A stretch of 64,000 nucleotides of DNA, from the NCBI GenBank assembly GCA_947502835.1, contig CANNBJ010000001.1, forward strand, positions 496,001 through 560,000, given 5' to 3'. Both the position numbers and the translations under genes were made by a program. Each line of letters starts with the position of its first letter. Within the stretch, counting starts at the first letter, position 1. The notes beneath the pieces were generated by a model, which saw only the letters and a program-made list of their open reading frames with translations, had not been told where the DNA came from and made no database searches. The stretch is from Bdellovibrionales bacterium (GTDB taxonomy: Bacteria; Bdellovibrionota; UBA1018; CAIMNF01). Shown piece after piece: positions 1-64,000 of the stretch.

Positions 1-5
1 GCAAA

Positions 6-1460
6 ATGGCGAGCTTGCTTTGGAATCGAATCTCAAAACTCGACCGATTTGAAAAAATCGGTTTGTTCCTCTTTGTTTTGGGACACGCCTGTGCGGCCTA
101 TTTTTCCTTCGGGTACAACCATCCCGACGAACATTTCCAGATCCTCGAGTTTGCCGATTATTTCATTGGACTGAAGGCCGACTCCTCTTCACTGCCCTGG
201 GAGTTCAGGTCACAGATCAGGCCGTGGTTCCAACCCTTTCTCCATGCCCTCCCCATGAAGCTCCTGCTCTCTCTGGGTTGGTACCAGGCCTTTGACCTCT
301 TGGCGGCATTTCGGGTTCTCTATGCCGCATTGAACCTCGCAGCGCTGTGGAGCCTCTGGCGCGTGTTCAAGGATAAATTCGCGATCGATCCGAAGTGGTT
401 TCTTTTGATCGGGACTCTCTGGTTCTTCCCGTACCTGCATGTCAGGAATTCCAGCGAAAATCTTTCAGGCATTTTCCTTACGTTTGCCTTCGCCGTGTTT
501 TTCGGCGGTGGCAGATCGTTTCTCTGCGGTCTCCTCTTCGGGTTTGCCTTTCTTGCCCGGTACCAAATCGCCTTGGGCCTGGCCGGGTTCGCCCTCGCCA
601 TTCTTGCCCGGGAGCGGAGAATCACAGGGGATCACCTCCGGATGCTCGGAGGATTCCTGATCGTCGTCGGTTTTGGAGCGGTTCTTGACCGGATCGGCTA
701 CGGAAACTGGGTCCTTGCCCCGTATCTTTACTTCAAAGTGAACCTGGTGGACGGCGTTGCGGCAACCTTCAACCCTTACCCTTGGTATCAGTATTTCATC
801 TGGATCCTTCAATTGAATCCGGTGGTGTCGCTCCCCTTGTTCCTTGGAATCCTGGTGTATGCAAAGAAGGAAAAGATCGATCCACTTGCTGGATTCGTCC
901 TCACATTCATGTTTTTGCATTTTTTGATCACGAACAAGGAATACCGATTCTTTTTCCCCTTGATGAATCTGGTCATCCTGATAAGCATTCGCGCCTTCCA
1001 GGATTCACCCCAACGATGGTTTTCCGCGCCCTACCTGACCGCATACCTCGGAACCAGCATTCTCGGGTTCTATGTATCCACCTTTCACGGAGCCGCCCTC
1101 GGTTCCCTCTGGTGCATCCATACGGCCCACCGGTTTGGAAGCGCGGGAGAAACCTGGCTCAGCAATCGCGATTTTGTGAGCGAGTTCCGGAACAATTACT
1201 ACCGCCTCGATCAGGTCAAAGTTCATACTTATGGCACCGACGTGGAGCTTTCAGAGGCGCTCAAAGAACACACTCCACCCACACACGTGATGATTGATGC
1301 CAAAATCGGCGAGGAGAACACGGGCCGACTCATGAATTTGCTCCGAAACCGGGGATGCGAATTGGAAACGAGCGCTCTTCCCGACTTCGTCTTTTCTCTT
1401 CGGGACCGGTTTCCGGTCATTCGCAAGATCGCCTATCGCGCCCTCTATCGCTGCCCTTGA
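6..1460 (+). CDS. Alg9/PIG-B-like (GT22-type) mannosyltransferase family membrane protein
   Basis: N-terminal HPDEHFQ motif, many TM segments, and NKEYRFFFPL resembling the HKE-RF motif of GT22 mannosyltransferases. Confidence 0.7.
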   Translation: MASLLWNRISKLDRFEKIGLFLFVLGHACAAYFSFGYNHPDEHFQILEFADYFIGLKADSSSLPWEFRSQIRPWFQPFLHALPMKLLLSLGWYQAFDLLAAFRVLYAALNLAALWSLWRVFKDKFAIDPKWFLLIGTLWFFPYLHVRNSSENLSGIFLTFAFAVFFGGGRSFLCGLLFGFAFLARYQIALGLAGFALAILARERRITGDHLRMLGGFLIVVGFGAVLDRIGYGNWVLAPYLYFKVNLVDGVAATFNPYPWYQYFIWILQLNPVVSLPLFLGILVYAKKEKIDPLAGFVLTFMFLHFLITNKEYRFFFPLMNLVILISIRAFQDSPQRWFSAPYLTAYLGTSILGFYVSTFHGAALGSLWCIHTAHRFGSAGETWLSNRDFVSEFRNNYYRLDQVKVHTYGTDVELSEALKEHTPPTHVMIDAKIGEENTGRLMNLLRNRGCELETSALPDFVFSLRDRFPVIRKIAYRALYRCP

Positions 1461-2476
1461 TCGGTCTTGAGATCCTTTTCCACCATCGCGATCGCTTTTC
1501 GCACGGGCGCGGGAACGGCAGGCAGGTCGAGGATCGAGAACCATCGTCCGTTCTGATCCTCCAGCTTGGTCCGGGAACCCACAAAAAACAGAAAGTGATG
1601 CCGCTCCACCTTGTGGCGGGTGACTACATACTGGATCCTGAACTCGGAACGCATCACAGCTCCGGCAACGCCCCTTGCTCCGGGTGAAGGAAAATCCCAG
1701 AGTCCTTCCCGCCATCCGGTGCCTTCGTTCCGAATCAACCAAACCTCCGCCACACTCTTTTTTCTCCGAAGGGGAATCCACTTTCTCTCGCTGAGATGTT
1801 TCCACTCTTTCTTCGGTTTCTTTTCGGGAAACGCATGAGGTTCGGACTTGCCTTTGCAGGAACCTCGAATCGGGCAAACCCCGCACTTCGGATTCCGGGG
1901 CAAACATACAAGAGCCCCAAGCTCCATGAGTGCTTGATTCAGGATCCGTGGATCCGCACTCCTCTCCTCCACCAATCGACGGGAGAGATCCCAGATCAAT
2001 CGATTCCCCGAATCCAATTTGCGAATCGCATGCACCCTCGAAAGAACCCTCACAATGTTTCCATCCACGATGGGTTCCCTTTTTCGATACACAATCGAGG
2101 AAACAGCACCTGCAGTATAGGGTCCCACCCCCGGAATCTCCCTCCACTCCGAAGCGGTTTCGGGGAATCCGTCTCCGGCTTTCAGCCTCTCGCAAATCGC
2201 CTTCGCGCCCCGATGAAGATTCCGGGCCCTCGAATAATACCCGAGGCCAGCCCAGAGCTTCAAAACCCGCTCTTCCGGCGCGTTCGCCAAATCCTCCACC
2301 TCCGGGAACGCGAGGAGAAATCTCTCGAAATACGGCAACATGGCGGTGACACGGGTCTGCTGGAGCATGATCTCGGACAACCAGACGCGATAGGGATGCG
2401 GATCTGCCCGCCACGGGAGATCCCGCGCCGTTTTTCCGAACCAGGCGCTCAGATTTTTGACGATTTTGACGCTCAC
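1445..2476 (-). CDS. mutY: A/G-specific adenine glycosylase
   Basis: HhH-GPD motif (LPWRADPHPYRVWLSEIMLQQTRV, GLGYYSRARNL), VPGVGPYTAGAV-like segment, Fe-S loop C-x6-C-x2-C-x5-C. Confidence 0.95.
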   Translation of the reverse strand: MSVKIVKNLSAWFGKTARDLPWRADPHPYRVWLSEIMLQQTRVTAMLPYFERFLLAFPEVEDLANAPEERVLKLWAGLGYYSRARNLHRGAKAICERLKAGDGFPETASEWREIPGVGPYTAGAVSSIVYRKREPIVDGNIVRVLSRVHAIRKLDSGNRLIWDLSRRLVEERSADPRILNQALMELGALVCLPRNPKCGVCPIRGSCKGKSEPHAFPEKKPKKEWKHLSERKWIPLRRKKSVAEVWLIRNEGTGWREGLWDFPSPGARGVAGAVMRSEFRIQYVVTRHKVERHHFLFFVGSRTKLEDQNGRWFSILDLPAVPAPVRKAIAMVEKDLKTDQGQR

Positions 2477-3344
2477 AATGGCCGCATGCTACCCTGATTT
2501 CAGCGTGGTGATAAGCCGGATTTTTTCTGCATTTCTTGTTTTTTTCCTCCTCCTTCAAGGCCCCGTTCCGGAGGCCCGCGAAGTCTCAAAAAAATTTCTC
2601 GTTGTGATCGATCCAGGTCATGGCGGGGCCGATACCGGAGCCGTGTTTGACGGAGGAAAAACCCGTCTCACGGAAAAGCATTTCACCCTGCTCCTGGCGC
2701 GCGATCTTGCGCGGGAACTCATCATTCGCGGGCACAATGTGATCCTGACCAGAAACGAGGATCGGGATGTCCTGCTCAGTGACCGAACTGCTCTTGCAAA
2801 CAAGGTGAAGGCCGATGTGTTCATCTCGATCCATCTCAATTCAAGTGAAGATGCGATCCGCACGGGCGGGGTCGAAACATTCATCCTGAACCATGCAACC
2901 GATGAGACCTCGCGTCGCCTGGCGGATCTCGAAAACGCCGTATTGAAGGACTCGCAGGCCAACTCGGATTCGGGAAGCTCAAATGTCTCGCTCATCATGA
3001 AGGATCTCATCCTTGATGCGAACCTCACCCCTTCCAAGGATCTTGCCTGCTCGGTCCAGTCCCGGATCCGTGGCAAAATCAATGACCGCGGAGTGAAACA
3101 GGCGCTTTTTTACGTTTTGCTGGGCGCGGACATGCCGAGCATCCTGATCGAATCAGGATTCATGAATTCAAAAGAGGATCGGGATCGCATCCTGTACACC
3201 CGATCGAGACTTTCCATGGCCGCTGACCTTGCCGCTGCAGTGGACGACTATCGATTGAACAAGAAGAGTGCGTCCTGCCAGGTTCAGAGCGAGAAACAGT
3301 TTCAGCGCAAAGCCGAGCTGCCGCGCCCGAAAAACCGGATCTGA
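2457..3344 (+). CDS. N-acetylmuramoyl-L-alanine amidase (Amidase_3)
   Basis: FLVVIDPGHGGADTGA, TLTEKHFTL-like, FISIHLNSS, ILIESGFMNS motifs; the true start may be a GTG/ATG downstream of 2457. Confidence 0.9.
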   Translation: MTILTLTMAACYPDFSVVISRIFSAFLVFFLLLQGPVPEAREVSKKFLVVIDPGHGGADTGAVFDGGKTRLTEKHFTLLLARDLARELIIRGHNVILTRNEDRDVLLSDRTALANKVKADVFISIHLNSSEDAIRTGGVETFILNHATDETSRRLADLENAVLKDSQANSDSGSSNVSLIMKDLILDANLTPSKDLACSVQSRIRGKINDRGVKQALFYVLLGADMPSILIESGFMNSKEDRDRILYTRSRLSMAADLAAAVDDYRLNKKSASCQVQSEKQFQRKAELPRPKNRI

Positions 3345-3366
3345 GCTTCGACTCCAAACCCCGGGA

Positions 3367-3873
3367 TCACGCTTCCATCGAGAGCCACTTCAAAACCCTC
3401 TCGGGCATCCGTGGCGGATCAATGTGGACCTTGATCAATCGCAAAGTCTCCTCGGGCGAAATGTTCCGGTGATCGCCACGGAAGAGGGCCTTGACCAGAC
3501 CCACGGCAATCGTCCTGTTTTTCCGCTCAAACCGTTGCTCGATGTAAAACCATTTCTCATCCCAGCCAATCACCTTGGTGTGAAGCCGATAGCGCTGGAA
3601 TGGCAGGAGTGAAACCTTGTAGCGAATGTTCACCGCGCCCACCAGTGGCTGCCATCGGTGCCGGACCAAAGCACCTGCCAGATCCGTTCGAATGAGCAGA
3701 TCAAGCCTCCCCAAATCCATCAGCGACAGGAATCTCCCGTTGTTCATGTGAAGGTTCAAATCGAGATCATTGGGGAGCACCCTGAGGTGGAGTACGGACT
3801 CGGACAGGGGATGCAGCTTCTTCCTGAACAAGCCCTCGATGATGATCAGCACCAACCGGATCAGAAGATTCAT
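3367..3873 (-). CDS. Thioesterase superfamily (4HBT-like) protein
   Basis: HLRVLPNDLDLNLHMNNGRFLSLMDLGRLDLL hot-dog fold motif; overlaps holA by 4 nt. Confidence 0.75.
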   Translation of the reverse strand: MNLLIRLVLIIIEGLFRKKLHPLSESVLHLRVLPNDLDLNLHMNNGRFLSLMDLGRLDLLIRTDLAGALVRHRWQPLVGAVNIRYKVSLLPFQRYRLHTKVIGWDEKWFYIEQRFERKNRTIAVGLVKALFRGDHRNISPEETLRLIKVHIDPPRMPERVLKWLSMEA

Positions 3874-4865
3874 GGATCAAGTCCGAAGATCATGCCGGTC
3901 CAAAGGCCGGACGGGGAAAGCCTCGTGTTCTTGAGTGAGAAATCTACTTCAAACAGGGAGTGTTCAAGCTCCTGAATCGTGTGACGGTTCCACGATTTCC
4001 GCCACCTCTCCAGCTTTTGCTGCAACATCGGGTTTCTGCGCTCAAGCGCAGGAGTGCGGGTTTCCTGCTCAAGAAGAAACGCCTTCATTTGCCTGAGGTT
4101 CCAGGCCAAAAGCCCCAAAAAGGGAAGTTGCACTTCCAGATCCGTTGAAAAATGATGAACCACGCGGAGCGCTCTTTTTTCATCCCGCATGAAGATCGCA
4201 TCGATGAACTCATCCTGGGCATAGGCACTCACTCCGGCTCTCAGGGAATCCGCACGCAACGAAGCATCGTCTCCCACGAGCTCGAGCTTGGAGAGTTCCT
4301 GATCGACGATGTCGAGACTCCAGGGATCAAGCCCTCTCAGGGAAAGCCTCTCCGCATCCCCGAGTTCGATCCCCCTGCGTTTCGCCAAGAACTCGATCCA
4401 TGCCTCTCTCTCGTGTTCCTTGACCTCTTCACAGGGAACCACCGCGGCAAGATCACTGAGCACCTTGGATGCCTTCTTCCTGCCGTCAAATGACTTCGAG
4501 AGGAATACGATCACCGTGGAAAACGCGCCCGGGGCGGATGGCTCGGTTCCCGGCAAGGACTCAAGGTACAGGGCGAGCGCATCAAGATTCTTGAATTCCT
4601 CGGAGTTTCGCACCACGATGAACTTCGTTCCCCCGGTCATCGAGCCGCTCTGGGCGGAGTCGAGAATGCGTTCGATCCCCGCTTCGGAACCATCAAACTT
4701 CTCAAGATTAAAATCGTTTACTTCGACATCCTGAAGCGTTGCCCTCTGGATCTTCCGAGTCAATTCGCGGGCCTTCATCCGCTCTGTCCCGAAAAGGAAG
4801 TAAACGGGCCGCACCTTTTGTTTTTCGAGTTCCTTTTGGATGAGCTTGGGCTCCAATTTAGGCAT
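3870..4865 (-). CDS. holA: DNA polymerase III subunit delta
   Basis: PVYFLFGTERMKARELTRKI start and HolA-like overall architecture. Confidence 0.85.
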   Translation of the reverse strand: MPKLEPKLIQKELEKQKVRPVYFLFGTERMKARELTRKIQRATLQDVEVNDFNLEKFDGSEAGIERILDSAQSGSMTGGTKFIVVRNSEEFKNLDALALYLESLPGTEPSAPGAFSTVIVFLSKSFDGRKKASKVLSDLAAVVPCEEVKEHEREAWIEFLAKRRGIELGDAERLSLRGLDPWSLDIVDQELSKLELVGDDASLRADSLRAGVSAYAQDEFIDAIFMRDEKRALRVVHHFSTDLEVQLPFLGLLAWNLRQMKAFLLEQETRTPALERRNPMLQQKLERWRKSWNRHTIQELEHSLFEVDFSLKNTRLSPSGLWTGMIFGLDP

Positions 4866-4969
4866 CGTTTCAAAGATTTATCGGGCTTTCCGTGTTTTGA
4901 AAAGGGCAAAACCGACGAGTTCCGGCGCTTGTTGCTTCAGCCCCCTGTTTTGGTGTACATTGGCCCCCC

Positions 4970-5485
4970 ATGAAATGCCCCTACTGCTCCACCCCTGAAA
5001 CAAAGGTCATCGATTCACGCCTGAATCAGACCGCCGACATGACCCGGAGGCGTCGGGAGTGTTCCGAATGCGGGGGCCGTTTCACCACCTACGAGAGAAT
5101 CGAGGAGTTCATGCCGAACGTCATCAAAAAGGACGGTCGTCGGGAACCATTCCAGCGAGAGAAGATCGTAGCGGGACTTCAGAAGGCCTGCCAAAAGCGT
5201 CCCATCACCGGCAGTCAGATCGAGGCTGCGGTTACTGAAATCGAGAAGAAGATCCAAAGCTACGGATTGAAAGAAATTCCCGCCAACAGCATCGGAGGGA
5301 TGCTCATGGCCGCCCTTCACAAAATGGACAAGGTGGCCTACGTCCGCTTTGCCTCTGTGTACCGTGAATTCCGGGACGTAGAGGAATTTGTTGCAGATCT
5401 GAATCAAATCGCCCCCCAAACTCCAGAGGAGGCCAAACCCAGGGACAACCTTGCCTTCCCATTTCTGAACGAGGCCGAATCATGA
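4970..5485 (+). CDS. nrdR: Transcriptional repressor NrdR
   Basis: MKCPYCSTPETKVIDSRL Zn ribbon plus ATP-cone. Confidence 0.97.
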   Translation: MKCPYCSTPETKVIDSRLNQTADMTRRRRECSECGGRFTTYERIEEFMPNVIKKDGRREPFQREKIVAGLQKACQKRPITGSQIEAAVTEIEKKIQSYGLKEIPANSIGGMLMAALHKMDKVAYVRFASVYREFRDVEEFVADLNQIAPQTPEEAKPRDNLAFPFLNEAES

Positions 5486-5955
5486 GCACGCCCGCCCCGA
5501 ATCTTACCCCGCGCCAAAAAGCCCGGGAGCTTGCCTTCCAGTTCTTGTACCGCTTTGACCGGGATCCCGGCGAGGAGCTCAGTCCCGGACAAATTGAAGC
5601 CGAGTTCAAAAAGCACTCCGAACACTTTGGCGAATTCCAACACTCTTTTGATTTCGCACTCCGCTTGATCCAGACTTGTCTCCGCGAGCTTCGCGCCATC
5701 GACACCGCGATTGCATCCCATGCAGCGAACTGGAAAATGGAACGCCTTGGCGCAATCGAGAAGGCATTTCTCCGCATCGGAACTGCAGAATTGTTGTATT
5801 TCAAGGACGTCCCTGCGTCGGTGACTCTCAATGAAATCATCGAACTGAGCAAATCCTTCGGGGAAGAGGACACACCTCTGTTTTTAAACGGGATTCTTGA
5901 CCCGATCAGTAAGCTTCCGGAAGCCTCCGCAGGAAAAATCCCGTCCGATTCTTGA
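5482..5955 (+). CDS. nusB: Transcription antitermination factor NusB
   Basis: ARELAFQFLYRFD ... AIEKAFLRIGTAELLYFKDVPASVTLNEIIELSKSFG ... FLNGILD. Confidence 0.95.
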   Translation: MSTPAPNLTPRQKARELAFQFLYRFDRDPGEELSPGQIEAEFKKHSEHFGEFQHSFDFALRLIQTCLRELRAIDTAIASHAANWKMERLGAIEKAFLRIGTAELLYFKDVPASVTLNEIIELSKSFGEEDTPLFLNGILDPISKLPEASAGKIPSDS

Positions 5956-5994
5956 CAGCTGCCAATTCCAGCGGCAATCGGCTATGATCAAAAG

Positions 5995-6399
5995 GTGTCG
6001 ATGGTGGATTACGCCCTTAGCCAAAATAAAATTTCCGGTGTGATGCTGGTCTGTTTCGAAAACGATCGCCCCCTGCAAGGCACGATCGCAACTCTCGATT
6101 GGCGATTCAACGGACATTTTACCCAACTCCAAAAAAAGCAACTCCTGACGGGAGCCGAAGGCGAGGTCATCCTTGCTCCTCTTCGATGGAATCAGAAGAT
6201 TTACCAATTTCTGATTCTCGGGGGTGGCTTCCTGGACTCGGAACTCGAACGCCCCGTACGATCGAAGAAACTCTTCGAGGCGGGCCTGAAAAAGATGGAT
6301 GAGCTCAAGCTCGGCAAAATGGGCGTTTCCCGAAAGGATTGGAATATCCCGGAGGATCATGCCGGAGCCTTGGAAAGGGGTATATGGATCGCAAACTGA
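5995..6399 (+). CDS. Stand-alone leucyl-aminopeptidase N-terminal (M17_N/macro-like) domain protein
   Basis: FENDRPLQGTIATLDWRFNGHFTQL resembles the M17 N-terminal domain; no peptidase catalytic domain; GTG start. Confidence 0.5.
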   Translation: MSMVDYALSQNKISGVMLVCFENDRPLQGTIATLDWRFNGHFTQLQKKQLLTGAEGEVILAPLRWNQKIYQFLILGGGFLDSELERPVRSKKLFEAGLKKMDELKLGKMGVSRKDWNIPEDHAGALERGIWIAN

Positions 6400-6674
6400 T
6401 GTTATTTTCGTGGAGCACTCTGGAGCACACGAGGATCCGGGAACCAAAATCCGACCCTAAGGACCTCTCCTCATTTTCAGGCATTGAATCCATGATCCAG
6501 CACTCTCTCAGGCCACCCTCGCTCCTCCAGGTCCATACCCCGGCCGGATCTCTTCTCAAGGAACCCAAAAGAATGGATCGCCCCTTCGAGGATGAAACCC
6601 TTCTTCAAAAACTGATTCAGTACAGAAACCAGATTCCCCTCTCCCCTCGAATCATCCGGACCACAGACGCATGA
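6384..6674 (+). CDS. Hypothetical protein upstream of prkA
   Basis: ORF with ATG at 6384, overlaps its neighbours by 16 nt and 4 nt in an operon-like run. Confidence 0.5.
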   Translation: MDRKLMLFSWSTLEHTRIREPKSDPKDLSSFSGIESMIQHSLRPPSLLQVHTPAGSLLKEPKRMDRPFEDETLLQKLIQYRNQIPLSPRIIRTTDA

Positions 6675-7120
6675 TCTGGGGTGAAATCATCAATTCTGTC
6701 CGGAGGCTCCATCTTTTCCTTGTTCAGGAATTCGCGATCGATCCTGCTCTTTTCACCCGAGACATCCCTGTTGCCGGAGTCTCAATTCCCTTTCCTGACT
6801 CCATCGATGATTTCGAGGAGTGGGAAGAGACCCCGCTCCCCTCCGAACTCCACGACCTGCTTCCACTTCATCCAGTGGAACGCGCCCTCATAGAAGGCTC
6901 CCTGCTCCCGATCCAGATTGTTCGCTTCAAAAGCACCCTTGAGATCGAATCCCTGTTTGAAGCAATCGGTGCGCTGGAGCGGAACTGGATGGAGGCGAGT
7001 GGAACGACCTCCCCCGAACGGTTCAAATCCGTTCAAAATTTCCTTCGGGCCGAGACCCTCAAATTGCAGGTCCGTGCCGGCCTGCGCACACTTGCCTCCA
7101 CAAAGGACAAAACCCCATGA
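6671..7120 (+). CDS. Hypothetical protein upstream of prkA
   Basis: ATGA overlaps on both sides; no recognised domain. Confidence 0.65.
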   Translation: MIWGEIINSVRRLHLFLVQEFAIDPALFTRDIPVAGVSIPFPDSIDDFEEWEETPLPSELHDLLPLHPVERALIEGSLLPIQIVRFKSTLEIESLFEAIGALERNWMEASGTTSPERFKSVQNFLRAETLKLQVRAGLRTLASTKDKTP

Positions 7121-9267
7121 ATCTCACTCAAATCGCAGACCAAGTGAAAACCGGGTTCAAGGAGAACCTCCAGACCCTCTCCTTCGAGGAGTACTTGAAG
7201 CTCCTGCAAAAGGCACCGAAGAATCATCTGAGGGGCTCGGCACACTATGCTGCCGACATGATGGATCACTTTGGAAAGTCGGGTCCTGCGTTCCAGGTCT
7301 TCAAGAACAAGGTGATTGGTCTCGAAAAAGTACAGAACCAGATCTATCAAATCCTGAGGGCATTTTCGAATCTCGGCCAGAACAACCGGATGATTCTCTT
7401 GCACGGCCCGAACGGAAGTGCAAAGAGCACCTTGATCTCGTCCCTCATGGACGGAATGAGTGCCTACTCCGGAACGCCGGAAGGGGCCCTCTACACCTTC
7501 TCGTGGATTTTTCCGATCGACAAGATTACACGAGGCAGCCTTGGAATCCGTGGTGATCACGAGAAGAAATCCAATCAGATTTCAAGCTACGCCTATCTTT
7601 CGGACGAGGAGATCGCCTGCATCATCCCGAGCGAGACACGAGACCACCCGGTCCTCTTGATTCCGGAGCATGAACGGAAGCAATTTCTTAGCTCCCGCGA
7701 CTTCAGGGTTCCCGAGCGTCTGATCACGGGTGGGCTTTCCCACCGCGATCACCTCATCTTCCAGGCACTGCTCACAAACTATCAGGGCGATTATTCCCAA
7801 GTCCTGAAACATGTCCGTGTGGAGCGCTTCTACCTTTCCCGGATCTACCGGACAGGCCTCATCACCATTGAGCCACAAATGCATGTAGATGCCCATTACC
7901 AGCAACTCACCATGAACCGGTCCCTCTCCCAACTGCCCGCAAGCCTCCAAGGGATCAATCTCTTCTCCCTGAGTGGCGACCTGCCCGATGCAAACCGGGG
8001 AATGATTGATTACAACGACCTCCTGAAGCGCCACATCGACACCTTCAAATACCTCCTCACCGCCACAGAAACCTCGAAGGTCACCGTCGGGCAAAGCATT
8101 CTCCACTTTGACACGATTCTGATCGGGTCCTCCAACGAGCTTCAGCTGGATGCATTCAAGGAGTACCCTGATTTCAGCAGCTTCAAAGGGCGCATTGAGC
8201 TCGTGAAGGTTCCCTATCTGCTCAGGGTTTCCGAAGAGCGTGAAGTCTATGATCCGCTCCTTGAGTCCATTGCGGGCACCAAAGCGGTGACTCCCCATAC
8301 AGGCTGGACGATTGCACTCTGGGCTGTGCTTACGCGCTTGAAAAAACCACACCACGATCGCTACCCGAATGAGCTTGCGTCTGCGATCGAAAAGCTCTCC
8401 CCTCTCGATAAAATGAAAATCTATGAAAGCGGGGACCTGCCGGAGCGCCTCACCCAGGAAGAACGAAAGCATCTGAAGGCGGCGGCTCACAAACTGGAAG
8501 AAGAGTATTCCAACGTTCTGTACTACGAGGGACGTACAGGAGCATCTGCGCGTGAGCTGAAGTCGGTACTCATCGATGCGGCCCAGAACCCCGACTTCAA
8601 GACCCTTTCCCCCCTTTCCGTGATTCAAGAGCTCAAAAGATTTGTGAAACGGACAACAGAGTATGAGTTTCTTCGGCAGGATCCGGTTGACGGCTACCAT
8701 GACCATGAGAAATTCATCGAGACCGTTTTGGACCAATATGCAGTTTTGATTGATCGTGAAATCCGCGAATGTCTTGGCCTCTACGACACACGCCAATGGG
8801 GGGATTTCATGAAAAAGTACATCAATCATCTCTCCTCGCTTCTCAAGAAGGAGAAAATGAAGAATCCGATTACCGGTGGATATGAAGAGCCGGATCAGGC
8901 ACTTCTCCAGGAATTCGAATCCATCGTGGGGGCGCCTACGGACTCGGATCAGAAACACGTATTCCGCCAGAACCTGATCACCCAGATCGGGGCATGGGTG
9001 TTGGATCACCCCAAGGAGCCAATCGACTATTTCAAAGTGTTTCCGGAGCTCCGCATGAGAATGGAAAAGCACTTCTATGAAAGCCAGAAGAGCTTGCTCC
9101 AGAAAATGAACCTCGCGCTCAAACAATTCGGCACAGACCACGATGATCCGAATTCCGAGGGGGCGAAGCTTGCGCGTCTCACTCTCGAAAACATGCAAAA
9201 AAAATTCGGGTACACCGTGGACGGTGCGAAAGAAGTGATTCATTTTCTGATGACCAGAAAATACTGA
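7117..9267 (+). CDS. prkA: PrkA-family serine protein kinase / AAA+ protein
   Basis: Walker A LLHGPNGSAKST, YIDLLKR-like NYDNLLKR/YNDLLKRHIDTFKYLL, FKEYPDFSSFKGRIELVKVPYLL. Confidence 0.9.
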   Translation: MNLTQIADQVKTGFKENLQTLSFEEYLKLLQKAPKNHLRGSAHYAADMMDHFGKSGPAFQVFKNKVIGLEKVQNQIYQILRAFSNLGQNNRMILLHGPNGSAKSTLISSLMDGMSAYSGTPEGALYTFSWIFPIDKITRGSLGIRGDHEKKSNQISSYAYLSDEEIACIIPSETRDHPVLLIPEHERKQFLSSRDFRVPERLITGGLSHRDHLIFQALLTNYQGDYSQVLKHVRVERFYLSRIYRTGLITIEPQMHVDAHYQQLTMNRSLSQLPASLQGINLFSLSGDLPDANRGMIDYNDLLKRHIDTFKYLLTATETSKVTVGQSILHFDTILIGSSNELQLDAFKEYPDFSSFKGRIELVKVPYLLRVSEEREVYDPLLESIAGTKAVTPHTGWTIALWAVLTRLKKPHHDRYPNELASAIEKLSPLDKMKIYESGDLPERLTQEERKHLKAAAHKLEEEYSNVLYYEGRTGASARELKSVLIDAAQNPDFKTLSPLSVIQELKRFVKRTTEYEFLRQDPVDGYHDHEKFIETVLDQYAVLIDREIRECLGLYDTRQWGDFMKKYINHLSSLLKKEKMKNPITGGYEEPDQALLQEFESIVGAPTDSDQKHVFRQNLITQIGAWVLDHPKEPIDYFKVFPELRMRMEKHFYESQKSLLQKMNLALKQFGTDHDDPNSEGAKLARLTLENMQKKFGYTVDGAKEVIHFLMTRKY

Positions 9268-9280
9268 TCCCTGAAAAAGA

Positions 9281-9317
9281 AAAAGCCCGGGAGGAACATC
9301 CTCCCGGGCTTTTTTTA
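9281..9317. terminator. Bidirectional rho-independent terminator
   Basis: AAAAAGCCCGGGAGG-AACAT-CCTCCCGGGCTTTTTTT between convergent prkA and peptidase genes. Confidence 0.92.
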
Positions 9318-9323
9318 CTGAAC

Positions 9324-10910
9324 TTATCGAACAGGATACCCGCGGGCCTTGAACTTCTTGAGCACGGTTTCCTGAAGCTCGGGATACAGCTGCTGAGTTG
9401 CGACCACATAGGCACGGGCTGCATCCGCCTGGTTCGAACCCTGACCCAGAGTGGAAAGAGCGGACCAGAACAATTTATCCGCTTTTTCCTTTCCGATCAC
9501 ATCATAGATCTCCATGCACACCGTGGCCCAGAGCTGTCCTGCATTGTGGATTCCCCCGCTCGCGCCCGCAGGATAATTGCTCGTCACACCGACAGAGCGA
9601 CCGGGCCAGAATGAATTGTGCCCGTCAAACGAGAAGGTCCAGTTGTAGGCCACGTGCCCCGGCTTCATGAACTGACGCCCATAAGAGGCAGCCCAATAAT
9701 CTCCCGAGCCCTCGCTCAGCCCCTCAGCCTGGGAGAGCTTCCCGCCCGTAATCCAATTGTGGAGGGCATGACCAAGCTCATGAATGATCACATCGTGGTC
9801 CTGGGCATCATCCACACCCCCTTGCCCGAAGGCGAGCTCATCCGAAAATGGACTGTAATGGGAATTGTCATCCCCGTTCACACCATGAGGATCAACCCGG
9901 ATTCCCCCTTGATATCGAAGCGGATGCAGATCGAATCCGAGTTGCCCATTGAGATACTTCATGGACTTGTCGATGAAGTAATAGACATTCACCGCATCAA
10001 AGCAAGGATCGCTGCGCTTGAGACTGGAGAGATCCCCTCGAAAGCTGCAATCCGGGTTCTTGGGTGACTCCGAATCCACCACAACCACATTGGGGCCGGA
10101 AAGCACAAATTTTCCACCCTGATTGCTGAGGTTGTCGAGGGTAACCGGAGTGAGCATGCTTTGGAAAAACGGGGAATCAGCATTGTTGTTGTCGGAAAAC
10201 CCGCTAACGGAATCCATAGCTTTCCCTGAACGAACCGTAGGATTCGGTTCAAACACATTCACCCGTACTTCGGAGTTCGCTTCCCGGTGATTGAGGATCA
10301 GATTTGCAGACCGGTAAATCGTCCCGGTGTTTGCATCCATAAGGATTTCCCAAGCATACTTGCGGTCCACCGGAGCTGAAATCCGGATCTGGTATACGGT
10401 ACGGAAAGAACCCTGATGGAACCTGATCTTGGAGACCACCTCTTGCTTCACGGGAGACGCCGTGAGCTTCAAGTAGGAGTAGGTTCGGGCAAGAGCCTCT
10501 TTTTTGCTGATTTTTAAACGGGAAGACGACTTCTCATTCAAAAGCATCATGGTCTGCGAAACAGGAACCACGGAATTCACATAGGTGAGAGGATGAAGGT
10601 CCTTGGCAAGGGAAACGACAAGATCGGACCGATCCACCAGAAGACCGTTCAGCTTCTGCTGGAATCGAACCACGAACCCCACCGGGGTGCTTGTTACGGA
10701 TTCAAGAAACAGATCGGAAAGGTCACTCCTCAATCCAAGCTCCCCCGCGGAGTCCATCAAAAAGCGTCGGGCGCTTTCCTCCGGGGTGGTAGCCCCTTCT
10801 TGTTGCATGAATTTCGTGGATGGCTCGACCACGACCAGCGGTCCGGCCTGGACACCCCCTGAAACAAGGCTGAAAACAGCAGAAAATAAGAACAAAGATG
10901 TGGTTTTCAT
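9324..10910 (-). CDS. Secreted fungalysin/thermolysin-like (M36/M4) metallopeptidase with FTP propeptide
   Basis: Signal peptide MKTTSLFLFSAVFSLVSGGVQA; HELGH...EGSGDYWAAS zinc motif; FTP-like propeptide region; AGGGGGA RBS. Confidence 0.85.
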   Translation of the reverse strand: MKTTSLFLFSAVFSLVSGGVQAGPLVVVEPSTKFMQQEGATTPEESARRFLMDSAGELGLRSDLSDLFLESVTSTPVGFVVRFQQKLNGLLVDRSDLVVSLAKDLHPLTYVNSVVPVSQTMMLLNEKSSSRLKISKKEALARTYSYLKLTASPVKQEVVSKIRFHQGSFRTVYQIRISAPVDRKYAWEILMDANTGTIYRSANLILNHREANSEVRVNVFEPNPTVRSGKAMDSVSGFSDNNNADSPFFQSMLTPVTLDNLSNQGGKFVLSGPNVVVVDSESPKNPDCSFRGDLSSLKRSDPCFDAVNVYYFIDKSMKYLNGQLGFDLHPLRYQGGIRVDPHGVNGDDNSHYSPFSDELAFGQGGVDDAQDHDVIIHELGHALHNWITGGKLSQAEGLSEGSGDYWAASYGRQFMKPGHVAYNWTFSFDGHNSFWPGRSVGVTSNYPAGASGGIHNAGQLWATVCMEIYDVIGKEKADKLFWSALSTLGQGSNQADAARAYVVATQQLYPELQETVLKKFKARGYPVR

Positions 10911-10974
10911 TTTTCCCCCTTTTAAAACCCCACGAAAAGCGTAAGAAACAAATGAGGAAATCGCAAACCTTTTT

Positions 10975-12165
10975 ATGAGTGACACCACGAAGACCCTGAG
11001 CGGAAAAGAATATCGAGTGACCCACTCTGTGGGCCCCAATCAATCCGGCATTCGATTGGATCGTTTTCTGATGGATCGCTACACTCGCCGCTCGAGGGAA
11101 AAGTTAAAGAGAATTATCGATTCAGGCGCGATTCGTGTGATTCGGGAAAACTCAAAACACCAAACCCTCGGAAGAATCAAGGCGAGCTTTTCTTTGCAAG
11201 CAGGCGATATTGTTGAGTTAATTTCGATCAAGCGACCTGAGCCCGAGGTTTCTTTTGATTATAAGATTCTCTATGAAGATCAAGAAATTCTTGTACTGAA
11301 CAAGCCTCCTCATTTGCCGGTTCATCCAGCCGGCAGGTTCTTCTTCAATACCCTTCTGACTCATTTGAAGACAGATGGATTCACTCTTCAGGGTCAAAGC
11401 GAGAGAAACTTTTTTTTGGTTCACCGCATCGACAAGGAAACCAGCGGAATCCTTCTTCTTGCGAAATCGAAAGAGGCCTGCAACGCGTTAACCTTGCAAT
11501 TCAGGAACCGTGAAACCGAGAAATACTATCTTGCCATTGCTCGAGGGAAACCGTCTTCAAATCAATTCAAGATCGACACTCCCATTGGCAAGCCCCGGGG
11601 CGCCACCATCGGCATCAAAATGGCCGCCCTTCCCCTTGAGCAAGGCGGTCTCGCCTCCGAAACCCTATTTGAAACCATTGAAACCCGCCGTGGAAACGAG
11701 GGGGTTTTTACACTCACTGCGTGCTTTCCAAAGACCGGACGCCAGCACCAGATCAGGGTGCACGCAGAGATCGCAGGACACCCCCTGGTCGGGGACAAAG
11801 TTTACGGATTGAAGGAGGAAGACGTTTTGATCCTCCTCGACGGAGATCGTGAAACCATTCGGGAAGAGGATGGAGAATCATCCACAGGGGAAGAGCCTCC
11901 GGCGGAGGAGGAGCAAAAACTCGAGCTCGAGTTCGAGGAAGGCGAAGCACCCAAACCCGAAATCTCCAAAAGCTCCCGCTACCGTGAACTCGAATCAGGG
12001 CTCCTTCTCAAAAGACATGCGCTCCACGCAGCGGGACTCCGCTTCAAGCACCCGACCACGGGAAAGCTCATGGCTTTCGAATGCGGATTGCCCGAGGACC
12101 TGAAGAAATTCTTCGAGGGACTCACCGGGACCCCGCTGCAAGAATTCCGCACCAACCATTGGTGA
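10975..12165 (+). CDS. RluA-family pseudouridine synthase with S4 domain and acidic insertion
   Basis: S4-like RLDRFLMDRYTRRSREKLKRII; catalytic HRIDKETSGILLLAKS; TGRQHQIRVHAEIAGHPLVGDKVYG. Confidence 0.92.
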   Translation: MSDTTKTLSGKEYRVTHSVGPNQSGIRLDRFLMDRYTRRSREKLKRIIDSGAIRVIRENSKHQTLGRIKASFSLQAGDIVELISIKRPEPEVSFDYKILYEDQEILVLNKPPHLPVHPAGRFFFNTLLTHLKTDGFTLQGQSERNFFLVHRIDKETSGILLLAKSKEACNALTLQFRNRETEKYYLAIARGKPSSNQFKIDTPIGKPRGATIGIKMAALPLEQGGLASETLFETIETRRGNEGVFTLTACFPKTGRQHQIRVHAEIAGHPLVGDKVYGLKEEDVLILLDGDRETIREEDGESSTGEEPPAEEEQKLELEFEEGEAPKPEISKSSRYRELESGLLLKRHALHAAGLRFKHPTTGKLMAFECGLPEDLKKFFEGLTGTPLQEFRTNHW

Positions 12166-12176
12166 CCCGGGAAGGC

Positions 12177-12794
12177 TCACTTCCCGATCTTTGAGACCAT
12201 TTCCTTGAACTTCTCGCCCGATTCGGCCTCAATGTCCTGGTGCAGGGAATTCCCGTGGGCATCGATCGTGACCACAACAGGGAACCGCTCCACCTTCAAT
12301 TTCCAGATCGCTTCCGGACTTCCAAACTGTTCGAGCCCAAAGACTCCGTCGACCGATACGATTCTCTCCGCAAGGACTTGTGCGGCTCCACCCACGGCAT
12401 GGAGATATACGCAGCCGAAGGCTTTGCACGCATTTTTGGTTTTCTCACCCATTCCGCCTTTTCCGATCACTGCCTTCAATCCAAACTTCTCGATGATTTT
12501 GGCCTGATACGGCTCCTCGCGGATGGAGGTGGTCGGTCCCGCTGCGGTTGCCACCCACTTTTTGCCTTTTTTCATGATCACAGGGCCGCAGTGGTAAATG
12601 ATCGAGTTCTTCAAACGAACCTCGCTCTCGGGCGGCTCGTTGCCGGAGTCGAGCCACTTGTGGACCGCATCCCGACCAGTCAGAAGCTCGCCCGTGATTT
12701 CCACCATGTCACCCACCCGCAGCGATCTCACCTTCTCTTCCGTGAAGGGTTCGGTAAGCTGGTAGGCACCATCGATCTTTTCTAATAGAGCCAT
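12177..12794 (-). CDS. Fumarate hydratase class I, beta (C-terminal) subunit
   Basis: GELLTGRDAVHKWL, YHCGPVIMKKGKKWVATAAGPTTSIREEPYQ, IGKGGMG motifs; ATG at 12794. Confidence 0.9.
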   Translation of the reverse strand: MALLEKIDGAYQLTEPFTEEKVRSLRVGDMVEITGELLTGRDAVHKWLDSGNEPPESEVRLKNSIIYHCGPVIMKKGKKWVATAAGPTTSIREEPYQAKIIEKFGLKAVIGKGGMGEKTKNACKAFGCVYLHAVGGAAQVLAERIVSVDGVFGLEQFGSPEAIWKLKVERFPVVVTIDAHGNSLHQDIEAESGEKFKEMVSKIGK

Positions 12795-13693
12795 TTGAGA
12801 ATCTCTCCTTTTTTTCCTACTCGGGCACCCTGACGACGAAACGCCCAGCACATGTACGAGACGCTGACAAAAAACGAAGCAGGAACCCGATTCAAAGCGG
12901 TGATCTTGGTCGCAAGCAAGGTGGTCTTGCCTCCGAACCCCATCGGTCCAATCCCCAGTTGATTTGCCTCATCTGTGATTCGCGCTTCAAGAGATGCAAG
13001 AGTCGCATCCCGATTGCGATCGCCGATCTTGCGGAGAAATTGTTCTTTGGACGCCGCATACCCGGTTCCCCGATCCCCTCCGATACAAACGCCCAGAATC
13101 CCCGGGCCGCAGCCCTTTCCTTGCGCATTTTGGACCGCATCCAGAATGCACTTTTCCACACCCTTCAAATCACGTCCGGCTCCGACCCGCGAATCCGGCA
13201 GGCTGTACTGGGCGCCGACGTTCTCGCACCCGCCCCCTTTCAACATCAACTTGATCTCGAATTCCTCTTTTTTCCAAGGCTCGGCGTGGATCACGGGCGC
13301 TCCCGGGCCGATGTTGTTTCCGCTGTTTTTACCGGTGATCGAATCCACACTGTTCTGGCGCAGATACCCTTTTTTCGTCGCGGTTACGATCGCTTTCCGG
13401 ATGAGTTTTTGAAGTTCCTCGTAATCGGTCTTTTGTGGAAAATGGAGATAGAACAAGACGGTCCCCGTGTCCTGGCAAAGGGGCTGGGACTTTCGCTTTG
13501 CAATTCCAACATTGTCGCAAATGATGTCCATTGCGTACTTGGCAGAGGAACCGGCAACCTCGGTTTTTCGTCCGGCCTCGATTGCCTCAAACACATCATT
13601 CGGAAGCTCGGCGGAGGTCTTCCGGATGATCTCGACCAGGGAGTCGTGAAGATTCTTTTTCAGTGTTGAATTCATGGGGGAATTTTTACCCAA
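12782..13693 (-). CDS. Fumarate hydratase class I, alpha (N-terminal) subunit
   Basis: QPLCQDTGTVLFYL, MLKGGGCENVGAQYSLPD, GCGPGILGVCIGGDRGTGYAASKEQF; the start may be ATG 13675. Confidence 0.92.
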   Translation of the reverse strand: MGKNSPMNSTLKKNLHDSLVEIIRKTSAELPNDVFEAIEAGRKTEVAGSSAKYAMDIICDNVGIAKRKSQPLCQDTGTVLFYLHFPQKTDYEELQKLIRKAIVTATKKGYLRQNSVDSITGKNSGNNIGPGAPVIHAEPWKKEEFEIKLMLKGGGCENVGAQYSLPDSRVGAGRDLKGVEKCILDAVQNAQGKGCGPGILGVCIGGDRGTGYAASKEQFLRKIGDRNRDATLASLEARITDEANQLGIGPMGFGGKTTLLATKITALNRVPASFFVSVSYMCWAFRRQGARVGKKGEILKWLY

Positions 13694-13722
13694 GGTGGGG
13701 GAATAATGCTAGAGTCATTTTC

Positions 13723-14967
13723 ATGTTCCGGACGGCAATCCTGCTTCTGATGCCCGCAGTGGTCCATGCGGCTCTTCCGCTTGCGAATCCCGTCACGTTT
13801 GAATCCTGCCGGATGAGTGTTGCCGCATCCAATCCGGACCTTCTTTCCGCGCAAGAGTCCTTGCGCTCCCAAGAGGAGCTGGCGGCGGGATCTTATTCCG
13901 CGTTTTTCCCGAGCGTGAACGCATCCCTTGGCATGACCCGCACCTCTCCCGGACGGACCCTGGAGCCCCAGGCGCTGAGCTCCCTTGGAGTTTCCTACAA
14001 CCTTTTTTCGGGATTCCGGGATCGGGCCCGGGTCCGGAGCGCAAGAGCCAATCTTGAGATCTCCCGCGCCAGCCTGGACTCCGTCCGCGCCAAGGTAAGC
14101 TTTCAACTGAGGCAGGCATTTGCACAGGCGCTTTATGCGAAGGAAAATGTGGTTCTCACCCGGGCAATCCGTGAGAGACGGGCCCAGAACGAGCGATTGG
14201 TTCGGGCCCAGTATGAATCCGGAAGGGAGAACGAGGGCTCCTATCAGTTTTCCAAGGGACTTCTTGAGCAAGCCGAATATGACGAGCGGGTTGCACGGGA
14301 TCAGGAAGTGATTGCAGCTCAGAATCTTTCCCATGTTGCCGGATTCGATTCGACCTCAATCCTGGTTGAGGGGGATGTGCCCGTTTCGGCCCCTCCCGCC
14401 GAGGCGGATGCCACCAAACTTCTCGTGCTTACGCCCGCGCACAGGATCCAAACCGCACGCATTGAACTTGCGGATGCCCAGTTCGAATCGGCCCGAAGCG
14501 GATTCATCCCGAGCTTGGATCTGTCGGGAAACTTGAGCTATCTGGGGACCCGCCCAACACTTGAGGAAAACCGCTCCCTCGGGATCGGGATCACTCTCAC
14601 CATTCCACTTTTCAGCGGACTCAGCACATTCCGGGATCTCCGCAGTGCAGGAGCCCTTCAGGAGTCTGCGATTCAAAACAAGGTGTCGGTCGACTTCGAG
14701 ACACTTTCAGGTCTGCGACAGGCTCTGTTCACGTTCCAACAGTCCATTCAAAAATTGAAAGTCGACACCAATCTGAAGAACGCTGCAACCATCCGTGCGA
14801 CCATTGCCCGGAAGCGGTATAATCATGGACTTCTCATGTTTGAACAGTGGGATATCATCGAAACAGATCTCATCAACCGCCAGAAAAACGCACTCGCAAG
14901 CAAACGAGACCGGATCATCGCCGAGGGTGCGTATCGCCAGATCCAGGGACTAGGAGACTTTCCGTGA
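13723..14967 (+). CDS. TolC-family outer membrane efflux protein
   Basis: Signal peptide MFRTAILLLMPAVVHA plus two OEP repeats. Confidence 0.85.
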   Translation: MFRTAILLLMPAVVHAALPLANPVTFESCRMSVAASNPDLLSAQESLRSQEELAAGSYSAFFPSVNASLGMTRTSPGRTLEPQALSSLGVSYNLFSGFRDRARVRSARANLEISRASLDSVRAKVSFQLRQAFAQALYAKENVVLTRAIRERRAQNERLVRAQYESGRENEGSYQFSKGLLEQAEYDERVARDQEVIAAQNLSHVAGFDSTSILVEGDVPVSAPPAEADATKLLVLTPAHRIQTARIELADAQFESARSGFIPSLDLSGNLSYLGTRPTLEENRSLGIGITLTIPLFSGLSTFRDLRSAGALQESAIQNKVSVDFETLSGLRQALFTFQQSIQKLKVDTNLKNAATIRATIARKRYNHGLLMFEQWDIIETDLINRQKNALASKRDRIIAEGAYRQIQGLGDFP

Positions 14968-15944
14968 ACCATAGCAAACGCAGAAAAGTTCTTTTCATCG
15001 GCATTCCGGCAGGGGCTCTTGTCCTCGCCGTTGTTGCCATCTCTCTCCGGCAAAAATCGGACCCCAAGGCCACCTACCATGAGGCGGCGGTGGAACAAGG
15101 GGTCTTTGTGGAGTCGATTGTGGCCACGGGCACAGTTTCGCCTGAAAACCGACTGGTGATCAAATCCCCGGTGGCAGGAAGGATTGAAAGAATCCTCGTG
15201 AAGGAAGGGCAGAAGGTCTGGAAGGGGCAGGTCCTGGCGTGGGTCAGCACCACTGAAAGGGCTGCACTTCTCGATTCCGCCCGCGCGGAAAGTCCCGAGG
15301 AGCTCGCCCAGTGGGAGAAGTTCTACAAGCCCACTCCCATCTACGCCCCGATCAACGGCATGATCATCCTCCGGAGCTTTGAACCCGGACAATCGTTCAA
15401 CGCCAGTGACGGGATTCTCGTGATGTCGGATCGCCTCACGATCAAGGCACAGGTGGACGAAACCTCGATCGCAAAGGTGAATCTTGGACAGCGCGCCGAG
15501 ATCATACTTGACGCCTACCCGAGAAACACCTTGAAGGGCAAAGCCGTACATCGCGGTTTTGATGCGAAAACCGTGAACAATGTCACCAGCTACATTGTGG
15601 ATGTCTTGCCGGAAGAAAGCCCCGAGACCATGCTCTCGGGGATGACCGCGAATGTGAAGTTCATCCTCAATGAGATTCCGGACGCGGTGACGATTCCCAA
15701 CGAAAGCCTTTCTTCCGTGGACGGCAGGGCCTGCGTCCGGATCAAGGAATCCGATCCACCCGAGAAGACTCCTTGCGTGACCGTGAAGGCCGGTGGAAGC
15801 AATGAAACAAGAACCGTCATCCTCGAAGGCCTGAAGGCGGGGCAAACCCTTTGGGTCCAGGATTTAAAGCCTCTTGAGGCGAAAGGATCCCTTCTTCCAC
15901 GGAATCCTTTCAGCCCCATGGGCGGCGGACGATCACGGCATTGA
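14964..15944 (+). CDS. HlyD/MacA-like periplasmic adaptor
   Basis: GTG start overlapping the upstream TGA; VATGTVSPENRLVIKSPVAGRIERILVKEGQKVWKGQVLAW. Confidence 0.85.
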   Translation: MNHSKRRKVLFIGIPAGALVLAVVAISLRQKSDPKATYHEAAVEQGVFVESIVATGTVSPENRLVIKSPVAGRIERILVKEGQKVWKGQVLAWVSTTERAALLDSARAESPEELAQWEKFYKPTPIYAPINGMIILRSFEPGQSFNASDGILVMSDRLTIKAQVDETSIAKVNLGQRAEIILDAYPRNTLKGKAVHRGFDAKTVNNVTSYIVDVLPEESPETMLSGMTANVKFILNEIPDAVTIPNESLSSVDGRACVRIKESDPPEKTPCVTVKAGGSNETRTVILEGLKAGQTLWVQDLKPLEAKGSLLPRNPFSPMGGGRSRH

Positions 15945-15945
15945 G

Positions 15946-17904
15946 ATGAAGAGCGCGATCGAATTGACCAATATCCGGAAGAGCTTCCCGATCGGTGAAG
16001 ACCGCATCGAGATTCTGAAAGGCGTATCCCTTCGGGTCAACGCAGGCGAATTTGTCGCGATCATGGGACCATCCGGATCCGGAAAATCAACCCTGATGAA
16101 CGTCATGGGACTGCTGGATCGCCCCGAGAACGGCACCTATTTGCTTGAGGGAAATGAGGTGCAGGGGTTCGACGACGCGGGACTTGCCCGCGCCAGACGG
16201 GAAACCTTGGGTTTTGTATTTCAACAATTCCATCTTTTGCCGAGGCTCTCGGCTCTTGAGAACACCTCCCTTCCCCTTCTTTATTCCATCCATTCCACGC
16301 CTGAGGCTCCGGCGCGAGCACTCTTGAACCGTGTAGGATTGGGAGACCGTCTCGAGCACAAGCCGAATCAACTCTCCGGCGGACAACAGCAGCGGGTGGC
16401 CATTGCGAGGGCTTTGATCCACTCCCCTCGGATCATTCTGGCGGATGAGCCGACGGGTAACCTTGACTCGAAAAGTTCGGCAGAGATCCTGGGTCTTCTT
16501 CAGGAGTTGAATCGCGAGGGGATGACGGTGATCCTCGTCACCCATGAGGCGGAAGTTGCCGGTGCTGCGGACCGGATCATCACGATTCGCGATGGCCGGA
16601 TCGAATCGGACATCCAAAAACGTCAACCGGGCGGAACGCGTGAATCACCGAAAGAAGAAACACAGGCCCCTGTTCTGAAGAGTGGCAATCGAACCTTTGA
16701 ACTTTTCAAGCAAGCAGGTCGGACCCTCGTGGCAAACAAGCTCCGAACCGTTCTCTCGACCCTGGGAGTCCTGATCGGGGTGGCTGCGGTCATCGCGATG
16801 CTCGCGATTGGAAAGGGTGCACAGGAAGCAATCGAGACACAGCTCTCCTCGCTTGGATCAAACCTTCTCAGTGTTCGCCCGGCATCGATCCGGATTGGCG
16901 GGGTCGCCATGGAAAGCGACTGGCTCAAGATCTCAAAGCGGGACGCGGACGCGATCCTGGAGAGGGTCCCCGGGGTCAAGCAAACGGGCTGCGTGGTGCA
17001 GGGGAACAATCAACGGGTCGCGCACCTGGAGAAGAATGCCGCAACCCAGGTCTTTGGAACCCAACCTCTGTATGCCCGGATGCATGCCTTGGTTCCGGTT
17101 GTGGGGCGCTACTTCACGGATGACGAAAACCAATCCCGCGCGCTGGTGACGGTCATCGGCGCCACAGTTTCAAGGGAATTGTTCGGAACCGCCAACCCTG
17201 TCGGGAAGTCAATCAAGGTGAACAAGATCCCGATGCGGGTGATCGGAATTCTCCCCGAAAAGGGGGCAAGCTCTTTTGGAGATCGGGATGACCAGATCCA
17301 TGTTCCCCTTCTCACGGCAATGCATCGACTTTTCGGAAAATCCTTTCTCGACTTCATCGAGGTGGAGATCGAGAAAGGCGCAGACATGACCCTCGCTCAA
17401 TCGAGGATCGACTCGGTTCTCCGCTCCATCCACGACATTCCTCCGTCCCAAACCGAGGAGGCCTTCCGCATTTTCAACATGGCGGACATCCAGTCCGCGC
17501 TCACGGAAACCAGCAGGACACTCTCCCTTCTCCTGTTGGTCATCGCGGGGATTTCCCTGTTGGTCGGAGGGATCGGCATCATGAACATCATGCTCGTTTC
17601 GGTTACCGAGCGTACGCGGGAAATCGGACTCCGAAGAGCCATTGGAGCCACGCCGGGGGACATCCTTCTGCAGTTTTTGGTCGAGTCGGCCGCGATTGGA
17701 GTCTTGGGGGGAATTCTCGGTGTTCTTGCAGGGTCCGGAGCCTCCCTGCTGGTTTCCCTGGTTGCGGGATGGAGCACCTCCATTTCCCTGCCTGCAGTGT
17801 TCGGATCTTTTGTCTTCTCGAGTCTCATCGGAATGACCTTCGGACTTTGGCCGGCGCGGAGGGCGGCTCAACTGAATCCCATTGACGCTCTCAAGGGGGA
17901 GTAA
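15946..17904 (+). CDS. MacB-like ABC transporter (ATPase fused to FtsX/MacB permease)
   Basis: [27 protein letters not shown], MacB_PCD region, [28 protein letters not shown]. Confidence 0.95.
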
Positions 17905-17953
17905 TCCGGTCGTGCTCCTTGCAAGGGGATGCCACATCCGCTAGCCTCGGCGC

Positions 17954-19729
17954 ATGAAGCCACTTACCACCCTTCTCCTGCTTTGTTCCTTCGCATGCAG
18001 CACCTCCGGTCCCCATTCACAAGTTCCTTCGTCGAGGACGATGCAACTGAACTCGATCCTTGATGAACATTTTGAAGCCACCCTGAAACTCGATCCCCTG
18101 TTTGCGACCTCGATCGGGGATCACCGCTACGATGCGGAACTTCCGGTTTCCATCCTTCCGGAACACCGGAAGAAAGAGGAACTCCTTGCGGAGTCAAGCC
18201 TTCGAAAAATCAGGAACTTCGGATGTCGCGACCTCCCTGAAACGGACCTGCTCACCTGTCTGACATTCGAGGAGGAGATCCAAAACCAGCTCGCTCTTTT
18301 GAAAGCGGACCTCGACGATCTGGCTCCATTCAATCAGTTCTGGAGCTTCCCCCTCGATTTCGCGGAACTTGCCTCCGGAACAAGCTATGTCACGTTTGAA
18401 ACCGTCCTTGACTATGAAAATTTCATGCAACGTCTCAAGCAGGTGCCTCCGTACCTGAAAGCGATGCAGGAACGCATGGTTCTGGGAAAGGATCGGGGCA
18501 TCACGGTCCCACGGATTCTTGCTCAAAAAGGACTGAAGAATCTGAAATCCCTCCTTTCGCCGCCACCAGCGGAAAGTGCCTTCTTCAAGCCGCTTCGGAA
18601 CTTTCCTTCCTCCATTCCGGAGCCGGAGCGGGCACGGATCCGCGCCGTGTATGAGGAGATCCTGACGGCCGAGGTGCTTCCTGCGTATCGAGGGTTCGCA
18701 CGTTTCGTGGAGGAACAATATGTTCCTCATTGCCGGAAGAGTTCAGGGATTCAGGCACTCCCCGGAGGTCGCGAAAACTATCTTGCCCTCGTCAAAAGCC
18801 ATACCACCACATCCCTCTCTCCGAACGAGATCATGATGATCGGAATACGGGAAGTGTCGCGGATCAAAAAAGAATTCGAAGCAGTGAAGAAACAACTCGG
18901 GTTCAAGGGGAGTCTCAAGGATTTTTTCAAGAGTCTTCGTACCAATCCGTCTCTTTTCCCTTTCCGGACCCATGAGTCGGTCATGACAGCCTATGAGAAG
19001 ATCCATCAAGCGATTGCCCCTGCGATCCCCGCGCACTTTCGAATGACTCCAAAGGCCCGATTTGAGATCCGTGAGGTGGAGAAGTTCAAGGCTGAAACCT
19101 CAGGTGAGGCCTATCAGAATCCGTCCGCGGACGGATCACGGCCCGGAATCTTCTGGGTACCGGTGCCGGACCCTGCGAAGTACCAGAAAAAGAGCATGGA
19201 AGCCCTCTTTTTGCACGAGGCGATTCCCGGTCATCACTTCCAGATCTCCCTTCAGCAAGAACTTGATTTGCCGAAATACCGCAAGTTCAATGGCAACAAT
19301 GCCTATGTCGAGGGGTGGGGTCTTTATGCCGAGAGCCTGGGTCGGGACTTGGGTCTGTATTCCGACCCGTATTCCTGGATTGGCAGGCTCGAATACGAAA
19401 TGCACCGGGCGATCCGCCTGGTGGTGGATACCGGAATCCACTGGAAGGGGTGGTCGCGCGAGCGGGCCATCGAATACTCCCTTGAGCATGAACCGATGGA
19501 CGAGGATGGCATCGTGTCCGAAATCGAGCGCTACATGGCTATTCCGGGCCAGGCTTTGTCGTACAAGCTCGGTGAAATCAAGATTCAGGAACTCAAGGCG
19601 TACGCGAAACATGAACTGGGGCCACGGTACTCCGATCCGGATTTCCATGATGAGATTCTGAAGGATGGCGCCCTCCCCCTTTCCGTTCTTGATTCGAAGA
19701 TCAAAAAGTGGGTTGCAAGCCGGAAATGA
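17954..19729 (+). CDS. DUF885-family lipoprotein (M1-like peptidase relative)
   Basis: Lipobox LLLLCSFACS; LFLHEAIPGHHFQISLQQEL and EGWGLYAESLGRDLGLY motifs. Confidence 0.85.
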   Translation: MKPLTTLLLLCSFACSTSGPHSQVPSSRTMQLNSILDEHFEATLKLDPLFATSIGDHRYDAELPVSILPEHRKKEELLAESSLRKIRNFGCRDLPETDLLTCLTFEEEIQNQLALLKADLDDLAPFNQFWSFPLDFAELASGTSYVTFETVLDYENFMQRLKQVPPYLKAMQERMVLGKDRGITVPRILAQKGLKNLKSLLSPPPAESAFFKPLRNFPSSIPEPERARIRAVYEEILTAEVLPAYRGFARFVEEQYVPHCRKSSGIQALPGGRENYLALVKSHTTTSLSPNEIMMIGIREVSRIKKEFEAVKKQLGFKGSLKDFFKSLRTNPSLFPFRTHESVMTAYEKIHQAIAPAIPAHFRMTPKARFEIREVEKFKAETSGEAYQNPSADGSRPGIFWVPVPDPAKYQKKSMEALFLHEAIPGHHFQISLQQELDLPKYRKFNGNNAYVEGWGLYAESLGRDLGLYSDPYSWIGRLEYEMHRAIRLVVDTGIHWKGWSRERAIEYSLEHEPMDEDGIVSEIERYMAIPGQALSYKLGEIKIQELKAYAKHELGPRYSDPDFHDEILKDGALPLSVLDSKIKKWVASRK

Positions 19730-19747
19730 TCACCACAACTGAAAGTC

Positions 19748-19766
19748 GTCCCCCTTGCGGGGGACG
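19748..19766. terminator. GC-rich hairpin between convergent genes (possible terminator)
   Basis: GTCCCCCTTGCGGGGGAC; no strong T-tract. Confidence 0.4.
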
Positions 19767-19906
19767 GCCCTCAGTTGCGGCTTCCACAACCCGCGGAGTC
19801 TCAAGGAGGCTCCGCCCCGGGCAAGGTGATTGGCAAGTTGGATGTTGAGACACGCTCTTCACCCCCCGAAAAAGCCAGCCACCCGGGTCGGCCCGGACAA
19901 CGCTGT

Positions 19907-21835
19907 TCAAACCACCAAGGGCGATGCCAACCCCTCATGCCCCGGCACCTCGGGTGCCTTGTGCTGGATCCAGAGTGCCTTCAGTTCCTGCTCGTCAAGC
20001 ACCTCCTTCTCCAGCAGCCTTGCGGCGCCATGCCGGATGAACGCCTCATGACTTCGCACGAGCCTCATGGCGTGGCCGAATGCATGATCGAGCAAATGAA
20101 GGATTTCCTGGTCTATCATGCGGGCGGTTTCATCACTGTGCTCAAAGTTCCGGATCTGCACTCCGGTCGGCAGAAAGGGGCTGGCGGGCTTTCCGTAGGT
20201 CATGAGTCCGAGTTCACTGCTCATTCCGTATCTTGTGACCATCGAGTGGGCGATCTCGGTTGCCTTATCGAGATCATCGGCGGCCCCTGTGGAGATTTGT
20301 TTGAAGAATACAGTTTCACTCGCCCGCCCTCCCAGAAGAATCGCAAGCTTTGACTCGAGTTCACTGCGTTCGAACAAGTACCGGTCTTCTGTCGGGCGCC
20401 TCAAGGTGTACCCGAGAGCGCCCACACCGCGGGGAATGATACTGACCTTGTGAACCGTTGCGCCTTCCTCGAGGGCGAAGGAGAGGGTCGCATGCCCCAT
20501 CTCATGATACGCGACCCTTTCTTTTTCCTCTGGCCGCATGATGCGGCTCTTCCTCTCGAGTCCCCCGACAATTCTCTCGATTCCTGAGGTGAAATCGGCG
20601 GACTCCACCATGGCAGCCCCCCTCCTCGTGGCAATGAGAGCGGCTTCATTGACAAGATTTTCGAGGTCGGCTCCCGAGAAACCGGCGGTAAGCCCGGCCA
20701 ATGACGCTGGAGCGACCTCCGGGGACACCTTGATTTTTTTCATGTGGATTCCAAGAATCGCGGATCTTCCATTTCGATCCGGCAAGTCAATGACCACTTG
20801 CCGATCGAAGCGACCGGATCGCAAGAGTGCTGGGTCGAGGATCTCGGGTCGATTTGTGGCGGCGAGCAAAACCACCCCCCGGGAAGAATCAAATCCATCG
20901 AGCTCCGCGAGAAGCTGATTCAAGGTTTGTTCCTTTTCGTCATTTGCGCCGCCGCTCACGAGACTGATCCCGCGGGCCTTTCCCAGTGCGTCCATTTCAT
21001 CAATAAAGAGAATGCAGGGAGCTTGACCGCGGGCTTGCTCAAAAAGATCTCTGACCCGGGCCGCGCCGAGCCCGACAAACATTTCCACGAATTCCGAACC
21101 GTTGATCGAGAAAAAGGGGACATTCGCTTCGCCCGCCACCGCCCGCGCGAGGAGTGTCTTTCCTGTACCCGGGGGACCGACGAGAAGAATCCCCTTCGGC
21201 ATTCGTCCTCCGAGCCGTTGATAACTTGCCGGATTTTTCAGGAATTCCACCACCTCCTGCAACTCCTGCTTCGCCTCGTCCACTCCAGCCACATCCTTGA
21301 ATCGAACTTTCAGGTCGCGCTCCACAAAAACCTTCGCACGGGCACGCCCCAGTCCGCCCAACTGGGCCTGGCCGCGTCCGATCCGGCCCATGACAAACCA
21401 CCAAAAGAATCCAAGCAAAATGAGGGGAGCAAACCAAGAAAGCAGATCGCGGAAGAAAGAGTTTTCCCTCTCCGCCTCAAATCGAACCCCTGCGGCCGTG
21501 AGGGCTTGAACCAGTCCCGGATCCTCCACTCGCGTGGAGACGAAGTTCCTGCCCTCCAGAAGGGGCGGAACCAGAAAGCCGCCTTCAATCCGGTCCTCCA
21601 GGATGCGGACGGATTGGATCTTCTGTTCCTGGACCAAGGTTAAAAAACGGCTGTACGGAATTCTCTCCACCCTGGGTTGCATGCGAAATGCCTCCCGTAC
21701 CATCAGGGCGAGCCAAAGAATGAGCACTACCGTAAACCCGTTGAATTTCCTGAACCTCGAACGCTCCATGCGGCCTCCTGAAGAAGACCGGGACCGGGAA
21801 TCCCCGCTCGACGGATCCCTGCGGTCCCGGTCCAA
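19907..21835 (-). CDS. ftsH: ATP-dependent zinc metalloprotease FtsH
   Basis: [39 protein letters not shown] region, HEMGH zinc motif. Confidence 0.95.
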
Positions 21836-21846
21836 GCTGATCCTCC

Positions 21847-22359
21847 CTAGGAAGACTGACGCTCACTCCAAAGCTTGCCCTCTGAGATCTTGATCTGTTT
21901 TGATTTCGTAACCTCGCTCTTGGGAACAACCACTTGGAGAACACCGTCCTTGTATTGGGCCTCGATTTGATCCACCTTTACGGCTGCCGGCAGGGCAAAA
22001 ATCCTCTCAAATGCGCCAAAATACCTTTCATTTTGATAGAAGCTTCCGGCACGGGTCTCATGGTCTTCTTTTCGTTCTCCGCTGATGCAAAGTTCGTTCT
22101 GATTGTTGAGCTCGATTTTGATGTTCTCTTTTTTGATTCCGGGCACATCCATGCTGAACAGAAAGTGTGTCGGATACTCCTCGACATCACAGGATGGCTC
22201 GAATTCTGCAACCGCGGGAAGGTCGGCAAAATCCTGCCCCAGAGTCTCATCCAACATGCGATTCATGCGTCGTTGAAGGTTCATGAAGTTCCGGAATCCG
22301 GTGCGAGCACCCCAAGCCGGGGTCATCGCGCGATCAATCAAAGATGGTGCATTTTTCAT
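21847..22359 (-). CDS. Hsp20/alpha-crystallin small heat-shock protein
   Basis: Alpha-crystallin domain (CDVEEYPTHFLFSMDVPGIKKENIKIELNNQNELCISGER, YKDGVLQVVVPK); ATG 22359 after AAAGGAG. Confidence 0.95.
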   Translation of the reverse strand: MKNAPSLIDRAMTPAWGARTGFRNFMNLQRRMNRMLDETLGQDFADLPAVAEFEPSCDVEEYPTHFLFSMDVPGIKKENIKIELNNQNELCISGERKEDHETRAGSFYQNERYFGAFERIFALPAAVKVDQIEAQYKDGVLQVVVPKSEVTKSKQIKISEGKLWSERQSS

Positions 22360-22403
22360 TTCTTTCTCCTTTATTTCGGAATGATTTCCGTACGCCACTC
22401 CAG

Positions 22404-22423
22404 TCTGCAAACTTGATACCAAC
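22404..22423 (-). promoter_or_regulatory. Putative sigma54 (-24/-12) promoter of hsp20-ftsH
   Basis: Minus strand TTGGTATCAAGTTTGCA: GG-N10-GC spacing, about 45 nt upstream of the hsp20 ATG. Confidence 0.6.
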
Positions 22424-22457
22424 CGGGAGCGCCTCCATTCATCCGGGAACACTCTCC

Positions 22458-23447
22458 TCAGAAGGGACTTGCCGATTTTGTCCCGTCAGGGGGCAGAGTT
22501 TTCATCATCGGTGCGGGATGCGACTCCTGGATGGATTCGAAGGCCTTTGGCCCGAAGACCCAAACACTGTGAAGGGGCGAGCGGAAGACACGGTTTGAGA
22601 TTCCGCCCGTCAGGATCTTATGCCATTCCGGCCGCGTAGAGGTCATTCCGATCAAGGAGGCGTGCTCCGCAGCGGCTGCGCGCTGAATGGCCATGGAAAC
22701 ATCCCCCGTACCCTCTTCGATCAGGACCCGTGCGCGAATGGACGCCTCGCTGGCAAGCTTCACCCAGGCCTCCCCCTCCGAAATCAGGGACTCCTTCATC
22801 ACCTTCCAATAGGCTTCCGGAAGGTATGCCCCGACACCCGTGAGGCTCATACCTGTGACGAAGTTCGGATACTCGGCGACATGAAGAATCACCACCTCAG
22901 GATGAATCGGCCCGATCTGCCGGAGAAACTTGAGGAACGCCAGTCGTGAGGAATCCGAGAAATCCGTGGCAAACAAAACCCGTCGCCAAGTGTCGTGATG
23001 ATCGGGAGTGCGCCCGAAGAAGACCACGGGGACAGGCGAGGATAGAAGCACTTTCTCGGCAAAACTCCCCATCACCGTCCTGCTCAACCATTTTCGCCCA
23101 TGGGAGGATACGAGGATCAGATCCGCCTTGGAATCCCTCGCGTAATCCACGAGGGTGTGTGCGGGATGCTGGATCAGGTCCCGGTGCTCCCAGATGACCT
23201 TGACCCGCACGGGCACACCGAGGTTCATCCTCCGCACACGATCATGGAGAAGATCGTAGGCCCGGGTATACACGTGGTTGAAGCCGGGATTCTGATCCGA
23301 GTCCGCGATCACATGCACCGCCTCCACCCGGGACCCGAGTTTCCGTGCCCAGTTCTTCAACTCCTTCAAGGCAAATCGCGAGGGCTCGAGTCCTTTTTCA
23401 AAAGGATCCACCGCCAGAATCACATTGCATTTGCGAATCTCATCCAT
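22458..23447 (-). CDS. Tandem-domain universal stress protein (UspA family)
   Basis: Two Usp domains; LILVSSHGRKWLSRTVMGSFAEKVLLSSPVPVVFF; overlaps ppsA. Confidence 0.88.
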   Translation of the reverse strand: MDEIRKCNVILAVDPFEKGLEPSRFALKELKNWARKLGSRVEAVHVIADSDQNPGFNHVYTRAYDLLHDRVRRMNLGVPVRVKVIWEHRDLIQHPAHTLVDYARDSKADLILVSSHGRKWLSRTVMGSFAEKVLLSSPVPVVFFGRTPDHHDTWRRVLFATDFSDSSRLAFLKFLRQIGPIHPEVVILHVAEYPNFVTGMSLTGVGAYLPEAYWKVMKESLISEGEAWVKLASEASIRARVLIEEGTGDVSMAIQRAAAAEHASLIGMTSTRPEWHKILTGGISNRVFRSPLHSVWVFGPKAFESIQESHPAPMMKTLPPDGTKSASPF

Positions 23448-25833
23448 TCCAACCTCCTTTTTCGGCGCTCTCCAAAACGGGTCTGATGCGCACCATGGAA
23501 TCCGGACTCAGGGAAACACTTGAAATGCCCTCACGGACCAGAAATGCAGCAAAGTCCGGATGGTCACTGGGCGCTTGTCCGCAGATTCCGATGGGTTTCC
23601 CCTCGGAGCGAACCGTCCCGATCACCTCGCGAATCATGGAAAGCACTGCAGGATCCTGTTCGTGAAACAGCGTGGAGAGAACCACCGAATCGCGGTCGAC
23701 CCCGAGAATTAATTGTGTGAGATCATTTGACCCGATGGAGAATCCGTCATACTCCCGGAGAAACTCGCGTGCGAGGATGACATTGGACGGAATCTCGCAC
23801 ATCATCCAGATCTCAAGATCCGCATCCCCCCTTTGAAGACCGTTTTTCTTGAGCTCCTGAATCGCGTTCCGCGAATCCTCAAGTGTCCTGACAAAAGGAA
23901 CCATGATCTTGAGGTTCTGGAGCCCCATCTCCATTCGGACTCTCTTGATTGCCTCACATTCAAGACGGAATCCGGCTGCGAAGGAGGGGTGCGAATAACG
24001 AAATGCCCCGCGGAAGCCGAGCATCGGGTTTTCTTCCGTCTCCTCAAACTCCTTGCCTCCGAGAAGGCCGGAGTATTCATTGGACTTGAAGTCGCTCAGC
24101 CTGAGAATGACAGGCTTCGGGTGAAAGGCGGCTGCAATGGTTCCAATCTCCTCGCTCAGTTTCCGGATGTAGTAGTCTTCCTTTTTTTCAAAACCTTTTG
24201 TCCTCTTTTCGATTTCGAGCCTTGTCTCCGGGTCCTTGACATCCTCGAACCGAACCAACGCCATCGGGTGAATCCCCACCCCCGAACTGATCATGAACTC
24301 CATCCTGGCCAGACCCACGCCATCATTCGGCAACTGTGCATGCCGTAAGGCCCCGTCGCTTCTTCCGATGTTCAGCATCACACGGGTACGAAGGGGAGCA
24401 CTGCCTTCCCATTCAATCCTCTCGGTTCGAAATCGCGCCACACCTTGGTACACAAATCCTTCCTCACCCTCTGCTGTTGAAACCGTGATCCATTCCCCGG
24501 TCTTGATCTTTCGGGTTCCATCTCCTGTACCGACCACTGCGGGGATTCCGCTTTCCCTTGAAATGATCGCCGCATGGCATGTTCGTCCGCCACGATCCGT
24601 GACAATGGCAGCTGCCCGTTTTAATGCCGGTTCCCAATCGGGGTCCGTCTTCGTGGTCACAAGGATCTCGGAATCCGAAAGTTCCTGAAGATCCTCGACA
24701 GACTCAATCACCCGGGCCACCCCCGTCCGGATCGAGACCCCCACGCTCCTTCCCTTGGCAAGCACAGGCCCCGCCTCTTCAATGAAATAACGGGCCTGAG
24801 CGGTGCCTTCTTTCTTCGCCCGGCTGTGGACGGTTTCCGGTCGAGCCTGGACCAAGAACATCGCACCCGTGAGTCCGTCCCTTGCCCACTCAATGTCCAT
24901 CGGGGTCTTGTGTTCCCTCCTGCGGCTGAAATGATTTTCGACAAGAACACCCGCTCTCGCAAGATCAAGAACCTCATCGTCAAGAAGACTCAATCGGGAA
25001 CGATCCTCTTGAGGAACCTCAACCCCGATCAATGAGGATTTGTGTACCGGATCATACACAAGGCTTTGCTCTTTGCTCCCGATCTCCCGCTTCAAGATGG
25101 GTCTGAATCCGCTGCGGAGGGTTTTCTTGAACACAATGAATTCGTCCGGATTGACAGCGCCCTTCACCAGGGTTTCGCCAAGCCCATAGGTGGAGTTGAT
25201 GACCACCACATCGGGGAAGCCCGTTTCCGGATCGAGAGTGAACATCACACCGGAGACACTCAAATCGGAGCGCACCATCTCCTGAATTCCGACGGACAGG
25301 GAAACCGAGGCATGGGCAAATCCACGCGAGTTCCGATAGGAGATGGCGCGATCATTGAAAAGCGAAGCAAAACAACGGACCATGGCGTGAAGAACTTCTC
25401 TGCTTCCTTCCACATTGAGAAAACTGTCTTGTTGGCCTGCAAAACTTGCATGAGGAAGATCCTCGGCGGTTGCACTGCTGCGTACGGCAACATCCATCCT
25501 ACCCTTCCGGATTCCGGAAAGGGTTTCATAGGCATGCAAAACTTCCTGCACGACAGAATCCGGAACTCTTCCCTCCTGGAATGCATTCCTGACCCTTGCC
25601 CCCCACTCGGTCTTCGGGGAGGGATCCGCCACCAGGGACTCGAGTCGATTGTGTCGCAAGAAATCATGGTAGGCATCCACGCTGATGGCAAAACCATCCG
25701 GCACTCGGATCTTTTCTTTGCGCAAGGCCTGGGTGAGCTCGCCGATTGAGGCATTTTTTCCCCCGACACGGTCAAGATCCTCAAGCCTGAGTGAGTCAAA
25801 CCAACGAATGTATTTGGTATTCTCTCTTTTCAA
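23440..25833 (-). CDS. ppsA: Phosphoenolpyruvate synthase
   Basis: VGGKNASIGEL, TDRGGRTCHAAIISRE, GFSIGSNDLTQLILGVDRDS; TTG start at 25833 preceded by GGAGGT. Confidence 0.95.
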   Translation of the reverse strand: MKRENTKYIRWFDSLRLEDLDRVGGKNASIGELTQALRKEKIRVPDGFAISVDAYHDFLRHNRLESLVADPSPKTEWGARVRNAFQEGRVPDSVVQEVLHAYETLSGIRKGRMDVAVRSSATAEDLPHASFAGQQDSFLNVEGSREVLHAMVRCFASLFNDRAISYRNSRGFAHASVSLSVGIQEMVRSDLSVSGVMFTLDPETGFPDVVVINSTYGLGETLVKGAVNPDEFIVFKKTLRSGFRPILKREIGSKEQSLVYDPVHKSSLIGVEVPQEDRSRLSLLDDEVLDLARAGVLVENHFSRRREHKTPMDIEWARDGLTGAMFLVQARPETVHSRAKKEGTAQARYFIEEAGPVLAKGRSVGVSIRTGVARVIESVEDLQELSDSEILVTTKTDPDWEPALKRAAAIVTDRGGRTCHAAIISRESGIPAVVGTGDGTRKIKTGEWITVSTAEGEEGFVYQGVARFRTERIEWEGSAPLRTRVMLNIGRSDGALRHAQLPNDGVGLARMEFMISSGVGIHPMALVRFEDVKDPETRLEIEKRTKGFEKKEDYYIRKLSEEIGTIAAAFHPKPVILRLSDFKSNEYSGLLGGKEFEETEENPMLGFRGAFRYSHPSFAAGFRLECEAIKRVRMEMGLQNLKIMVPFVRTLEDSRNAIQELKKNGLQRGDADLEIWMMCEIPSNVILAREFLREYDGFSIGSNDLTQLILGVDRDSVVLSTLFHEQDPAVLSMIREVIGTVRSEGKPIGICGQAPSDHPDFAAFLVREGISSVSLSPDSMVRIRPVLESAEKGGWNG

Positions 25834-25861
25834 TGTGCCACCTCCTGCCTTCCGCCCTCTG

Positions 25862-25881
25862 TAAGCAAAGAGCACACCAAA
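25862..25881 (-). promoter_or_regulatory. Putative sigma54 (-24/-12) promoter of ppsA-usp
   Basis: Minus strand TTTGGTGTGCTCTTTGCTT: GG-N10-GC spacing, about 32 nt upstream of the ppsA start. Confidence 0.65.
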
Positions 25882-25939
25882 GGAAACCATGGATCAGGGT
25901 CCGGTTCTTGCAAAGTTTCACCCTTTGTGGAGGTTCACA

Positions 25940-26260
25940 ATGAATCAGGTCATGCATGCAAAGGAAGCGGGGGCCCCGCTCTCTGTCCTATTGGTATCGG
26001 AAACACCCACGAGCTACCTCGTTTCCCTTCGAATCGATGCGCTGATGGAAAGTGAAGTCTGGATCAGCCATACGCAAGAATCCGCAAGCATCATGGGCCT
26101 CTCGGGAGGAGGATCTGAGGCATCCCCTCACCTGCTCCGGAGGGTGACCCTGGAAACCGCGGGTGCGGAGTCGAACTTACGCGCTCTGATTCACAGGGGA
26201 AATCTCTTCCTGATCCTCCCGAAAGCTGCAACGCTTGAAAAAACTAGGCTCTTGGAATGA
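25940..26260 (+). CDS. Hypothetical protein
   Basis: ATG after GGAGG; 106 aa; divergent from ppsA, 3' overlap with the histidine kinase gene. Confidence 0.5.
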   Translation: MNQVMHAKEAGAPLSVLLVSETPTSYLVSLRIDALMESEVWISHTQESASIMGLSGGGSEASPHLLRRVTLETAGAESNLRALIHRGNLFLILPKAATLEKTRLLE

Positions 26261-27377
26261 GGACTTTGAATACGCTCCCTTTGCCCTTCTGACTTTCCAC
26301 ATGGATGCTCCCCCTCCAGGACTCGAGGATCCTCAAACTCAAGGAGAGACCCAGGCCCACTCCTTGTCCGATCCCCTTGGTGGTAAAAAAAGGACGGAAC
26401 AACCCCCGGATCACTTCCTGACTCATTCCGCATCCCGTATCGGCAACCTCAAGACACCAATCAGGTTCGGCTTCGCGTATGGAAATCCTGATGGAGTGTC
26501 CTTCGGTTCGTCCTGAATATTTTGCCACCTCAATTGCATGAAGCGCATTTTGGACCAGGTTCAGAATGATCTGATGCAAAGGCTCCGCATCGGCGTGAAC
26601 TTTCAGGGGAACACTCGGGGGAATCTCGGAGATCAGTTCAATTCCTTCAAGCTTGAGCACATGGCTCATGATGCCGAGGACATCGCCTACCACTTCACCA
26701 AGATCAAGGGCTCCCGTCGTTTTCATGTCATCCCCGCGAGCCAGATTCAACAGCGACTTCATCAATCGGGAAATCCTGTCCGCCTGCTCAATGATGATGC
26801 CGAGATCCCGCCGGATGCCCTCATTCGCTGGATTCCGGAACATCAAGACTTCCGCTCTCCCCCGAATGACTCCAAGAGGGGTCCCGATCTCATGCGCCAT
26901 CCCCGAGGCAAGCATCCCTACGGCGGCGAGCCTTTCCTGAATCAGCAACTCCGCATCCCTCTCGCGAATCTCCTTGGTTGCCTGTCTGCGAAACAACGCC
27001 TGACGGATGATCCTTTCAAGAGCATGGACATTCAACTTGCTGATGACAGCGAAGTCTGAAGCCCCCAGGCGAAACGCTTCGCGTTCCAGCTCAAGATCCT
27101 CTTCCCCGGCGAGCACAACCAACGCAGGCGGGTCTTTCGTTTTGAGTGAGTTTTTCAACACCTTACTCCACTCCGGAAACCCCCGGGCATCGAGGAACAC
27201 CAAATCCCAGGCCACCTCGTTTCCCGGATCGAGCCCAAGGAGAACATGCGGATCCCGGAACTCAAGATTCCAAGGACTGTTTTCGATCGAAAAGATCATC
27301 GACCCGAACTCAACCTTCATGGAAGGGTTCATCGACCCGAGAAGAATCCGGCACTCCCTGAGATTTGTGGTTTCCAT
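26244..27377 (-). CDS. Sensor histidine kinase with N-terminal receiver-like domain
   Basis: GMAHEIGTPLGVIRGRAEVL H-box, N box QIILNLVQNALHAIE, VADTGCGMSQE and GQGVGLGLSLSLRILE G boxes. Confidence 0.92.
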   Translation of the reverse strand: METTNLRECRILLGSMNPSMKVEFGSMIFSIENSPWNLEFRDPHVLLGLDPGNEVAWDLVFLDARGFPEWSKVLKNSLKTKDPPALVVLAGEEDLELEREAFRLGASDFAVISKLNVHALERIIRQALFRRQATKEIRERDAELLIQERLAAVGMLASGMAHEIGTPLGVIRGRAEVLMFRNPANEGIRRDLGIIIEQADRISRLMKSLLNLARGDDMKTTGALDLGEVVGDVLGIMSHVLKLEGIELISEIPPSVPLKVHADAEPLHQIILNLVQNALHAIEVAKYSGRTEGHSIRISIREAEPDWCLEVADTGCGMSQEVIRGLFRPFFTTKGIGQGVGLGLSLSLRILESWRGSIHVESQKGKGSVFKVLIPRA

Positions 27378-27527
27378 GCGGGGAACTCTAGCATGCCTGG
27401 CTTCACAAACCTGTCAAAAACCGCGAAAAAATCATTCTTTAGACATTCTTTAAATTCTTTTTTTTTGGAAATGAATTTGGAATTTGAGAATGCTTTGGTA
27501 TGAAACCCGAAAGAACGGGGAAACACC

Positions 27528-28973
27528 ATGAATCAAACAAAAGGAAACATTGCAATCATCGATGACGACCACGAAATGAGACAGCTCGTCTCAGAGTACC
27601 TGAGATCAAGAGGCTATGAGACTCACTCATTTGCCTCCGCCAAAGAAACCCTTCACGCACTGGAATCCGACGGGATCCTCGCATCCGGAACCCCTCATGG
27701 GGACCTCGATGCGGTCATTTCCGACATCCGCATGCCGGAAATGGATGGAATCGAATTCGCTAAGGAACTGAAAAAAATACGCCCGGAAATCCCCGTGGTG
27801 CTGATCACCGCATTTGGAAGTGTGGAAACCGCCATTGAGGCCATGAGGAATGGCGCATTTCACTACATCATCAAACCATTCAAACTCACCGACCTTGAGG
27901 TGAATCTGGAACGAGCGCTCGAATTCCGGAAACTCCAGAAAGACAACACCGCTCTCCGGCACGAGCTGAAAAAAACCTGGTCCTACTCGAATGTGATTGG
28001 AAAGAGCGAGGGCATGAGGAGTATTTTCGACCTCGTTTCCCGAATCTCGGGAGCCACCTCGAATGTCCTGATCACCGGAGAGAGCGGCACCGGGAAGGAA
28101 ATGGTGGCGAAGGCGATTCACGAAAGCGGACCAAGAGCGGGAAAACCCTTTGTCGCAATCAACTGTACCGCCATTCCTGAGAACCTCCTTGAATCGGAAT
28201 TGTTCGGGCATGCCAAAGGTTCATTCACAGGGGCAATCCAGAGAAAGCGTGGGCTCTTCGAGGAAGCCAATGGGGGAACCATCTTTCTTGATGAGATTGG
28301 CGACATGAATGTGCTCTTGCAGTCAAAGCTCTTGCGTGTCATCCAGGAGCGAAAAATCAGGGCCGTGGGAGACAACAACGCCATTGATGTCAATGTCCGG
28401 GTGATCGCCGCCACTCACAAGGATTTGAAGGCAGCCATGAAGGATGGCCGGTTTCGGGATGATTTGTATTATCGCCTGAGCGTGATCCCGATCCAGATCC
28501 CGCCCCTTCGTCACAGGAAAGAAGACATTCCTCTTCTTGCAGAGCACTTCCTGAAGAAATACTCCGCCGCCGCGAACGCAAAGGTTCGGGGATTCACCAA
28601 AAGAGCCATCTCCAAACTGATGGGAATGAAATGGGAGGGGAATGTCCGGGAGCTCGAGAATGTCGTGGAGCGTGCCGTGGTTCTTTGCACCGACAGTCTT
28701 GTGGACGAAAAGGACATTCCGACTCCGGAGACCCAAACTTCCGAGGAATTCTTCGGTGAGGCCACGGGGGATTTTCCGACGATCACCAAACTCGAAGAAC
28801 GCTACATCAGGCTCATCATGGAAAAAACAGGCGGCCGGAAGGACAAAGCGTCTCAAATCCTCGGGATCAACCGGCGCACGCTGTATCGTAAAGAGCGTGA
28901 GTATGGAATGGTGAGCGCATCGCCAGAGATGGAGTTTGAGGAAGATTCACTCTCGGGGCAGATCGAGGCCTGA
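27528..28973 (+). CDS. NtrC-family sigma54-dependent response regulator
   Basis: REC domain (VISDIRMPEMDG), AAA+ TGESGTGKEMVAKAIHE, GSFTGA loop, C-terminal Fis-type HTH. Confidence 0.95.
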   Translation: MNQTKGNIAIIDDDHEMRQLVSEYLRSRGYETHSFASAKETLHALESDGILASGTPHGDLDAVISDIRMPEMDGIEFAKELKKIRPEIPVVLITAFGSVETAIEAMRNGAFHYIIKPFKLTDLEVNLERALEFRKLQKDNTALRHELKKTWSYSNVIGKSEGMRSIFDLVSRISGATSNVLITGESGTGKEMVAKAIHESGPRAGKPFVAINCTAIPENLLESELFGHAKGSFTGAIQRKRGLFEEANGGTIFLDEIGDMNVLLQSKLLRVIQERKIRAVGDNNAIDVNVRVIAATHKDLKAAMKDGRFRDDLYYRLSVIPIQIPPLRHRKEDIPLLAEHFLKKYSAAANAKVRGFTKRAISKLMGMKWEGNVRELENVVERAVVLCTDSLVDEKDIPTPETQTSEEFFGEATGDFPTITKLEERYIRLIMEKTGGRKDKASQILGINRRTLYRKEREYGMVSASPEMEFEEDSLSGQIEA

Positions 28974-28977
28974 TGAT

Positions 28978-29026
28978 CCCACCCCGAAACGAAGGAACTT
29001 AAACTTGTTCCTGTCTTTCGGGGTGG
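28978..29026 (+). terminator. Hairpin downstream of the response regulator
   Basis: ACCCCGAAACGAAGGAACTTAAACTTGTTCCTGTCTTTCGGGGT imperfect long stem. Confidence 0.6.
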
Positions 29027-29033
29027 AACCATT

Positions 29034-29080
29034 CGAGGGGTCCGGGTTGATTCCCGAGACCCCTCGTTGTTTTTGCAATC
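29034..29080 (+). terminator. Rho-independent terminator
   Basis: CGAGGGGTC-CGGG-TTGATT-CCCG-AGACCCCTCG followed by TTGTTTTT. Confidence 0.75.
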
Positions 29081-29136
29081 CCCGTGCCGGAGAATTCCCC
29101 GCCCCCTCAGGCATTGATCTTGCTTGGAATCGGGGC

Positions 29137-29514
29137 ATGGAGAATTCCCTGCACTACAGAATCGGCATTTTTTGGATTGTGATTTTTCTGATTTTCGCGA
29201 CCCTGAGATCCGCTCACGCAGCAACACCCCCGCCGGATCCGGGCTTCAGGGTCGAGTTCATGGGGAAGTCGTATGAGGTTTGGAAAGAACCGAGCCTGAA
29301 TGTGATCAAAGTGACCACGGATCGCATCAACGGGCCCATCAGGGATGAGCTGATTCTCAAAATCAAACGGGAGCATCTTCCCCCGCGGCACATTCACGTG
29401 AGACTCAGTGGCACCACTCCAGAATCCATGATTTACACAGGAATTCTTCCGTCCCGTGTTCTGTGGCAGGGCAATCTGAGCATTGAAATCGGAACTCCGG
29501 CGATTCGCCGCTAA
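29137..29514 (+). CDS. Hypothetical secreted/periplasmic protein
   Basis: ATG 29137; N-terminal hydrophobic signal (IGIFWIVIFLIFATLRSAHA). Confidence 0.65.
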   Translation: MENSLHYRIGIFWIVIFLIFATLRSAHAATPPPDPGFRVEFMGKSYEVWKEPSLNVIKVTTDRINGPIRDELILKIKREHLPPRHIHVRLSGTTPESMIYTGILPSRVLWQGNLSIEIGTPAIRR

Positions 29515-29551
29515 GGGTTTCCAAACGCCTTGAATTTGATAGACTCAGGGC

Positions 29552-30757
29552 ATGCACGGGATCTCCCCCAAATTCAAGTTCCTCGAAGATGCCGAGTCGC
29601 TCCTGCCACGAGGCTCGATCCCGCAGTACCGTTTTCTCTCCCTGCATGAGCCACCCTCGTCCCTTCCCGAAGAATGGAAGGGCATGGAGTGCATCCTCAG
29701 ATCGGGACTTTGGTCTGAGGGAGGCGGGAAGGAAATGCTAAGCGGCAAAAGCGTCAGCACAGGGGGCATTAGATCCCTCGAGGAACTTCAGGCCGCCTAT
29801 CAAGCTGCACTCTCCCAACCCGGGCTTCAAACACTCCTTCTCCAGGAAGAAATCCAGTGGGAGCGGCATCTGACCCTGTGGGTGGAAGATCACTTCATGT
29901 TTGTGCAGGAACGAGATCGGGAGGGAAGATCAAAATCCTTCTACTCCGACCCTCTCACGCGTTCGGGGGCCATGGATGCTCTTCGGGAAATCGATGCTTT
30001 TCTTGATCCATTGGAGCCGCTCCTGAGACAAAACCCCCACTGGCTTCTTGAGATCGGGAGCGTTGGATCCACCCTGTACCTCTTCCAAATCCAGGTGGCA
30101 TCCCACCACTTCCTGGAGCATGTGTTTTCCTCGGATCTTGCGTTTCGACTGGTCCTTGGCCGAAATCGTTTTCAACGGCTTGGAAACCTTCCCTCTCTGC
30201 TCCGGACGGAGTGGAATGCATTCCATTTCAGGCGACGCCTCCGGGGGGAACCCCCGCGCTTCTCCGATGTGTTTTCGAACTGGGAATTCCTGTTCCACTA
30301 TTTCAGGATTTTTTGCATGACCCGGAGAATCGTGCCCGACGCAGGAAGCTTTTCGGAGTTCCTTTCCTTGGCCCACGATAGAACCACTCATTGGGGATCG
30401 CTGGTTCACGAGCACCTCTCGATCAGTCGTGTTCTCCGCAAATCCGAGTCTGATCCCGAGATGGAAACGGCCTTCAACACCTCCGGGCCGCTCTACATTG
30501 GAAAAGGCATCCTCTGTGGCACCTTCGGCGTGGATATTTTTTGGCAGGAGGAACCTGATGTTCAGTTGATCCATTCCATAAAGCGGCCGAAAGCGATCCT
30601 TACTCCGAGCGTCAGCATTCTGTCACACTTCGCCCTTGCGTGTGCCGAGCTTGGCGTGGGACTCGTAATGGGACTTGAAAGCGAACCAGGAAATCTTTTT
30701 CAGCATAACGCAGAGCTTCAAATAGATTTCCATAAGCGTTCCATTACGCTACGATGA
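29552..30757 (+). CDS. Reduced PEP-synthase/pyruvate-phosphate-dikinase-like protein
   Basis: LLLQEEIQWERHLTLWV and WLLEIGSVGSTLYLFQIQVA like the ATP-grasp C-subdomain; PKAILTPSVSILSHFALACAELGVGLVMGL like the PEP-utilizers His domain. Confidence 0.55.
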   Translation: MHGISPKFKFLEDAESLLPRGSIPQYRFLSLHEPPSSLPEEWKGMECILRSGLWSEGGGKEMLSGKSVSTGGIRSLEELQAAYQAALSQPGLQTLLLQEEIQWERHLTLWVEDHFMFVQERDREGRSKSFYSDPLTRSGAMDALREIDAFLDPLEPLLRQNPHWLLEIGSVGSTLYLFQIQVASHHFLEHVFSSDLAFRLVLGRNRFQRLGNLPSLLRTEWNAFHFRRRLRGEPPRFSDVFSNWEFLFHYFRIFCMTRRIVPDAGSFSEFLSLAHDRTTHWGSLVHEHLSISRVLRKSESDPEMETAFNTSGPLYIGKGILCGTFGVDIFWQEEPDVQLIHSIKRPKAILTPSVSILSHFALACAELGVGLVMGLESEPGNLFQHNAELQIDFHKRSITLR

Positions 30758-30772
30758 TTCGAGGAGGTTCCA

Positions 30773-30940
30773 GTGGTATTTCCGTCTCTGTTTTTCCAAA
30801 ATGACCCGGGAATCGTTTCTCAAGCCTCAGGGTTTGTGATCCTCGCGTTTTCCCTGATTTTACATCGCTTCAAGCGAATGGTCCTCCTTGCAATGAGTTT
30901 CATCGTAGCGGGATGGATTGCATTTCGAATCTTGGGATGA
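30773..30940 (+). CDS. Small two-TM membrane protein (55 aa)
   Basis: GTG start after GAGGAGG: VVFPSLFFQNDPGIVSQASGFVILAFSLILHRFKRMVLLAMSFIVAGWIAFRILG*; below the ORF-track size cut-off. Confidence 0.6.
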   Translation: MVFPSLFFQNDPGIVSQASGFVILAFSLILHRFKRMVLLAMSFIVAGWIAFRILG

Positions 30941-31002
30941 ATGGATTTATGAAATGGTGCTTCTGGTCTTTGCCGAAGTTCTGGTCTACCCTAAGTTACA
31001 TC

Positions 31003-31680
31003 ATGAAGCGTCGTGCATTGGCCCAACTTCTCGCATTCGCTTTTTTGACTTTCCCCGGGATGAGCCACGCCACTACGACAAGCCTTTTCGGGTACTCCCA
31101 AACCAAGATTCTTTACACTCAGAATCAGAGTGCGAGTCTCAACTATTGGACCCACACCATTAAAGGCGGACTGGAGCTGTCCAAAGAGGAATCGCGCTGG
31201 TCCTATGGGTTGAGCGGATACGCAAACCTGAGTCCTTCCTTTACCTATCCCGGTACTTCTTCTTTTTTGCGCTTTTATGGAGGCAACCTCAGAGCCGCAT
31301 ATGCGCTTTTGCCAAAAAAACGCTTTCAGCTCTCCCTTGCTGCCGGTTACTACTTTGTGACCTCAGTGCCGTCTTCGTATTCGGGCGGGTTTGAAAACCT
31401 GAATGGACCGCAAATCTATCCATCCTTCCGCTATCAGTTCAAAAAACGGGGCCTTCTGACAGGATATGCAAAGTACTCTCCCGTAAGTTCAAGCTTTAAA
31501 CTCCTGAGCATTAGCAGCAACTACGAGCTTGCCTTTGGATTCGGCTATTTCTTCAAACAGCAGCTCTTTCCATTTCCCATCGGAATCAGTGTCGACTTCT
31601 CTGAAATTCGATTCAATGCCTCAGATACCATCACCTCGATCTTGCGTACAGGGTCGGCGGGGTTGGTGTTTCTTATCTAA
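31003..31680 (+). CDS. Outer-membrane beta-barrel-like protein
   Basis: Signal peptide MKRRALAQLLAFAFLTFPGMSHA; alternating aromatic/polar strands. Confidence 0.6.
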   Translation: MKRRALAQLLAFAFLTFPGMSHATTTSLFGYSQTKILYTQNQSASLNYWTHTIKGGLELSKEESRWSYGLSGYANLSPSFTYPGTSSFLRFYGGNLRAAYALLPKKRFQLSLAAGYYFVTSVPSSYSGGFENLNGPQIYPSFRYQFKKRGLLTGYAKYSPVSSSFKLLSISSNYELAFGFGYFFKQQLFPFPIGISVDFSEIRFNASDTITSILRTGSAGLVFLI

Positions 31681-31682
31681 CT

Positions 31683-31706
31683 CTAACTGCCCTCGAAGAT
31701 TGCACC
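31683..31706 (+). repeat. Left terminal inverted repeat
   Basis: Exact inverted match to 32672-32695. Confidence 0.95.
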
Positions 31707-31768
31707 CGAGCTTCAGGGCGCATTCCGAAAAGAACACGAATTGGCCTGATTCCTGAAAATTCCGCGGC

Positions 31769-32695
31769 ATGCGTGTGAGCTGCCCGAGTCTCAAGTTAAA
31801 TTTATCAACTTCCCGCGGTGTTACAAGCCCTCCCGAGCATCATGATGTAGTCCGGAAAGGCTACTTCAGTCGCAAATCCGACAGCCGAAGGATTCAGCGA
31901 TTCCAGTGCAAGACCTGTGGATTGCTCTTCTCAAGAAGTACTCTCAATCCACGCTACTATCAAAAAGCAAGGAGGATCAACGCTCCACTCTACAAGCTCC
32001 TTGTTTCCGGAGTGTCACAAAATCGAGCTGCTTTGATCCTGGGAGTGAGCCCCTCCACGATCGCAAGGAGGTTTATGTTTTTGGCGGGACAGGCGAGCCT
32101 GTCTCAATCAAGACTCATTGCTCGCTTCCCACAAAGGTCCATCGAATCCATACAGTTCGACGATCTCGAGTCAAGCATTCACACGAAGTGCAAGCCCGTG
32201 AGCGTTGCTCTGGTAGTTGAGTCGAATTCACGGAAAATTTTCAGGTTTCAAGTCAATGAAATGCCTGCGAAAGGACGCTTGTCTGAGATCTCAAGAAAGA
32301 AATACGGTCCTCGCAAAGACCAAAGAGGCAGGGGTTGGAATCGACTTATGAAATCCATGAGGATGTTGATCAAGGAGGATGGCGCAGTCACATCGGATGA
32401 GAATCCTCACTATCCAAAATGGGTGAGAAAGCATTTACCAAATGCTAAGCACATCCGGATCCCCGGAGGTCGGGGTGCGATCACGGGGCAAGGTGAACTT
32501 CGGGACAAGCGGTTTGATCCCATGTTTTCGCTGAACCATACTTGTGCCATGCTCCGAGCGAACATCAATCGGCTTTTTCGGCGAACCTGGTGCACAAGCA
32601 AAAAAATTGAACGACTGAGGGACCACATTGCTCTCTATGTGGATTTCCATAACCGGAAATTAATGGAGTCAGGTGCAATCTTCGAGGGCAGTTAG
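31769..32695 (+). CDS. IS1/IS1595-like transposase with zinc ribbon
   Basis: HHDVVRKGYF..RFQCKTCG, HTH, FDDLE, NHTCAMLRANINRLFRRTWCTSK; stop codon lies inside the right TIR. Confidence 0.85.
   Translation: MRVSCPSLKLNLSTSRGVTSPPEHHDVVRKGYFSRKSDSRRIQRFQCKTCGLLFSRSTLNPRYYQKARRINAPLYKLLVSGVSQNRAALILGVSPSTIARRFMFLAGQASLSQSRLIARFPQRSIESIQFDDLESSIHTKCKPVSVALVVESNSRKIFRFQVNEMPAKGRLSEISRKKYGPRKDQRGRGWNRLMKSMRMLIKEDGAVTSDENPHYPKWVRKHLPNAKHIRIPGGRGAITGQGELRDKRFDPMFSLNHTCAMLRANINRLFRRTWCTSKKIERLRDHIALYVDFHNRKLMESGAIFEGS
32672..32695 (-). repeat. Right terminal inverted repeat
   Basis: Exact inverted match to 31683-31706. Confidence 0.95.
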
Positions 32696-32699
32696 GGAA

Positions 32700-33752
32700 C
32701 TATTTGCCGCCGCCATCCCCCGAAATGAAATTCTTCAACCATCCTTCAAACTCAGACACCTGCAACACAGCAACGGAATTGGACTCGATCGTTATGGAGG
32801 GATCATAGTAGCTAAACCCCACCACCACACCGTCCGGATTGTAAAGCACTGCAAAGTGTCCTGGATTCTCAGCCTTCAGAGCGGCCACCGTGTAAAACCC
32901 GGAGCCTGACGCTTTCTGAACAGCAAGATCCATAACATAAATAGAATCAGAGAGCGCAGGATCTGATCCACCTGTCACAAAAGACCAGGCTTTTTGAACC
33001 GATGAAACCGTATAATCATTTGGATCCACCGACAGTGTGGCAGGAGTGGATCTCGTTGTGCTTTGAACTTTTCTAATCATCGCAAGATTATTCTGGAGAG
33101 TTTTACTGTCATAATCCTCGTGGAAAACAATGGAATCCACTCGGTCTATTTCATCCGACTGAAGAAGAGAAGCATCCGTCACAGACAAATATACACTCGT
33201 TGATTTTGGATCAAAAGACTCAACACAATTTGCGGGAGCCATAATGTACTGCTCAGTTACTAGGACTCCTACACAATACTCGCCCTTGTCTGAAGCGATT
33301 AAAACCATTTCTTGCATCTGTGCGCCTTTGGAGTCTGTGCCCCCCTTCATCCCCATCACTGCTCCAGTCGTACCACCAGTTGTTGAATCACCTGTAGTTG
33401 AAGTGGAGCTGTCTCCAGTGGTGGAGGTAGAGTCGCCGGAGCTCGAGGAAAAACCACCAGAGGTGCCGGTAGTACCAGAGGTGCCGGTAGTACCAGAGGT
33501 GCCGGTAGTACCAGAGGTGCCGGTAGTACCAGAGGTGCCGGTAGTACCAGAGGTGCCGGTAGTTGATGTGGAGCTGCTTCCTGTGGAAGCATCCGAGGAG
33601 CCAGAACGCTCCGCTATGGAGGTGTCGGGCTCTGCAACCCGAACTGAAACTGAACAACCGGTGAGTGCAATGAAGAACACGAGTGCCCAAAGTCCGCGCG
33701 CCACTTTGTCCGTGTGAATCAACATCATGCTCAAACCAAGACTCTGTTTCAT
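32700..33752 (-). CDS. Trypsin-fold (S1-like) lipoprotein, probable pseudoprotease, with TGTSGT repeat linker
   Basis: Lipobox ALTGC; CVGVLVTEQYIMAPANCV and NNLAMIRK align to S1 motifs but lack catalytic His/Asp. Confidence 0.7.
   Translation of the reverse strand: MKQSLGLSMMLIHTDKVARGLWALVFFIALTGCSVSVRVAEPDTSIAERSGSSDASTGSSSTSTTGTSGTTGTSGTTGTSGTTGTSGTTGTSGTTGTSGGFSSSSGDSTSTTGDSSTSTTGDSTTGGTTGAVMGMKGGTDSKGAQMQEMVLIASDKGEYCVGVLVTEQYIMAPANCVESFDPKSTSVYLSVTDASLLQSDEIDRVDSIVFHEDYDSKTLQNNLAMIRKVQSTTRSTPATLSVDPNDYTVSSVQKAWSFVTGGSDPALSDSIYVMDLAVQKASGSGFYTVAALKAENPGHFAVLYNPDGVVVGFSYYDPSITIESNSVAVLQVSEFEGWLKNFISGDGGGK
33463..33570. repeat. 18-bp tandem repeat, 6 copies (GTGCCGGTAGTACCAGAG)
   Basis: Period 18 at 33463, 33481, 33499, 33517, 33535, 33553 (last copy diverges at its 3' end); encodes TGTSGT on the minus strand. 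Confidence 0.95.
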
Positions 33753-33905
33753 GGAGTTTTACACCAGCACCCTTTCCCTCTTTAAATTATATCAAATAAG
33801 TCGGGAATTATGCACGGTCAAAATTTGAAAATCTTAATCCACCAGAGAGGTCCACCCGGGGATCAATTAATATCCACATCAGGATTGTGTCGAAAAAACC
33901 CTGTG

Positions 33906-35618
33906 TCAGCGATGACGCAAGAAAAACCGGGAATCGAGTTTTTTCAACTCACTCGCGGTCTTCCTCACGGGAATCCCGCACTCTCGAAGGGAAGGATCAC
34001 TGAGTGAAACTCGACACCAAATCTGCGCGAGCCTACGAAAGAGCGCTTGGTATCCAAGCAATGTGTAGCGCCCGAAGTGTGTGCAGGCTCCCTCATACCT
34101 CTGCACCTGATATTCCTCTTCGGTCGTCACGTATCCCGCATAGGAGTTCGCGTATCCAGAAATCACAACCCTCTCCACACCTCTCGCCTTCAAGATGGGC
34201 AAAAGCAGACTCCTCAGTCTTTGCCCCGCCTGCGTGGTGAACTCGCCAGGAACCGCTGCGAACCCGATCTTTCCAATCTGAAAGAGCTGGATTGGCATCC
34301 GGGTCGGAGTCATCGGCTCACCTCGAAACACTCGAATTCGCGACCAAAAGCGGATCACCCCCATCAGGGGATCAAGCCAACCCGGAATCGGAAGATCCTC
34401 CGGTTTTGAATCCCCAAACACCTTTCCTGCAGAAAGCTCCACACAGATCACCTTGTTCCCGTGAACCGATTGAGAAAGTCTTCTCCCTTTCAAAAAATAC
34501 ACCGCGCGCAAGATCCATTCTGCGAGGACTACCAACGCTCGCGGCGCACCCTGCCCTTCCTCAGTGCCTGCCATGAATGAACATCCCAGGGCGGCAGGTC
34601 CCGTCCTCACCCCTTCACGCCCTCCCACCCACTCAGGCGGAATCGGAATGTTTGTGCAATCATGATAGGAAAGAATAGAATCCAATTCCGGCTCATGGCC
34701 GGAAACACTTCTGAGGCAAGTCGATCCCTCCAAGAGCTTCCTTGCATATTTCGCCTGAATCTCCGCATTGAACTCCGCACTCTGCTGGTCATCCCGGAAC
34801 CGCCCCCTCCTCTCACGCTTGAACCAGTACTTCCGGAAATTCGGACTCACATCTCCCGCAGCGCCTTGGGCAAAAATCACCACGGCCCCCGCACCACCGG
34901 GTTCATTCTCAAGAATCCTTGAGGCAATGCCTTTGTGGTCTGGATGAATCGCATGAAAATCACGATGGACCGATGTGCAATGGACCGGGAACCAATTCAC
35001 ATGGGCGATCAGGGCACCTGACTCATCGAACGCCGAAATCCCGTCCATGGTACGGAAAACAGCCCGCTCACGCCGATTCTCCGGAACCGGCTCTACATCG
35101 CGATTGGAATTGTACGCTTGAATCGAGCGGTTGAAGGCGACCTGCTCGTGAAGCGGGATCTCAATGGCCCCGCTTTTCAGAATCGCAGGTTTGAGTCCCC
35201 TTGAGGCTAGCAAGACCGACTCAACGATCCCCTCAACATAGGTCTCAAATATCCCCGGGTGATACCCCCTGCTTGGAATATTGTAGAGTATCGAATGGCA
35301 ATACCCTCCGGGTGCATTGTGGGTATGGGTGGCCGTAAGGATTACCTCATCCTCACGAAAAGGAGTCTCCCATTCTCCGCGTGCTTGTACTGAATTGAGC
35401 CGTTTCATCACTTCGAGTCTCAACGACTCGCTGATGAAACAGATCTCCACACACACAAACACGAGTCGCTTGCCCGCATGATCCTCCAGTGCCACCGCTC
35501 TGGAATGGATTGGCAAGAACACGTGGTGGGCCATGTGTTTTGGATCACCCCAACCGAGCAGCGGCAAAGGATCTTTGATCTTTGGCGTGATGTCGACCCT
35601 CGCGGCTCCTGCTTTCAT
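33906..35618 (-). CDS. Neutral/alkaline ceramidase-like hydrolase, no signal peptide
   Basis: AGAARVDITP start; TATHTHNAPGGY; GAAGDVSPN catalytic-Ser motif; NWFPVHCTSV. Confidence 0.85.
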   Translation of the reverse strand: MKAGAARVDITPKIKDPLPLLGWGDPKHMAHHVFLPIHSRAVALEDHAGKRLVFVCVEICFISESLRLEVMKRLNSVQARGEWETPFREDEVILTATHTHNAPGGYCHSILYNIPSRGYHPGIFETYVEGIVESVLLASRGLKPAILKSGAIEIPLHEQVAFNRSIQAYNSNRDVEPVPENRRERAVFRTMDGISAFDESGALIAHVNWFPVHCTSVHRDFHAIHPDHKGIASRILENEPGGAGAVVIFAQGAAGDVSPNFRKYWFKRERRGRFRDDQQSAEFNAEIQAKYARKLLEGSTCLRSVSGHEPELDSILSYHDCTNIPIPPEWVGGREGVRTGPAALGCSFMAGTEEGQGAPRALVVLAEWILRAVYFLKGRRLSQSVHGNKVICVELSAGKVFGDSKPEDLPIPGWLDPLMGVIRFWSRIRVFRGEPMTPTRMPIQLFQIGKIGFAAVPGEFTTQAGQRLRSLLLPILKARGVERVVISGYANSYAGYVTTEEEYQVQRYEGACTHFGRYTLLGYQALFRRLAQIWCRVSLSDPSLRECGIPVRKTASELKKLDSRFFLRHR

Positions 35619-35621
35619 ACC

Positions 35622-37133
35622 CTAGACCCTGTAAATTGCATCGAGTGTCTTCTTCAAAAGATCCGCAACCAGACCTCGAAACGGAAGACTCGAGGCCATG
35701 CCATATACCGGAGCCATTCCACCTGATTTTCCCGGACTTCTCCGGGCTTCTGCCACACTCCAGGCAAGGTCCGCAACAAAGCGCGCAAGCACCCCGGGCT
35801 CAAGATGTCTCAAGGTCAGTGCGATATGAAAGCACGGAGGATGGTGAAGGCCGTTCAAATTCCAGCCTCTCTCGCCCATTCGATCCATCACCTCGTAAAT
35901 GTCCACTTCATCGGATGCAAACGCAAGAATCCAGAGGGGATCCCCCAACACCCTGATCCCCGGTATCTTTGCTGCTTCGGTCTTCAGGAATGAACCTGCC
36001 TCCAGGAGCTTCCGGGCCATTTTACGATACCCCTCCGCCCCAACCGAAAGAAGACTTGCCCAACAGGTTGCACTGAGAGCGCCAGGTCTTGAGCCCATCA
36101 GTGTCGGCGAAAAGTAGAGGCCCCCCGGCCACTCCGTGGCAGTAAAATACTGCTCTCGTCTAAGCTCCTCGTCCCGATACAAAACCACGGATGTTCCCTT
36201 TGCGGCAAACCCGTACTTGTGGGTATCGATGGACATGGAGGTCACACCGGGCAATCGAAAATCCACAATGGGCACCGAAAATCCCACCTGTTCTGCAAAC
36301 GGGAGCACAAACCCTCCAAGGCATGCATCCGTATGAAATCCCACTCCATTCCTGCGTGCGATCCCGGAGAGTTGATCAATCGGATCAATCACGCCATGGG
36401 GAAACGCGGGAGCGGAGCCCACAATCGCGATCGTCCTTGAATTGACTCGTGCCTCCACCCGGGACGGTTCGAGAACAAAGTGCTGATTCACGGGTATCTT
36501 GATGAGTTTGATTCCGAAATAATCTGCGGCCTTGTCAAAAGCCGCATGTGCCGTGGTCGAGAGAATCACCTCAGGCCTCCGGACCCCCTTCGTTCGACGT
36601 GCGCGGTCGCGATACACCTTCATTGCAAGCAGGATGCTCTCGGTCCCGCCGGAGGTGACCGTACCGCAAACACCGGGCGCCTGATCCCCGCGTCCAGAAA
36701 ATCCAGCAACCATGGAGACAATCTCAGCTTCGAACTTGGTAGCGCTCGGAAAAAGATCGCTATGGAGGGGATTGCTTTGGGACTGCAAAGCATAGACCCG
36801 ATTCAAGAAGTCGATGTGCAAGGGATCTCCATGATAAATTGCACCCGAGACATAGCCATCCTCCCACTTCGGACGCTCAAGCTCTTGCATGGCGCGAATC
36901 TCCTCAAGAATCCGCTCACGTTCGATTCCCCCTTCCGGAAGAGCATGGTGCCGTTTGAACGTGGAGTGATAGGGTTTCAGGCTTCGCTCAAGCATCTGCG
37001 CAACCTTGCGATCCTCCTCCTCGATCATTGCCTTGAAGCGGGGATTCTTCTTCAACACCCCCTCAAGCCACCGGATCAGAAACCCCGGCAGAAAACCCAG
37101 CAGCTTTTCATACTTTTCGATGGGATTCTTCAT
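35622..37133 (-). CDS. Sphingosine-1-phosphate-lyase-like PLP-dependent enzyme
   Basis: GYVSGAIYHGD, NPLHSDLFPS, GTVTSGGTESILLAMK, HTDACLGGF, SIDTHKYGFAAKGTS (PLP Lys). Confidence 0.88.
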   Translation of the reverse strand: MKNPIEKYEKLLGFLPGFLIRWLEGVLKKNPRFKAMIEEEDRKVAQMLERSLKPYHSTFKRHHALPEGGIERERILEEIRAMQELERPKWEDGYVSGAIYHGDPLHIDFLNRVYALQSQSNPLHSDLFPSATKFEAEIVSMVAGFSGRGDQAPGVCGTVTSGGTESILLAMKVYRDRARRTKGVRRPEVILSTTAHAAFDKAADYFGIKLIKIPVNQHFVLEPSRVEARVNSRTIAIVGSAPAFPHGVIDPIDQLSGIARRNGVGFHTDACLGGFVLPFAEQVGFSVPIVDFRLPGVTSMSIDTHKYGFAAKGTSVVLYRDEELRREQYFTATEWPGGLYFSPTLMGSRPGALSATCWASLLSVGAEGYRKMARKLLEAGSFLKTEAAKIPGIRVLGDPLWILAFASDEVDIYEVMDRMGERGWNLNGLHHPPCFHIALTLRHLEPGVLARFVADLAWSVAEARRSPGKSGGMAPVYGMASSLPFRGLVADLLKKTLDAIYRV

Positions 37134-38716
37134 GACCGCACCTTTGCATTCAGCCTTCGGAACCAATCCTGATTCCGGTTGAAATACTCCACATAACTTG
37201 GAAAAACACGATCATAGACCGCACGATTCTCTTTGTTCGGGGAAAACACCCGTCTCACCCGGACAAGACTCTGGATCTGCTCCGGAGTCCTCTCCCCCAA
37301 GGCTATCCACGCGAGGGCCGCAGCACCCCTTGAGTTGGCAGAGAGCGGATCTTCCATCTGATGGATCTCCACTCCCAGCACATCGGAAAAAATCCCGGCC
37401 CACACCGCGGACTTCGCCCCGCCCCCGATAAAACGAACTCGATCAAAAGAGCGCCCGCAGAACCTTTCCGCATACCCTTTCAACCACCGGAGATTCATGG
37501 CAACTCCTTCCATGACCGCGCGCACGAGATGCTTCTGCTCATGCCGGAGCGAAAGATTCGCAAATCCCCCGCGAACATGATGAACATCAACGGGCGAGCG
37601 CTCCCCATTGAGCCACGGGAAAAATACCAACCCCTCCGCTCCCGCAGGAACGGATGCGGCCAACTGATCCATCCGCTCATATGTGTCAGGAGGGGCTGAA
37701 AAAGAACCGATGGAGTCCTCGGGAAATAAAATCCGGTTTTTCAGAAACTGAAGGGATGCTCCGGCTGTTTGCTGTTCATTCACAAGAAAATAGCGACCGG
37801 GCAAACCTGAGGGAATGCTCGTCATATTGTGGAAGAGATCCGTTTTCTTGTAGGGAACATGGCAAATCAGCCAAGCCGACGTCCCGACATACACATGGGG
37901 AACAAAATCCTGAATCGCCCCCGAACCAACAGCGGCCGAATGCAAGTCAGGGGTTCCGGCAATCACAATCGTATCCTCGGGGATGTGAAACTCCCGTGCA
38001 ACATCTGCCTTGATGCGTCCCAGAACGGAGTTTGTGGGCACAAGCTCCGGAAGCTTTTCGATGGGGATTCCACTCTTCCGGAGCAATCGCTCGGAATACC
38101 GGACGTTGTGGATGTCCCGATTGTCCGTGAGCCAATGAACCGTTATGGATTCAAACGAAGCACGGGCAAGTCCGCAAAAATAAAAGTTGAGATAATCCTT
38201 CGGCTCAAGAAACACCATCGTTTTCTCAAAGAGCTCCGGACGCGCTCTTTTCAGGTAAAGAATGTGCGAGATGGAATCCTTTCCGGAACGCGTCGGGCCT
38301 CCTCCTGTGATCCGGATCCAATCGAGGATCGCAAAAAGACCGTACCCATCCACTTTGGGAAATCCCTCGGTAAGCCTGGCTGCATCGGGAGCCCCCCGCG
38401 CATCCATCCACAGAATGGCATTCGAAAGCACCTCCCCCGACCTTCCGACCGGAACCGTGCCCGACCATTGGGCGGTTGCGTTCAAAGCACGGACCCGTGG
38501 AAACAGCTCAGGGCTTTTTTCATGGAGTTCATCCACTGCAGACCGGATGGCACGGATCCACTCTGCGGGGTCCTGTTCAACACCATTTTCTTCCTTGAAA
38601 ATCAGCTTCACTTCCCGAAATGTCGAAGCAAGAAGATTCAGGTCCCGGTCAAAAATCGACACCTTCGGACCGGAAGTTCCAAGATCAATCGTAAGAATGA
38701 GATCCTTTGAAACCAT
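37130..38716 (-). CDS. FGGY-family carbohydrate kinase (xylulokinase-like)
   Basis: LTIDLGTSGPKVSIFD, FFPWLNGERSP, FIGGGAKSAVWAGIFSDVLG; ATGA overlap with the lyase-like gene. Confidence 0.88.
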   Translation of the reverse strand: MVSKDLILTIDLGTSGPKVSIFDRDLNLLASTFREVKLIFKEENGVEQDPAEWIRAIRSAVDELHEKSPELFPRVRALNATAQWSGTVPVGRSGEVLSNAILWMDARGAPDAARLTEGFPKVDGYGLFAILDWIRITGGGPTRSGKDSISHILYLKRARPELFEKTMVFLEPKDYLNFYFCGLARASFESITVHWLTDNRDIHNVRYSERLLRKSGIPIEKLPELVPTNSVLGRIKADVAREFHIPEDTIVIAGTPDLHSAAVGSGAIQDFVPHVYVGTSAWLICHVPYKKTDLFHNMTSIPSGLPGRYFLVNEQQTAGASLQFLKNRILFPEDSIGSFSAPPDTYERMDQLAASVPAGAEGLVFFPWLNGERSPVDVHHVRGGFANLSLRHEQKHLVRAVMEGVAMNLRWLKGYAERFCGRSFDRVRFIGGGAKSAVWAGIFSDVLGVEIHQMEDPLSANSRGAAALAWIALGERTPEQIQSLVRVRRVFSPNKENRAVYDRVFPSYVEYFNRNQDWFRRLNAKVRS

Positions 38717-38790
38717 AAGTACAGTTTATGGATTTCAAAATCGTTGAGCCAGCCTTTTCTTTTTCGGGGGCACACCGCCGAAAAACCCAT

Positions 38791-39504
38791 TCAAACCAAG
38801 CGGATCCCCGTGACACGGATTCGTCCACCCGGGAGGATTTCCCAATGGATGTCATTTCCCATCAAACGAAATGCAAATCGTTTTCCGGAGGACGCCGTGT
38901 CACCGATCGGCGTATGTTCCCTTTGGGATCTTGGCCTCGGGTCCCACTCGAGCACGCCGATGATCAAGTCCAAAATTCCAAGCCTCTCCGCCTGATCGCG
39001 CGCCTCTGCACCAAACTCGACCGGATACCGCTCAACCTCGCCGATGGCCCAGCCACTTGAGGCATCCTCCACTTGATCCGCATAGGGAAGATAAGGCTTC
39101 AGATCCAGAAGCGGACTTCCATCCAGAATGTCCACACCGCTGACCCTGAGCTCCGCACTCCCGTCCTTTGAAAAACGAATCTCCTCAAGCTTGACAACCG
39201 ACATCCCGATCGGATTCGGACGATGCGGCGAGCGGGATGCAAACACCCCGACTCTCGAAGGCGCATCGAGCCTTGGCGGCTGGATGGTGGGACGCCACAA
39301 ATCGGGATGACGTTCATTCTGCGCCTTGTGAAAAAGATAAATGAGCCAAAGATGACTGAATCCGGAAAGGTGAAGAAAACAATCCGGGTGGGAGAATTCA
39401 GGATGGAGCCGAACAATCCCATGCGCTTCCTTGACCATCAGGGATTGCCTTGGAACCCCGAATTTTTCGTGGAAACATGTCGAAATGAAGCCAATCGGTT
39501 TCAT
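38791..39504 (-). CDS. trmO: TrmO (TsaA-like) tRNA t6A37 N6-methyltransferase
   Basis: MKPIGFISTCF, FSHLWLIYLFH, VGVFASRSPHRPNPIGMSVVKL. Confidence 0.92.
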   Translation of the reverse strand: MKPIGFISTCFHEKFGVPRQSLMVKEAHGIVRLHPEFSHPDCFLHLSGFSHLWLIYLFHKAQNERHPDLWRPTIQPPRLDAPSRVGVFASRSPHRPNPIGMSVVKLEEIRFSKDGSAELRVSGVDILDGSPLLDLKPYLPYADQVEDASSGWAIGEVERYPVEFGAEARDQAERLGILDLIIGVLEWDPRPRSQREHTPIGDTASSGKRFAFRLMGNDIHWEILPGGRIRVTGIRLV

Positions 39505-40712
39505 GAAGCGCCCCTCACTTTGGTCTTCCATGTGGGAATAGCCATCAGCGAAAGCAGGGCCGAGAACACCCCGAAAGCACCGATCACTCCACGAACCCCG
39601 AAACTCTTGAAAAGAATCGGCGAAGCCAGAGTGAACACCAGCGTGCACAGTGAATCAAGAATCATTCGCAACCGAACGACAGGGGTGATGGACCTGTGAG
39701 GGAACCGATCCTGAATCATCTCAAGAAAGGGAGTATCGTTCATGGGTCCGCCCACCGCACAAAGCGCCGAAAAAAAACAAATCCAAGGAAGAGTGGAAGA
39801 CAAGGAGATCATAAGAAAAGATACTCCGATAAACCCGAACCCGATGTACACCCAAGGTTCGGAATGCTTCCGGTGAATGTTTCCAAAGACGAGAGCCGAG
39901 CTGATATTCCCGACACCGTAGGACGCCATGATCCAACCAAAGGCCTTGAGGCCCTCCTGTTCAAGACCTCTTGCAAGCAAAGCAAGACCGACTCCATACA
40001 CAACGCCCCAGGGCCCTGAGCCCAATGTCTTGACCAGAAGTGCCCTGAAAATGTCGGGGTGCTTTCGCACCTCCCGGAAGGTCCGGATGACTCCCATTTT
40101 CTTCGGGATTTCCCGCCCACGCATGCACCCTTCATCATAGTTTCGATGCAGGGAGCGAATCAGAAGTGCCGAAAAAATGAAGCTGACCGCATCCAGGGTG
40201 AAAAAATGAAAAACCGGAATCACGCCGGAAAGCATACTCACCAAAACAGGACCCGCAACCCTCGCAAGACGATAGGTGGTCGACATCAGACCGTTTCCGG
40301 CACGAAGGAGCCTTGGCTGGGTGACAAGTACGGAAATGGAACTCAGAAGCGCGGGCTCAAAATAAGTCCCGAGGGCGGCCATGGCAATCGTAACAGCGGC
40401 CAGAATGGGATACGAGTTGATCCCGCAGAGAAAGAACCCCACCGGAATGAGCACCAGAATCGCCCGCAACAGGTCAACCGCAATCAGGGTGGCATCAGGC
40501 CGGAATCGATCAGCAAGATGGCCAAAGAAAAACCCGAACGCAAGTCCTGCTGCGAGCTGCATGGAGGCAAGGTAGCCGGTGTCCGCTCCGAGAACCCCCA
40601 CTGCAAGCCATATGAAGGCGATCTTGAACAGCTCATCCCCGATCGCAGACCCCACCTGCCCAAGCCAAAGCTTGCGAAGAGGCCGATTCCGAAAGCCCTC
40701 CATCATCAGCAT
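39501..40712 (-). CDS. MFS transporter
   Basis: About 12 TM segments; FGHLADRFRPD loop motif. Confidence 0.85.
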   Translation of the reverse strand: MLMMEGFRNRPLRKLWLGQVGSAIGDELFKIAFIWLAVGVLGADTGYLASMQLAAGLAFGFFFGHLADRFRPDATLIAVDLLRAILVLIPVGFFLCGINSYPILAAVTIAMAALGTYFEPALLSSISVLVTQPRLLRAGNGLMSTTYRLARVAGPVLVSMLSGVIPVFHFFTLDAVSFIFSALLIRSLHRNYDEGCMRGREIPKKMGVIRTFREVRKHPDIFRALLVKTLGSGPWGVVYGVGLALLARGLEQEGLKAFGWIMASYGVGNISSALVFGNIHRKHSEPWVYIGFGFIGVSFLMISLSSTLPWICFFSALCAVGGPMNDTPFLEMIQDRFPHRSITPVVRLRMILDSLCTLVFTLASPILFKSFGVRGVIGAFGVFSALLSLMAIPTWKTKVRGAS

Positions 40713-41639
40713 TCAAAGCTTCCTTTTCACTGAAAAGGGCAACCCCTCGGGGCGCAAGACGGCCAACCGTGCCTGAATCCAAAGAGCGAGCGCACGGCCT
40801 TGTCGGGGCTCAAGCATCACCACAAGAAGAGACATCATGATCCACTCGAACAGTGGAATGTTCATCGTGTACTCGATCCCGAGGTGGAGAAGCACTCCTG
40901 CGAGAATCACAGGAACCCGGAGCGGTTTGAACCAAATCAACGTGCCCAGTGCAAACTCGATGATCAGGCTGCCCCAGGTTGTCGCACGAATGGCCCAGAG
41001 ATGGTCAAAGACGTACGGAAGGGGAAACCGCTCAAAGTCCCACAAGCGGGACGTGTAGTAGGTTGCCTCCCCGTACGCCCATGCTCTTCCTTCTAATTTG
41101 TAAAAACAAGTTGAGAAATAAAGAAAGGAAATCTGCAGCTGAATCAACCGCTGGGCCCAAGGCATCTCAAGACGGGGCACGCGTGGCGCGAGTCCGGCTC
41201 CCCGTGAAAAATACCGGTCCAAGGAAAACGCTTTGCCCGCCTGACTGAAGCCAAGATGGAACAGCATCAATCGCAAGACCGTGTCTCCGGAGTTCAGGAT
41301 CAAGGGATTGTAGTAATGCAGCGAGCTCAGGGTGATGAATCCGATCCATGCGGAACTTCGTGTGAAAAAACCGAAAAGAAGAGAGATCGCGGAACAGAGA
41401 TGGAGCCAGAGAATCCAGGTACTGTTGAACAGTGTCGGCTTGAAGAATGAAAAGAGGTTTGAGCCTTGGAACCCGGACGGCCCCCAATACTCGACCACTC
41501 CCTTTTCGCCAAAGAAATCGGGAAGATCAGGGACCAAAAGGAGCGCATTGAAGATCAACATGATCGAAATCAGAATGCGAAACAGGGCGATCCCCTCGAC
41601 CGGTTCTTTCCGAAAGAGAAACTTGTGGAGGAAATTCAC
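40713..41639 (-). CDS. HTTM / vitamin-K-dependent gamma-carboxylase-like membrane protein
   Basis: ALFRILISIMLIFNALLL, SALHY-like SSLHYYNPLILNSGDTVLRLMLFHLGFSQAGKAFSLDR, QLQISFLYFSTCFYKLEG. Confidence 0.8.
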   Translation of the reverse strand: MNFLHKFLFRKEPVEGIALFRILISIMLIFNALLLVPDLPDFFGEKGVVEYWGPSGFQGSNLFSFFKPTLFNSTWILWLHLCSAISLLFGFFTRSSAWIGFITLSSLHYYNPLILNSGDTVLRLMLFHLGFSQAGKAFSLDRYFSRGAGLAPRVPRLEMPWAQRLIQLQISFLYFSTCFYKLEGRAWAYGEATYYTSRLWDFERFPLPYVFDHLWAIRATTWGSLIIEFALGTLIWFKPLRVPVILAGVLLHLGIEYTMNIPLFEWIMMSLLVVMLEPRQGRALALWIQARLAVLRPEGLPFSVKRKL

Positions 41640-42241
41640 AAATCCTCCTCCCGGATGGCTTGCGTATGAAATTTGAATTTTTCGAGCTTTTCATCGGGAA
41701 TCCGGTACCCGGTCGGGACGAACTCCTTGAGGGGGTCCTTGATCAGGGTCCAGTGACGCCACAACGAAACCTCGACGGGGATCCCTCCTCCTGAATCGCG
41801 GGCAAGGCGCGCCACATATCGGGCGGTCGACGGCCAAACTGCCTTGTGGTCGTCTGTTCGAACATTGTCGAGGGCCCATTTCCGGTAGCGTTCCTTGAAG
41901 AAACGCTCCACAAGGCTCATCTGTGACATTCGCGGCAGATCAAAAAAGCGAACCGAGCCATCGCGGAACTTCACTTCAGCGCGGATGAAGGCATTGATGC
42001 TCGAGGGCTCCGGCGCAAACATCGACCAGTTCTGGCCAAGATTGAAAAACCGGACATAACTTCGAAAGGGGGCTGCCACCACTTCCCGAACTGGAGAAAT
42101 CCTGGGAAACTCGCACAAAAAAATCGCAAGGCAATGAAACACACAAAAGCACCCGATCCAGAATCTTGAATCCCGCAGGGTCTTGGAAATCTTGCTCATC
42201 CAAGAAACCTCTGCTTCTCCTCGGGAGTTGGAATCCGGCAC
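41636..42241 (-). CDS. HTTM-associated membrane protein
   Basis: N-terminal TM; FNLGQNWSMFAPEP; 4-nt overlap with the HTTM gene. Confidence 0.65.
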   Translation of the reverse strand: MPDSNSRGEAEVSWMSKISKTLRDSRFWIGCFCVFHCLAIFLCEFPRISPVREVVAAPFRSYVRFFNLGQNWSMFAPEPSSINAFIRAEVKFRDGSVRFFDLPRMSQMSLVERFFKERYRKWALDNVRTDDHKAVWPSTARYVARLARDSGGGIPVEVSLWRHWTLIKDPLKEFVPTGYRIPDEKLEKFKFHTQAIREEDL

Positions 42242-42612
42242 TGCTCAAGACGTCCGAAGATCCGGTACCGGATTCTTGCGACCAGCCGGTACAACGGATC
42301 CGCCATCCACGCGGGAATCAACAAAAAAGACTTGAGGAAGGACCAGGGAGCCGGCAGATATCCCAAAACACGAAACACCGCCCGTGATCTTCGATACACT
42401 CTTCCATTCGCCAACAGGTACACCGTGCTCAGCTCTTTGATTTCATCCGGTGAAACCCCGTGCTTCTCGAGCAGACTCCGTGCAAGATCCGACTGAAGTG
42501 CCACGAAGTGGATTTTCCCACCGGAATCCCGGGCCAATAAAAACTGAATAAGATGGTCGCACAATCCACAAAGTCCGTCGAAAAACAAAATCGGATGGGA
42601 ATGGCGCGACAT
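42196..42612 (-). CDS. DCC-family thiol-disulfide oxidoreductase-like protein
   Basis: PILFFDGLCGLCDHLIQFLLARD, FVALQSDLARSLLE. Confidence 0.88.
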   Translation of the reverse strand: MSRHSHPILFFDGLCGLCDHLIQFLLARDSGGKIHFVALQSDLARSLLEKHGVSPDEIKELSTVYLLANGRVYRRSRAVFRVLGYLPAPWSFLKSFLLIPAWMADPLYRLVARIRYRIFGRLEQCRIPTPEEKQRFLG

Positions 42613-42655
42613 GTCTTGAGTTTACCCCAGAGGGCTCGGGGATTGAAATCATAAA

Positions 42656-44194
42656 ATGCTCCTGCTAAAATCCTCCGCTGTGAAAACCAAAGCTCTGATC
42701 GCAGCATGCCCCTTTTTCTTACTCTTGTCCCTGAACCTCCCCTTTCGGGCGTTTTCCCAAGCCCCGGAGCGGGGCTTCTCCGAACTGGTGAAACGGATCG
42801 GAGGCGGTGTCGTGAACATCTCCACTTTCGCAAAACCGAAACTTCCGCGCCGCGGTCCGCCCAATGGCTTTCAGGGACCTCTCGATCCCAACGACCCGTT
42901 TCGGAATTTTTTTGAGGAATTTTTCGGCGGTCGAATGCCGGGCCCTCGGGGGGAATCCCCTCCTCCTCCCCAAGGCCGGCCTCAAAAGTCCCAACCCTTT
43001 GCACTTGGAACGGGCTTCGTGATCGATGAATCCGGGCTGATCCTTACCAATCACCATGTCATCGGCGGGGCCGAAGAGGTGAAAATCCAGTTCAACGAGG
43101 ACGAGGACTACATTGCAGCCGACATCATCGGGCGGGATCCCGAGCTCGATGTTGCGCTTCTGAGTGTGAAAACCAACAAAAAACTCATTCCGATCCCCCT
43201 CGGGGATTCCGACCGGATCGAGGTCGGCGAATATGTGCTTGCGATCGGAAATCCGCTTGGGTACGGCCACACGGTCACCCATGGGATCCTTTCCGCAAAA
43301 GAGCGGAAGGCCCCCGAAATGCGTCTGGCAAAATACCTGCAAACGGATGCATCCATCAATCCGGGGAACAGCGGGGGCCCCCTGCTCAATATGAGAGGCG
43401 AGGTTGTCGGAATCAACAATGCGATCGACGCGCGCGCACAGGGAATCGGATTTGCGATTCCGATCAATACCGTGAAACAGGTCCTGCCGCAGTTGAAAAC
43501 AAAGGGCACTGTTTCAAGGGGGTATCTCGGCGTGAGTGCGGGAGAGGTGAGCGAAGAAATGGCCGCCCAACTTGAACTCCCCGCGGGCACCAAAGGGGTG
43601 ATGGTTGCAGAGGTGGTCCCCGGCGAGGCTGCAGACCGTGCCGGACTCAAGCCCTATGATGTCATTACCAGTGTCAATGGAGAGAAGGTGAACTCCCCGA
43701 TTGATCTCACGACCCGAATCACTGCCGTAAAGGTGGGGGATTCGGCTGAGATCCGGTTTTTTCGAAAGGGAAAGGAAAAGTCCCTCAAGGTGAAGCTCGG
43801 AGAACGGCCGCGCCAGTTTGCAGGGGATGAACCCGCACCCCGTCCCGGAGCGGAGCGGAAAAGCAAATCCCGTGAAAGCGCGATGAAAGAATGGGGGTTC
43901 GAAGCAGAAGAGATGAACGAATCGCTTGCGCGTGACTTCGGAATTCCCTCCGATGCGGCAAAGAAGATCAAGGGTGTGATCGTGACTGACCTTGCCTTCG
44001 GAAAAGCCGCGGCAGAATCAGGACTGAATCGGGGTGATCTGATTCTTGATGTGGGCGGAAAAGAGGTGAAAACCCTCTCCAACCTTGAGGAGGCACTCCG
44101 CTCGGTCAAGGGGAACTCGATCATGGTGAGGGTTAGAAAACCTGCCCCGCAAGGCGATGGCCCGGTGAATGTGATCGTTCTGAAAAAGGAATAG
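42656..44194 (+). CDS. degP: DegP/HtrA-family serine protease Do, two PDZ domains
   Basis: TNHHVIGGA, DPELDVALL, NPGNSGGPLLNMRGEVVGIN; two PDZ regions. Confidence 0.93.
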   Translation: MLLLKSSAVKTKALIAACPFFLLLSLNLPFRAFSQAPERGFSELVKRIGGGVVNISTFAKPKLPRRGPPNGFQGPLDPNDPFRNFFEEFFGGRMPGPRGESPPPPQGRPQKSQPFALGTGFVIDESGLILTNHHVIGGAEEVKIQFNEDEDYIAADIIGRDPELDVALLSVKTNKKLIPIPLGDSDRIEVGEYVLAIGNPLGYGHTVTHGILSAKERKAPEMRLAKYLQTDASINPGNSGGPLLNMRGEVVGINNAIDARAQGIGFAIPINTVKQVLPQLKTKGTVSRGYLGVSAGEVSEEMAAQLELPAGTKGVMVAEVVPGEAADRAGLKPYDVITSVNGEKVNSPIDLTTRITAVKVGDSAEIRFFRKGKEKSLKVKLGERPRQFAGDEPAPRPGAERKSKSRESAMKEWGFEAEEMNESLARDFGIPSDAAKKIKGVIVTDLAFGKAAAESGLNRGDLILDVGGKEVKTLSNLEEALRSVKGNSIMVRVRKPAPQGDGPVNVIVLKKE

Positions 44195-44230
44195 CCTCGG
44201 ATCGGCTCCGATGGAGCGATCCGAGGCTAT
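44191..44230. terminator. Hairpin overlapping the degP stop codon
   Basis: ATAGCCTCGGATCG-gctccgatggag-CGATCCGAGGCTAT; no T-tract. Confidence 0.55.
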
Positions 44231-44257
44231 GGAACATCTTCGTGCCGGGACGGCCTC

Positions 44258-44680
44258 TTAGTTGTTGCTCTCGGGAGTGCCTTCGGAGGAAGAGGAGGAC
44301 CCGGAACTGCCCGGGGTGGAGTCTTCAGGCTTGATTGCATTCCGGATTTCCTGCTTGCTCGCCTTCAGATCGCCTTTGATCTCGGTGCGCTCTTCCTTGG
44401 TGATTTTCCCATCCGCCATCGCTGCCGCTTTTTTGGCTTGGATCGCATCCACATTGCTGTTCAGTTGATTGGCTTGGTCTTGGGTGATCTTGCCCTTATC
44501 AAGTGCCCGCTGGATATGGCCCTTTTGGCGTTCAATCCGTGCTGCAGCCCCAGGCATTCCGCGCTTTCTCTGCCCATGGTTCCCGCCACCATGCCCACCG
44601 CGTCCTTCCCGAGCGATTGCGGGACTGGAAATTGCGATCAGGGCCACACCCAGAACAAGTTTGGTAAAAATTGATTTCAT
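44258..44680 (-). CDS. Hypothetical secreted protein
   Basis: Signal peptide MKSIFTKLVLGVALIAISSPAIA, charged helical body, Ser-rich tail. Confidence 0.65.
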   Translation of the reverse strand: MKSIFTKLVLGVALIAISSPAIAREGRGGHGGGNHGQRKRGMPGAAARIERQKGHIQRALDKGKITQDQANQLNSNVDAIQAKKAAAMADGKITKEERTEIKGDLKASKQEIRNAIKPEDSTPGSSGSSSSSEGTPESNN

Positions 44681-44807
44681 TGAAGTTTCTCCTATCGGTT
44701 CAGTTTAGGGCGTTTTGCCCGTTTGCGCAATCAAACGGATGCGGATCCCGAAAGTTGCAAAAAAATTCGGGTGCCCCGTGGATTTGAAAGCGCTAGGATC
44801 AAAATTC

Positions 44808-45383
44808 ATGAAACTTTTGAAGGGCATCCCCGTTTCATCTGATGTGAAGAGCGACGAGGATCTGATGATTCTGGTACAGCAAAACCATCGGGACGCCTTT
44901 GACACGCTCTACGAAAAATACAAAAGGCCGATCATGAGCTACATCTACTCCATGACCCTGAATCGCGATCAAGCGGAAGATCTCACCCAAGAAACCTTTC
45001 TGAAGCTGTTCCGCGCTCGCGGCACCTATCAGGCCTCGGCCAAGCTGAGTACGTTTCTTTGGACCATCGCAAAACACACCACATTTGATCACCTTGCCAA
45101 AAAGCGGGAGCTGGCAAACACGACCGAAGAAATGCCCGAATCCATCGATGACGGCCCCCTCGCCGATGAGGCTTTGGAACTTGAGGCGGATGAGGCCCGG
45201 GTTCGTGAATGCCTTTCCCGTTTAAGCCCGCGCGCCCGGCAAATCGTGAATCTCCGGATCTTCAGCGAGGAATCCTATGAATCGATTTCCCGCATCACCT
45301 CTGAAACGGAAAGCACGGTAAAGACCATCCTGCACAGAAGCAAATCCAGCCTCGTGGATTGCTTCAAAAGGGGGCAGACATGA
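44808..45383 (+). CDS. ECF-type RNA polymerase sigma factor
   Basis: DAFDTLYEKYKRPIMSYIYSMTLNRDQAEDLTQETFLKLF; region 4 LSPRARQIVNLRIFSEESYESIS. Confidence 0.9.
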   Translation: MKLLKGIPVSSDVKSDEDLMILVQQNHRDAFDTLYEKYKRPIMSYIYSMTLNRDQAEDLTQETFLKLFRARGTYQASAKLSTFLWTIAKHTTFDHLAKKRELANTTEEMPESIDDGPLADEALELEADEARVRECLSRLSPRARQIVNLRIFSEESYESISRITSETESTVKTILHRSKSSLVDCFKRGQT

Positions 45384-45727
45384 GTATTTTTGATCAAATG
45401 CGCACAAAACTTGAAGTGGAACCCTCCCGTCACTTCGATCAAAGAATGCGCCAAACCATCGATTGGGAGCTCGGCATCGAGCCGCACCGGGAACGCCCCC
45501 GGTTTTCCGGTCTTCGCATGGCCCTTGCCACCGCTGTGGCGGCAAGTCTTGTCTTCGGGTATTTCCGGCTGAACCAAGCTCCTTTTTTTGGTGAGGGCGC
45601 GATTGTTTCGGAAAATATCGAGTTTCTCAGAAACATGGAAACCCTGGGGGCTGTCGATGATGAAGAGGATCTGATCAGTGCATCCGAGGAGGAGTGGGCA
45701 TTGGTTCTGGAGGAATCTGAATCATGA
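45380..45727 (+). CDS. Putative anti-sigma-like single-TM protein
   Basis: ATGA overlap with the sigma factor gene; one TM (MALATAVAASLVFGYF). Confidence 0.55.
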   Translation: MSIFDQMRTKLEVEPSRHFDQRMRQTIDWELGIEPHRERPRFSGLRMALATAVAASLVFGYFRLNQAPFFGEGAIVSENIEFLRNMETLGAVDDEEDLISASEEEWALVLEESES

Positions 45728-45936
45728 TCCGCATCCCTTTTCTCTTCCTTCTGCTTTTCCTCCCGAAACCATCCTTTGGTGCGGACGAGGACCAGGAAAT
45801 CCTGCGTGATCTTGATTTCTTTAGATCATTGCATTTGGTGAAACAGGTGGATGAGCCGTTCCGGGAATCCGAGGAATCCCTCTCCCCGAAACTGCCGTTT
45901 TCAAATAAAAACGAGGTGAACCATGAAGCCCGCTGA
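45724..45936 (+). CDS. Hypothetical secreted protein
   Basis: Signal peptide IPFLFLLLFLPKPSFG; overlaps both neighbours. Confidence 0.55.
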   Translation: MIRIPFLFLLLFLPKPSFGADEDQEILRDLDFFRSLHLVKQVDEPFRESEESLSPKLPFSNKNEVNHEAR

Positions 45937-46324
45937 ATTCAAGCATCCCTTGAGGATTCTTTTGGCCTGGATCGTGATTTCGTTGTGCTCCACCCCGCTG
46001 CACTCGCATGCAGAGGAGGCACGCCCGCAAGAAGAGTGGAACAAGCTGAGCGAAACCGAAAAGGAGCAGATCCGACAGAACTTTCGCGAATGGAAGCAAC
46101 TCACCCCCGAGGAGCGTTCGGAGCTGAAAGAACGCTACCAAAGGTTCCGCAACCTTCCTCCCGAGCGAAAAGCCGAACTCAAACGCCGCTTCGAGAGGTA
46201 TCGATCACTGAGTCCTGAGCAAAAGAAAGAGCTGAAAGACCGCATCAAACGCTTCCAGCGGCTTCCAAAGGAAGAGCGCTCACGCCGGATCGAGAGAATT
46301 CGCGAACGAAGAAATCGCCGTTGA
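45923..46324 (+). CDS. DUF3106-like protein
   Basis: Repeated W/F-xxLTPEER and LPPERKAEL / LSPEQKKEL units. Confidence 0.7.
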   Translation: MKPAEFKHPLRILLAWIVISLCSTPLHSHAEEARPQEEWNKLSETEKEQIRQNFREWKQLTPEERSELKERYQRFRNLPPERKAELKRRFERYRSLSPEQKKELKDRIKRFQRLPKEERSRRIERIRERRNRR

Positions 46325-46399
46325 ATTGCACCGCCAAATTCACACGCTTGAGATAAATGCTTACGGTTTTGTCAATTCTGTGCGACACTCGCGTCTCCC

Positions 46400-47794
46400 A
46401 TGGCCTTTATCATCAAACCAAAAACCAACGAACCTTCGGCGACGGAGCCATCCCTGAAGAAGGACCAAACACCGAACCCTGCTCCAAACAAGGCGCCCCC
46501 CTTGCCTAAGGGCCCAGCCGTTCCTCCGGGAGCTGTCGTAATTCCTGCCGAAGTCTCGACAAGCGCGGCCGAGGAGTCAAAGCCAGAGGATTCAGCGCCC
46601 CCCGTTGAGTGGACCTCTCTGCCATTGAAACCGGATCTCATTGAACTTCTCGTTTCTGCGGGGCTACCCCGCCCCACCCCTGTCCAGGCAAAAGCAATCC
46701 CGGAAGCCCATCAGAACTTCGATCTGATTGTTTCCGCTCAAACCGGTACCGGAAAGACAGCGGCCTTTGTGTTGCCCATCATCGAAAAGCTTCGCGGAAG
46801 AAAAGGCACTTATTGCGTGGTCCTCTGTCCGACCCGTGAGATCGCACTTCAAACCGAAAAAGTATTCCAACAATTCGGCAAGCCCTTCGGAATCGAATGC
46901 ATTTCCTTGATCGGGGGAACTCCCCTGAAGGCCGACGAGGCCCTTTTGCAGACCTATCCCCAAGTGATCATCGCGACACCGGGCCGGATGTGTGATCACA
47001 TCGAGCGGGGCACCGTATGGCTCGATTACCTCGAAATCCTGGTTCTGGATGAAGCCGACCGGATGCTCGACATGGGCTTTGCGGTTCAACTCAATCAAGT
47101 GCTCGATCAGACTCCGAATACGCGCCAGACCTTGCTCTTTTCGGCAACCCTCTCTCCAAAGATTGAAAAACTTGCCCATTCGATCCTCTACCAACCCAAG
47201 CGAATCCAAGTCGGAAAGACCTCCCGCACGGCATCGACGATCGAACAGAGGTTTGTATTTTTAGAGGAAGATCAGAAATTTTCCGAGCTCGAGCATCTTT
47301 TGTATGAGGTGCCTGGCTCGACCTTTGTTTTCACTCGCTCAAAGGACAACGCTGCAAAACTCTGGCGCAAACTCAGGAATCGCGGATTCCACGAGGCAAC
47401 CCAGCTCCACTCAAATCTGGCGCAAGAGGTTCGCGAAGAGGCACTTGAAGACTTCAAGAGCGGAAAATACCGCGTTTTGATTGCAACCGATGTCATGGGA
47501 CGCGGCATTCATGTCGATGAAGTTGCACACGTCATCAACTACGATTTTCCACGGGAAGCCGAAGACTACGTTCACAGGATCGGCCGCACAGGACGCGCCG
47601 AAAGCTCCGGGATCTCCACAAGCCTTGTGACCCGGATGGATCATCTCTGTGTCCGTGATGTTGAAAAAATCATGGGTAAAAAAGTTCTTCCCGCGAATCT
47701 TGGCCAGGATCGGCCCTCAAGTCGAGGGAAGCCCTCTTCTTCTCAGCACTCAAAAGGTCCCAAAAAACCGAATTCAGGCCAGAAGCGCCGCTGA
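46400..47794 (+). CDS. DEAD-box RNA helicase
   Basis: AQTGTGKTAAFVLPI, PTREIALQ, VLDEADRMLDMGF, FSATLS, HRIGRTGRAESSG. Confidence 0.95.
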   Translation: MAFIIKPKTNEPSATEPSLKKDQTPNPAPNKAPPLPKGPAVPPGAVVIPAEVSTSAAEESKPEDSAPPVEWTSLPLKPDLIELLVSAGLPRPTPVQAKAIPEAHQNFDLIVSAQTGTGKTAAFVLPIIEKLRGRKGTYCVVLCPTREIALQTEKVFQQFGKPFGIECISLIGGTPLKADEALLQTYPQVIIATPGRMCDHIERGTVWLDYLEILVLDEADRMLDMGFAVQLNQVLDQTPNTRQTLLFSATLSPKIEKLAHSILYQPKRIQVGKTSRTASTIEQRFVFLEEDQKFSELEHLLYEVPGSTFVFTRSKDNAAKLWRKLRNRGFHEATQLHSNLAQEVREEALEDFKSGKYRVLIATDVMGRGIHVDEVAHVINYDFPREAEDYVHRIGRTGRAESSGISTSLVTRMDHLCVRDVEKIMGKKVLPANLGQDRPSSRGKPSSSQHSKGPKKPNSGQKRR

Positions 47795-47810
47795 TTCGGC
47801 GCCAAAGAAA

Positions 47811-48656
47811 TCAGAATCGGCTTTTACCCACTTCGTAGTCCTGAATCACCTTGAGGGCCGCAGCTCGAGCTGAACCGCCGATCAGATGCAAACCATCCCC
47901 TGCTGAAGGCTCTATTCCCGAAAGATCCGAGAAAATACATCCGACTTCGCGGGCCACTTGCTTCCCGGCTCGTACGAGCTTCTTAACGTTTTCATCCGTA
48001 ACGGATTCGGGCTCGCCCTTACCTCGAAGATATCTGGAGTGCGCACCCACCACGCCCGCAACGCCGGCAAGCAAACATTCGCGCTTGCGATTGGCCCCTC
48101 GGGCGATCTGCATCATCTTTCGATATTTGGTGAGGAACTCCGATTCAGAGAGCCACCAGTCATTTGCAGAAAGCGCCACCACCACGAGGTCAGGTCTCAT
48201 CCAGTTCCCCTCGTCCACGAGTTTGGCAAGAGGTGGAATCGCGAGGTACTTCCGCCCCTGGGCATCGAGTTCCCCCGAGTTCACAATCATGGTCGCAAAA
48301 CCGGGTTGAATGATCATGCGCGAGCCGCCCAGAAACCTGACCTGGGGCTCATCAACTCCATCCACCTGCGCCTCTCCGAGCCAATCCGTCGCCCCTGAGC
48401 CGCCCTGGCTGTAGTGGAAAACCGAATTGGAGCAGTTTCCTTTGGCAAAATACTTGAAGAGAATGGTCCCAAACCCGTCCTGGCTCTTTTGATCAAATGC
48501 ACCTGGATCAAACGTTCGGTCAAAACGGAATGGCGAAACCCCAAAGGCCATCTGGGAGTCTCCAATCAAAAGGACGCGCTTGCAGGCACCCTTTGATGCG
48601 AGAGCATGAGAAAACCCGAAAATCGAAAGCACAATGAGAAGGATATACCGATTCAT
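47811..48656 (-). CDS. SGNH/GDSL-like hydrolase, secreted
   Basis: Signal peptide MNRYILLIVLSIFGFSHALA; VLLIGDSQMAFG; VALSANDWW. Confidence 0.6.
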   Translation of the reverse strand: MNRYILLIVLSIFGFSHALASKGACKRVLLIGDSQMAFGVSPFRFDRTFDPGAFDQKSQDGFGTILFKYFAKGNCSNSVFHYSQGGSGATDWLGEAQVDGVDEPQVRFLGGSRMIIQPGFATMIVNSGELDAQGRKYLAIPPLAKLVDEGNWMRPDLVVVALSANDWWLSESEFLTKYRKMMQIARGANRKRECLLAGVAGVVGAHSRYLRGKGEPESVTDENVKKLVRAGKQVAREVGCIFSDLSGIEPSAGDGLHLIGGSARAAALKVIQDYEVGKSRF

Positions 48657-48734
48657 GGGAATCGATTTAACCCAATGAGAACGACGGATCAACGAGTTTT
48701 ATTAAATAAAGCCAATTTAGCCCGTCTCAAATCC

Positions 48735-49200
48735 TTATTTCCTGACAGACTTGGTACACGAAAACCCCTGGCCCGATACAACACAGGCATAGCCCGTGCT
48801 CTGAAGGAGAGCCGATGACTGCCAAGAGAGTATAAGTGGACTTTGTCCTGCCACGCACCTTGGTGGGGTATACCTACACTCGAGACTTTGCAATCCCTGC
48901 GGGTTCCGTACAACCGCCGCACTCTGAAAGGGATCGATCACATTGGGAAAACCATGCGGTTGTGTCGTACAGTTAAAATAAGTGCTTAACCCTACGTTTA
49001 CCACCAACCCGAAACCAGGGGGTCTCTGAAACTGATTCAGATTAAATTGATAGGTAGCATTGGCACTGGAATAGGGCATAGCCACACTATTCGCACATGG
49101 TACTGAAACCCCTTGAGCTTGCGCCTGAGACGAAATAAAGCCCCCTCAAACATCAAACCCAAAACAAACCCACACATCAATCCAGCCACGAGCAAAGCGC
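48735..49200 (-). pseudogene. Cys-containing secreted protein gene with apparent frameshift near its 5' end
   Basis: Mature-like ORF (...SSQAQAQGVSVPCANSVAMPYSS...CTKSVRK) lacks an in-frame start; the hydrophobic leader LLVAGLMCGFVLGLMFEG is in another frame, joined at a GGGGG run. Confidence 0.45.
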
Positions 49201-49218
49201 TTTCCCTGCGTTTGACGC

Positions 49219-49243
49219 GAGACCCAATTATTTGGAGGGTCTC
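49219..49243 (-). terminator. Hairpin at the 3' end of the last small secreted gene
   Basis: GAGACCC-tccaaataatt-GGGTCTC spanning the stop codon; no T-tract. Confidence 0.4.
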
Positions 49244-49452
49244 AAACCATTTTTCACAGTACCCGTCACAAGGGCACCGTTGACCCAAGTAGTACATGTG
49301 CCATCCGACAAGCACTGTGTTCTCGAACTGCCGCAGGGAACCGTGAAGCCATCCCCCTGACAGGTGTTCATAACCACGGTCCCCGGCAGGAGTCCGGCAG
49401 ATGCGCTTGATAAAGAGAACAGACTAAGAGCAAAACAAAACAAACTTCTCAT
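49228..49452 (-). CDS. Small secreted four-Cys protein, type A (copy 2)
   Basis: MRSLFCFALSLFSLSSASA signal; CQGDGFTVPCGSSRTQCLSDGTCTTWVNGALVTGTVK. Confidence 0.75.
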   Translation of the reverse strand: MRSLFCFALSLFSLSSASAGLLPGTVVMNTCQGDGFTVPCGSSRTQCLSDGTCTTWVNGALVTGTVKNGLRPSK

Positions 49453-49465
49453 GATCAATACTCCT

Positions 49466-49723
49466 CTACTTTGAAAGACCGGAACTTACTCTGCCACTCA
49501 CAACCCTGCCCCCGGAAAGAGCCACTTGGCAGGTACCATTGTCATTGCACGTCACACCAACCATCGAACAGTTAAATATCCCGCTGCCCTCATTGATTAC
49601 GCAAACCTTACGATTGCCGGAAGTGCTGACTGAACCCTGAATCGGCTCCGCAAAAGCAAAGCTACCGTATAAGGCAACCAAAACCAAGAAAAGCAACTTA
49701 CTCACCTTTAATTGAGACACCAT
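49466..49723 (-). CDS. Small secreted four-Cys protein, type B (copy 2)
   Basis: Signal peptide; VCVINEGSGIFNCSMVGVTCNDNGTCQVALSGGRVVSGRV. Confidence 0.75.
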   Translation of the reverse strand: MVSQLKVSKLLFLVLVALYGSFAFAEPIQGSVSTSGNRKVCVINEGSGIFNCSMVGVTCNDNGTCQVALSGGRVVSGRVSSGLSK

Positions 49724-49866
49724 GATCTCACCTCCTTTTTATTAAAGAACCAATGACAGTTCCTACTAACAAATCCCAGAAACAGCCCCATGCATCGGCG
49801 GATCAACATTCGCAATCGACCAAACACGAAACTCCTAAACTGAACTACCCAAAAAAAGGCTCCACT

Positions 49867-50097
49867 TCACTTCTGTGAGCCCTTGTTGGGCCTTACCGTA
49901 CCTTGAACTTGAATCCCATTGATCCAAACTGTGCATCTTGAACCCGAACATTCAACCCTACCTGAGGGATCGTCGCACCTAATTGAAAAATTTGTCCCCT
50001 CGCAAACCCCACCGCTGCCAACAACTCCGTGTACAAAATAAGCATGGGCCTCCCCGATAGAGAACGCCAAACCCAAGAAAATCACATATGACTTCAT
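49867..50097 (-). CDS. Small secreted four-Cys protein, type A (copy 1)
   Basis: Signal peptide; CEGTNFSIRCDDPSGRVECSGSRCTVWINGIQVQGTVR; AAGGAGAG RBS. Confidence 0.75.
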   Translation of the reverse strand: MKSYVIFLGLAFSIGEAHAYFVHGVVGSGGVCEGTNFSIRCDDPSGRVECSGSRCTVWINGIQVQGTVRPNKGSQK

Positions 50098-50106
50098 ATA
50101 CTCTCC

Positions 50107-50370
50107 TTATTTTTGAAGACTACTCTTGACCCGAACCGTTCCAGAAACCCTTCTCCCGTCCCGAAGAGCAACAGTACAAGATGAACCTACATCGCCGCAT
50201 GTCACGCCTGACATCGCGCAATCATACATGCCATGGGTGCCATTTCCTGTATCAACCCAACAATGTTTGCCCCCTTCACCATCGGTCCTCACTGATCCCA
50301 CCAACGGGGCGGCTTGAGCAGACCCACTCAAGGAACAGAACTCTAGAATGATCGCTAGAACAAAACCCAT
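50107..50370 (-). CDS. Small secreted four-Cys protein, type B (copy 1)
   Basis: Signal peptide; HCWVDTGNGTHGMYDCAMSGVTCGDVGSSCTVALRDGRRVSGTVR. Confidence 0.75.
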   Translation of the reverse strand: MGFVLAIILEFCSLSGSAQAAPLVGSVRTDGEGGKHCWVDTGNGTHGMYDCAMSGVTCGDVGSSCTVALRDGRRVSGTVRVKSSLQK

Positions 50371-50491
50371 ATCGTAAGTCTCCCTTGGACTCGATTTTCA
50401 CCCGCAATCCCCTGAAAATGAATGCATCATTTTGGACACATACAGAATAACGTTTGCGGAATCGCAAACACTTTCCTAAGATTCTCTTTCT

Positions 50492-51376
50492 ATGAAGCGG
50501 AAACAAAAATCAGAGCCGAATAATCTGAGCGCCAAGGGAGACAATTCGCTGCTGATCTGGCTACTTTCGAATTCACTTTCGATTTCAGACTTTTTTGCGC
50601 GACTCTTGAATGAAAAGCGCGCACGCAGACCGCGCTATTCCATGCGCTCGCTTGCCCGCGAACTGGGGCTTTCTCCGGCCATGACATCGCAGATTCTTTC
50701 AGGCAAACGAGGTTGCTCGCCGGAACTTCTGGAGAAAATTGCACTGCGCTTGAACCTTACCACTGAAGAAAAATCCATCCTCGAAATTTTAGCCGAACTG
50801 GGGAGAGCGAGAGGCAAGGTCAAGGAAACCCTCGAACAGCAGCTCTCCGGGATGCGTTTTTCAATTTCCCAGAAAACACTTCATCCGGAATTCATGAAGG
50901 GCTCTCACCGCAATCGTTGGTACTTTTGGTCACTCTATTCGGCATTCGGAATTGAAGGTATCGACAAAACCGCTGCCGCACTTTCCAAGGCCCTCAGGCT
51001 TCCGGCCGGTCTCATTCAGGACACACTCAAAGAGCTCTGCGCCCTTGGATGGATCAGACCCGGGCTCAATGGACATTACGCACTTGCTGAGGATGAGCAT
51101 CAACTCTATCGGGCCGAATTCCCACCCGTTGAACTCTGGGAACTCCGAGCCCACACCCTGAATCGCGTGCAAAAGCAAATCGAGGAGAGACATCAACACC
51201 AGGAAATCGGAATTGCGCACTTCCCTTTCAGACCTGAGCTGATGAGTAAGGTGGGAGAGGAGATGGACCGCTTTGTGGCACGATTAAAGAAGCTCGCCGA
51301 GCCACCCGAGAGAGCTACTGAGGTGTATTGCGCCTATATCCATGTATTCCCGCCAAAAGGGGACCACGAAGGGTAG
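50492..51376 (+). CDS. TIGR02147/DUF4423-like HTH regulatory protein
   Basis: N-terminal HTH SMRSLARELGLSPAMTSQILSGKRGCSPELLEKIALRLNLTTEE, winged C-terminal region. Confidence 0.75.
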   Translation: MKRKQKSEPNNLSAKGDNSLLIWLLSNSLSISDFFARLLNEKRARRPRYSMRSLARELGLSPAMTSQILSGKRGCSPELLEKIALRLNLTTEEKSILEILAELGRARGKVKETLEQQLSGMRFSISQKTLHPEFMKGSHRNRWYFWSLYSAFGIEGIDKTAAALSKALRLPAGLIQDTLKELCALGWIRPGLNGHYALAEDEHQLYRAEFPPVELWELRAHTLNRVQKQIEERHQHQEIGIAHFPFRPELMSKVGEEMDRFVARLKKLAEPPERATEVYCAYIHVFPPKGDHEG

Positions 51377-51451
51377 GATCCCTATCATTGCCAAAGCCCG
51401 ACTTGAATAATCTTCTAATTTAAGTTAGGTTCACCGCATGTTTACCGTATC

Positions 51452-51904
51452 TTGGTTTTGTTTTTGGCCACATCCACGCTTGCCGAGGCCGCTCCCGAAC
51501 TCCTCTGTTTTCAGGACTTTGTTGCTGAAACCGGCGGTGAAGTTTTTGATGCTTCCAGGCTTTTTGTCCGGGTCAAAACCTGCAGCTGCGGAACCTCAAT
51601 CTGCACCGTTGGAGCAAGTGGCGGTGGTTGGAACCCAGGAATCGAACTCCACGGTTCCCCCTACTGCGACGTCACATCCAATCCAGACGGAACCCTCTTC
51701 ATCAAGACTCGCGACTCTGAACTCTCCCTCAGTGTGGGAGAATCCGGGCCGCGGGATGACTATTTCAAGTCCTTCGTTCGCCCCTCTCAGGGCACCCTTC
51801 GCTATGATCAAGCAGGCCGGGCGCCTCGCTTCATTCCTCATCGCTTCAACTGTTATCTTGCAAACCCGTTCATCCGCGCACTTCCAGAGTGGAACGTAGA
51901 GTAG
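51452..51904 (+). CDS. Hypothetical secreted Cys-containing protein; start uncertain
   Basis: TTG start, hydrophobic leader VLFLATSTLAEA; ATG at 51438 is out of frame by one base. Confidence 0.5.
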   Translation: MVLFLATSTLAEAAPELLCFQDFVAETGGEVFDASRLFVRVKTCSCGTSICTVGASGGGWNPGIELHGSPYCDVTSNPDGTLFIKTRDSELSLSVGESGPRDDYFKSFVRPSQGTLRYDQAGRAPRFIPHRFNCYLANPFIRALPEWNVE

Positions 51905-51910
51905 AGCGAC

Positions 51911-53845
51911 CTATTCAGAAGAAACGGCTCCCCCGGGAAAATACTGCTGTTTTTCACCAATCCCGTGCCCTGCTGGAATTCCGGTCCCAAGCTCCGCAAG
52001 CATAAACACGTTCTCCGGGAGCCTTAACGACTCCCGAAGCCTGCTCATGGTCGAGGGCACAAAGGGGTAGAGCATGATCATGAGGTTCTTTAGCACATAA
52101 AAACAGCTGTAAAGAGCATCCCGGCGCTGATCCTCCGGCGCACGATCATCATGCGGCTTGAACTGGGTAAAGAGGCTGTTGATCTGGCGCGCGTAGTTCT
52201 CGATTAAATTAAGGAGCGTGGAGTACTCCCCGCGATCCATGGATCGCAGATACTTTCGAATGAGGTTCGCGGTCTCGAGCTGAACCTTTTCATTGAGCTT
52301 TCCTTCCGGCACCTTGCCGCCGAACTTGGAGTGACACGCCGAGATCGGTTTCTCAAAGGCCGCGTTCATGGGGCCTGCCAAAAAGCGATTTCGCTCATCG
52401 AGAGCTGCAAAATCAAAGTTCGAGCTTTTCTCGGGCAAGGTCAAAAGCGAGAGAAAATACCGGATCTGATCGGCATCATAGCCCTTTTCCTCGAGCAGCT
52501 GATCGCCTGTATAGAAATTACCCCGGCTTTTGGACATCTTCTCGCCCCCCACCATGAGGTGAAAACAGCTCAAGATCTCGGTCATTTGCAAATCACCCTC
52601 ATTAGGCAAGTGGCTCGGGTCATCCTGTGAACCAATCCAAAGCGCTCCTTGCATGAGGACATAAAAATACACATTGTCTTGCCCCAGGAATTGCGAGACC
52701 CGCGCATCCTTGCGATTCCAAAATTCGAGGGCTTCGGAAGGGTCGCGCCCCTTTTCCTTCAATGCCACCTTTGAGAACGAAATCGGGGCAATCAGGGAGT
52801 CCGGCCACACGTAGAGTGTCTTTCCCTTCATATCGGGATCAAGATCCTCTGGCATCGGAATCCCCCACGAAACGTCCCGACTGATCGGACGATGTGCCCA
52901 AGCATCCAGCAGCTGGGTGCCAAAACCCTCGGCATCAAGAACCTTGCGTCCGGATTCCAGATCGATTTTATTTTCAAAAGTAAGCGCGACTTTCTTTCCA
53001 GCGGCATACTTGCTCTTGTGCTTCGGCAGCTGGTCTTTCAGCTCCTTGTAACGAGTCTCATGGGTGTTGTCGAACTGGAGCGCCGGCATCACTGTGTTGA
53101 CCACCTCATGGTAGAGCGCATGCCTCCAGGTTTTCTCTTTTCCCTGAATCCAGACCCTGAGAAGCTCCGAGACCTTCCAGATATCAAGCCACCAATGCAC
53201 AGTATCTTTCAGCACTGGCACGCCATCGCTCACCGCACTCGTTGGACTTTTCAGCTCATGCGGCTGGTATTGGGATCCACACTGATCACACTCGTCGCTA
53301 TAGGCCTTTTCATTGCCACACTTCGGGTTCGGGCAAGTCCCGCGAACCAAACGATCCTGCAAAAAGCGCGAGAGCTTCGGATCAAACCATTGCTGGCTCA
53401 CTCGCTTTTCCAGCATTCCATTCTTATGAAGCTTCCGGATGAAGTCTTGGCAAAGTTTTGCATGATGTGGAAAACACTCCGGTCTGGAAGTCCCTGTGTA
53501 TACATCAAGACCGATCGAATACCTGCGCATGGTCTCGCGCTGTTTTTCGTGGATGGCTCCAATGAAATCCTGGACGGTCTTCCCTGCTTGAAATGCAGCA
53601 AGCTCGCTTGTGGATCCGTGATCATCGGTCCCGCAAACATACAAAACATTCTCGGATCCGATCATCATCCGGAGAAACCGTGAATAAATATCGGCAGGCA
53701 CATGGGTCCCCGCCAAATGTCCCAAATGGAGGGGCCCGTTTGCATAGGGCATTCCCGCAGTCACAACGGCTCTTTTCGGGAACTTCGCCTGGGCCTTGAT
53801 GGCAGGGATATCGGTCGGTTGAAACGGGGCTTTTTGCTCGGTCAT
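51911..53845 (-). CDS. metG: Methionyl-tRNA synthetase
   Basis: TAGMPYANGPLHLGHLAGTHVPADIYSRF, zinc-knuckle C residues, GGEKMSKSRGNF. Confidence 0.95.
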   Translation of the reverse strand: MTEQKAPFQPTDIPAIKAQAKFPKRAVVTAGMPYANGPLHLGHLAGTHVPADIYSRFLRMMIGSENVLYVCGTDDHGSTSELAAFQAGKTVQDFIGAIHEKQRETMRRYSIGLDVYTGTSRPECFPHHAKLCQDFIRKLHKNGMLEKRVSQQWFDPKLSRFLQDRLVRGTCPNPKCGNEKAYSDECDQCGSQYQPHELKSPTSAVSDGVPVLKDTVHWWLDIWKVSELLRVWIQGKEKTWRHALYHEVVNTVMPALQFDNTHETRYKELKDQLPKHKSKYAAGKKVALTFENKIDLESGRKVLDAEGFGTQLLDAWAHRPISRDVSWGIPMPEDLDPDMKGKTLYVWPDSLIAPISFSKVALKEKGRDPSEALEFWNRKDARVSQFLGQDNVYFYVLMQGALWIGSQDDPSHLPNEGDLQMTEILSCFHLMVGGEKMSKSRGNFYTGDQLLEEKGYDADQIRYFLSLLTLPEKSSNFDFAALDERNRFLAGPMNAAFEKPISACHSKFGGKVPEGKLNEKVQLETANLIRKYLRSMDRGEYSTLLNLIENYARQINSLFTQFKPHDDRAPEDQRRDALYSCFYVLKNLMIMLYPFVPSTMSRLRESLRLPENVFMLAELGTGIPAGHGIGEKQQYFPGGAVSSE

Positions 53846-54013
53846 AGAATGAGGAGCATACCAGCGGGCAAGGGGCTTTCAAGAATGAATATCCGACTCT
53901 GGAGTCTTTCTTTGTAAAAAGGAAAGGCCAGTTTGATTCCAAAAAGACAAATACCCCCTTGATCTGCGTTTCATGGCCCCCGAAAGACCGAGGAGCTGGC
54001 ATTGATCTCGCAA

Positions 54014-54041
54014 TTCACACTGGTGTGTGAAGGATTCACAC
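54014..54041. promoter_or_regulatory. Palindrome TTCACAC-tggt-GTGTGAA plus third half-site TTCACAC
   Basis: Seen directly at 54014-54031 and 54035-54041 upstream of the 71-aa gene. Confidence 0.4.
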
Positions 54042-54053
54042 GCGGCCAAAAAC

Positions 54054-54070
54054 GGGCACAGGAGGTGCCC
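54054..54070 (+). promoter_or_regulatory. Hairpin with the Shine-Dalgarno sequence in its loop
   Basis: GGGCAC-AGGAG-GTGCCC immediately before ATG 54076. Confidence 0.5.
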
Positions 54071-54075
54071 ACAGC

Positions 54076-54291
54076 ATGAGTCGGAAAACCACATCTCCGC
54101 GGCAATTGTCGTTATTTGAACTGGACTCCTCGACCACCACTGAGGAAAAAATCAAGGAATCACTTCCAAAGAACCCTACGGTTCTTGACTTCATCAAGGC
54201 AAGATTCGAGCACGGTCCGGACATGACCCAAGAAGAAACCAAGCGGTGGATCCGGGTCTTGGTAAACCACTCGCTCAAGCGACTTGACTAG
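54076..54291 (+). CDS. Small protein with beta-clamp-binding-like motif
   Basis: 71 aa; MSRKTTSPRQLSLFELD...; AGGAGGT RBS. Confidence 0.7.
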   Translation: MSRKTTSPRQLSLFELDSSTTTEEKIKESLPKNPTVLDFIKARFEHGPDMTQEETKRWIRVLVNHSLKRLD

Positions 54292-54297
54292 AAAAGC

Positions 54298-54849
54298 TCA
54301 GTGCTTGAGTCCGTGAAAGTTGGGTGAATAATTCTTCATCCTCTCAGCGCGCTCGCGCTCTCGCTGTTGGTCCAAAAAGACCTCATGGGAGGCTTCGGCA
54401 GCCTCGATCGCAATTCGAGACCGGTTGTACTGACATGCCTCCATGGATGCGTACACCCCGCCCTGATCGTCCTCATAATTTTCAGCCGCGAATTGGGCAA
54501 TCCATGGTTCAAGGTAGCCAATCGCAAGACGTGCGCGCTCCCGCCCGAGATTCACCGTAGGAGTCACGCCAAACCCGTCGTGTTCGCCATGAATGTATTC
54601 ATCCTGGGCCAATGCGTAAGCGGTACAGGTGACTGCGCGAAATGTGGCATCACACACTTGCTTTACTGCTTGGAGTTCACGGGAACCATTTGGGATTTCA
54701 ACCTCAAGGAAATGTTTTGTTCCGGCAGAGAGCAAAAGCGCTCCCTCGGGGCTTCTCGTAAAGAAGCAATCCGCACGGGCAGCGCTGAAACCAACAACGC
54801 CCGCAAACACAGCAATTCCCAACACCAAAACTCGAGTCCTCATATACAA
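54298..54849 (-). CDS. Hypothetical secreted protein
   Basis: Signal peptide MRTRVLVLGIAVFAGVVGFSAARA; several Cys. Confidence 0.6.
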   Translation of the reverse strand: MYMRTRVLVLGIAVFAGVVGFSAARADCFFTRSPEGALLLSAGTKHFLEVEIPNGSRELQAVKQVCDATFRAVTCTAYALAQDEYIHGEHDGFGVTPTVNLGRERARLAIGYLEPWIAQFAAENYEDDQGGVYASMEACQYNRSRIAIEAAEASHEVFLDQQRERERAERMKNYSPNFHGLKH

Positions 54850-55019
54850 TCCTTTTCAGTCAGGTCCAAATCAAAGAAGACACCTTACCGGTTCGACTGA
54901 GCCCATTAAAGAAAAATATGGGGATCAATTCATTTTTTTAATAAACAAAATCAGTATAAAAATCTTAGCTCGCATTATACCTGATTGAAATAGTTCATCC
55001 TCTGCGGTAATACCCGATC

Positions 55020-58000
55020 ATGCCTTTCGGGATTTCCTTTTTGCTCCTTTTTGCCCTTGCAAGCTTCTCCGCCCGGGCCGGCGACCTCTCATGCAAGGGC
55101 TCCCTCACCCCGGATCAAGCCCCCGACTTCGACGCCTATGCCACCTTTCTTCGGTATCATCCCACGCAAACAAAGAGCTCTGTTTTGTTCGAGGAATCTC
55201 TTTCGGACGCCTCCCTCAGAAGCACCCTGAACGAGAAGATCTCAACCAACATCGACTTGAGTGAAGCATCGAGCGCAGGACTCCACTTTCACTCCTGGGT
55301 CAGCACCTTCACCCAAAAAGAGCTCACCCATGTTGAGCCCGCACGGGAGGCATTTACCCCCTGGCAGAACCTGGAAACCGATTATCAGGTCTTCTTGCAG
55401 AGTCTGAAATCAAAACAAGAACGCCCCATGAGTGATGCCGAAGCCGAAAGAAAAGCGCGCTCGGACATCTCAATCCGCTTTGGAATTGATCCAGAGTCCT
55501 CTTCCGCCGCCTTTACCCAGAGCCCTGAGATCCGATTCTATTTTCAACGGCGAAAGAACTACTACCTGAATCAGGAAGTTCCGAACAGCGCCCTCCATCC
55601 GGGAAAACAAGAGGAGCGATTTCGAGCTTGGTTGAACAAAAAAATTGAGAACCTGGAGCTCGAGCGCGCGGAAAACCTGAAAGCATTGATTTTCGAAACC
55701 ACTCGCACAACACATCGCCGGGTGTTTTTCGAGGTCGCATCCACAGGAGGCGGGAACCCTTTTTGGACAAGAACCCTCACACTGGAGTTTCTTGAATCTG
55801 TGAAACCTTCAATCTCCAGCACCTTGCCAGGGGAATTTACACTGGAAATCAAACCGGATCACCTGGGCTTCAGGCAGGATCAGTCGTTTTTCCAAAAAGT
55901 GTTCGATAGTGACCTTTGGTACACCCCCTTTTCGAAATCGTATGCACCTGCGATCGAGGAAATGGATTCAACCAGCCATTCCGCCCTCGTCTTCACCCTC
56001 GACCCGGGAGCCAGACAGGAAATCGAGCCTGCATTGCGTTCGATCAGGGCCGCCCCCGCCTCCGTGCAGGAAATCCGGATCCCGATCCCTGATCTTCTGC
56101 AATTCATGCAGAAAAACACCTCCAAATCCGACTACCCCGGCGCACTCCTTGCCTCAACAAAGATTCATGCCCGAATCGAGTATGAAACCCGTCTGAATGA
56201 AAAAATCAAGGAACTGAGGGCGCTCGGATCCAATGTCACCATGACCGGGTTTTCCCGGTGGACAGCAAATCGTTCTGACACCGAACGGTCATTTTTCCAG
56301 AATCCAACGGTTTCGAAGGGAATCCTCACACGATTTCAAGACCTGAACCGTCCAACCCTGCACGACCCCTTGACCGGCCTTGAGTGGTTCGGATACGCAA
56401 TCCATCCGGACTACTGGCATCAACGGGATCTTGCCGGGTCTCGCAGCCACACGGGATTTCCATCGAGCTGGGTGGGCGACTTTTGGGACAAAAGCAAGAA
56501 CATCACAAGGAGAACCATCGTCCTGGGAAGTCTTGTCTCCATGATCTGGGGCGGAGTTGAAATTGCAGAGCGCTCCGGTCTTGGAGCTCCCCGTTCATCC
56601 CCAAAGAGCGTGGTGATCGGAACATCCGATGAAGCCCATGACTCCTTTGGAACGGATCAGGATGCGAACGGGGATGGGGTGCCGGACACCCTCTTTACGG
56701 TCAAGGCGGAGAGGATGAATCGAAAAACGCGGGGTCCGCTTTACCTGCCCGTGGAATCCGTGCCCCGCTACTTCGACCATGCGACGGCAGCAGATGCGCG
56801 GGATCCTGCCAAGCTCATCGATGTAACCGAAACCATTCCCCATGAAATCATAAACCTTCATGCATTTGATACCATCAGCCGGCAAACACTGATTGTGGAC
56901 ACGAAAGTCCTGCAGGTTCCCGTGGACAGTTTTCTGTTCTTGCCTCTTCCTGAGGGGTATGACCTTGTCTTTTATGACAGCTATCTCGAGGATTCTCTCC
57001 GGATTTATCGAAACCGGCAAACGGGCATGTATCTCCTGAAGATCCTGAAAAGCCCGGCAGACCAATTTTTCTTCAGGGCAGGCTATGTGAAAACGGCGAT
57101 GATCGAGCCGGAACCGGAACTTGTCCTGCGACTTTCGGACCTTGACCGAAACCGGATCACTGAAATGAACGGGAAAATCAATTCCGCAGGATTGCACGGT
57201 CTTTCCCGGGATCTATCGAAGCTGCTTGAAACCCCGGGCCCGATCTCGGCAAGGGCAATCGCGGACCTCATCAAAAATGGCCAACGATACAGCCTGAAAC
57301 CAGGCAAGGGTCCGAAGTGGATCCATCGCTTTTCCGCGAATCCCTACTCTAAATTCGCAAGATATCTCGGGGAGAATGGACTCCTTCACTTCAAATGCGA
57401 CATTGCAAATGAACTTCTCCAAACCATGCTTCGCGAGATCCTCGGTGACGATTCCACCCTGATCATCAAACCTCTTCACTCTTTTGTTTACGAAAAAAAC
57501 AAGAACTCCTCGAAACGCGAGTTCGAAAGCGGATTCATCGGCGGAATCGGTCATGCACGCACCCAGATCATGATCGCGGGAAATCAAGGCAAGATCGTGC
57601 TGGATGCAACTCCGATCACGCAATCCGATGACTCCCGTTCAGGCACTGAGCCGGAACCTGTCCAAAAGCAGGAGGAAATCAGCAACTCATCTCACAAGGA
57701 AAGCGATTCTCGCAAGCCTCAGGGCATTCTTCCAGATCCCGTTCGCCCGATCAGGGATCTGAAATCCTTAATTGCGCGACGGCGCCTCATCCTCATCCAC
57801 CAGGAGAGGATGGCGCAACTAGAGGAGCTGGCAGAGCAGCTCTTGAATGGACCCTCTTTCAGGTCCTGGATCAAAAAGAACCCGCGGGAGTATTTGCCGC
57901 CCCAAAGAGTTTACATTCTTGCCCGCCGGGTCTTGGAGTTTGGAAGTGGGCAGGTCACCCTTGAGGAACTCAGCCATGTGCTCAGAGACACCCTTTTCAT

Positions 58001-58217
58001 TCGGGATTTAGAATCTTCCCCCGATCCAGAAGGGCTTCAAACAGCCCTCCGGAAAATTGGTGACGCTGAACGTTTGACCTGGGATCAATGCAGACAGTAC
58101 CAGGAACAAACCCGTAAGTTCGAGTTCCTCTGGGCGCAAGATTACCCCTTGCGAAGCGAGGTGGACCGGATCCTTGACCTCCTGGCCTCCCACTCCTGGA
58201 GCCCCGTCATTCCCTGA
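55020..58217 (+). CDS. Large secreted protein of unknown function with DxDxNGDG calcium-type loop
   Basis: Signal peptide; DQDANGDGVPDTLF; internal hydrophobic TIVLGSLVSMIWGGVEIA. Confidence 0.7.
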   Translation: MPFGISFLLLFALASFSARAGDLSCKGSLTPDQAPDFDAYATFLRYHPTQTKSSVLFEESLSDASLRSTLNEKISTNIDLSEASSAGLHFHSWVSTFTQKELTHVEPAREAFTPWQNLETDYQVFLQSLKSKQERPMSDAEAERKARSDISIRFGIDPESSSAAFTQSPEIRFYFQRRKNYYLNQEVPNSALHPGKQEERFRAWLNKKIENLELERAENLKALIFETTRTTHRRVFFEVASTGGGNPFWTRTLTLEFLESVKPSISSTLPGEFTLEIKPDHLGFRQDQSFFQKVFDSDLWYTPFSKSYAPAIEEMDSTSHSALVFTLDPGARQEIEPALRSIRAAPASVQEIRIPIPDLLQFMQKNTSKSDYPGALLASTKIHARIEYETRLNEKIKELRALGSNVTMTGFSRWTANRSDTERSFFQNPTVSKGILTRFQDLNRPTLHDPLTGLEWFGYAIHPDYWHQRDLAGSRSHTGFPSSWVGDFWDKSKNITRRTIVLGSLVSMIWGGVEIAERSGLGAPRSSPKSVVIGTSDEAHDSFGTDQDANGDGVPDTLFTVKAERMNRKTRGPLYLPVESVPRYFDHATAADARDPAKLIDVTETIPHEIINLHAFDTISRQTLIVDTKVLQVPVDSFLFLPLPEGYDLVFYDSYLEDSLRIYRNRQTGMYLLKILKSPADQFFFRAGYVKTAMIEPEPELVLRLSDLDRNRITEMNGKINSAGLHGLSRDLSKLLETPGPISARAIADLIKNGQRYSLKPGKGPKWIHRFSANPYSKFARYLGENGLLHFKCDIANELLQTMLREILGDDSTLIIKPLHSFVYEKNKNSSKREFESGFIGGIGHARTQIMIAGNQGKIVLDATPITQSDDSRSGTEPEPVQKQEEISNSSHKESDSRKPQGILPDPVRPIRDLKSLIARRRLILIHQERMAQLEELAEQLLNGPSFRSWIKKNPREYLPPQRVYILARRVLEFGSGQVTLEELSHVLRDTLFIRDLESSPDPEGLQTALRKIGDAERLTWDQCRQYQEQTRKFEFLWAQDYPLRSEVDRILDLLASHSWSPVIP

Positions 58218-58296
58218 CTGAGCTGGAACAAATTCTTGCAAGCCCGTCACTTTCTTGCCGCTTGAGGCGCCCACACTGAGCCGCTACCATCAAACT

Positions 58297-58623
58297 ATGC
58301 TTCGGGGGCGCGCGCCGTTTTTGATGTTTGTTCTGGTTTCGATCACACTCCATTCATCCCGCGCCTTTTCCATGGCCTGCGACCCAAGCTGCCCGGAAAG
58401 GACGGCCCAACTCCGGAGCAAGATCCTCGCAAGGGATCGGATGAAGACCATTCTTTCGCGGAATGAGGACTTTTTGAAAAGAAACCCCAAAGCAAATCCC
58501 TCCATCGTCATGAAAATCCAATCCAACAAGATCATCGCGCGCTTGGAGATTGAGACCCTGGAGAACGAAATCCTACCCCTGTCGGAGTATGTGGAAAAGA
58601 AAGGGTGCAAACGATGCCCGTGA
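58297..58623 (+). CDS. Hypothetical secreted protein, Cys pairs at both ends
   Basis: Signal peptide; ACDPSCPER...KKGCKRCP. Confidence 0.55.
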   Translation: MLRGRAPFLMFVLVSITLHSSRAFSMACDPSCPERTAQLRSKILARDRMKTILSRNEDFLKRNPKANPSIVMKIQSNKIIARLEIETLENEILPLSEYVEKKGCKRCP

Positions 58624-59060
58624 ACAAGAAACGAAAATTCAAACAACTCATCATCAATCCAGGCTTTCAATTCAGATATGTCTTTTGGCTGACAGCAAGC
58701 GGGTTGGCCTTGGTTGCGATCAATGCCCTGATCGCATACTCCTTCATCCAAGAGAATTACATGACCCTTGTGGAATTAAGCCCAATGACCGATGAAACGC
58801 GAACACTGATGTACGCCGAGCTGAAGCAACTCACTCTGGCGCTCTCCCTCACCTCCTTTTGCTTCTTGGCCTCGATTGCGGTTCTCGGCTTGATTCTCTC
58901 CCATCGTACCGCAGGCCCCCTCTACCATCTCAATCGGGTTTTCGAGGAGGTTTGTCGGGGAAACCTGAAAGCACGCGCCAAGTTCCGGCAAAACGATGAA
59001 TTCCAGGAAGTTGCCGAATCCTTCAACAAAATGATGGACAGCTTCAATCCAGAGAAATGA
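58614..59060 (+). CDS. Two-TM HAMP-domain protein without an output domain
   Basis: RTAGPLYHLNRVFEEVCRGNLKARAKFRQNDEFQEVAESFNKM. Confidence 0.75.
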   Translation: MPVNKKRKFKQLIINPGFQFRYVFWLTASGLALVAINALIAYSFIQENYMTLVELSPMTDETRTLMYAELKQLTLALSLTSFCFLASIAVLGLILSHRTAGPLYHLNRVFEEVCRGNLKARAKFRQNDEFQEVAESFNKMMDSFNPEK

Positions 59061-60415
59061 CTTGGAAATGGATCCTCCTCATCTGCCTTTTTCCAGCCCT
59101 GAGCTCCAAAGCAGCCAATCAAAGCCTGAGCTTGAAGCAAGCGCTTCAGATTGCGTACAAGCAGAATCTTGATCTTGTCCTCGCAAACTATGACTACGAA
59201 GTGAATTCGATCAACTATCGAAATGAGTGGCGAAACTTTTTTCTCCCGAAGATCAACCTTACCCTTGAAAGCACCACCGCACTGACCATGGGCGCCTATC
59301 CCGGGACCCCGGCAAGTTCAACCTTGCCGGACGGCAGAAGCACCGGGTACCCCACAGGCTTAAATGGAGCCGCCGCTACTCTTTCTTTGGGCGAATATAC
59401 GGTATTCAACTTTTTCAAGGACCGGATCCGCTACGACATTGCGCGCCTCACCTACACGCGAAACACTCAAAAACTCACCGAAATCAAAAGGAACATCACC
59501 TTCGGGATCATCGCAAAATACTTCGAAGCCCGCCTCAACCAGGAAAAACTCCAAGCTGCCGAAAAGTCCCTGCAAATCGCAAAGAGCATCGTGCGTTTGG
59601 TTCGCTCGAGGGTTGCCTTGGGCCAGGCCTCCGAGACCGAACTCAGCTCGATTCAGGTGGATACCAACACCGCAGCACTTCAGGTCAATACCCTCCAATC
59701 AGAACTGGAAACAAAATTGCTCGACCTGAATGCGGCCCTGAATCAAAACAGCTCGGAGCGATTTGTGCTCACCACGCCCCTCACCTACACTCCGATGAAG
59801 CTTTCCTTTGCCGAGGCTTTCGGCTGGTTCAAAGAAAATTCACCCACGATGAGGGATGCAAAGCTCGGACTTGAATCAGCGCGGGGAGCACTCGAAATTG
59901 CAGAAAAAGACCTGATGCCGCTTCCAAAGGTCACCTTGACAGGTCAAGCAGTGACCTATGGCAACCGCTACGGCGGTGGAGGGACAAGCTATTTACCTTC
60001 CACGGATCCCATCGATCTGAGGGCTGTGGTTTCCTTGACCTTGCCCATCCTCGGGCCGGGAGGCCTCTTCAACAAGGACAATCTTCGGGTCACCCAGATT
60101 GGTCTCGACCAAAACGAGGTCAGGATGCAGCAAACCTTGATTGCAAATGAGATTTCAATCCGGGCTTCCGTCTTTCAACTTCAGCAACTCGAGGATCGGC
60201 TGAAAACCCAAAAAGAAAATCTCATGGAATCGGCCTCATTGCTGGAAAGAACCATGAACACCACCGCGGGCCAGAAAACAAACCGGCTTGAGTTGCGGGA
60301 TGCACTCGACCGCGCGAGAAGCATCGAACTTGAGTATTTGCAGGCGATCTTTTCGTATGTTCAGGCGAAAAACAGCTTTTACAATCTGATCGGAAAGGAC
60401 ATGGACCCTGAATGA
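59057..60415 (+). CDS. TolC-family outer membrane protein
   Basis: Signal peptide; SLSLKQALQIAYKQNLDL; two OEP repeats. Confidence 0.85.
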   Translation: MTWKWILLICLFPALSSKAANQSLSLKQALQIAYKQNLDLVLANYDYEVNSINYRNEWRNFFLPKINLTLESTTALTMGAYPGTPASSTLPDGRSTGYPTGLNGAAATLSLGEYTVFNFFKDRIRYDIARLTYTRNTQKLTEIKRNITFGIIAKYFEARLNQEKLQAAEKSLQIAKSIVRLVRSRVALGQASETELSSIQVDTNTAALQVNTLQSELETKLLDLNAALNQNSSERFVLTTPLTYTPMKLSFAEAFGWFKENSPTMRDAKLGLESARGALEIAEKDLMPLPKVTLTGQAVTYGNRYGGGGTSYLPSTDPIDLRAVVSLTLPILGPGGLFNKDNLRVTQIGLDQNEVRMQQTLIANEISIRASVFQLQQLEDRLKTQKENLMESASLLERTMNTTAGQKTNRLELRDALDRARSIELEYLQAIFSYVQAKNSFYNLIGKDMDPE

Positions 60416-61080
60416 AACCATGGATTCTTCTGTTGTCGCTTCTCCTGCCCTTCGCCGGTCATGCGGCCACACGAAACCCGATGTACCCGGAAAACATCTC
60501 CTACCAGTGGCTCGCCGGAGTCAATCGCTTCAACCATCACATCGATCTTCGGTTTTCGCCGCGAATGGTGCGACATTACGGGGCCTCGTATCGCTTGGAA
60601 TACAGCCTTGGAGGTCGCGCCCTTGATCTGCAAGGAACCTTTCTCCTCTCGTCCTGGGACGCGATGTCGGTTCCACCGAGCCTCGGCTCGCAGGAAAACA
60701 ACGAGGGGGGCCTGGTCGACAATCCCCTTGCCGAGGTGGCACTCCCCCGAAACGCGAGAGACCCCTGGAACCAGTGGATCCTTGAATTGGGCTACAGCTA
60801 TCGCGGGCGCTTGATCCCGATTGAGGCCACAAAATGGTCCCAGGCAGCCCGAGCCGCAATCGGGTACACGGGGCTGACCGACGTCTCAAACAACAAAAGC
60901 TATTCAGGGATTTCGGTGAATGTCGAATTCAGCATGTATTATGCGTTGAACCAAAAATTCCAAATCGGTCCTAAACTCAATTACCGCTATGGATGGACCC
61001 ACCTGAATGGGGCTCCAACATCGAATCTGACCCGCTTGCCGATTGCAAGCTTTGACGCGGCTCTTGGCTTGGTGTTCTAA
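60412..61080 (+). CDS. Outer-membrane beta-barrel-like protein
   Basis: Signal peptide; terminal aromatic (GLVF*) typical of OMPs; ATGA overlap with the TolC-like gene. Confidence 0.6.
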   Translation: MKPWILLLSLLLPFAGHAATRNPMYPENISYQWLAGVNRFNHHIDLRFSPRMVRHYGASYRLEYSLGGRALDLQGTFLLSSWDAMSVPPSLGSQENNEGGLVDNPLAEVALPRNARDPWNQWILELGYSYRGRLIPIEATKWSQAARAAIGYTGLTDVSNNKSYSGISVNVEFSMYYALNQKFQIGPKLNYRYGWTHLNGAPTSNLTRLPIASFDAALGLVF

Positions 61081-61082
61081 GC

Positions 61083-61514
61083 TCAGTTCTTGCGAAGCAT
61101 CTTCTTCACTTCGAAAATGTGGTTTGTCTCGGACATCACCTGTCCCCGGGCAAACTCTTCAAGGGCAATGTCCTCTGAATCCACTGCAATCAGCACGAGG
61201 TCTTTGTAGAGCTTGAGTGTCTCCTCCTCAAAGGTAAGGCTCTCATTGAGAATCTGATCCACTCCATGCTTGTTGCTTTCTTCCATTTTTGCAGCAAGAA
61301 CCGGGGGATGACCTCCATACGAGGTGATCAGTTCACCCACCGCCACCGCGTGTGCCGTGGATTCGGAGGCTTGGTCGCGAAACCACTTTTGAATCGGGAT
61401 CCGGTTATGCCCCATGATCATGAACGAATAATGGAGATATCGTACAATTCCAGCCATTTCGGCCTGAAAGATCCTGTTCAAACATTCGATGATTTTCTTT
61501 TCGCTCTTGCTCAT
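61083..61514 (-). CDS. Bacterioferritin/ferritin-like protein
   Basis: AEMAGIVRYLHYS, ESTAHA, SETNHIFEVKKML; ATG 61514. Confidence 0.7.
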   Translation of the reverse strand: MSKSEKKIIECLNRIFQAEMAGIVRYLHYSFMIMGHNRIPIQKWFRDQASESTAHAVAVGELITSYGGHPPVLAAKMEESNKHGVDQILNESLTFEEETLKLYKDLVLIAVDSEDIALEEFARGQVMSETNHIFEVKKMLRKN

Positions 61515-61637
61515 GCACTGGATCCTAAGTGCTTTTTCACGGATCGGAAACCAAAAAAACCGTTCCGATTGATTTATTCTTGAAATGGACTCTCCCACCA
61601 TGGACTTCTTGTGGTAATAAGCAATCAAACGATTTCC

Positions 61638-61730
<93 letters not shown>

Positions 61731-61733
61731 TTA

Positions 61734-61774
61734 AAAAAGGCATCCGGGCAAACGTCCGGAGGCCTTTTTTATTT
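61734..61774 (+). terminator. Rho-independent terminator after tRNA-Ser
   Basis: AAAAAAGGCaTCCGGgcaaacgtCCGGAgGCCTTTTTT. Confidence 0.85.
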
Positions 61775-61779
61775 TTCGG

Positions 61780-61928
61780 GGCGGCAGAGGGAGATTCGAA
61801 GCGAGCTTGCCGTCAGCCCTTCGGGCTGCTGGCGAGCGTGACGCGAGCCAGAGGTAAGCAAGGTGGCCAGGCGGAGTGCGAACGTGAGGTGAGCCCGAGC
61901 GCCTGGCCGAATCCCTCCCTCACCGCCA
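61780..61928. repeat. Structured element bounded by tRNA-Ser-3'-end-like sequences
   Basis: Right end CGAATCCCTCCCTCACCGCCA is 20/21 identical to the tRNA 3' end; left end is a degenerate inverted version. Confidence 0.6.
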
Positions 61929-62080
61929 TCACTACACACTGTGAAGAACCGTTCCACTTCCCAATTCCCTTTTTTAAGAAGACAAATCAAGTTGAAGGAA
62001 GGAGGCGTAGTGGTGCATGCGTTGACTGACTGAAGCGAGATTTGAAGATGTAAAAAAGGGAATTCGAAAGTGGAAAAAAA

Positions 62081-62157
62081 TGGGGTGACCAACGGGGCTT
62101 GAACCCGCGACACCTGGAATCACAATCCAGTGCTCTACCAACTGAGCTATGGCCACC
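62081..62157 (-). tRNA. tRNA-His(GTG)
   Basis: GGTGGCCATAGCTCAGTTGGTAGAGC...GGATTGTGATTCC...TGGTCACCCCA with G-1:C73. Confidence 0.96.
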
Positions 62158-62266
62158 ACACACAGTTGAACTGTGGGTGAATGGTATAGATTCTAGACGC
62201 CCCTGTCAAGATAAGAGCCCAATACTCTTGACTATTTCCGATAGTTCGGGTCACCTTGAAGAACTT

Positions 62267-62875
62267 ATGAAAAAACACTGGCTTCTTCCCCTGTCTCTGC
62301 TTCTTCTCCCCTCTCTGAGCTCCGCAAGTGTGTTCACGATTCCTCAGTTTGTGGAATACAAGTCATGGGCTGTTGGACTCGAGCCGGAAGCAACACTCTC
62401 GACCTCGTCCCTTGGATCGGGACAGGGCGTGGCGTTCAATGCGAAATTCACCTACGGGATCAGCCCACTTTCAAATCTGCAGATCGGCGTTGGGCCGGGG
62501 TCAGGAAATAAAACATTCCGATTCGGGGGAACCTATTCCTTTGATTTCATTCCCGATCTTTCTGGCCAAATTGGCGCAGGTCTGGCGGCTCAAGCATATT
62601 ACTTTAATTTGCGGGATCGTTCTGGAAAAACAGAGATCCAAGCATATCCCTACGTCCACAAACGCTTCAGCACCTCATCGGGACTGGAATTTGATCCGTT
62701 CCTCGCAATGCCCTATGGAATGGAATTCGTGGACGGAAAACACCAGGCAGTGTGGCAGTTGGCAGTTGGAAGCTACTTTCAATCCTCCGAGCACATCGGC
62801 CTGAATACCGAACTCGGGTTGAGCTTGAAGAACGCCGATACCTATCTTGCTTTTGGCATTTCCTATCGGGATTGA
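62267..62875 (+). CDS. Hypothetical outer-membrane-like protein
   Basis: Signal peptide MKKHWLLPLSLLLLPSLSSA. Confidence 0.6.
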   Translation: MKKHWLLPLSLLLLPSLSSASVFTIPQFVEYKSWAVGLEPEATLSTSSLGSGQGVAFNAKFTYGISPLSNLQIGVGPGSGNKTFRFGGTYSFDFIPDLSGQIGAGLAAQAYYFNLRDRSGKTEIQAYPYVHKRFSTSSGLEFDPFLAMPYGMEFVDGKHQAVWQLAVGSYFQSSEHIGLNTELGLSLKNADTYLAFGISYRD

Positions 62876-62882
62876 GGACTGA

Positions 62883-63662
62883 ATGCAGCCGCTGAAAGAA
62901 CTCGAAAGGTTCAAGCCCAAGATCAAAGGGCTGTGCTTTGATCTTGATGACACCTTCACTTCACACGGCAAGATCACCGCGGAAGCATTTGATTCCCTTT
63001 GGAAACTGAAAGCCTCCGGGTTCACCCTGATTCCGGTCACCGGCAGGCCGGCCGGATGGTGCGACCACATTGCGCGATTTTGGCCAGTCGATGGAGTTGT
63101 CGGAGAGAACGGCGCGTTTTCATTTTTCATGCATCAAGGAAAACGGGTTCGAATCGATACATTGCCACCCGAAGACGCCCGTTCGGCTCGCAACAAGTTG
63201 CGGGAGCTTCGACTCGGAATCGAGGGCGCTTTTCCCGGCTGCTCTTTTGCGTCGGATCAAGACTATCGGGAGTACGATCTTGCCATTGATTTCTGCGAGG
63301 ACGTTTCGCCTTGGGCCGAGTCCGAGGTGGAGCGACTTGTGCGATTTTGTGAATCAAAGGGAGCAATCGCCAAGATTTCCAGCATCCATGTCAATGCATG
63401 GTTCGGAAACTATACGAAAATCGAGGGAATCCGGCATTTTCTCTCAAGTGCTCCGAAGGAACTGAATCTCCCCGGGTTTGACGAACTGGTCTTTGTCGGC
63501 GATTCCCCGAATGATGAACCGATGTTTCATGCATTTCAAATGAGTGTAGGTGTTGCCAATGTTCGGCCGTTCCTCGGCAAAATCAAAAGTCCTCCGAAGT
63601 TCATCACCTCTCGGGAATGCGGTTCCGGATTTGCGGAGCTTTCAGAATTTCTTCGAAGCTGA
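62883..63662 (+). CDS. HAD-superfamily (Cof/SPP-like) phosphatase
   Basis: LCFDLDDTFTSHGKI, TGRPAGWC, VFVGDSPNDEPMF. Confidence 0.88.
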   Translation: MQPLKELERFKPKIKGLCFDLDDTFTSHGKITAEAFDSLWKLKASGFTLIPVTGRPAGWCDHIARFWPVDGVVGENGAFSFFMHQGKRVRIDTLPPEDARSARNKLRELRLGIEGAFPGCSFASDQDYREYDLAIDFCEDVSPWAESEVERLVRFCESKGAIAKISSIHVNAWFGNYTKIEGIRHFLSSAPKELNLPGFDELVFVGDSPNDEPMFHAFQMSVGVANVRPFLGKIKSPPKFITSRECGSGFAELSEFLRS

Positions 63663-64000
63663 AGTCCATCACGGGCCACTCGCGCCTGGATTTGTGGTTG
63701 TAATGCCACCACTCATTCTCGATTCCCTCAAAATCATGTCTCTCCATGGTGGAGCGGAGCAAATCCCTTCGCTGTCTCTCAGTGAATTCACCCCCGGCAA
63801 AATCACGATAGGCTTTCTCATTCATCTCATCAAAATCGCTCGGCATGCGCACCGGACTTCCCGTGGTCAAATCAAAAAGGCCGAGGTCCACGGCACAACC
63901 TCGATTGTGAGAGGATCCATCCGAAGGATTTGCCAAGAATCTTCGGACCTGATCGTCCGACAGATCCCAGAAGAGTTTCGTTACACTCCAAGGACGATAC
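63604..64000 (-). CDS. D-alanyl-D-alanine dipeptidase (VanX/DdpX-like), 5' end truncated by window edge
   Basis: Read-through RPWSVTKLFWDLSDDQ...SDGSSHNRGCAVDLGLFD...ENEWWHYNH. Confidence 0.88.
   Translation of the reverse strand, partial: YRPWSVTKLFWDLSDDQVRRFLANPSDGSSHNRGCAVDLGLFDLTTGSPVRMPSDFDEMNEKAYRDFAGGEFTERQRRDLLRSTMERHDFEGIENEWWHYNHKSRREWPVMDFSFEEILKAPQIRNRIPER

What the first reader, a model, noticed from the sequence alone, without database searches (positions are those of the whole stretch)
49228..50370. Duplicated B-A bicistronic cassette of tiny secreted four-cysteine proteins
Four consecutive minus-strand genes encode 75-88 aa precursors with signal peptides and a shared pattern: G-[ST/V]-V near the mature N-terminus, C-x8-13-C-x6-8-C-x4-6-C, then a (W/A)-(I/V/L)-x-(N/D/G)-G-x-x-V-x-G-x-V tail ending in Lys. 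They fall into two alternating types (A: CT-x-W-[IV]-NG; B: DC[AS]M-x-GVTC...VAL-x-x-GR-x-VSG). Order is B1-A1-B2-A2 with 9-13 nt inside pairs and about 143 nt between pairs, which indicates duplication of a two-gene unit. I do not recognise the family. Candidates: disulfide-stabilised surface or predation effectors, antimicrobial mini-proteins, or a two-component secreted complex.
Basis: seen in the sequence. Interest (0 to 1): 0.78.

Follow-up and report, generated by a model that had tools for sequence, protein, structure and literature searches.

The report
Regulator-linked module of exported four-cysteine proteins
Four tiny exported proteins of an unrecognised family, made as two duplicated gene pairs beside their own probable switch gene, form one block that the nearest sequenced relative lacks; they look like optional tools for use outside the cell, but what they act on is unknown.

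Summary
Four minus-strand genes (B1-A1-B2-A2) encode 74-87-aa precursors with signal peptides and a shared four-cysteine core. B1/B2 (about 50% identical) and A1/A2 (about 42%) are the closest pairs, which fits duplication of a two-gene unit. Third codon positions differ most, as under purifying selection. Pfam, NCBIfam, PHROGs, PADLOC and PDB sequence searches give no match. In 374 genomes of the phylum only one congener, G007, has homologs: two single genes, not pairs. The genes lie divergent from a DUF4423/TIGR02147-type regulator, with two dyads in the 121-bp gap. In the closest relative (G012) exactly the block from a frameshifted fifth gene to the regulator's stop (about 48722-51377) is missing, while both neighbours are in place. 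G007's copies also lie in likely variable slots: between mutL and miaA (adjoining in five relatives) and beside tRNA-Leu. In congeners, 32 of 34 DUF4423 regulators examined are followed by an exported-protein gene. Best reading: an accessory regulator-plus-exported-protein module whose products are small disulfide-stabilised beta domains acting outside the inner membrane. Target, A-B binding and any toxicity are unproven.

The parts
50107..50370 (-). B1, 87-aa exported four-Cys protein (mature from about residue 21, APLVGSV...)
   Evidence: ORF, ribosome site, A-x-A site; 50% identical to B2; AF2 model of mature part: 5 strands, mean pLDDT 71, tail disordered
49867..50097 (-). A1, 76-aa exported four-Cys protein, 9 nt after B1
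   Evidence: 42% identical to A2; AF2 mean pLDDT 65.5, all beta
49466..49723 (-). B2, 85-aa exported four-Cys protein
   Evidence: clear ribosome site AAAAAGGAGGTG
49228..49452 (-). A2, 74-aa exported four-Cys protein (ATG start; TTG at 49458 also possible)
49848..49895 (-). terminator-like hairpin with T7 run at the end of A1, before B2 (candidate partial terminator splitting the two pairs)
   Evidence: fold -17.2 kcal/mol, z -2.4; not listed by the simple scan
48735..49210 (-). fifth gene downstream of A2; secreted-type start (...SSQAQA/QGVSVPC...) but the signal-peptide part is in another frame (TGA before GGGGG); broken gene or assembly error
   Evidence: no convincing relative in the taxonomic family
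50452..50469 (.). dyad GTTTGCG-GAAT-CGCAAAC in the divergent intergenic region, candidate operator; contains the only exact TTTGCGN4CGCAAA in the genome
50415..50433 (.). second dyad AAAATGA-ATGCA-TCATTTT in the same intergenic region
50492..51376 (+). divergent regulator, HTH plus DUF4423 (TIGR02147-like), the only DUF4423 gene found in this genome
   Evidence: PF14394 E 1.3e-12, over cut-off; TIGR02147 42.9 bits, under its cut-off of 50
48722..51377 (.). presence/absence block (fifth gene, A2, B2, A1, B1, regulator), absent from the syntenic locus of G012

Best explanation
This is an accessory module: a DUF4423/TIGR02147-type regulator and a divergently transcribed operon of small exported proteins. 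Inferred working: the regulator binds the divergent promoter region (dyads at 50415-50433 and 50452-50469) and controls both itself and the leftward operon. The B and A precursors are translated as adjacent pairs, exported by Sec and cut after A-x-A. Four cysteines then form two disulfides in the oxidising envelope, giving small beta domains with flexible, mildly basic tails. They act in the periplasm or outside the cell as binding proteins or effectors, the A and B types probably on one partner or on each other. Shown: genes, cysteine conservation, selection, duplication of the pair, divergent regulator, presence/absence as one block. Inferred: regulation, disulfides, location, A-B partnership, role.
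For: Four real, selected genes. All four Cys invariant across six homologs from two species. The block 48722-51377 is missing from G012, whose GDSL and exported-protein neighbours are in place with only about 80 unaligned nt between the matching flanks, so regulator and cassette differ between species as one piece. The regulator has no close relative in 374 genomes of the phylum. In congeners 14 of 14 and, by reading, 18 of 20 further DUF4423 genes are followed on the same strand by an exported-protein gene, mostly overlapping by 4 nt, so pairing of this regulator type with exported proteins is the local rule. Homologs in G007 lie between mutL and miaA, which adjoin in five relatives and have other genes between them in G004, and next to tRNA-Leu. 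Models are all-beta.
Against: No direct evidence of expression, export, disulfides or regulator binding. The dyads are only moderately unlikely (a 7-bp dyad in 111 of 2000 shuffles) and do not recur before other DUF4423 genes. The window regulator is diverged (TIGR02147 below cut-off) and lies divergent, unlike the usual same-strand arrangement. G007's copies have no DUF4423 regulator next to them. Models are of low to medium confidence with no significant fold match.
Confidence: 0.5

Rival explanations
1. Envelope proteins of the cell's own surface or periplasm (stress or coat components), not aimed at another organism; the duplication just raises dose or adds variety.
For: Sec-type signals, small beta domains and basic tails fit periplasmic or surface proteins; no secretion-system gene or recognised toxin lies in the block.
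Against: Very patchy: absent from the closest relative and from 11 of 13 sampled species of the genus, unlike ordinary envelope components.
Confidence: 0.22
2. Two-part antimicrobial or toxin-immunity pair: one type harms competitors or prey, the other protects the producer, with the second pair a diverged specificity.
For: Strict B-A pairing in two diverged copies; small disulfide-rich exported proteins; accessory distribution.
Against: A and B are homologous to each other and alike in size and Cys pattern, unusual for toxin and immunity protein; G007 has unpaired copies; no match to known bacteriocin or toxin families in Pfam or PADLOC.
Confidence: 0.12
3. Inhibitors of foreign enzymes (proteases, lysozymes), as many two-disulfide mini-proteins are.
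For: Size, two-disulfide design, variable loop between Cys1 and Cys2, tandem diversification.
Against: No sequence match to inhibitor families (best ACI44, E 0.11) or to PDB inhibitors.
Confidence: 0.13
4. Chance ORFs or decaying remnants.
For: The fifth gene of the block is frameshifted.
Against: Four intact genes with signal peptides, ribosome sites, conserved Cys, codon-position bias and homologs in another species.
Confidence: 0.03

Closest known systems
DUF4423 / TIGR02147 regulator family (Pfam PF14394, NCBIfam TIGR02147)
   Same: The regulator has the N-terminal HTH and C-terminal DUF4423 domain and sits next to exported-protein genes, as 32 of 34 examined congeneric DUF4423 genes do.
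   Different: Scores below the TIGR02147 cut-off, is divergent from its partners, and the partners show no evident relation to the larger exported proteins with Gly-rich mature starts (many GNGG/GHGG) seen elsewhere.
Small secreted cysteine-rich proteins of bacteria and fungi (general kind, from general knowledge)
   Same: Signal peptide, even number of conserved Cys, under 90 aa, tandem paralogs, patchy distribution.
   Different: No sequence relation to any named family in Pfam, NCBIfam, PHROGs, PADLOC or PDB.
Fibronectin type I module / molbindin OB fold
   Same: Weak best hits: fibronectin by profile (E 0.44), tungbindin by fold (E 0.78); also small and beta-rich.
   Different: Neither match is significant; treated as chance.

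Membership tests
DUF4423 (PF14394), for the regulator | Match to DUF4423 profile above the gathering score | tested here: met
   48.3 bits against 30, E 1.3e-12
DUF4423 (PF14394), for the regulator | N-terminal helix-turn-helix | tested here: met
   HTH_3 26.7 bits against 23
TIGR02147 (NCBIfam), for the regulator | Score above the curated cut-off | tested here: not met
   42.9 bits against 50; called TIGR02147-like only
Known exported Cys-rich families, for A and B | Profile match in Pfam, NCBIfam, PHROGs or PADLOC | tested here: not met
   No match near a cut-off
Two-peptide bacteriocin or toxin-immunity pair | Killing by one or both products and protection by the partner | not testable with these tools
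   Needs expression and killing assays
Two-peptide bacteriocin or toxin-immunity pair | Partner genes kept together across carriers | tested here: not met
   G007 has two unpaired homologs on different contigs

The most novel reading that the evidence does not exclude
DUF4423 regulators in this bacterial genus form a large, fast-changing set of 'one regulator plus its own exported protein' modules (0 to 21 DUF4423 genes per genome among nine checked). The window shows a compact divergent variant whose cargo is a new two-type, two-disulfide mini-protein pair used against other organisms.
Probability: 0.3. Interest if true: 0.68.

Novelty: new variant of a known kind. Interest (0 to 1): 0.45.

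Why it matters
It gives a testable unit: a regulator, its probable target operon and a natural empty site in a close relative. If the wider pattern holds, DUF4423 regulators, for which the held papers give no function, gain a concrete role as dedicated switches of exported proteins. The B/A family is an unrecognised protein family suited to structure work.

Tried and rejected
Broad scans of 85,462 species genomes with B and A patterns and of viral contigs with A found no relative; these find fairly close relatives only, so they do not prove absence. Phage records gave nothing for B1. Weak phylum hits at E 0.005-0.1 were read where they had a readable frame and rejected: signal-peptide-only, wrong frame, low-complexity or stop-containing. 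PDB fold matches had E of about 0.8 or more and were rejected. The operator motif was sought before 14 other DUF4423 genes without a match. The fifth gene has no convincing relative. Papers: none in the library holds the term TIGR02147; one mentions DUF4423. The organism was not identified; a Bdellovibrio-like lineage is a guess from its DUF4423-rich relatives.

Full report
What is there. Four minus-strand genes lie in the order B1 (50107-50370), A1 (49867-50097), B2 (49466-49723), A2 (49228-49452) with gaps of 9, 143 and 13 nt. Each has a ribosome site, a signal peptide with an A-x-A site, four cysteines in the mature part and a last Lys. B1/B2 are 50% and A1/A2 42% identical; A and B share the Cys pattern and the V-x-G end. 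A tree groups B1 with B2 (93/97) and, more weakly, A1 with A2 (64/85). Together with the alternating order this fits duplication of a B-A unit. The copies are old: of 32 identical residues in the B pair, 23 have different codons, and third positions differ most, so the proteins are held by selection.

How far the family reaches. No match in Pfam, NCBIfam, PHROGs, PADLOC or PDB sequences. A profile of the four found two homologs in G007 of the same genus. They keep all four Cys and a signal peptide but are single genes on different contigs. Nothing credible turned up in the other 372 genomes searched in the phylum; weak hits were read and rejected. Pattern scans of 85,462 species genomes found no relative.

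Surroundings. Upstream, divergent, is a regulator (50492-51376, plus) with HTH and DUF4423, just under the TIGR02147 cut-off. It is the only DUF4423 gene found in this genome, and no close relative exists in the phylum set. The 121-bp gap between it and B1 holds two 7-bp dyads; the one at 50452-50469 contains the genome's only exact TTTGCGN4CGCAAA. A terminator-like hairpin with T7 ends A1, so the second pair may be less expressed or have its own promoter. Downstream of A2 lies a fifth exported-type gene whose signal peptide is out of frame.

A presence/absence block. G012, whose MetG is 93% identical, has the same neighbours in the same order (DEAD-box helicase, GDSL protein, exported 150-aa protein, MetG), but only about 80 nt where the window has 48722-51377. 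The ends of the missing piece fall next to the stop of the fifth gene and right after the stop of the regulator. Regulator and cassette therefore differ between the two species as one unit; whether gained here or lost in G012 is not settled. In G007 one homolog sits between mutL and miaA, which adjoin in five relatives and are separated by other genes in G004. The other sits beside tRNA-Leu. So the family is found at variable or hotspot-like positions.

A wider pattern. Because the regulator type might hint at function, 34 DUF4423 genes of congeners were examined. All 14 nearest to the window's regulator are followed on the same strand by an exported-protein gene, mostly with a 4-nt overlap; of 20 more, 18 are by my reading of the listed N-termini (the automatic A-x-A rule there counted only 7 because it is too strict). 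Many of these proteins start their mature part with a Gly-rich GNGG or GHGG stretch. Nine congeneric genomes carry between 0 and 21 DUF4423 genes. The window's module is thus a divergent variant of a common pairing of this regulator type with exported proteins. In Bdellovibrio bacteriovorus one DUF4423 protein, Bd3700, is listed among predator proteins upregulated during growth within prey (PMC12546842); this is a lead only, since the window's organism is not identified.

Structure. Models of mature B1 (mean pLDDT 71) and A1 (65.5) are all-beta with a disordered tail. Fold searches gave nothing significant.

Judgement. The best-supported reading is an accessory, regulator-linked module of exported two-disulfide beta mini-proteins. 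The target, whether A binds B, and any toxic role are open. It is new as a family and as an arrangement, but of a recognisable kind.

Noticed in passing
L031-L044 and L094-L113 (congeners G002, G004, G007, G008, G011): 32 of 34 DUF4423/TIGR02147 regulator genes are followed on the same strand, mostly overlapping by 4 nt, by a gene for an exported protein, many with a GNGG/GHGG start of the mature part; eight of these proteins scanned have no Pfam family, and three of the first 14 carry HExxH.
   Followed up: partly
48735-49210 (minus): Exported-type gene with its signal peptide in another frame at a GGGGG run: broken gene or assembly error.
   Followed up: partly
L076 8546-9874 (G012): Between DEAD-box and GDSL genes G012 has about 1.3 kb with several small ORFs (one exported, Cys-containing) where the window has about 17 nt: a second variable slot in the same locus.
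   Followed up: no
L089 2126-5003 (G004): The mutL-miaA interval holds an unrelated set of genes in G004, including a carbonic-anhydrase-like one, so it is a variable slot in this genus.
   Followed up: partly
49219-49243 (minus): Perfect 7-bp inverted repeat GAGACCC...GGGTCTC across the stop codon of A2, without a T run.
   Followed up: no
51452-51904 (plus): Exported 150-aa Cys-containing protein without Pfam match, conserved in G012 (51%).
   Followed up: no
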